Notes under the pieces: model-generated
Database searches by the model: none
Told to the model about the DNA's origin: nothing
What the model saw: only the letters and a program-made list of their open reading frames with translations
Part shown: positions 1 to 28,312 of the stretch, piece after piece
Numbering within the stretch: position 1 is the first letter of the stretch
Layout: each line of letters opens with the position of its first letter
Translations under genes and position numbers: made by a program
Origin: a virus
DNA length: 28,312 nt
Virus record (IMG/VR): IMGVR_UViG_3300030109_000861
Coordinates: 1 to 28,312 of that record
Direction: 5' to 3' (one strand)

Positions 1-10
1 TAATGATGTG

Positions 11-16
11 TATAAT
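11..16 (+). promoter_or_regulatory. possible sigma70 -10 element
   Basis: A perfect TATAAT preceded by TGTG. The -35 box cannot be judged because it falls at or beyond the left edge. In DNA this AT-rich such hexamers arise by chance. A transcript from here would run into the hairpin at 87-114 before reaching the first gene. Confidence 0.25.
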
Positions 17-86
17 ACTTTTAAAGTTTTTTAAAAGGTATATAAATAAATATAATATATTCTTTTATATATCTTTAAAGATTTTT

Positions 87-114
87 AAAACCCTTCTTCT
101 TTATGAAGGGTTTT
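87..114. terminator. bidirectional intrinsic terminator
   Basis: The arms AAAACCCTTC (87-96) and GAAGGGTTTT (105-114) form a perfect 10-bp stem around an 8-base loop. The stem ends in T-runs read from either side, so it can stop transcription on both strands. It probably ends transcripts entering from the left, or attenuates a leader transcript of the + strand arm. Confidence 0.8.
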
Positions 115-175
115 ATAAAATCTTTTAAATTGTAAGACGGAAGTACCCATTAAATAAAACTAAAGGAGATGTACT

Positions 176-436
176 ATGGACTATGTTATTTCAACCCCTG
201 ATCGTAATTATGGTATAAACGGTGGTGTTTATTCTAAAGATGATCCTGTTGCAGTTAAGAAAAGAGATGATGCTAGGGTTTATTTTAACGGTGTTGAAGT
301 TTCAAAAAAGAACCCATGTTTTAAATTCTTAAAAGCTGGTAGGTACAAGGGTCGCTTTGCTGGATTGATGAGCTTGGCACTTAATACTATTGAGCGTTTA
401 ACACGTAAAGGAACAGCATGGAGGAATTTAGCATGA
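176..436 (+). CDS. hypothetical early protein, 86 aa
   Basis: First gene of the + strand arm. It starts at ATG 176, with AAGGAG eight bases upstream. The product is small and basic, with many Lys and Arg residues and no membrane segment or recognised motif. Its TGA (434-436) overlaps the ATG of the next gene in an ATGA arrangement, so the two are probably translationally coupled. As the first gene of an early operon it may act in host takeover, but that rests on position only. Confidence 0.75.
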   Translation: MDYVISTPDRNYGINGGVYSKDDPVAVKKRDDARVYFNGVEVSKKNPCFKFLKAGRYKGRFAGLMSLALNTIERLTRKGTAWRNLA

Positions 437-1359
437 ATAGTATTGTAAACTTTAACAATGCCCCCGATCTTGGGGGCTTCGGTGAGGCTGATTTTGATAC
501 AGTTTCTATACCTACTATGATAAATTTTAATGGTAGATCTATAGCAACTGGAAAACATGCCATTGTTAGAACTGATACTAGTGAAATACTTGGTCATCAT
601 GGTTCTCGTTATGGTAAAGTTTGTCAGAAATCAGCATTAATTACTGCTGAAGATATGTTTGATGAGAGTGATATTGAAAGTCGTGATATGACTAGAACCA
701 TTAGTTGTTCCCATAATGGTTCTAATACTTTTGCTAAGTATACATTCCCTTCTCATACTTTTACATCTCCTGATGGTGATAGCAGTATGTTAGAAGCTTT
801 AGTAACTACTAGTTTTAATTCTACATTTCCTTTTCTAATAGCGTTTGGTGAGAAACTTAATGCTTGTAATAACAGCAACATATATCTTACTGGTGCTGTG
901 GCAATGTTTAAAGGTAGACATACTAAAGGTCTTGATATTAAGAGAGGTGCTAAAGCAGTTGGCAATGCTTTGCAACAGGCTCAAGATAATCATGTTCTAT
1001 TTCAAAAGATGTACAATACTCCTGTTACTGAGGATGTAGTATTTAAAACTTATGCTGAAGCATCAGGTGTTACCAATCAAGTTAATGAAGTAAAAAAAGA
1101 TATGGGTAATGTTCATTGGAGAACTATTGTAAGTAATCTTCCCCGACAAAACCAAAATCTAAACTACATGATACGAAAGTCTAAAGATTACGGTGATAGA
1201 ATGGGCAAGAATCAATGGGCTGTATATAATACTTTAACTGATTGGAGCAGCCATGCTAATGCAACAACTTCTAAATCTGAAAGTAATATAGCAGCGACTC
1301 GTGTTAAGCGTGGTCAGATTGTTAGAAGAGTAGTTAATGAAATGTTGTTAGCCGCATGA
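433..1359 (+). CDS. DUF932-like phage protein
   Basis: 308 aa from ATG 433. This start is preferred over the in-frame ATG at 418 because GGAGGA at 420-425 is correctly spaced for 433 and the ATG overlaps the preceding stop. The C-terminal third has the look of DUF932 phage/plasmid-like proteins: a tryptophan-containing helix WAVYNTLTDWSSHA, then an Ala/Arg-rich helix ending the protein. Members are widespread in phages and plasmids, and their biochemical role is not settled. Here it is the second early gene and much the largest of the early cluster, which suggests an early, abundant function. The family assignment is from pattern recognition. Confidence 0.65.
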   Translation: MNSIVNFNNAPDLGGFGEADFDTVSIPTMINFNGRSIATGKHAIVRTDTSEILGHHGSRYGKVCQKSALITAEDMFDESDIESRDMTRTISCSHNGSNTFAKYTFPSHTFTSPDGDSSMLEALVTTSFNSTFPFLIAFGEKLNACNNSNIYLTGAVAMFKGRHTKGLDIKRGAKAVGNALQQAQDNHVLFQKMYNTPVTEDVVFKTYAEASGVTNQVNEVKKDMGNVHWRTIVSNLPRQNQNLNYMIRKSKDYGDRMGKNQWAVYNTLTDWSSHANATTSKSESNIAATRVKRGQIVRRVVNEMLLAA

Positions 1360-1448
1360 TTAACTTAAAAACTGTGATAGCCTTGCTTCTAATTGAAGTA
1401 GGGTTACACATTCTTGAAATTATTATTGATGTTAGTCAGATAATTTAG
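1356..1448 (+). CDS. 30-aa predicted membrane peptide
   Basis: ATG 1356 overlaps the stop of the DUF932-like gene (ATGA), and the reading frame ends at TAG 1446-1448. The peptide is almost wholly hydrophobic: a VIALLLIEVGLHILEIII core between MINLKT and DVSQII. It fills a gap that would otherwise be empty in an arm with no gaps, and its stop lies in the ribosome binding site of the next gene. A single-pass membrane peptide is likely; its function is unknown. Confidence 0.5.
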   Translation: MINLKTVIALLLIEVGLHILEIIIDVSQII

Positions 1449-1458
1449 GAGATAAGTG

Positions 1459-1644
1459 ATGACTGTTGAAGTTTGGGGTTTTATTTTTTATAAACTTGAT
1501 GAGGAAGGCAAGCCACTTTTAAATAAAGATGGGCGTGTTAAATTTTTTCAAGATAAAAACGGTATGGTAGATCTTGATCCTTATTTAATAGCAGTTGGTG
1601 AGTTTATGGATGATGGTGACTTAGAGGAGATAAGTGATGGATAG
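1459..1644 (+). CDS. hypothetical acidic protein, 61 aa
   Basis: Start chosen at ATG 1459, with AGGAG at 1447-1451; the GTG three bases earlier is a weaker alternative. The product is acidic, especially the C-terminus (FMDDGDLEEISDG), with no membrane segment. It overlaps the next gene by eight bases. A 15-bp block covering its ribosome binding site and start (1447-1461) is repeated exactly at the start of the next gene. No family recognised. Confidence 0.65.
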   Translation: MTVEVWGFIFYKLDEEGKPLLNKDGRVKFFQDKNGMVDLDPYLIAVGEFMDDGDLEEISDG

Positions 1645-1924
1645 AAAAAAAGTAACAGAAACCGATAGCTTCAAATACAGAGTTAACTTAGGTCAAGAAG
1701 GTCTTACTCTTTTAAAGAAAGAATATCAGATATTAGACTGGTTCAATACACTTAACCAAGTTGAACGTGGTTGCTGGTGGGATAAGGACTATGATGCACT
1801 AGAGTCTTTACTTAATTTTCTAAGAGAAGAATATAATATGGTTCCATCGAAATGTCACGATGGCAGTATTAACCGTTATACTTTAACTTATGCAGGAGAT
1901 CCTGATGAATATTGCGATGAATAA
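1637..1924 (+). CDS. hypothetical protein, 95 aa
   Basis: Start at ATG 1637, with AGGAG at 1625-1629; an in-frame GTG at 1634 is possible. It is a soluble, slightly acidic protein containing a GCWWDKDYDALESLLNFL segment likely to be helical, with two Cys in the C-terminal half. No family recognised. It overlaps genes on both sides, consistent with one polycistronic early message. Confidence 0.65.
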   Translation: MDRKKVTETDSFKYRVNLGQEGLTLLKKEYQILDWFNTLNQVERGCWWDKDYDALESLLNFLREEYNMVPSKCHDGSINRYTLTYAGDPDEYCDE

Positions 1925-2069
1925 AGTTATTGAAGATATGGTAGCCTATAACATTGACTATCAACCTAATCCAGATTATACTGGACTACATAATGATTTA
2001 ATTCGATTAGGTTTAGATTCTTTTGAAGTTCAATATATAATGAAACGTGTATCAGATGGAGAATTATAA
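1917..2069 (+). CDS. hypothetical protein, 50 aa
   Basis: ATG 1917 overlaps the end of the previous gene by eight bases. The frame stays open to TAA 2067-2069, whose last base begins the next ATG (TAATG). The peptide is small and acidic, with a C-terminal predicted helix (FEVQYIMKRVSDGEL). It fills the gap precisely with coupled junctions at both ends, which supports a real gene. No family recognised. Confidence 0.55.
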   Translation: MNKVIEDMVAYNIDYQPNPDYTGLHNDLIRLGLDSFEVQYIMKRVSDGEL

Positions 2070-2272
2070 TGAAACATTCAGCTAAAAGTATGGTAATGAA
2101 ACGAGAGTTTCGATCAAGAGTAGTTAAAGATAAAACTAAATATGATCGGAATAAATCTTATTTGAATGATGAGATTTCATACTCCGATATAGATGTTAAG
2201 TTAACTGGTGATGATGAGCCAGTTGATCGTGATTTAATTGCAGATAAATATCAAAACGGATATTGGGAGTAG
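2069..2272 (+). CDS. hypothetical charged protein, 67 aa
   Basis: ATG 2069 forms a TAATG overlap with the preceding stop. The N-terminal half is strongly basic (many Lys and Arg, including KREFRSRVVKDK) and the C-terminal half is strongly acidic, a distribution seen in small nucleic-acid or protein-binding phage proteins. No domain recognised. Confidence 0.6.
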   Translation: MKHSAKSMVMKREFRSRVVKDKTKYDRNKSYLNDEISYSDIDVKLTGDDEPVDRDLIADKYQNGYWE

Positions 2273-2275
2273 CCT

Positions 2276-2371
2276 ATGAAATTTCATAATAAACTTGCAT
2301 TAGGAATTATAATTGTAGCTGGTTGCGTATGGTACATTTCCTTATTAGATTATAGTAGTAAAGTTTTATGA
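2276..2371 (+). CDS. 31-aa predicted membrane peptide
   Basis: Starts at ATG 2276 and ends at TGA 2369-2371, overlapping the next gene's ATG (ATGA). GGGAG at 2265-2269 is a plausible ribosome binding site. It has a short basic N-terminus, then a hydrophobic segment ALGIIIVAGCVWYISLL. It is the second tiny single-pass peptide of the early cluster. Function unknown. Confidence 0.55.
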   Translation: MKFHNKLALGIIIVAGCVWYISLLDYSSKVL

Positions 2372-2778
2372 GTATTAACAATGCAACACCTAAAGAATGG
2401 GATAATTTATTTCGTGGGCCAGATAAAAGAGAGGAATGTTTAATGACAGATCAAATTAAAAAAGCAGAAGATATAAAAGAAAGTATTTATAAAAATACTA
2501 TTACTGGTAGCTTGTATCATCCCAATGATAGTTCTTTAGATAAAATAATGTTCCCAAAAGAAGATTCAGTTAATCATCCTCCGCACTACAACAATGGAAC
2601 TTTAGAAGCTATAGATTATATTGAACAACAACTTGAGGATGGCTTTAGTGATTATCTTGAAGGTAATGTCTTAAAGTATCTACACAGATGGAGGTATAAA
2701 AATGGTATTGAAGATCTTAACAAAGCACAATGGTATCTTAAAAGACTTATTGAAACTAACAAGGTTCCGTATGGTTAA
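2368..2778 (+). CDS. DUF3310 family protein
   Basis: 136 aa. The C-terminal 70 residues carry the hallmark DUF3310 pattern: an N-H-P-P-H-Y box (VNHPPHYNNGTLEAIDYIE), then GNVLKYLHRWRYKNG and a final DLNKAQWYLKRLIE helix. This small domain occurs in many tailed phages, often near nucleotide-metabolism genes, and is sometimes loosely annotated as a nucleotide kinase; its activity is unproven. The N-terminal 65 residues are variable. An in-frame ATG at 2443 behind AGAGGA is an alternative start giving a shorter protein. Confidence 0.8.
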   Translation: MSINNATPKEWDNLFRGPDKREECLMTDQIKKAEDIKESIYKNTITGSLYHPNDSSLDKIMFPKEDSVNHPPHYNNGTLEAIDYIEQQLEDGFSDYLEGNVLKYLHRWRYKNGIEDLNKAQWYLKRLIETNKVPYG

Positions 2779-3232
2779 TGTTATTTTATTTATAAATCTT
2801 TTGTGTCCTAGTATTACATTTGCAGGAGATGTGTCAGAAGAATATTGTTTAGCAGAAACTATTTACTTTGAAGCACGTAACCAAGAACTACTAGGTCAAA
2901 TAGCTGTAGGTTTAGTAGCATTAAATAGAGTTAAGAGTTCAAGATTTCCTGATACTTTATGTGATGTAACTAGGCAAGCAAAACGTGATAGTTCTGGACG
3001 CATTATAAAATATAAATGTCAATTCTCTTACTACTGTGATGGTTTAAAAGAACATGTAGCTGAAGAAGAAGCGTGGTTAACTGCTAAAATTGTAGCTGAA
3101 ACAGTAATAGAGCAGGGTCATAAAGACTTTACAGATGGAGCTTTATTTTACCATTCAATACAAGTAGATCCTTATTGGAATACAGCCTACAAAAAAACTG
3201 CAAAAATAGGAGATCATATATTTTACAAATGA
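2771..3232 (+). CDS. secreted SleB-type cell wall hydrolase
   Basis: 153 aa from ATG 2771, inside the end of the DUF3310 gene. The longer frame from 2702 is rejected because ATG 2771 begins a clean signal peptide: hydrophobic VNVILFINLLCPSITFA, with probable cleavage before GDVSEE. The mature part matches the Hydrolase_2/SleB family: AETIYFEARNQ with the likely catalytic Glu34, then GLVALNRVKSSRFPDTLC and a CQFSYYC box. Such enzymes cut peptidoglycan glycan strands. The signal peptide would send it to the periplasm by the host Sec system. Unusually, it sits in the early arm, far from the M15 endolysin in the other arm. Confidence 0.85.
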   Translation: MVNVILFINLLCPSITFAGDVSEEYCLAETIYFEARNQELLGQIAVGLVALNRVKSSRFPDTLCDVTRQAKRDSSGRIIKYKCQFSYYCDGLKEHVAEEEAWLTAKIVAETVIEQGHKDFTDGALFYHSIQVDPYWNTAYKKTAKIGDHIFYK

Positions 3233-3669
3233 AAATATTATTAGATAAACTTATAGATGAAAAGCCAATACTTCAATCATCTATACATGGGTTAGCTCAT
3301 TATCATAATGTGTATGAAGCTGGTTTAGATATTGGTACACATTATAAAGCAGATCTTAAAGTCATTAAATATTTTGCTTACTTACATGATTGTTGTAGAC
3401 TTAATGAAAATACAGATCCTCAACATGGTAAACGTGCAGCCCAATGGATACGTAATAATTTAAAATTTATACATTTAAATTCCTCACAAATTGAACTACT
3501 TTTAAAAGCATGTGAGATGCACACCTATGCTAAACCATACTATGAAGATGTATATGATATTACAATTCAATGTTGTTTTGATGCAGATAGATCTGATATT
3601 GGTAGGGTAGGTTTAGAAGTAAATCCAAATTATTTATTTACAAATTATGCAAAGGAAACTTATGTCTAA
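3229..3669 (+). CDS. HD-domain phosphohydrolase-like protein
   Basis: 146 aa from ATG 3229, an ATGA overlap with the hydrolase gene. The metal-binding HD-domain pattern is visible in order: His20/His24 (SIHGLAHYHNV), the H-D pair at 53-54 (YLHDCC), His66, His98 (EMHTY) and Asp118/Asp120 (FDADRSD). HD enzymes usually remove phosphate from nucleotides, cyclic nucleotides or (p)ppGpp-type alarmones. The substrate cannot be read from the sequence. Possible roles are nucleotide salvage, which would fit the reductase downstream, or destruction of a host signalling or defence nucleotide. Confidence 0.75.
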   Translation: MKILLDKLIDEKPILQSSIHGLAHYHNVYEAGLDIGTHYKADLKVIKYFAYLHDCCRLNENTDPQHGKRAAQWIRNNLKFIHLNSSQIELLLKACEMHTYAKPYYEDVYDITIQCCFDADRSDIGRVGLEVNPNYLFTNYAKETYV

Positions 3670-3991
3670 CCAACCAATTAAATCTGCAAAAGGAAAAGAA
3701 TATACTGTTGAAGAAATTGAAAACAGTAAACGAATACTTAAGAGTGCAACACCTAAAGGCACATTAGATTGGTATTTAAAATGGATTGGTAGTATAATAT
3801 TTATTGTAGCTGTTACAGTTCGCAGTACAGAGATACCAGAATTAAAAATTGTAGATTTATTTTTAAGTTTTATTGCTACAATTCTTTGGGCAGTTGTAGG
3901 TTTTTTGTGGAAAGACAGGGCAGTAATGTTGATAAATGGTGTGGCTTGTGTTATACTTTTAACTGGATTACTTAAATATTTATTTATGTAA
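3662..3991 (+). CDS. membrane protein with three predicted segments
   Basis: 109 aa. ATG 3662 is chosen because AAGGAAA at 3651-3657 is well placed; the longer frame from 3647 has no such site. After a charged 37-residue N-terminus there are three hydrophobic segments: WIGSIIFIVAVTV, LFLSFIATILWAVVGFLW and INGVACVILLTGLLKYLF. It is an inner-membrane protein. It could be holin-like, since it follows a secreted wall hydrolase, or could act in exclusion of other phages. No family recognised. Confidence 0.65.
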   Translation: MSNQPIKSAKGKEYTVEEIENSKRILKSATPKGTLDWYLKWIGSIIFIVAVTVRSTEIPELKIVDLFLSFIATILWAVVGFLWKDRAVMLINGVACVILLTGLLKYLFM

Positions 3992-4000
3992 GGAAATACA

Positions 4001-4249
4001 ATGACAATAATTTATGGAGACTTCGGTAAAAAAGAAAATAGTTTATCGAATAAACTACAAATAGCACTTAGGCAAGTTGATAAAGCAGATGATGATGATG
4101 CTGATCAAAAATTTTTATTAATCGTAGATACTGGATCAGACTTTAAAATTTTATCTGATGTTGAATTACCTGAGTTTAATATTATGTTAGACATTGTTAA
4201 ATTTACTGTACTACAACAAGCATATTGTTTTTTGGAGGAAAACAAATGA
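4001..4249 (+). CDS. hypothetical protein, 82 aa
   Basis: ATG 4001 is preceded by AAGGAAA. The product is a small acidic soluble protein with a KADDDDADQKF run followed by a predicted beta strand (FLLIVDTGSDF). It overlaps the next start by four bases. Nothing identifies a function. Confidence 0.6.
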   Translation: MTIIYGDFGKKENSLSNKLQIALRQVDKADDDDADQKFLLIVDTGSDFKILSDVELPEFNIMLDIVKFTVLQQAYCFLEENK

Positions 4250-4473
4250 GTATGCTACATCAAGAATTCTCTAGTTATGAAGAAATGATAGAAGATTATG
4301 TTTGTCGAGCATTTGTAATGGGTATGGGAACAACAACACCAAATAAAAATGTCTTGACAAATTTTATTAGTTGGGTTATTATCCAACATAAGAAAGACGG
4401 TGAAGTAATCACCGAACAATACGTAAGGGATAGCATCCCAAAATATATTAACTTTTTATTTGCGAAAGCATAG
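4246..4473 (+). CDS. hypothetical protein, 75 aa
   Basis: ATG 4246 has GGAGG at 4234-4238 and overlaps the preceding stop; the longer frame from 4225 is rejected. It is a predicted helical soluble protein, with the segment EEMIEDYVCRAFVMGMG near its start. It lies directly ahead of the ssDNA-binding protein gene. No family recognised. Confidence 0.6.
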   Translation: MSMLHQEFSSYEEMIEDYVCRAFVMGMGTTTPNKNVLTNFISWVIIQHKKDGEVITEQYVRDSIPKYINFLFAKA

Positions 4474-4484
4474 GAGAAATAATT

Positions 4485-4910
4485 ATGGCAGTAGTAGAAG
4501 GATTTGCTTATTGGCCTTTTGTAACAACACCTAACACTAAGTATACACCGGAGTATAGTGTTAACTTACTTGTTACACCTGATGTAGCTGATAGTTTTAG
4601 GAATCGTGGTTTTACTGTTAAAGAAATGGATGAAGGCCCGGCTTTAGTTATAAGACGTAAAGTTAATGGGCCGGAAGGAATGGTACGACAAGCACCTAAA
4701 CTGTTAGACCGTTCTAAAAATCCTATTGATGTAGCTGTAGGTAATGGATCTAAAGTTAAGATACAATATAAGGAATGGGAAAGCACTTGGAATGGACAGC
4801 AGTATAAAGGTTTAGACTTTCAAGCTATGCAAGTTATTGATTTAGTATCTTATGGTTCACCGGATGGTGCAGAGTTTGACATTGAAGATTCTGATGGAGA
4901 TGAACTATAA
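4485..4910 (+). CDS. T7 gp2.5-like single-stranded DNA-binding protein
   Basis: 141 aa, from ATG 4485 behind AGGAGAAA. The size, beta-rich OB-fold-like core and very acidic C-terminal tail (FDIEDSDGDEL) match phage ssDNA-binding proteins of the gp2.5 type common in marine podoviruses. The acidic tail in that family contacts the polymerase and helicase. The core contains DVAVGNGSKVKIQYKEWES. Its place immediately before primase-helicase and polymerase supports a replisome role. Similarity to T7 gp2.5 itself is structural rather than obvious in sequence. Confidence 0.7.
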   Translation: MAVVEGFAYWPFVTTPNTKYTPEYSVNLLVTPDVADSFRNRGFTVKEMDEGPALVIRRKVNGPEGMVRQAPKLLDRSKNPIDVAVGNGSKVKIQYKEWESTWNGQQYKGLDFQAMQVIDLVSYGSPDGAEFDIEDSDGDEL

Positions 4911-5122
4911 TGAATATGACATATACTTATGAAGATACTAAGTATGATGTCGCTAAACTTAGCGAAGAAGGACAGCAGGTATTTAAAATACTTGCTGTTG
5001 CTCAACGCAAAGCTGATGAACTTAACATTGATACTACATTAGCTCAAGCAGCAGTAGTAGCAATGCATACAAAAATGCAAGAATACCTAAGTGATAAGGC
5101 TTTAATAAAAGAGGATGAATAA
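4910..5122 (+). CDS. small DUF6447-like protein, 70 aa
   Basis: ATG 4910 overlaps the SSB stop; ATG 4916 is an alternative. Its TAA gives a TAATG junction with primase-helicase. The protein opens with TYTYEDTKYDVAKLSEEG, then two helices (FKILAVAQRKADEL; TTLAQAAVVAMHTKM). This resembles small phage proteins of the DUF6447 type, which have no known activity. Its position inside the replisome cluster suggests an accessory replication role. The family call is tentative. Confidence 0.6.
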   Translation: MNMTYTYEDTKYDVAKLSEEGQQVFKILAVAQRKADELNIDTTLAQAAVVAMHTKMQEYLSDKALIKEDE

Positions 5123-6774
5123 TGTCTTTTGTAAAACTAAATCAACCCTGCCCTTCTTGTGGGGGCAGCGATCCAGTTGCCATAAACGACAATGGATCAG
5201 CAAAATGTTTTAGTTGTGGTACATTTTTTAAAGATTATTCTGAAGCTTCTGGTGGGAACGTGTCTGATTTCTCTACCTACCAGAGAAATAATAATAATAA
5301 TAATTCCACAGAAGCTTCCTTTAATGCACTAACGGATCGTGGTATATCTATTGAGACAGCAAAAAAATATGGAGTAAAATCGGTGTTGTCTTCAGACGGT
5401 TCTATTTATGAACATCATTATCCGATGTATATTAATAATGAAGTTGTTGCAACCAAGATAAGAAGACCCAATAAAGAATTCTACTGGCGTGGATCAAGTA
5501 AAGGAACTAGCTTATTCGGTCAACAACTTTGTCAAGAAGGCGGTAAATATATAACATTAACAGAAGGAGAATGCGATGCTATGGCTTCCTATCAATTGAT
5601 GGGGAGCCAATGGCCTGTAGTCTCAGTTAAGAATGGTGCTGAAGGTGCAGTACGTGATGTAAAAGATAACTTAGAATTTCTTGAGTCATACGATACTGTT
5701 GTTATTAATTTTGATAATGATAAAGTTGGCAGGGAAGCAGCAAAGAAAGTAGCACGTTTATTAAAACCTGCTAAAGCTAAGATACTTCAACTGCCTGAAC
5801 AATTTAAAGATGCTAATGAAATGTTAAAGCTTGGTCAACATAAAGCTTATGTAGCTTCTTGGTGGGCATCAAAAATATATACTCCCTCTGGAGTATTAAA
5901 TGTAACAGATCAACGTGATAACTATAAAAAACGAGAAAGAAAAGAATCTGTACCTTATCCTTGGCAGGGTCTTAATGATAAATTAGAAGGCTTACGACAA
6001 GGAGAATTAGTTACATTAACAGGTGGCACAGGTCTTGGTAAGTCTAGTGTAACAAGAGAATTAGAACATTGGTTAGTTACCAACACTAAAGATAACATAG
6101 GAATCATTGCACTTGAAGAAGATTGGCGTAGAACTATAGACGGTATTTTATCTATCGAAGCTAATGCTAAGTTACATATTGATAGTGTACGTACATCATA
6201 TACAGATGAACAAATAGATGATATGTTTAATATTTTATATGATGGAGATAATAAGAATCGTGTTTGGGTTCATGCCCATTTTGGTATGAATGATCTCGAT
6301 AGTATCTTTAGTAAGTTACGTTTTATGATTGTAGGTTGTGGTTGTAAATGGATAGTAGTAGATCACTTACATATGTTAGTATCTTGTTCTATTGAAGGTG
6401 ATGAACGTAGGACAATAGATAATATAATGCACAGGCTACGAACTCTTGTTGAAGAAACAGGTGCAGGTTTAATCTTAGTGTCACACCTCAGAAGAATTGA
6501 TGGTAATCGTGGACATGAGAATGGTATCGCTACAGGGCTTTCTCATTTGAGAGGCTCACAATCTATAGCTCAACTATCTGACTGTGTAATTTCTTTAGAG
6601 AGAAATCAACAATCAGAAGATCCTTTAGAATCTAGTACGACAAAGGTACGTATATTAAAATCTAGGTATACAGGTGATGTTGGTTTAGCTACAAGTTTGT
6701 ATTATGATAATAATACTGGTAGACTACAAGAAGTAGATATAATAGATGGTGATGAAATACAGGTAGAGTTATGA
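5122..6774 (+). CDS. T7 gp4-like primase-helicase
   Basis: 550 aa, close to T7 gp4. It makes RNA primers and unwinds the fork. Domains in order: zinc finger with Cys10, Cys13, Cys29 and Cys32; an Asn-rich linker (residues 56-61) encoded by six AAT repeats; TOPRIM primase with Glu148 (LTEGECD) and Asp198/Asp200 (NFDNDK); then a RecA-like DnaB-type helicase with Walker A GGTGLGKSS (301-309), Glu-rich IIALEED, Walker B WIVVDH (Asp414) and the VSHLRR sensor. The C-terminus (DGDEIQVEL) is acidic, as in T7 gp4, where the tail binds polymerase. All key residues are present. It overlaps the polymerase gene by four bases. Confidence 0.95.
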   Translation: MSFVKLNQPCPSCGGSDPVAINDNGSAKCFSCGTFFKDYSEASGGNVSDFSTYQRNNNNNNSTEASFNALTDRGISIETAKKYGVKSVLSSDGSIYEHHYPMYINNEVVATKIRRPNKEFYWRGSSKGTSLFGQQLCQEGGKYITLTEGECDAMASYQLMGSQWPVVSVKNGAEGAVRDVKDNLEFLESYDTVVINFDNDKVGREAAKKVARLLKPAKAKILQLPEQFKDANEMLKLGQHKAYVASWWASKIYTPSGVLNVTDQRDNYKKRERKESVPYPWQGLNDKLEGLRQGELVTLTGGTGLGKSSVTRELEHWLVTNTKDNIGIIALEEDWRRTIDGILSIEANAKLHIDSVRTSYTDEQIDDMFNILYDGDNKNRVWVHAHFGMNDLDSIFSKLRFMIVGCGCKWIVVDHLHMLVSCSIEGDERRTIDNIMHRLRTLVEETGAGLILVSHLRRIDGNRGHENGIATGLSHLRGSQSIAQLSDCVISLERNQQSEDPLESSTTKVRILKSRYTGDVGLATSLYYDNNTGRLQEVDIIDGDEIQVEL

Positions 6775-8525
6775 AAACATTAGTATTTGACATAGAAACA
6801 GATGGCTTAGACCCAAATAATATTTGGTGTATTTCAACAGTAGATGCAGAAACTAGCCAAGCTATATCATATGGGCCAGATAAATTAGTAGATGGAATAC
6901 AATCTTTAAAATCTGCTGATAAATTAGTCGGTCATAATATAATTGGATATGACATTCCAGTTATCAAAAAACTAATGGATGTAGATTTATCTAAACATGC
7001 TAAGATTGTAGATACTTTAGTTTTGTCTAGGTTATTTAATCCGGTACGAGAAGGCGGTCACAGTTTAGAAAGTTGGGGTTATCGTGTTGGTCATAGAAAA
7101 ACAAACTTTGAAGAATGGGGTGAGTTTACACCAGAGATGTTGTCATACTGTGAAAATGATACGTTATTAAATCATAAAGTATTTAACAGACTCAAATTAG
7201 AATCTTCCGGTTTTAGTTCTCATGCTGTTGGTTTAGAACATTCTGCATCTAAAATTATGGCTGATCAAAGATCACATGGTTTTTTATTAGATATTGAAAA
7301 AGCTTCTATGCTTGTTGCTGGACTATCTGAAAGACTATATGAAGTTGAAACTTTAGTACATGAAACTTTTGTACCGCGAAAGGTTAAGATAGTTTTAAAA
7401 GCTACGTTTACTAAGTCTGGTGCATTATCTAAGATGGCAGCTATACAAGGTAGCGTAAAGAAAAGTCGTTTAACTTCAGAAGAGTATGATGAAATTTCAA
7501 TTAAACGTAAAATAACTAGAATAAATGAGGAGCCTTTTAATTTAGGTTCACGCAAACAAATCGGTGAATACCTAATTGATTTTGGATGGGAGCCAAAGAA
7601 GTTTACTCCAACTGGTCAACCAATAGTTGATGAGGGTACGTTAAGTAAAATAAAAGATATACCTGAAGCACAATTAATTGCAGAGTATTTACTATTACAA
7701 AAACGTATTGCTCAGTTAACTTCATGGATAAAAGAAGTCCATGATGATAATAGGGTACGTGGGTTTGTTAATCCTAATGGTACTATTACTGGACGCATGA
7801 CACACAACAGCCCTAACATGGCTCAATGTCCAAGTGTAAGATCACCTTACGGTAAGGAGTGTAGGGAATGTTGGACAGTTCCAGAGGGTTACAAGTTAGT
7901 AGGCATTGATGCTAGTGGATTAGAACTACGTATGCTTGCACACTACATGAATGATGAGGGATACACAAATGAAATATTGCATGGAGACATACACACGGCT
8001 AATCAAAAGCTTGCAGGGCTTGAATCAAGAGATCAGAGTAAGACATTCATCTATGCACTCATCTACGGAGCCGGAAATGCAAAACTTGGTTCGGTGGTTG
8101 GAGGAAACAAAGAAGATGGCGAAAGACTTAGAAGACGTTTCCTTGATAATCTCCCATCATTTAAAAATCTTAGAGACAGAGTTGCAAGAGCAGCAACAAA
8201 AGGGTACGTTAAAGGATTAGACGGACGTAAGATATATGTACGTTCTGAACATGCCGCCCTTAATACTTTATTGCAGGGAGCAGGTGCTATAGTTATGAAG
8301 GAAGCTATGCGTATACTTTATGAAACTATACAAGCAAAACAATTAGATGCACATTTTGTTTGTAATGTACATGATGAATGGCAGATAGAAGTACGAGAAG
8401 ATATGGCTGATGCTGTTGGTATAGCTGGTATTAAATCAATTAAAGATGCCGGAACAGCTTTAAACTTACGGTGTCCATTAACAGGAGAATATAATGTCGG
8501 ATCAAATTGGGCTGAAACTCACTAA
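6771..8525 (+). CDS. family A DNA polymerase with 3'-5' exonuclease
   Basis: 584 aa, a compact replicative polymerase of the T7 gp5 type. The exonuclease domain has Asp7/Glu9 (FDIETDG), Asp61 (NIIGYDIP) and Tyr126/Asp130, so proofreading should be intact. The polymerase motifs are A with Asp380 (VGIDASGLELRML), B (RDQSKTFIYALIYGAG, 420-435) and C with Asp535 (NVHDEW). Motif B carries Tyr428 at the position of E. coli Phe762 and T7 Tyr526. The frame starts at an ATGA overlap with primase-helicase, and the last 32 bases overlap the next gene. Confidence 0.95.
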   Translation: MKTLVFDIETDGLDPNNIWCISTVDAETSQAISYGPDKLVDGIQSLKSADKLVGHNIIGYDIPVIKKLMDVDLSKHAKIVDTLVLSRLFNPVREGGHSLESWGYRVGHRKTNFEEWGEFTPEMLSYCENDTLLNHKVFNRLKLESSGFSSHAVGLEHSASKIMADQRSHGFLLDIEKASMLVAGLSERLYEVETLVHETFVPRKVKIVLKATFTKSGALSKMAAIQGSVKKSRLTSEEYDEISIKRKITRINEEPFNLGSRKQIGEYLIDFGWEPKKFTPTGQPIVDEGTLSKIKDIPEAQLIAEYLLLQKRIAQLTSWIKEVHDDNRVRGFVNPNGTITGRMTHNSPNMAQCPSVRSPYGKECRECWTVPEGYKLVGIDASGLELRMLAHYMNDEGYTNEILHGDIHTANQKLAGLESRDQSKTFIYALIYGAGNAKLGSVVGGNKEDGERLRRRFLDNLPSFKNLRDRVARAATKGYVKGLDGRKIYVRSEHAALNTLLQGAGAIVMKEAMRILYETIQAKQLDAHFVCNVHDEWQIEVREDMADAVGIAGIKSIKDAGTALNLRCPLTGEYNVGSNWAETH

Positions 8526-8835
8526 AGAGTTATCAGATAATAGAAAAGGAGACTTCGCAGAATTTTATGCAGTCACTTGGTTATGGGATCAAGGGTTTGA
8601 TGTATTTAAAAATTGTGGGTGTGATGGGCCAATTGATATGATTGCTTGGAATAAAGAAAATCATGATTTTGTTCTTGTAGATGTTAAAACAATGTCATAT
8701 GATCCTAGATATAAAGATATAACTAATTGTTCTAAAGGTGTAGCAAGGACTCCCTTTCAGAAAAAAATAGGCGTTCAATTTTTAAAGTTTGATCCTTACA
8801 CTAGAAAATTAGAATTTACGGAGCATAGAACATGA
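8494..8835 (+). CDS. PD-(D/E)XK nuclease, Holliday-junction-resolvase-like
   Basis: 113 aa. ATG 8494 follows AGGAGA inside the polymerase gene's end. Candidate active-site residues follow the PD-(D/E)XK order: Glu23 (GDFAEFYA), Asp48 (GPIDMIA), then Asp63-x-Lys65 (LVDVKT). Small single-domain nucleases of this shape are typical in replication clusters of marine phages and resemble archaeal-type resolvases. It probably processes branched or recombining DNA. The exact substrate is not certain, because endonuclease I in the same operon would also resolve junctions. Confidence 0.75.
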   Translation: MSDQIGLKLTKELSDNRKGDFAEFYAVTWLWDQGFDVFKNCGCDGPIDMIAWNKENHDFVLVDVKTMSYDPRYKDITNCSKGVARTPFQKKIGVQFLKFDPYTRKLEFTEHRT

Positions 8836-9692
8836 CATCTTTAAATACATTAGTAGATGACATAAATAAAAGTTTAGAAGATTTATCAGATGGTAAACCT
8901 TTAAACATAACTGAAAAAGATTTAGATTTAACAATGGATCGTATACGTTGTAGTATACTTGAATGGTCTGATCCATCAGAACGTAACTCTAATTTTAGTT
9001 TACGTATGTCTAACATTGGTAGACCTGCAAGACAGTTATGGTTTGAAAAAAATAAACCTTTAGATAATGCAAAACCTAGTGCAGCAACACAAATGAAATT
9101 TCTTTATGGTCATTTACTTGAAGAAATACTTTTAATGATTGTACGTGCAGCAGGACATACAGTAACCGATGAACAAAAGGAAGTAGAAATAAATGGAATT
9201 AAAGGACACATGGACTGCAAAATTGATGGGGAAGTTGTTGATATTAAGACTGCATCTAAGTTTGCTTTTGCTAAATTTAAAAATGGAAATCTACATGATG
9301 ATGATCCGTTTGGGTATATACCGCAGTTGGCTGCGTATGAAAAAGCAGAAGACACATGTAAAGGTGGATTCTTAGTTATTAATAAAGAAGGCGGTGATAT
9401 TTGTTTACATAAACCTGATGATTTATCTAAACCTAATATGAATACAGTAGTATCTAACATAACAAAAGCTTTAGATTCTACACTTATGCCTCCTGTTTGT
9501 TATGCTCCAGTTGAAGAAGGTAAAAAAGGAAACATGAAAATACATAAAAATTGTGTTTACTGTCCATATAAGTTTGAATGTTTTAAAGATTCTAATAACG
9601 GTAAAGGTTTAAGAATTTTTAAATATGCAAATAGATTAGAATATTTAACTAAGATTAATGTTGAGCCGCGTGTTGAAGAGATATTAAAATGA
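8832..9692 (+). CDS. RecB/Cas4-like PD-(D/E)XK exonuclease
   Basis: 286 aa from an ATGA overlap. Nuclease motifs: His94 with Glu97/Glu98 (YGHLLEE), Asp128 (GHMDCKIDG), Asp137-x-Lys139 (VVDIKTAS), and Gln165/Tyr169 (PQLAAY). A C-terminal cysteine group, Cys241, Cys244 and Cys250 (NCVYCPYKFEC), resembles the iron-sulphur part of Cas4/AddB enzymes. The usual N-terminal cysteine next to the conserved Arg is replaced (GRPARQLW), so the cluster may be absent or use another Cys (40 or 223). It likely fills the role of T7 gp6 exonuclease in recombination and host DNA breakdown. Confidence 0.85.
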   Translation: MTSLNTLVDDINKSLEDLSDGKPLNITEKDLDLTMDRIRCSILEWSDPSERNSNFSLRMSNIGRPARQLWFEKNKPLDNAKPSAATQMKFLYGHLLEEILLMIVRAAGHTVTDEQKEVEINGIKGHMDCKIDGEVVDIKTASKFAFAKFKNGNLHDDDPFGYIPQLAAYEKAEDTCKGGFLVINKEGGDICLHKPDDLSKPNMNTVVSNITKALDSTLMPPVCYAPVEEGKKGNMKIHKNCVYCPYKFECFKDSNNGKGLRIFKYANRLEYLTKINVEPRVEEILK

Positions 9693-10003
9693 ATCAAAAA
9701 CAATCAACAGCTATTAGACATAAAGCTAATGAAATTTTTGTAGAGTGGTTACAGGGTTTACTTAATAAAGAAGAAGCTTCTAAAGTATCTATAGATAACT
9801 ATTGGAAGTTTCTTCCTAAACAATCTCATGTGTTTGCTAATAATCAAATATGGTTAGCAGCGTATAGTCCAAGATGGGTAGCAAGAAAAATAAAAAAACT
9901 GTTACATAAAAATCCTACGTTAGATTTAAATACTCTAACTTTAAATGACATTAAAAAAGAAGATAAGCAATGGAAACAGAAAGAGAATCCGTCCCATCTT
10001 TAG
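9689..10003 (+). CDS. hypothetical protein, 104 aa
   Basis: Starts at ATG 9689 (ATGA overlap with the exonuclease gene). It is basic, probably all-helical, with a Trp-rich middle (SIDNYWKFLPKQSH; IWLAAYSPRWVARKIKKLL). No family recognised. Its place between two DNA nucleases and its basic charge suggest a DNA-binding or nuclease-accessory role; this is inference from context. Confidence 0.65.
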   Translation: MNQKQSTAIRHKANEIFVEWLQGLLNKEEASKVSIDNYWKFLPKQSHVFANNQIWLAAYSPRWVARKIKKLLHKNPTLDLNTLTLNDIKKEDKQWKQKENPSHL

Positions 10004-10128
10004 AAATTCTTATTGTTTTATGTGCTGGTTATATTACAGCAGGTAAACCTTTTGATGAACAACTATTGATGGATATGAGAGAAAAATTAGATCAATACTT
10101 TATTGAACAACAAGGTACATTACATTGA
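9970..10128 (+). CDS. hypothetical protein, 52 aa
   Basis: ATG 9970 lies in the end of the preceding gene, and the frame runs to TGA 10126-10128, overlapping the start of endonuclease I. It has an acidic N-terminus, a short hydrophobic helix (LEILIVLCAGYI) and an amphipathic C-terminal helix (FDEQLLMDMREKLDQYF). It fills the gap exactly with coupled junctions. Function unknown. Confidence 0.55.
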   Translation: METERESVPSLEILIVLCAGYITAGKPFDEQLLMDMREKLDQYFIEQQGTLH

Positions 10129-10598
10129 AACCTAAAATTAAAAGTGGCAATAGACGTAAACGTATACCAAGACCAAAAGAAAAAAATTTAATTGTAGGTT
10201 ATGATTCTAATTGGGAATATGAATTACATTCTGGTATCTTTAATAAATGGTCTTTCCACACAGAAAAAATTCCATACACTGTAGAGCATACATACCAACC
10301 AGACTTTGTAAAACAAATAGGAGATAAAACTATTTTATTAGAAGCTAAAGGAAGGTTTTGGGATCACAACGAATACAATAAGTATGTATGGATAGCTAAA
10401 GCATTACCTGAAGATACTGAATTAGTATTTTTATTTGCTAATCCTGAAGCACCTATGCCTCAAGCAACAAGAAGAAAAGACGGCACAAAAAGATCTCATT
10501 GTGAATGGGCATCTTCAAAAGGTTTCCGCTGGTTTAGTGAAGATAGTATACCAGATGATTGGATAGACGTTTCTAAACGAGGTGGGTTCGATGACTAG
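10125..10598 (+). CDS. T7 endonuclease I (gp3-like) Holliday junction resolvase
   Basis: 157 aa, close to T7 gp3 (149 aa). The family's residue order is visible: Asn/Glu helix YDSNWEYEL, then HTYQPDF with the catalytic Asp, then LLEAKGRFW with the Glu-x-Lys pair (TYTPDF and ETKG in T7), and a C-terminal GFRWFSEDSIPDDWID matching the T7 ending. It cuts branched DNA during recombination and packaging and degrades host DNA. It begins with a TTG codon overlapping the previous stop (TTGA); no in-frame ATG lies near. The N-terminal 25 residues are very basic. Confidence 0.9.
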   Translation: MKPKIKSGNRRKRIPRPKEKNLIVGYDSNWEYELHSGIFNKWSFHTEKIPYTVEHTYQPDFVKQIGDKTILLEAKGRFWDHNEYNKYVWIAKALPEDTELVFLFANPEAPMPQATRRKDGTKRSHCEWASSKGFRWFSEDSIPDDWIDVSKRGGFDD

Positions 10599-10749
10599 TG
10601 ATAGAAAACAAGAACGAATTGAAAAGTTTAACAGACATAAGAAAAAGAAAGAGCATACAAAATTTGCTGAAGGTAAATTCAAAGCTCCTAAAAAACGTAA
10701 CAAGTATAAACTAAACATTAACGACATAAATAATATTGAGGAGAATTGA
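10591..10749 (+). CDS. very basic hypothetical protein, 52 aa
   Basis: ATG 10591 overlaps the endonuclease I stop by eight bases, and its TGA (10747-10749) overlaps the reductase ATG. About a third of the residues are Lys or Arg (HKKKKEHTKF; KAPKKRNKYK), with an Asn/Glu-rich end. GAGGAG inside its last codons serves the reductase. A nucleic-acid-binding role is plausible but not shown. Confidence 0.55.
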   Translation: MTSDRKQERIEKFNRHKKKKEHTKFAEGKFKAPKKRNKYKLNINDINNIEEN

Positions 10750-12617
10750 TGGACAGCTATCAACAGTACATACATAAAAGTAGATATGCACGTTATCTAC
10801 CTGAATTAAAAAGACGAGAAACTTGGGGCGAAACAGTTAATCGTTATTTAAATTTTTGGGTTGAGCGTGGAGTTAAATTTACTGACGTAGAAAAAGTAAC
10901 TTTGTTTGATACTATTTTTTCTATGGAAGTTATGCCTAGCATGAGAGCTTTAATGACAGCAGGTGAAGCACTAGACCGTGATAATGTAGCAGGATTTAAT
11001 TGCTCTTATATAACTATTGATAGCCCTAGAGCTTTCGATGAAATGATGTACATTCTTATGTGTGGTACAGGTGTAGGTTTTAGTGTTGAACGCCAATATA
11101 TTTCTAACTTACCAACCGTAGCAGAGGATTTCCATGAAACTGAAACCGTTATTCACATCGCAGATAGTAAAATTGGATGGGCGAAATCGTACAGGGAACT
11201 GGTATCGCTTTTGTATTCAGGCCAATTACCACGATGGGACGCTAGTAGAATTAGACCTTCGGGTTCCCCACTTAAAACTTTCGGAGGTAGAGCAAGTGGC
11301 CCAGAGCCTCTTATTGACCTCTTCAACTTCACAGTTAACATCTTTAAAGGAGCGTCTGGAAGAAAACTTACATCCCTTGAATGCCACGATCTTTGCTGTA
11401 AAATTGCACAGATAGTTGTTGTAGGTGGTGTACGTAGATCAGCTTTAATATCTTTAAGTAATCTTACGGACGATAGAATACGTAGAGCCAAACATGGTCA
11501 ATGGTGGGTTGATGAACCGCAACGTGCTTTGTCTAACAACTCAGCATGTTATACTGAGAAGCCAGACTTTGAAGCTTTCTTAAATGAATGGAGTAGTTTA
11601 TATGAATCAAGATCAGGAGAGCGTGGAATCTTTAGCCGTGTCGCAAGTCAAAAACAAGCTGCAAGAAATGGCAGAAGAGATAGCGAATACGATTTTGGAA
11701 CCAACCCTTGCAGCGAAATTATACTTAGACCAAACCAATTTTGCAACCTGTCAGAAGTGGTTGTCAGACCAAACGATACAGTTGAAGATCTTAAACGGAA
11801 AGTACGAAATGCAACTATCCTTGGAACTCTCCAAGCTACCCTCACCGACTTCAGATATCTTAGAAGAATCTGGGAGAAGAACACATCTGAGGAAGCACTT
11901 TTAGGTGTATCGTTAACCGGGATATTAGATAATCCTTTAATGACTTTAAAAAATAAAAACTTACCTACGGTGTTAGAATGGTTACGTGATGAAGCTGTAA
12001 AGACTAACAAAGAATGGGCAGATAAATTAAATATTAATCAATCAACTGCTATTACTTGTGTTAAACCTAGCGGTACAGTATCCCAGTTAGTAGATAGTGC
12101 TAGTGGAATACACGGAAGATATGCTCCGCATTATATTAGAAGAGTACGTGCTGATTCTCGTGATCCCCTTTGTACTGTACTTGATGAGGCTGGTGTGCCA
12201 TCTGAAATAGATGTTACCTCCCCTACTACTAAAGTATTTAGCTTCCCACAACAAGCTCCTAAGAAGGCTGTATTTGCTTCTGAGCAGACCGGAATGGAAC
12301 AATTAGAATTATGGAAAATTTATCAGGAGTATTGGTGTGAGCATAAACCAAGTATTACAGTCTACTATCGGGATGATGAGTATCTTGCTATTGGCGATTG
12401 GATTTATAATAACTTTGATGATGTATCTGGCATTTCATTTCTTCCCTATAGTGATCATACATATGAGCAAGCCCCATATGAACAAATTACAAAGAAAGAA
12501 TATGATAAACAGATGAAAGATTTCCCAACAAAATTTAATTGGGACATTGAAGAAGAGTCAGATACAACTGAAGGTTCACAGACATTAGCCTGTGTAGGGA
12601 CTTCATGTGAAATATAA
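10749..12617 (+). CDS. nrdJ: class II (B12-dependent) ribonucleotide reductase
   Basis: 622 aa from ATG 10749, five bases after GAGGAG. It converts ribonucleotides to deoxyribonucleotides with adenosylcobalamin, freeing phage DNA synthesis from host supply. Residues match the monomeric Lactobacillus leichmannii RTPR type: first redox Cys85 (FNCSYI), the GTGVGFSVE box, active-site Asn319, Cys321 and Glu323 (NPCSEI), Cys332 eleven residues on (QFCNLSE), a VKPSGTVSQ loop, and C-terminal shuttle Cys615/Cys620 (ACVGTSCEI). It is about 115 residues shorter than RTPR (739 aa), with the missing sequence before the active site. No small subunit or activase gene is nearby, as expected for class II. Confidence 0.95.
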   Translation: MDSYQQYIHKSRYARYLPELKRRETWGETVNRYLNFWVERGVKFTDVEKVTLFDTIFSMEVMPSMRALMTAGEALDRDNVAGFNCSYITIDSPRAFDEMMYILMCGTGVGFSVERQYISNLPTVAEDFHETETVIHIADSKIGWAKSYRELVSLLYSGQLPRWDASRIRPSGSPLKTFGGRASGPEPLIDLFNFTVNIFKGASGRKLTSLECHDLCCKIAQIVVVGGVRRSALISLSNLTDDRIRRAKHGQWWVDEPQRALSNNSACYTEKPDFEAFLNEWSSLYESRSGERGIFSRVASQKQAARNGRRDSEYDFGTNPCSEIILRPNQFCNLSEVVVRPNDTVEDLKRKVRNATILGTLQATLTDFRYLRRIWEKNTSEEALLGVSLTGILDNPLMTLKNKNLPTVLEWLRDEAVKTNKEWADKLNINQSTAITCVKPSGTVSQLVDSASGIHGRYAPHYIRRVRADSRDPLCTVLDEAGVPSEIDVTSPTTKVFSFPQQAPKKAVFASEQTGMEQLELWKIYQEYWCEHKPSITVYYRDDEYLAIGDWIYNNFDDVSGISFLPYSDHTYEQAPYEQITKKEYDKQMKDFPTKFNWDIEEESDTTEGSQTLACVGTSCEI

Positions 12618-12846
12618 TGAAGGAACTATTATAGGTTTTAGAGTCTTGATAGATAAAGAAGGTAACTTAGTTTCTGAAAAAACTGAGTTACCTGACAAAG
12701 ATATTTCTAAAGTATTTAGAACCAAAGGTGATCAATATATAATACGAACAGCCATAAGAAAAATGAAACAACACATTGATAAGATGCATAGTGAAATTGA
12801 ATCAGAAATTGCTGCGACCAACACGCCCAATATTTTAAAATATTAA
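12607..12846 (+). CDS. hypothetical protein, 79 aa
   Basis: Starts at GTG 12607 inside the reductase's last codons. It opens with a short beta-like stretch (GTIIGFRVLIDKEGNLV) and ends in a charged helix (IIRTAIRKMKQHIDKMHSEIESEI). It is the last gene of the + strand arm, and its end overlaps the last gene of the opposite arm by 12 bases. No family recognised. Confidence 0.6.
   Translation: MKYNEGTIIGFRVLIDKEGNLVSEKTELPDKDISKVFRTKGDQYIIRTAIRKMKQHIDKMHSEIESEIAATNTPNILKY
12829..12844. repeat. 16-bp perfect palindrome at the convergent junction
   Basis: AATATTTTAAAATATT is its own reverse complement. It covers the 3' ends of the last genes of both arms: TAA 12844-12846 on + and TAA 12835-12837 on -. 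With only A-T pairs and no G-C stem it is a weak hairpin, so it is not a convincing terminator, but it is the only structure seen where the two arms collide. Confidence 0.7.
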
Positions 12847-12969
12847 AGCCCCAAGTATAAGACCAGCACACAAGCCAGAACAACCAGCAATAACTGCTTG
12901 TTTATATTCATACCAAAAAAAATGAAGCTTGTTTTCTAACTTGCTTTTAAACTTTTCAAATTCTATCAT
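12835..12969 (-). CDS. 44-aa predicted membrane peptide
   Basis: Read on the minus strand from ATG 12969-12967, sharing one base with the stop of the gene before it (TAATG), to TAA 12835-12837. The N-terminus is a charged amphipathic helix (MIEFEKFKSKLENKLHFFWY), followed by a Gly/Cys-rich hydrophobic segment (AVIAGCSGLCAGLILGALIF) ending the protein. It is the last gene of the - strand arm, and its last 12 coding bases overlap the + strand gene tail to tail. Confidence 0.6.
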   Translation of the reverse strand: MIEFEKFKSKLENKLHFFWYEYKQAVIAGCSGLCAGLILGALIF

Positions 12970-13226
12970 TAAACTTCTCCTATACATTTCATTTCAATTA
13001 CCCATGAGCGCGGAAGAACTATTTCCGCATCTCCCTCTGTTATTTCTTTATCTTCTCCTAAAATAAAATGAGGACATACAATAATGTAGTCCTCAGTATC
13101 TTCTAAGATTGTACCGCATGATATAACTGTAGAGGTTCTAAGGCTTTTAAGTTCCTTTAGTTCCCTCCAGCCCATGTTAGATCCACCTGTAGCGTCCTGC
13201 CATTTAACTAAGTAGATGTCATGCAC
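12969..13226 (-). CDS. conserved phage hypothetical protein, 85 aa
   Basis: Starts at GTG 13226-13224, inside the end of the 1066-aa gene. It is a small acidic beta-rich protein opening with YLVKWQDATGGSNMGW and containing STVISCGTILEDTEDYIIV and a late IVLPRSWVIEM. This layout recurs in short phage proteins of unknown function that begin with V-x-W-x-D-A. There is no membrane segment or catalytic motif. It is probably coupled to the large gene upstream. Confidence 0.65.
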   Translation of the reverse strand: MHDIYLVKWQDATGGSNMGWRELKELKSLRTSTVISCGTILEDTEDYIIVCPHFILGEDKEITEGDAEIVLPRSWVIEMKCIGEV

Positions 13227-16200
13227 AGTGCTTCATGCCTCTTGCTGTTAGCTTACCGCCTTTTCTAAATGGAACACCTGCTTTTGTCATAAAATCTTCA
13301 TGTGTTCTATCTTTAAAGACTGCATTTTTTCTTTTAGCTAAGACTAGTGGCCCTATTTGATATACTTTTTCTGCTGAAATAATTGGCTTCATCGTTTCTT
13401 TATCATAAAAATAAGAATGTCTGTATGGATTCATTCCAACTTGAATCCAATCATCACTGTTAATTAATTCTTCTGCTATTTTTCTAACGTCTTTAGGATT
13501 CATGTTTTCCCATTCACCAAACATTCTTGCTATGGTTGATTTGTTCATATCACCTTTAGCAATCTTTAAAGCTATGTTAGGACTACTTTTAAATGTAACA
13601 TTATTTAAAACTGCTGTTTGTCCATAACCAATAGAACTTCCTTTTTTTCCTAACCCATCATGTAAAGATACAATCCAAGTTCCATAATCTTCATAAGCAG
13701 GAATATCTAAACGTGCAGCAATTATTGCACCGTCCTTTATTGCTAAATTTTTTCCTAATATACCAGTTTTTCTTTTATTTTCATGTAAACTTGCAGCCAT
13801 TTCAAATTCACTAGGCTCTGGAGGAACTTCTTTTATTCGTTCAACTGGTAAATATAGTTTAACTTTTTCATCATATTGAAATGATGTAAGTTGTTTATCC
13901 TCATATGCTTTAACTATATTTTTCATTTCTTCTGATTGTGGTTTTTTATACGCAACAGCTTGAGTTTTAAATTCGTTTTGAGTTTCAGGTGTGAATTCAA
14001 TTTCAGTTTCATCTAAATTTTTATATGTGGTTTTCTCCGTATCTATTTTATTATTTTTAAAAACATTAGAAATAACTTCACCGCCTTTTGTTTTAAAAGG
14101 TTCATAGTCTTTTAGAAATTCTTTAGCTGCTTTTGTAACTAGTCTACCTGCACCATATATAACCCTACCAACTTCATCTCTTTTTTCAACACTTTTACTA
14201 TATGCATTATCAAGTGTTTGTTTTTCATAATCTGATAGTTGACTATACATTTGTTTGTATTGTGCTTTTAATTTTCTACCTCCACCAGAATAAATTTCTT
14301 TAAATTTTGTAAGGTCTATAAGTTTTTTAATAGTAGGTTCATCTACCCCCTGATCTAACATAGTATTCGCTAATTGATCTATAGTTTCTTTTATATTAAG
14401 AATTGCTTTTTGAGCATTTTTGTTTAACATAAAATCAACATTCCCATCATAATAATTAATAGTTTCTTCTTCTGTTAAAGTAAGACCTAGCCCTTTAGCG
14501 TTGTCTTCATTTAATTTTTGTACATGTTTTTCATATTCAGGATTACGTTTTTTTAAAAAGTTTTTAGCTGCCTTTACAACAAGTCTACCTGCTCCATACA
14601 TTCCCCTTGCTTTTAACTTACCGCCTTTCTGTTTAAAAGATCTAGGATCTTCTGGATCATATGACCCACCATACATGTTTTTAAATTGTTGAGGTTTAAA
14701 AAAGATATAAGACCAATGCCTGTCTTTATTAACAAACTTATTATCTATAATATATTTTTCATCTTTCTCAGGTTTAAATTTCTTTTTAATATCTTTTAAA
14801 TTTATTAAATGATCGGTGTCTGTGTCTAAACTAGATTCAACATCATTTACATACTTAACTCCATCAAAACCAAAAGAGCTTATCCATTTTTGAAAGTCGT
14901 GGTTTAATTGATAAACTCCAAATCTATAAATCATTCTAGGTATAATTTGTAATCTAGGTTTTTCATCAGGATAAGACATTATATCGTCATCTTTTGGTTG
15001 TTTTGTTAGACGATCATTTTTAAAATTAACAAGTTCATGTGCTTGTATTTTTAATTCAAGTAATCTATCTCGTTGTTGTTCTGTAATTTGATATGATTTA
15101 CCTAGCGTTCTTTTTATATTACGTAAGAATAGTTTTAAATCTCTACTACTAGGGTAATTATTTTCTGCTGCTGTTTCATAATCATCAGCTAATAAAATTT
15201 TATTAGCTTCCCAAGACATAGGTTCGCTATATGGAAAGACAAGAGGTTTTCTAATAATTCCATAGCCCTTCATAATTGTAAATGGTTTTACAGTTGCGTC
15301 AGGTTTCCTAAGAAATGCATACATATTATTATAATAGTTTACTTCATCTTTAGATATTGGTGTATGATTTCTACCGTCTATAGTTACCCTTTCTAAATCA
15401 AAAATAGTTCTATCAATTTTTTCTTTTTCTCTAAATCTAAAAGGTTCGTTAGGTATATCGTCAGATAGCTCAGTTAATATTGGTTCACCATACTCATCTA
15501 TTGGATAACCATTTGGGTGTAAAGTTTTTTCATTTCTAAAATCAGGGAGTCTTGTTTCAACATAGTCTATATGTTTATTTAATTCTTCAATATGTTTTTG
15601 TGATATTAAGCTCCACGCTTGCCCTAAAGATCCAGCATGTGTTCCAGTTTCAGAGGCTAATCCAAATTTAGTATCCCAATCAAGGTCTGTAGCTGTAGAA
15701 TAACTACGATATATCGGAACTGTTACATCAGATTGACGTTTAAGATCATCAAATGTATCTATAAACTTTCCTCCCAACTCTTCAGTTTGTTCTTCCATTG
15801 CGTTACTAGGAAACTGTTGACTAAATTTTTCTGTAAACGGATCTTTACTTATAGCGGTTCTTAATAGTTGTAATGTGTTTTGTTTACCAGCACTAGAAAG
15901 TTTTTTATATCCTGTATCTCTTTCTAATTGAAATTTTATAAACTTACTTATATCATCATTTAAATCTACTTCAGGTAAGTTATCAATTATTTCAAACTCT
16001 TGAAAAATATCTGAATGATCTTTATATAAAACATTTTGTTGTATTGTTGAATCTAATGCAAAACTTTTATCATGTTCTTTTTTTAGTTCTGTAAAGTATC
16101 TTGCTCTGTTTAAAAGTTGTTGTCCTTCTTCTTGTGAAAGTTTAGAAATATCACCACCTACTTTTTCTAAAGATGTTGTTCCTATTTCTTTGTGTAAAAC

Positions 16201-16419
16201 TTCTGAAGTATATTCATAAAGACCTTCTCGTTTTTTATCTTGTGCTTTTTGAGACATTTGATTAATACCCATGCTGTCAGCATAAGTTTCTACTTCATCT
16301 ATTGTTTTTATAGCTATATCATTTACAATATTTTTTTCTAATAACCCATTAGAATGTTGTTCAATTTTATCTGTTAAATAATCTTGAAAATGTTTTCTTA
16401 ATACTCTAGTCAATGCCAT
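13219..16419 (-). CDS. 1066-aa modular polyvalent protein, likely injected; ADP-ribosyltransferase-like region
   Basis: ATG 16419 follows AGGAAGATAATAA. Modules: a helical N-terminus (1-230); a region at about 236-595 resembling the ADP-ribosyltransferase domain of phage polyvalent proteins, with IYRSYSTATDLDW, GTHAGSLGQA (His261), GFDGVKYVNDVE (517-528) and an end motif SYIFFKPQQFKNMYGGSYDP; a duplicated YGAGRLVxKAAK linker (607-621 and 754-768); and a C-terminal module (913-1040) with GTWIVSLHDG, STIARMFGEW, QVGMNPYRHSYFYDK and IGPLVLAK, a motif set familiar from phage polyvalent proteins and of unknown function. It is the last large gene of the virion arm. It is probably packaged and ejected; a purely structural role is possible. 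Confidence 0.65.
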   Translation of the reverse strand: MALTRVLRKHFQDYLTDKIEQHSNGLLEKNIVNDIAIKTIDEVETYADSMGINQMSQKAQDKKREGLYEYTSEVLHKEIGTTSLEKVGGDISKLSQEEGQQLLNRARYFTELKKEHDKSFALDSTIQQNVLYKDHSDIFQEFEIIDNLPEVDLNDDISKFIKFQLERDTGYKKLSSAGKQNTLQLLRTAISKDPFTEKFSQQFPSNAMEEQTEELGGKFIDTFDDLKRQSDVTVPIYRSYSTATDLDWDTKFGLASETGTHAGSLGQAWSLISQKHIEELNKHIDYVETRLPDFRNEKTLHPNGYPIDEYGEPILTELSDDIPNEPFRFREKEKIDRTIFDLERVTIDGRNHTPISKDEVNYYNNMYAFLRKPDATVKPFTIMKGYGIIRKPLVFPYSEPMSWEANKILLADDYETAAENNYPSSRDLKLFLRNIKRTLGKSYQITEQQRDRLLELKIQAHELVNFKNDRLTKQPKDDDIMSYPDEKPRLQIIPRMIYRFGVYQLNHDFQKWISSFGFDGVKYVNDVESSLDTDTDHLINLKDIKKKFKPEKDEKYIIDNKFVNKDRHWSYIFFKPQQFKNMYGGSYDPEDPRSFKQKGGKLKARGMYGAGRLVVKAAKNFLKKRNPEYEKHVQKLNEDNAKGLGLTLTEEETINYYDGNVDFMLNKNAQKAILNIKETIDQLANTMLDQGVDEPTIKKLIDLTKFKEIYSGGGRKLKAQYKQMYSQLSDYEKQTLDNAYSKSVEKRDEVGRVIYGAGRLVTKAAKEFLKDYEPFKTKGGEVISNVFKNNKIDTEKTTYKNLDETEIEFTPETQNEFKTQAVAYKKPQSEEMKNIVKAYEDKQLTSFQYDEKVKLYLPVERIKEVPPEPSEFEMAASLHENKRKTGILGKNLAIKDGAIIAARLDIPAYEDYGTWIVSLHDGLGKKGSSIGYGQTAVLNNVTFKSSPNIALKIAKGDMNKSTIARMFGEWENMNPKDVRKIAEELINSDDWIQVGMNPYRHSYFYDKETMKPIISAEKVYQIGPLVLAKRKNAVFKDRTHEDFMTKAGVPFRKGGKLTARGMKHCA
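14110..14169 (-). repeat. internal repeat copy 2 (GRVIYGAGRLVTKAAKEFLK)
   Basis: Residues 751-770 of the 1066-aa protein, the second copy of the YGAGRLV-KAAK-FLK element, followed by KTKGGEV. A related RGVYGAGKTHSK occurs in the neighbouring 1071-aa protein. Confidence 0.8.
14554..14619 (-). repeat. internal repeat copy 1 (RGMYGAGRLVVKAAKNFLK)
   Basis: Residues 601-622 of the 1066-aa protein. The core YGAGRLVVKAAKNFLK matches copy 2 at 12 of 14 positions, and the DNA is also similar. A KGGKLKARGM lead-in precedes it; the same KGGKLTARGM occurs at the C-terminus of the protein. Confidence 0.8.
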
Positions 16420-16422
16420 TTA

Positions 16423-19400
16423 TTATCTTCCTAATTCGCCTAAAATATCTTTAGAAGACGCAAGCTCTTTCAAACTTAAACCAGCTTCCCTATCTATAGA
16501 ATATAATAATTTTCTATATTCTTTCATGTTGTCTTTACCTACAATTGTATTTCCTAATCCATATAAAGGAACTTTTGTACCTACAACAGTTGTTGGGCCA
16601 CGACCTAATGTTACAATATCACCTGCTACTGGCCCTAGAAAAGCAGCAGGAATACTCCAATAGTTACTTGAATATTCAGCAGCATTAGCAGTTCTTTTTC
16701 CAGTATCATATGCATGACTTAACCCACCCCATCTTGCAGCAGCATCAACACTTATTTCAAATGGATCTTTTTCATTCCAACCTTCTCCACGATCACGAAC
16801 ATAATTTAAATAACCAGCGGTATAAGTCATAATCATTGCTGTAGGAATTAATTTATAAGCTGCAACACTTTTATCTCTTACTAATTGTTTAGCTGCACCT
16901 TTTAAAATAGTATTTGAAAATGCTGTTGGGTATCCCATTAACTGTCCTATCAATGGATTTTGAGTATTGCCACCCAATCCACTTGTAAATGCTCTAGGTT
17001 TTAAACCTGATTCTCTACCAACATCTAATATAATATTACGTGAGTATCTTGATGCTCCGTTTAATATATTTCTAACATACCAATCTGTCTTAACATTAGC
17101 TCCTCTTTTTTTCCACTGTAAAGCTTCGTCAACATTTACTCCTAAATCAGCTAATCTATCTCTTGCGACTCTTGCTTTAGTGGATAATGTTTTACCTTCA
17201 AATTTAGCCAGTAAATCTATGTTGTCCATAATCATTCTTTTACCAGTAATAAAAGAAGTTGTTTGTACAAACTTTGTCCATTGATCTAATAAATTATATC
17301 TAAAAAATTTATTACTAACATTTTGCATTGTTTCATTACGTAAAGTTTCGCCAGCTAATCTATCAGCCATACTAACAGCACCCTGCTCCATCGCAATACC
17401 AAAACGCTGCATTTCTTCCCACGCTTCTTCCGCAGTTAAACCAAACCTATCTTGAAGTTGTTTATGTTGGTTGCCTGTAACTCTTTTAAAACTTAAATTA
17501 CTTGCATCTTTAAAACCTTTTAAAGAAGTAGTTAAACCAGCTTGTCCCATGTTTAAAAATATTTCAGTAAAACTTGTTACAGTTGCTAAACCTAAATAAG
17601 CTAAACGATTAGCTAAACCATAAGCATCTCTAGCTTTTCCTGATGGATTTAAACCTTCACCTGTTAGACCATTATATAAATCTAACATTCTTTCTCTTTC
17701 AGTTCTTGATAGTTGAATCCCTTCTTTTGAAAGATCATCTCTAATTCCATTTATCCATTTAGTTTCAAATTCTTTACTATCTTTTACACCTAAGATTCTT
17801 TTTTTAGCTAATATACTAGAGGCACTTTGAATGTATTTTAAAAAACTTTGTTGAACATCTTTGTTTAAAAACTCTTGATACTTAGCATCATACTCTAGTT
17901 TATTAAATTTTCTTTTGTTTAAAAAGAAACCACCACCAGAGCCACCACCAGCTAATTGATTTTGAATGTCTAACATTTCATCTATTAATTGATAAGCTTT
18001 TACTTGATTTTTAGCTTGACCATCTGCTATTAAAAGATCTGATAATCCTTTTTTATTTTTTTCTATAGCATTACGGTTCCATTCTCTAGGAACATAATCA
18101 TTTAATTTTTGAAAATTAGGATTAGCATCTTTTAATAAATCTCCTATATCACTATACAGTTGTTTCAATCTAATGGCAGTTAAGTTAACTGTTTTTGAAT
18201 GTGTTTTACCTGCACCATATACTCCACGCATTGCTGCCATTAAATCATCATTAACTTCATCATCTATTTTTCTAGTAACTTCATACATATTTTTTAAACC
18301 AGAAGTTTTTGTTACTGAAAGATCGTCTACGATAGATAAAAATCTCATTTTTAAACCACCGTTTATGTTATGTTGAGCTTCACTTAAATCTTCAACAACT
18401 CTTTTCTGTCCCGGCTTATAGCCAATTTGATATTCTTTTGTAATTCTTTCTGCTAATACTTTAGCTGTAGGAGAAACATCTTCGTAAGGAGTTAAGAAAG
18501 CAGTAGCTTTACCCATAAAACCTTTAGATGAAAAAGTTGTAACAGGTCTTAGTAATGCACGTTTTATATCGTTTCTTTTTACTTGTCCAACTTCTTGTTG
18601 TGCAGCAGCTAATAAATCACTAGCAACTTGGTCTTGTGTGGCTTGACCCCCACCTATTTCACGAATAAATTTTTGAAAGGCTGCTGAGTCTTTTATTTGA
18701 TTTTCTGTTATGTCTTTAATATCTAAAACATTTTCAATACCTTTTAAAGTTGCAACATTTGTATTTGTACTGTCTAGTAATACATCATCACCTGAAGCTA
18801 CAACTGTTGAAAGCTCACCATAAAAATCATCTTGATCTTGAGTCATGTCTTCTAATAATCTTGATTTATCTAAATCAGATTTATCAGCAAATAATTTATT
18901 CCACGCTGATGAAATTCCTTTACCAATAGCAGGTAACGCAATTGCACCACCAACCCCTAATCCTGCACCTAATGAAGCAGCCAATGCAACATCTGTATAA
19001 TCTTTTTCAGATCTAGCATTTGTTGTTATGTCAACATTTTGTTCTAGTTCTTCAGTAAGTCCCTCTAAACCACCACCATAAATAGCTCCAGTAGTTTTAG
19101 GACTAGCTGCAAAACGTGAGGTTATTTTTTTAACTGGAGTAGCAACTACATCTGCACCTTTTTTTACAGTATTCCATGCTCTTGCTGTTGCACCTAATCC
19201 ACTTAATGCAGCAGAAGAAGTTCCTCCTGTTGGTACAAAACTTATTGCAGTTAATAAACCTTCAGGGCTTGCAAGAATATCTGTTCCATAATCTTTTAGT
19301 GCTTTTTTCCATTCAGAACCGCCTTTAACTTCAGCACGTTCCCATTCGCTTTTTAAAAAATTATAATCTTGTTTTACATCTTCGGGTGCATTTTCTAATT

Positions 19401-19638
19401 GTAAATCATCACTTAATAGTGTACTTAAACGTATTGTCCTATCACGCATAAACTCTGATATATCATCGTTGCCGCCCCAAGCACCAAAGTTCCACCAGCT
19501 TTCTTTATTTTTTTCAAAATGATTTACTACATTTTCGTGAGCCTTAATAACTTTAGGGTCAGAATCAAAATCTTCTATTGTAAAACCTTTTTCATATGCC
19601 CTATATTCTTCTTCTATGTTATCAAAAAAATCACTCAT
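16423..19638 (-). CDS. 1071-aa internal virion (ejection) protein-like
   Basis: Very large, with Gly/Ala-rich membrane-active features like those of internal virion proteins that build the DNA ejection channel. A Gly/Ala/hydrophobic segment at 215-245 (VALAASLGAGLGVGGAIA) follows AIYGGGLEGLTEE; others lie at 676-700 (LAYLGLATVTSFTEIFLNM) and 930-947 (LIPTAMIMTYTAGYLNYV). A flexible AGGGSGGG linker lies at 563-570. The C-terminal third has FRYNLLDQWTKFVQ and PLIGQLMGYPTAFSN, a pattern seen in large polyvalent/ejection proteins of marine phages. No lysozyme or transglycosylase motif like that of T7 gp16 was seen. The start overlaps no gene; the 535-aa gene ends one base before it. Confidence 0.65.
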   Translation of the reverse strand: MSDFFDNIEEEYRAYEKGFTIEDFDSDPKVIKAHENVVNHFEKNKESWWNFGAWGGNDDISEFMRDRTIRLSTLLSDDLQLENAPEDVKQDYNFLKSEWERAEVKGGSEWKKALKDYGTDILASPEGLLTAISFVPTGGTSSAALSGLGATARAWNTVKKGADVVATPVKKITSRFAASPKTTGAIYGGGLEGLTEELEQNVDITTNARSEKDYTDVALAASLGAGLGVGGAIALPAIGKGISSAWNKLFADKSDLDKSRLLEDMTQDQDDFYGELSTVVASGDDVLLDSTNTNVATLKGIENVLDIKDITENQIKDSAAFQKFIREIGGGQATQDQVASDLLAAAQQEVGQVKRNDIKRALLRPVTTFSSKGFMGKATAFLTPYEDVSPTAKVLAERITKEYQIGYKPGQKRVVEDLSEAQHNINGGLKMRFLSIVDDLSVTKTSGLKNMYEVTRKIDDEVNDDLMAAMRGVYGAGKTHSKTVNLTAIRLKQLYSDIGDLLKDANPNFQKLNDYVPREWNRNAIEKNKKGLSDLLIADGQAKNQVKAYQLIDEMLDIQNQLAGGGSGGGFFLNKRKFNKLEYDAKYQEFLNKDVQQSFLKYIQSASSILAKKRILGVKDSKEFETKWINGIRDDLSKEGIQLSRTERERMLDLYNGLTGEGLNPSGKARDAYGLANRLAYLGLATVTSFTEIFLNMGQAGLTTSLKGFKDASNLSFKRVTGNQHKQLQDRFGLTAEEAWEEMQRFGIAMEQGAVSMADRLAGETLRNETMQNVSNKFFRYNLLDQWTKFVQTTSFITGKRMIMDNIDLLAKFEGKTLSTKARVARDRLADLGVNVDEALQWKKRGANVKTDWYVRNILNGASRYSRNIILDVGRESGLKPRAFTSGLGGNTQNPLIGQLMGYPTAFSNTILKGAAKQLVRDKSVAAYKLIPTAMIMTYTAGYLNYVRDRGEGWNEKDPFEISVDAAARWGGLSHAYDTGKRTANAAEYSSNYWSIPAAFLGPVAGDIVTLGRGPTTVVGTKVPLYGLGNTIVGKDNMKEYRKLLYSIDREAGLSLKELASSKDILGELGR

Positions 19639-19639
19639 T

Positions 19640-21247
19640 TTATTTATCTTCGCCCATGTTTAAAGTACGGTTATAAATTTCAAGAAATTCATTTAATCTT
19701 TTATTATCTCCTATTTTAAATACTGGAATTTGATCCATAAAATTAAGTATAGATATTTGTTGATGTGGGTGCATTTGTGAAAATTCAATTTTATATCTTT
19801 CTAATTTATTTTCTAATTTTTTTATTGTTGGTTCGTTTAGTTCTTTTCTTTTAATTAAACCTAAATCATCTATTGCTGCCATTATAACAATAGGATTATC
19901 ATGTCCGTCACTTATAAAATCAAATGAATCTCGATAATATTTAGAATCTTCTGGATCATCTGGATTAAGCATACCAAGTTTTTCTTGAAACCATCTACCA
20001 GTAACCGGAGTGCTTTTTGTTGCATTATAGTATAAGTTTACTGCCCTACCTGCAATTGCTCTTGAATTTGAAATATTAAAATCATAATCATTCTGTAAAC
20101 TTTCATTAAATAAATATAAATCTTGTCCTATTTGTTGTTTAATTTCTGCTGCTGCTTTTTCATTACCATCTGCTTTTTCTTCAACATATTCAACTATTTC
20201 TTCTCTATCTTTAGACATTCCTCTATTAATAAATTCTTGATAAGCTTGTCCTATTATTTGTTGAGGTAGCATAGCAGCACGTTCTCTAGTTCCTGCTTTT
20301 TGATTAGAAGCACCACCAAGATAAAAACTACCAGTAGGTTTACCGTCTGCATTTTTTCGAATAACTAAAATGTTGTCTTCACCAAATATATTTTTTGTTT
20401 TTTCTATTTCATAAGTGTCTGTATCATTCTTTGCAAATTTTTCAAACTTATCACCAAACATATTTTTAAGTGCATTACTTAATTCTGCTGATCTTGTAGC
20501 TCCTAAAGTTGGTGAGTGTTTTTTGTGAAAACTATCAAAGGCAGAAAATGTTCCTTGAATTTCACTAAGGTAAGGGTTTTCTGCTATTAATCTAGGCAAT
20601 GTTACATTTTCATTTTTACCTTTAAGTAAATTTATACCTTCACGTAATCTCCTAACTTCAATTGAAGATTCATTTCCTAATGCAGTATTTAATGCCGCCT
20701 TATAATTTTTTAAATTTTCACCACCTGCTGTCCTTACTTTAACTGCTTCATTGTATAAATTCTGTGTGTTATTAAACAAAACATTAAAGTCTTTATCAAC
20801 ATGCATTTTAGATAAAGTTAATATATCCGCAGTATTAGGATTTACTACACCTTCTTGAGCTAACATATTTTGAATTTTTGGAGCGTATACATTAGATATG
20901 TAGTAGTTACGCCAATATCCTTTTTCACCTAGCTTACTTTGTTTTGCTTCTTCATGTAATCTAATTTGTTCATTAGCTTGAGCTAGTATTCTATTTGCAT
21001 CTGCTGTTGCTGTAAGTGTAGCCTGATCATTAAAAAACTTTAAAGACTTATTACGCAACCGTTGATCCATTGTATCTTCATACAAGACTTTACCAAAATC
21101 TTTTACAATACCCCACATCTCTTGTCTTTGTAATTTATCGTCAAGATCTTTTTGTATCTGATTATTACGTCTTTGTATACCTTCAAATACCGCAGCAGCT
21201 TTTTTACTAGCACGAACATTTTCAGGAGCTTTTATAATTTCTGCCAT
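19640..21247 (-). CDS. 535-aa probable internal virion protein
   Basis: ATG 21247 follows TGAGGAAA. The sequence is mostly helical and charged. Residues 1-110 are a long Lys/Gln/Arg-rich helix region (RRNNQIQKDLDDKLQRQ; ANRILAQANEQIRLHEE) suggesting a coiled coil. No enzyme motif or membrane segment was found. Its size and its place between small virion-like genes and two giant ejection-like proteins match the T7 gp14-gp15-gp16 order by analogy only. Confidence 0.55.
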   Translation of the reverse strand: MAEIIKAPENVRASKKAAAVFEGIQRRNNQIQKDLDDKLQRQEMWGIVKDFGKVLYEDTMDQRLRNKSLKFFNDQATLTATADANRILAQANEQIRLHEEAKQSKLGEKGYWRNYYISNVYAPKIQNMLAQEGVVNPNTADILTLSKMHVDKDFNVLFNNTQNLYNEAVKVRTAGGENLKNYKAALNTALGNESSIEVRRLREGINLLKGKNENVTLPRLIAENPYLSEIQGTFSAFDSFHKKHSPTLGATRSAELSNALKNMFGDKFEKFAKNDTDTYEIEKTKNIFGEDNILVIRKNADGKPTGSFYLGGASNQKAGTRERAAMLPQQIIGQAYQEFINRGMSKDREEIVEYVEEKADGNEKAAAEIKQQIGQDLYLFNESLQNDYDFNISNSRAIAGRAVNLYYNATKSTPVTGRWFQEKLGMLNPDDPEDSKYYRDSFDFISDGHDNPIVIMAAIDDLGLIKRKELNEPTIKKLENKLERYKIEFSQMHPHQQISILNFMDQIPVFKIGDNKRLNEFLEIYNRTLNMGEDK

Positions 21248-21257
21248 TTTTATTTCC

Positions 21258-21827
21258 TCATTGACTTAATAAACTTTTACGTTCTGACAATAAACTTTCT
21301 ATTTGTGTTTGTGGAATATTTTCAATATCATCAGCTACATCACTAGGTAAAATTCCTTCAGGTGCAGACTTTAAATTATTTTCCATATTTTCTAAATTAG
21401 TTGTTTCTATTTTTTTATTTAAAGACATTCCTTGTGTTTTATTTTCAAAGTTTTCATTTGCTTCTTCATCTTCATCTATAAATACTGGATCAAGATTAAT
21501 ACGTTCACATAAAGCTAAAAGCATATAAGCTAAAGGCTCTGTTAATAATAGCATTAAATTAGAATCCCATTTACCTTCTGAAAATCCAGTAAATAAAATA
21601 CCTTCAACAATATCCATAAGAGGTGTACGTCTTTCAAGTAAATCTATAATTTGAATATAAGTATTATTTTCAATTAAATTACCCCATAAAAATCTAATTG
21701 CTTCGTGAACATCTGTATATTCTGGAGGACGTTCAAAAGGCATTGGATTGTTTGGATCATTAGTTAATGATTGTCCCGGTATAGGAGCTAATCCTTTTTG
21801 ATTTAATTTTGCTATCTCTGGATTCAT
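21258..21827 (-). CDS. 189-aa virion-associated protein, IPGQSLT type
   Basis: ATG 21827 follows GGAGG and overlaps the preceding stop (ATGA). The N-terminus carries PIPGQSLTNDPNNPMPFERP, then a helical core (AIRFLWGNLIENN; MDIVEGILFTGFSEGKWD; LLTEPLAYMLLALCERI) and an acidic, Asn/Glu-rich tail. Small proteins with the IPGQSLT...PPE opening are recurrent in marine phage structural clusters and are thought to be minor virion or head-assembly components; the exact function is unknown. Between 21248 and 21257 only the next gene's ribosome binding site is found. Confidence 0.65.
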   Translation of the reverse strand: MNPEIAKLNQKGLAPIPGQSLTNDPNNPMPFERPPEYTDVHEAIRFLWGNLIENNTYIQIIDLLERRTPLMDIVEGILFTGFSEGKWDSNLMLLLTEPLAYMLLALCERINLDPVFIDEDEEANENFENKTQGMSLNKKIETTNLENMENNLKSAPEGILPSDVADDIENIPQTQIESLLSERKSLLSQ

Positions 21828-23116
21828 TTTCTAGCCTCCGATGAAAACCTTTGCCAATCCCACCATGCTGCTGTATTACCATAAAAATTTCCATTTGCCA
21901 TATTGTTTTTAAATTGCAATGCATTAAATAATGTATCATCATATAAACTACCAACTGGAGGTTGTGTAGCATCATATTGAAACTGAGATACATTATAAGT
22001 TGGAGCTTGTGGAGTTCCAAAAACTTGTTTATCTGCTAAGTTACTTGCAAGGTTTGTTGCATAGGCTGTACCAAATTCTCCACCTTTTGTTTTTAAAAAA
22101 CTAACAAATTTATCAGGATCATTAACTGCATCTGTAATTTCTTTAAAACTTTTACTAACATGATCTTTTATTGAACTACTAAAACTTTTAGTATCTTGTT
22201 GTAATAAACTTGGTGTAGTTGTTTTACCACCCATTTGCTCACCTAAGAAATCTTCTGCCCTTTTAAAATCAACTTCAAACTTTTTAGGATCAGCTAAATC
22301 AAAACCTTGTGAAACATCATATGAATCTATAAACTCTTTAGCAGCTTCTACATCTACTGTAGGAGCTTTACCAAATAATCCTGCACCTTCTGATGGACGC
22401 TGATACATAGTGTCTGAAAACATACCTGTTTGTTGTTTAACTGGTAAACCATCAAGACTATCTATTTTACTTGCCATATCTTGAACTTGTCCCGATATTT
22501 CACTTCCTAAGTCTGTTGTTCCCTCTGCTAGTCTTTCATCAACAGATTTAAAAGGATCGTTCATAGCACGACCAATACCTTCTTCTAATTGTGCATCAAA
22601 AGCTCTTGATTCTATAGTAGATGTAAGCGTATCTTTAGAAAATAATCCTTTAGGCCCAAACAAATCTCCTTTAACATCAGTAAACATTGTTTGTAAAGAT
22701 TTACCAGCATTAGAAAAACTATAAGAACTTAAATCTTTACCAATTAATTTACCAATTCCTAGTTTATCTCCAACAGCACCTAATGTATTTTTAATAGCTC
22801 CTGTTACGCCTTTAGTAATATTCCCTACTGCACTCTTTAGGTTTCTACCTACATTCGCTGCAACATTTAAAAATTTACCTGCCCCATTAATAATTCCAGA
22901 AGCAACACCAGTATAATTTATCATACCTTGAGCCAGTTTAGCAAACATACCTCCGACCCCCGGCAGGAGAAACGACATAGCTAGTTGACCAAAAACACCA
23001 ATTTTACCCATAAATTTACCAAAAGATTTTACAGCTTTACGAATACGTCTACCTACACTTCTAACAAACCTAGATATAGGTTTAAAAGCTTTTTTAATAA
23101 ATGATCCTATTCCCAT
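21824..23116 (-). CDS. 430-aa basic, membrane-active virion protein
   Basis: ATG 23116 follows TTAGGAG. The first 45 residues are extremely basic and amphipathic (FIKKAFKPISRFVRSVGRR), followed by hydrophobic, Gly-rich stretches (FGQLAMSFLLPGVGGMFA at about 43-60; GVASGIINGAGKFLNVAANV). The rest is soluble and acidic-to-neutral with a QFQYDATQPP end. Basic/hydrophobic N-termini like this recur in marine phage internal or ejected proteins, where they could insert in the host membrane, so a gp14-like channel role is a reasonable guess. No catalytic motif was seen. Confidence 0.6.
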   Translation of the reverse strand: MGIGSFIKKAFKPISRFVRSVGRRIRKAVKSFGKFMGKIGVFGQLAMSFLLPGVGGMFAKLAQGMINYTGVASGIINGAGKFLNVAANVGRNLKSAVGNITKGVTGAIKNTLGAVGDKLGIGKLIGKDLSSYSFSNAGKSLQTMFTDVKGDLFGPKGLFSKDTLTSTIESRAFDAQLEEGIGRAMNDPFKSVDERLAEGTTDLGSEISGQVQDMASKIDSLDGLPVKQQTGMFSDTMYQRPSEGAGLFGKAPTVDVEAAKEFIDSYDVSQGFDLADPKKFEVDFKRAEDFLGEQMGGKTTTPSLLQQDTKSFSSSIKDHVSKSFKEITDAVNDPDKFVSFLKTKGGEFGTAYATNLASNLADKQVFGTPQAPTYNVSQFQYDATQPPVGSLYDDTLFNALQFKNNMANGNFYGNTAAWWDWQRFSSEARK

Positions 23117-23125
23117 TTGTTTCTC

Positions 23126-26100
23126 CTAAGTTACATTTACTACAGTTTGAGTTTGGTCTAAACCAACTGCTGTTTTAATTGCTGAAATCATACTACCAAT
23201 ATGATTACTTTTACCTTTTTCTCCTGCTGCTGCTTCATTACCAATTGCTGCAATATATAATTGAGTCTGTCTTGTTTCATCATTTTCATAAGACTGTCTA
23301 ATATAAGCAGCTTCATCACGCAACTGTTGATACATAAAAGCTTGTTCTGATGCTGACATTGCAAAAGCATTTTGAACATTAATCCTATTAGATTCATTTT
23401 GTGCAGCCGTATCCGCTAATGATGAATTACGTAAATAATTTAAATATGCTTGTTCAATTTGTACTGAGTTTTGCATATTAAATTGATAGCGTTGATCTTC
23501 ACGTTGTCGATTAAATATATCAACTTGTTTAGCCATTTCTGCATTTGTTATAGCAACTTGTATTTCTTGTCCTGCAACCCTTGCATCTTGTTGTTCAGTC
23601 AATTGCTCATTAAATTGTTTCATTTGATTTACTGACTGTGCATTAAATTGACTTGTTTGTGAAGCTAGTTGTGTCATAAATTGATTAATTTGATTTTCAC
23701 TAGTAGCATTAAATTGTCGTGCTGCGTTTTGTGCAGCAACATCAGAAAGTAATACTTGTTGTTGTTGTTGACCTGTAAGCATTGCAGCTTGTTGTTCATT
23801 ATTTAAATTTGCCATATCCATTTGTAAAAATGTTTGAGCGTTTTGTGCCTGTAGTTTTGTATTACCATCTAATGTAGCTATATCTAAACTTGCCATTGCT
23901 GTAGCATTTTGCATTGTGGCTTGTTGTTCAGCACTAAAATCTGCAAGTGTAGCAGACTGCATAAATTTACTATTTGCTAATTCTACTTGTTGTTCTATAT
24001 TAAACTTAGTTAAGTCTATATTTGCAACTGTTGAAGCATTTTGTACTGCTCGTTGTTGATCTACATTTAATTGTGCTAAGTTCATTTGTTGTGCAATCTG
24101 AGCAGATGTGGTATTTACTTGCATTGTCTTATTTAAGTTTGCAAGTTCTGTTTGTTGTGCTGCATTAAGATTATCTGCACCAGCTTGGTTTAATGCTGTT
24201 AAGTTTGCTAATCGCATTTGTTGTTCATTAGAAAGATTAGCTACTTCCATTTGCTGTTTAAAACCAGCGTTCTTAGATAAGAAATCCGCAGCTACTTGCA
24301 TTTCAACTAGACGTTCTTGATTTTGTGCCGTAACATTTTCACGTTCAGTTGTACTTAATAATTGAAGTTCGGCAAGTTCTACTTGTTGTTCATTGCCTAG
24401 TTCTTGTGCATTAATAGCTTGTTGATTCTGAGCATTAAGTGTAGCAGTTTGTTGTTGGTTTTGAAGATTTTGAAGTCTTGATACTTGTTCTCTTTCAGCA
24501 GAAGTTAATAATGCTTGTTGACTAAACTGACTTTGAAGCGTTGACATGTTCTGTGCAAACTGTGCAGTCTGAGAAGATGCAGTTTGTCTATTAGAAAGAT
24601 TAGCCATACGTATTTGCATATCAGCAGTTGTCTGTGCAAGATTAGCTTGTTGCTGATTAGAAAGATTTTGTGCTGCTCTAGTTTGTAAAGCTTGTGCATT
24701 TGATTGCGCTATCGGCATAGCACTTTGTATAATTGCATTAAAAAGAGAATCTCTTCCAACACTTGAAACATTTAACCCACGTTGCGCTAAGTTGCTTTCA
24801 ACAAGCTCTACGGCTGGTCTAGCCCATATAGGTACTTCTCCGGTATCCATACCAGCCATTAAAGTTTCCATTTGTGAAGACACTAAAGCTTCAGTAGGTA
24901 ATGCTGCTATAGCTGCTTGTACTTCTACTGGTTGTGTATCTACCATTTCTTCAACAACAACAGGATCTTCAACAATTATAGATGTTAAATTTTCTGGTAT
25001 GTTTCCAACTTGAGCAATCATTTCTGCTGCTGCACCTTTAGCTGCTTCACCTGTAAAGTTTCTGGCTTGTGCTGCATCATAACCAACAGCACTTATTATT
25101 TGTGCCGCTTGACCTTCATTAGCTGTTCCGGTTAATGCTTGTCGTTGTTGTCTTTCTGCATCAGGAGTAGAAGCTAATTCAATAGTTGCTCCAGTAACTT
25201 TATCAATCATAGCATTAGTTGAAAGATCAAACCCTACTGTTTGTGCCAGTGCTGCTTTTTCGTCAAGATTTTTTCTAGTAGCTGCAATTGCTTCTCTTGT
25301 TAAACCTTGATTTTGTATAGCAGATTGAATTGCACCATCACTTAGTTCACCTTTAGCTGCTGAAACCGCTAATGGAGAACCAGCTTGTGCAGCATCCATT
25401 CTTGATACACCCATTCTTCCTGCTCGTGCCGTAGAAACACCAGTAATTCTTTGCGCTCTTTGACCAATATCTGGTGTAGCTTGTGGAGCAGTAATACGAT
25501 CACCACCTGTTAAATAATTACTACTTAACCAATTTATAGCTTGACCTCTAGGATCACCATCTAATTTAAATTGATCTCTAATAGATTCTGTATCAACACT
25601 TTCTGCAACCATTGTTGGAGCTGTTGTATATTCAGGTGTTTGAATAGGTTGTCTTGGCCCAAAACCTGTATCACCAACAATAACTGTTTGATTTTGTTCT
25701 GCGTCAGCATTTAGTGCTTCAGCTTCAGCCATTAAACGAGGGAACCATTCCATTTGAGCATCAGTCGCAGCTTTCCAATTATAATTATTATATTTTAATT
25801 CTGGATTACCTGTTGTTGGATTATATCGTCCTTGGACAATCATATCCCTACCTTCGGATGTTGTATAGGCTTTTCTAAATACTAAAACATTGTTTGTTGT
25901 TGTTACAGTTACAGGATTAACAACAACAGGTCTACCTCCTCCGGGCATAATTCGTGTTGATCTTTCTGTATTTATATCAGGATCAGTTTCTTCATCAATT
26001 TGATTTTCAGGAACCTCATCAAATGTTTCTTCTTCTTCTTCAGGTTTAAAAGGTGGTATATATGTTGATGTACCATCTGGCTTTGTTTCTTTAACGCCAC

Positions 26101-26872
26101 CTTCAGCCGTATATTCACTTAGTAAACCATCGTCTGTTGTTACAGACATAGTAGTTCGCATAGGATCAGGATCAATTGCTGCGGCTTCTCTTGCAGCTAT
26201 TTGAGCTTGTCTTGCTTCTTGTAGTTCTGTAACAAAAGCATTTGCTTCTTCTTTTGTACTAAAAACAGATTGATCACCGGGAAACCCACCAAGAAATCTA
26301 CCATCGTCTAGTTCTCTTACATATTCAAATGTTCCGGGTGTTGAACCAGCAGCATCAAAAGTTTTTTTAGTTCTTTGTTGTGCTGCTACAGGAGACTGTT
26401 CTGCTACAGGTGCTACAGGTGGTCTTCTGACTGAAACAGGAGTTTGAGCTACAGGTTCTTTAGTAGGTCGTGTAACTACAGTTTGTGGTGTAGTAGTAAC
26501 TACAGGTTCTTTAGTAGGTCGTGTAATTACAGCTTGTGGTGTAGTAGTAACCGTAGGTCTTGGACGTAATACCCCACCAGTTTCATCTGGAACTACAGGT
26601 TTTGGTTGTGGTTTTGTAGGTTTACGTGGTGGAGTAACCGTTGGTCTAACAGGTGGTTGTACTGGAGCAGGTGGAGAAGAAGAAAACGGAGATGTAAAAG
26701 TTCCTCTAGTTCCAGTAAAACCAGATATAGGATTATTTGGTCGCGTAGATGTAACAGGTGCAGACACAGGTTTTTTAGTTTCTGCTGCTACTTTTTGTTG
26801 TGCCTGTTCTTGCGCTCGTTTAATTGCAGCAGCCGATGCTCTACCGCCTCTTTGTGATTTTTTTCTAGCCAT
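23126..26872 (-). CDS. 1248-aa Pro-rich/Gln-rich repeat protein of the virion
   Basis: ATG 26872 follows AGAGGAA. Four zones: a basic start; a Pro/Thr/Val-rich zone to about residue 180 with a 51-bp tandem repeat; a mixed acidic middle; and a Gln/Asn/Ala-rich second half, predicted helical, with 22-residue units (for example LTKFNIEQQVELANSKFMQS). Near the C-terminus a Gly/Ala segment (IAAIGNEAAAGEKGKSNHIG) precedes a short hydrophobic tail. There is no Cys-rich, enzyme or membrane domain. Long Gln/Asn helical proteins are found among phage tail, fibre and internal proteins, so this one is most likely a particle protein. It follows the lysis gene and precedes the 430-aa protein. Confidence 0.65.
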   Translation of the reverse strand: MARKKSQRGGRASAAAIKRAQEQAQQKVAAETKKPVSAPVTSTRPNNPISGFTGTRGTFTSPFSSSPPAPVQPPVRPTVTPPRKPTKPQPKPVVPDETGGVLRPRPTVTTTPQAVITRPTKEPVVTTTPQTVVTRPTKEPVAQTPVSVRRPPVAPVAEQSPVAAQQRTKKTFDAAGSTPGTFEYVRELDDGRFLGGFPGDQSVFSTKEEANAFVTELQEARQAQIAAREAAAIDPDPMRTTMSVTTDDGLLSEYTAEGGVKETKPDGTSTYIPPFKPEEEEETFDEVPENQIDEETDPDINTERSTRIMPGGGRPVVVNPVTVTTTNNVLVFRKAYTTSEGRDMIVQGRYNPTTGNPELKYNNYNWKAATDAQMEWFPRLMAEAEALNADAEQNQTVIVGDTGFGPRQPIQTPEYTTAPTMVAESVDTESIRDQFKLDGDPRGQAINWLSSNYLTGGDRITAPQATPDIGQRAQRITGVSTARAGRMGVSRMDAAQAGSPLAVSAAKGELSDGAIQSAIQNQGLTREAIAATRKNLDEKAALAQTVGFDLSTNAMIDKVTGATIELASTPDAERQQRQALTGTANEGQAAQIISAVGYDAAQARNFTGEAAKGAAAEMIAQVGNIPENLTSIIVEDPVVVEEMVDTQPVEVQAAIAALPTEALVSSQMETLMAGMDTGEVPIWARPAVELVESNLAQRGLNVSSVGRDSLFNAIIQSAMPIAQSNAQALQTRAAQNLSNQQQANLAQTTADMQIRMANLSNRQTASSQTAQFAQNMSTLQSQFSQQALLTSAEREQVSRLQNLQNQQQTATLNAQNQQAINAQELGNEQQVELAELQLLSTTERENVTAQNQERLVEMQVAADFLSKNAGFKQQMEVANLSNEQQMRLANLTALNQAGADNLNAAQQTELANLNKTMQVNTTSAQIAQQMNLAQLNVDQQRAVQNASTVANIDLTKFNIEQQVELANSKFMQSATLADFSAEQQATMQNATAMASLDIATLDGNTKLQAQNAQTFLQMDMANLNNEQQAAMLTGQQQQQVLLSDVAAQNAARQFNATSENQINQFMTQLASQTSQFNAQSVNQMKQFNEQLTEQQDARVAGQEIQVAITNAEMAKQVDIFNRQREDQRYQFNMQNSVQIEQAYLNYLRNSSLADTAAQNESNRINVQNAFAMSASEQAFMYQQLRDEAAYIRQSYENDETRQTQLYIAAIGNEAAAGEKGKSNHIGSMISAIKTAVGLDQTQTVVNVT
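23750..24244 (-). repeat. 22-residue (66-bp) degenerate repeats in the 1248-aa protein
   Basis: Read on the minus strand, seven 22-residue units and one 11-residue half unit follow without gaps, starting at 24244, 24178, 24112 (half), 24079, 24013, 23947, 23881 and 23815. The consensus is hydrophobic-A-x-L/F-N-x-E-Q-Q at the unit start. The units differ in DNA, so they are old. An 11/22-residue period is typical of extended amphipathic helices or right-handed coiled coils. Confidence 0.85.
26454..26552 (-). repeat. 51-bp tandem repeat, two copies
   Basis: The second copy begins at 26505, exactly 51 bases after the first at 26454, and the copies are nearly identical. Each encodes 17 residues of the type TTPQxVxTRPTKEPV in the Pro-rich zone of the 1248-aa protein. 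The high identity marks a recent duplication or slippage. Confidence 0.85.
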
Positions 26873-26883
26873 TTATAATTCCT

Positions 26884-27249
26884 CTAATACGACCAAATGG
26901 CAGGGGTTGGATAATCTTCTGCCATATCTAAATGAATAAATCTTCCTGTTCCTTTTTGATTTACACCTATACGATGTATACCATGCTCTAGTGCTTTTTG
27001 AATAATTGTTAATGCTTTTGCACCACTAACTCCTATATCAATTGCCTTGCCTGTTGTATGCGCTCCCGGCCCTTTAGATTTCATTAGTTCTATTGGATGT
27101 TCTGCACATCTATATCCTGATGTAACAGGAAATGGAAAATTACAATCTTCTCTAAGAGCATTTAAAACTTTTAAAAAATCTTTATTAAACTTTTCTTTAC
27201 CACAATGTTGACAAGATAATTCATTTGCTGTAAAATATTTACTTACCAT
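26884..27249 (-). CDS. M15 family peptidase endolysin
   Basis: 121 aa, matching the Peptidase_M15_3 fold of phage endolysins (zinc D,D- or L,D-carboxypeptidase/endopeptidase). The zinc ligands are His64 and Asp71 in GAHTTGKAIDIG and His106 in FIHLDM; the VTSGYRCAEHP box at 42-52 is also typical. There is no signal peptide, so it would need a holin, and a holin-like gene lies four genes upstream in the same arm. ATG 27249 overlaps the preceding gene by seven bases. Cys13 and Cys16 (CQHC) at the N-terminus may bind a second metal. Confidence 0.9.
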   Translation of the reverse strand: MVSKYFTANELSCQHCGKEKFNKDFLKVLNALREDCNFPFPVTSGYRCAEHPIELMKSKGPGAHTTGKAIDIGVSGAKALTIIQKALEHGIHRIGVNQKGTGRFIHLDMAEDYPTPAIWSY

Positions 27250-27557
27250 TTTACTTTATGTGACCAATATCTTGCTGATAACTTTGATGGTTTAGCATCT
27301 TGAGCATTGTGTCTAGCATAGTAAGATCTTTTTCTTGCTTTTTCTTTTGCAGTCTTAGGATTCTTTCCTGCTCCTCTAACACCTTGTTGTCCAAAACGAA
27401 TTGTTTTAATTTTGTCTCCAACTTTGGCTACAACAACATGAGACTTTTTAGGATGATTAGGAGTACGCTTTGGTTTATTATAACCAGATACTCCTGCTCT
27501 TTTTAATCTAGGATCTCGTTTAGATTTACCACCTTTTTTGTAATCATCACGCATCAT
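27243..27557 (-). CDS. small basic conserved marine phage protein, 104 aa
   Basis: Starts ATGATG at 27557 after AGGAAAA, overlapping the previous stop. It is strongly basic: an N-terminal KKGGKSKRDPRLKRAGVSGY, then a middle strand pair (HVVVAKVGDKIKTIRFGQQG), then KTAKEKARKRSYYARHNAQ and a C-terminal YWSHKVKW. The same blocks recur in proteins of many marine cyanophages and pelagiphages, whose role is unsettled. The charge and small size suggest nucleic-acid binding or a packaged protein. Confidence 0.75.
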   Translation of the reverse strand: MMRDDYKKGGKSKRDPRLKRAGVSGYNKPKRTPNHPKKSHVVVAKVGDKIKTIRFGQQGVRGAGKNPKTAKEKARKRSYYARHNAQDAKPSKLSARYWSHKVKW

Positions 27558-27802
27558 GTTATTTTCCTATGCCTTTTAGTTTTTTGTGCAATTCGTTTAG
27601 GCTGTTTAGAATGTTGTTTACCTTTCTTTGTGTCTTCTCTTTTTTTTCTAGTTGTGGCTGCATATTCTTTACTTGACATTGAATCAATAGCTTTCTTTGG
27701 TAAATAACGCTCTCCAGTTTTAGCACTAGGTTTACCAGACTTTGTACGCCAATTTTGTTTTGTCCAAGCCTTTAAAGATCTTTGTGGTTTTTTAATAGCC
27801 AT
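27554..27802 (-). CDS. DUF5872-like basic protein, 82 aa
   Basis: Its TGA overlaps the next ATG. It is very basic with pattern blocks: LKAWTKQNWRTKSGKPSAKT, then GERYLPKKAIDSMSSKEYAA, then a KKREDTKKGKQHSKQPKRIAQ tail. The KSGKPS-KTGERYLP and EYAATT-KR blocks are typical of a conserved family found in marine viruses. No catalytic residues are known. A DNA-binding or packaged role is inferred from charge. The family name is given from memory and should be treated as provisional. Confidence 0.7.
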   Translation of the reverse strand: MAIKKPQRSLKAWTKQNWRTKSGKPSAKTGERYLPKKAIDSMSSKEYAATTRKKREDTKKGKQHSKQPKRIAQKTKRHRKIT

Positions 27803-27948
27803 TATTTTTTATGAACCTTTTGAACTGCAAAATTTGCTTCAAGACTTGCGCCTTTATGTTTTACAAACTTACCCTTATGTTTCATAAGTTTTAAAGAACC
27901 ATCTTTTTGTTTCATCCAATGAAAACCTGTAGGGGCTTTTACTTTCAT
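27802..27948 (-). CDS. 48-aa basic protein
   Basis: ATG 27948-27946 overlaps the preceding stop (ATGA), behind a perfect AGGAGGT (reverse complement of 27954-27960). It ends at TAA 27802-27804, sharing one base with the next ATG. About a quarter of the residues are Lys. The product begins MKVKAPTGFHWMKQKDGSLK and has a KHKGKFVKHKGASLEANFAV middle; the two KHKG motifs are a short internal repeat. It has the same basic character as its neighbours. Confidence 0.75.
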   Translation of the reverse strand: MKVKAPTGFHWMKQKDGSLKLMKHKGKFVKHKGASLEANFAVQKVHKK

Positions 27949-28133
27949 TTATAACCTCCTCCTGCTGCTTTATATTGTTTGGCTAACATCTGTGCTTTAC
28001 GTGCTGACCATTGACCGGGCTTACCACCTTTAGAGCCAGCTTTAATCTTATTAAATAATCTTTTACGCATTGTAGGTTTAGTATAATTACCTGCTTTATT
28101 TACTGTAGATTTTTTCTTTTTCTTTGCTGTCAT
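27945..28133 (-). CDS. 62-aa very basic protein
   Basis: Starts at ATG 28133, overlapping the stop of the holin-like gene (ATGA). It opens with a TAKKKKKS run and continues with NYTKPTMRKRLFNKIKAGSK, GGKPGQWSARKAQMLAKQYK and a glycine-rich end. This arrangement recurs almost unchanged in many marine phage genomes as an unassigned small protein. It is probably DNA-binding or part of the particle. Another gene follows in a four-base overlap. Confidence 0.75.
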   Translation of the reverse strand: MTAKKKKKSTVNKAGNYTKPTMRKRLFNKIKAGSKGGKPGQWSARKAQMLAKQYKAAGGGYK

Positions 28134-28312
28134 TCTTGTTTTCCTTTACCTAAAAACAAACCAAACACGGCTGTCATTGCTCCAGTACATACAGATACTA
28201 ATCCTGCTTGTTCAATTGTTGGAGCTTCTAAAGTTGTGAACCAATGAATCACATCCCAACAAGCAAGAGCCATCATTAATACCAATAGTCGTGGAACTAT
28301 ACGCCACTTGTC
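28130..28312 (-). CDS. holin-like membrane protein (partial, cut by window edge)
   Basis: The frame is open from the right edge and ends at TGA 28130-28132; the visible part is 60 residues, beginning DKWRIVPRLLVLMMALACWD. There are two hydrophobic segments (VPRLLVLMMALAC and AGLVSVCTGAMTAVFGLFLG) with a short soluble loop between them, and a charged end (KGKQE). This is the shape of small phage holins. It precedes the M15 endolysin by four small genes, consistent with a shared lysis cassette. Probably only the first residue or so is missing. Confidence 0.7.
   Translation of the reverse strand, partial: DKWRIVPRLLVLMMALACWDVIHWFTTLEAPTIEQAGLVSVCTGAMTAVFGLFLGKGKQE

Follow-up and report, generated by a model that had tools for sequence, protein, structure and literature searches.

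The window analysed here is a stretch of 28,312 nucleotides from a virus (IMG/VR record IMGVR_UViG_3300030109_000861, positions 1 to 28,312). Its minus strand encodes a Gln/Asn-rich repeat protein, followed by ORFs of 430, 189, 535, 1071 and 1066 amino acids; the features are listed in Table 1. The N-terminal 640 residues of the repeat protein form a region far longer than in most relatives, whose whole length is 459-1325 amino acids. The head domain carries the motif P-x-W-A ... L-A-x-R-G-L-x-x-S-S ... A-x-P-I-A, with a mean column identity of 61% (13 sequences in alignment A2), and the C-terminal domain the motif QFN ... WRR ... TANTAA-N ... WQxxRD ... EN..R, in which the window protein has YLR for WRR.

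Table 1. Features of the repeat protein gene and of the genes that follow it.
Feature	Position	Strand	Evidence or remark
Gln/Asn-rich repeat protein, 1248-aa ORF	23126..26872	(-)	tblastn homologs in 24 phage records, e.g. HTVC115P gp47, HMO-2011 gp25, Slicky01, CHOED, phiM6
N-terminal region, aa 1-640	24953..26872	(-)	Start Pro/Thr-rich
Conserved helical head domain, aa 655-730	24683..24910	(-)	Alignment A2
Full 11-residue array, aa 720-1131	23480..24715	(-)	Modulo-11 spacing in relatives, and register
Segment of the first-pass annotation, aa 877-1041	23750..24244	(-)	7.5 x 22 residues
Conserved C-terminal helical domain, aa 1114-1218	23219..23533	(-)	Alignment A1
430-aa ORF, directly downstream	21824..23116	(-)	Relatives in at least 135 loci; same slot in syntenic phages
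189-aa ORF, conserved cluster	21258..21827	(-)	
535-aa ORF, conserved cluster, gp15-like position	19640..21247	(-)	
1071-aa ORF, large internal-virion-like protein	16423..19638	(-)	PHROG 7348, E 7.5e-166 (labelled endolysin)

The annotated phage relatives of the repeat protein, nearly all labelled "hypothetical protein" and one "huntingtin", belong to Pelagibacter phages (HTVC115P, 103P, 104P and 033P), roseophages (CRP-1, 2, 3, 9, 13, 207, 345 and 603), Puniceispirillum phage HMO-2011, Vibrio phage CHOED, Aeromonas and Pseudoalteromonas phages, Rhizobium phages and Sinorhizobium phage phiM6. IMG/VR holds hundreds of relatives at least, and seven loci were found in bacterial genome bins, in marine Gram-negative MAGs. 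These matches place the repeat protein in a large family of HMO-2011-type and related podoviruses, which are marine phages of an abundant group, with a common layout of variable N-terminus, conserved head domain, array and conserved C-terminal domain. The RCA relatives are short-tailed (PMC6918029). Vibrio phage Peru-2, considered as a relative, was rejected, as it is T7-like according to its structure paper. For the repeat protein itself, no convincing match to a curated family, tape measures included, was obtained in Pfam, NCBIfam or PHROG, and no sequence match in the PDB.

The first-pass annotation, made from the letters of the window, had described an array of seven and a half 22-residue units at 23750-24244. 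This array is confirmed: its 165 residues are exactly 7.5 x 22, and the consensus h-A-x-L/F-N-x-E-Q-Q is present. Its range, in contrast, was drawn too short, as an unbroken register runs over ~aa 721-1089 in a 22-position profile and the conserved spacing covers aa 720-1131, giving ~410 residues, more than twice 165. The identity autocorrelation has z = 7.3 at lag 22, 5.0 at lag 44 and 3.9 at lag 11 for aa 877-1041, and 8.2, 7.3 and 6.5 at the same lags for aa 715-1130. At the DNA level TRF detected no tandem repetition of the unit in the window, which rules out a recent DNA tandem duplication there and indicates that the array is old.

To compare array lengths across the family, I took as head anchor the Pro of P-[ILMVT]-A and as tail anchor the aromatic residue of QFN/QWN. 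Among the matches listed, the spacing between these is 4 modulo 11 in 312/312 distinct proteins; one divergent ORF (L406), whose head lacks the P-x-A anchor, was excluded from this count. In the window protein the spacing is 411 residues, or 37 x 11 + 4. The choice of anchor matters, since the head domain has shifts of 1-6 residues: approximate head anchors put 11/214 proteins off the lattice, exact anchors 0/214. Because the sequences are kin, the meaningful count is that of distinct lengths, of which 22/22 lie on the lattice (103, 125, 136, 147, 158, 169, 202, 213, 224, 257, 268, 290, 301, 323, 400, 411, 422, 433, 521, 631, 741 and 851 among the matches listed). The arrays of CRP-1, HTVC115P and phiM6 measure 213, 301 and 136 residues, respectively. 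As a control, the distances from start to head anchor and from tail anchor to stop spread over all eleven residues modulo 11. Since all members share this spacing and the flanks follow no such rule, 11 is the true unit. The first-pass annotation had reached the same period from the half unit; the period stands, but its proof is the modulo-11 rule over 312 homologs, not the half unit.

Odd numbers of 11-residue units are common, with spacings of 4 modulo 22 in 98/312 members among the matches listed and 15 in the others, and no indels of 1-3 residues were seen within the arrays of these 312 members. Steps of 110 residues recur (147-257, 213-323-433, 290-400 and 301-411-521-631-741-851). In long members the 110-residue modules are recognisable as duplicates, with 57-77% DNA identity over the best 165-nt stretch in the longer relatives versus <=46% at control lags. 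As read from these sequences, the array evolves in length by gain or loss of whole 11-residue units, often 110 residues at once.

An 11-residue hydrophobic period is present, as the first-pass annotation had anticipated, in harmonics other than 3.667. In the 165-residue segment the hydrophobicity periodogram reaches a normalised power of 17.4 at period 2.75 (= 11/4; estimated p ~1e-6, corrected for the frequencies tried). Over the whole window array the power is 0.4 at 11/3 (3.667), 19.7 at 11/4 and 15.3 at 11/5, and the family medians are 0.67, 9.3 and 4.8, with 2% of the 312 members above 3 at 11/3. The hydrophobic amplitude is 0.007 [0.003-0.015] at 11/3 versus ~0.15 at both 11/4 and 11/5. 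On an alpha helix the two-faced harmonic is 11/6, and 11/5 is its alias. As a positive control, the tape measure of Staphylococcus phage 69 gave 45.9 at 11/3 and ~1 at 11/4 with the same script (best 165-residue window).

I then mapped the eleven positions on a helical wheel, whose angles presuppose 3.667 residues per turn. Position r0 (0 deg) is Gln at a frequency of 0.53; r4, r8 and r1 (33-98 deg) are hydrophobic; r5, r9 and r2 (131-196 deg) are Asn (0.62), then charged; r6, r10 and r3 (229-295 deg) are Ala/Leu, Gln and Leu/Met; and r7 (327 deg) is Gln/Ser/Asn/Thr. Placed on an alpha helix, the array thus carries a pair of hydrophobic seams that lie almost opposite each other, separated by a neutral Gln/Ser/Asn stripe on one side and an Asn/charged stripe on the other. 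The seams are separated by 198 deg [196-201] via the charged side and by 162 deg via the neutral Gln side. If N such helices close into a tube, their seams lie 180 - 360/N deg apart on the inner side. An inner angle of 162 deg therefore fits a tube of large diameter or a sheet with little curvature, which is a statement of geometry and not a measured subunit number. The two-faced pattern fits side-by-side packing in such a sheet or tube, and speaks against both a helix lying on a membrane and a fibre with a single core. A right-handed coiled coil with one core, also suggested in the first-pass annotation, needs power at 3.667, which is absent here though the one-faced control gives 45.9; the missing 11/3 component rules out one-faced amphipathic helices and single-core coiled coils alike.

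The array is rich in Ala, Gln, Leu and Met (Q 17.9%, N 12.8%, Gln+Asn ~30%), and its 42,965 residues among the matches listed include 4 Pro, all at one register, and 0 Cys. Both single-chain AlphaFold models are all-alpha. They break aa 910-1040 into 14-residue helices and extended stretches of 7-8 residues, with a 22-residue period; the deeper run (87 sequences) has moderate confidence, with a pLDDT of 73-84 over this region and a pTM of 0.57. According to the CCfrag report, AlphaFold can introduce spurious bends when the long helices of an oligomer are modelled as single chains. Mean-field covariation (277 sequences, ~48 effective) is strongest at i+3 and i+4 and has smaller peaks at 7, 11 and 22; the i+3/i+4 signal is 1.52 [0.98-2.14] in the AlphaFold "loops" versus 1.50 [1.09-1.94] in the helices. 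Composition, models and covariation support the long helix that had been proposed. A continuous helix is probably the better description of the array, though storage as a folded monomer is a genuine alternative. Disorder, named beforehand as the outcome that would count against a helix, is unlikely, and a disordered low-complexity tract is ruled out by the perfect 11-residue lattice, the near absence of Pro and the helical covariation. No significant match to a known fold was found with Foldseek against the PDB or with VIA-align; the PDB entries that came nearest are designed helical repeat proteins (7udn), with a non-significant E of 0.21. Three BFVD matches (E 1e-8 or better, 32-45% identity) are apparently of the same family.

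The order of genes around the array is likewise conserved. All annotated relatives examined, and many IMG/VR loci, have the Gln-rich gene, then a gene or genes of ~60-450 aa, then genes of ~190 aa, 360-930 aa and 820-1890 aa. Ejection operons are ordered gp14-gp15-gp16 (PMC8954989), and this likeness would place the repeat protein in an ejection-protein cluster; a figure legend applies the label internal virion protein D to RCA/CRP phages (PMC6918029). No virion proteomics or imaging for these phages was found in the literature, and the term "virion protein" of the first-pass annotation is an assumption. In the window two ORFs of more than 1000 aa (16423-19638 and 13219-16419, minus strand) close the cluster; in most relatives a single gene of 820-1890 aa takes their place. 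The ORF at 13219-16419 has no homolog among the loci compared, and a C-terminal match to PF25735 (mycobacteriophage L5 gp82, E 3e-6).

The 430-aa protein has a strongly cationic amphipathic N-terminus, a strong one-faced helical periodicity that no other protein of the cluster shows (power 17.5 in the range 3.4-3.8) and a weak PHROG tape-measure match (E 0.00095). It is a candidate membrane-active partner of the repeat protein. The slot after the Gln-rich gene holds a cell-wall hydrolase (PF07486) in CRP-603 (L025 8838-9779) and a PHROG endolysin match in CRP-9 (L026 8860-9789); no such match was found in this slot in HTVC115P or Slicky01. In HTVC115P, an HlyC-family gene (RTX toxin acyltransferase, PF02794, E 1e-15; L002 15663-16112) lies between the genes for the Gln-rich and a 417-aa protein, and several IMG/VR relatives with a 301-residue array have a ~150-aa ORF in the same slot. 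Going by this match, the HlyC-family protein might acylate a neighbouring membrane-active ejection protein.

Three known systems resemble parts of this arrangement. Tape measures with 11-residue repeats, from Staphylococcus phage 69 and Clostridium and Bacillus prophages (PMC3271669), have, like the Gln-rich family, gapless 11-mers and whole-unit length changes, and are likewise encoded in a morphogenesis or DNA-delivery region. They differ in having one hydrophobic face, with a Trp/Phe marker every 11 residues, high 11/3 power and 10% Gln+Asn, whereas the Gln-rich family has two seams, no one-sided face, about three times that amide content and short-tailed relatives; the gene order is also different, as the tape measure gene lies between the tail chaperones and the distal tail protein of a long-tailed phage. 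In the DNA pilot protein H of phiX174, ten alpha helices form a tube 170 A long whose lumen is mostly Gln/Asn/Arg (PMC7354561). Like the array, H has long Gln/Asn-rich helices; its amides line a DNA-conducting tube, and side-by-side packing is proposed for the array. H is an oligomeric alpha-helical barrel, with which the two-seam geometry of the array is compatible (only single chains were modelled). No sequence similarity to H was found, although distant homology of helices may escape detection; a strict 11-residue two-faced pattern is missing from the H core (residues 151-271; power of 0.7 at 11/5), and phiX174 is an ssDNA microvirus. The gene clusters of T7 (gp14/gp15/gp16) and P22 (gp7/gp20/gp16) also end in a very large protein (PMC8954989), in short-tailed phages of Gram-negative hosts as here. 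However, gp14-like proteins have ~200 aa and, unlike the Gln-rich protein, no 11-residue array. In a comparison confined to the downstream proteins (four profiles) and T7 gp13-16, hmmsearch gave only weak scores, none convincing, and no sequence similarity was detected. By analogy, the Gln-rich protein perhaps works like phiX174 H. It shares its repeat arithmetic with the tape measures and corresponds in full to neither.

I tentatively propose that the repeat protein could be the ejected alpha-helical conduit of the HMO-2011-type podovirus ejection apparatus. The array would be a continuous, nearly straight alpha helix on an 11-residue lattice, at ~3.67 residues per turn. Because the seams face almost opposite ways, every helix could bind one neighbour at each of them, and several aligned copies would make a sheet that curls into a closed tube, with the narrow uncharged Gln/Ser/Asn stripe towards the lumen and the Asn/charged stripe outside. 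After adsorption the protein would exit the head together with its neighbouring cluster proteins, the head and tail domains linking the tail and the 430-, 189-, 535- and 1071-aa proteins to the tube, and the short tail would thereby be lengthened across the envelope for DNA passage. On this proposal length would change only in multiples of 11 because other indels would break the seams. The earlier suggestion of an extendable structure or membrane-lining tube during ejection thus survives, through the two-seam pattern, as a possible tube, and is lost as a membrane-lying helix. Against a conduit stands the single-chain AlphaFold prediction for aa 910-1040, which is not one rod. The main problem is length: arrays of 103-851 residues would measure ~15-128 nm if fully straight, a spread that a plain envelope-spanning tube leaves unexplained.

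The AlphaFold prediction points instead to an alpha-solenoid, in which a 14-residue helix and an extended connector per 22 residues would build a compact superhelix in the head around the portal, as an internal core scaffold without a tube. Two AlphaFold runs agree on this fold, its closest look-alikes are the designed repeat proteins named above, lag 22 often exceeds lag 11 and has a small covariation peak, the four array prolines share one register, and T7 has an ordered internal core of ejection proteins (PMC8954989). I nevertheless judge it rather unlikely: couplings at i+3/i+4 are undiminished across the predicted connectors, the "loops" are nearly without proline and would tolerate the indels of 1-3 residues that were not seen, odd unit numbers are common, and the bends may be of the spurious kind. 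Another reading is a tape-measure-like ruler, with the 11-residue units as markings and the array setting the length of an internal core, tail extension or conduit. Tape measures with gapless 11-residue arrays do vary by entire units (44 residues in Bacillus prophages; PMC3271669), and the Gln-rich family obeys the same arithmetic, with its 110-residue ladder. A ruler is still distinctly unlikely, as the hydrophobic design is the opposite of that of the tape measure control, relatives of described morphology are short-tailed, and downstream gene lengths, by inspection, do not track array length.

Two further readings place the protein outside the particle or on a membrane. A long, Gln/Asn-rich protein of variable length, encoded in several phages just after the tail and fibre genes, could be an external fibre or whisker, as a dimeric or trimeric coiled coil. 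This is very unlikely: without power at 3.5 or 3.667 the array has no single set of hydrophobic core positions, conserved head and tail domains stand in place of a variable receptor-binding tip, and the gene keeps a fixed position beside large ejection-type genes. The first-pass annotation had suggested an amphipathic helix of the apolipoprotein or synuclein type lying on a membrane, to which the 11-residue period and helical composition would be suited. Such a helix needs one hydrophobic face, which the family lacks; already contradicted by the absent 3.667 component, it is most improbable.

A bolder version of the ejected conduit, which I consider unlikely, is a modular, length-programmable, Gln-lined DNA conduit that marine podoviruses make from the ejected protein, with two-faced helices side by side and extendable by 110-residue (~16.5 nm) modules. 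The architecture of such a tube would differ both from the T7 tunnel and from the coiled coils of tape measures. The array provides a checkable rule, namely indels only in multiples of 11, two seams and a Gln stripe, and the natural length series allows conduit and array length to be compared directly between isolates. It also distinguishes two ways in which phages use an 11-residue helix, one-faced in tape measures and two-faced in the Gln-rich family; a literature search on hendecads returned nothing directly relevant. The longest arrays, of 851, 741 and 631 residues (L101, from 314 onward, L046 and L109, respectively), show visible 110- and 55-residue sub-repeats and provide material for work on duplication history.
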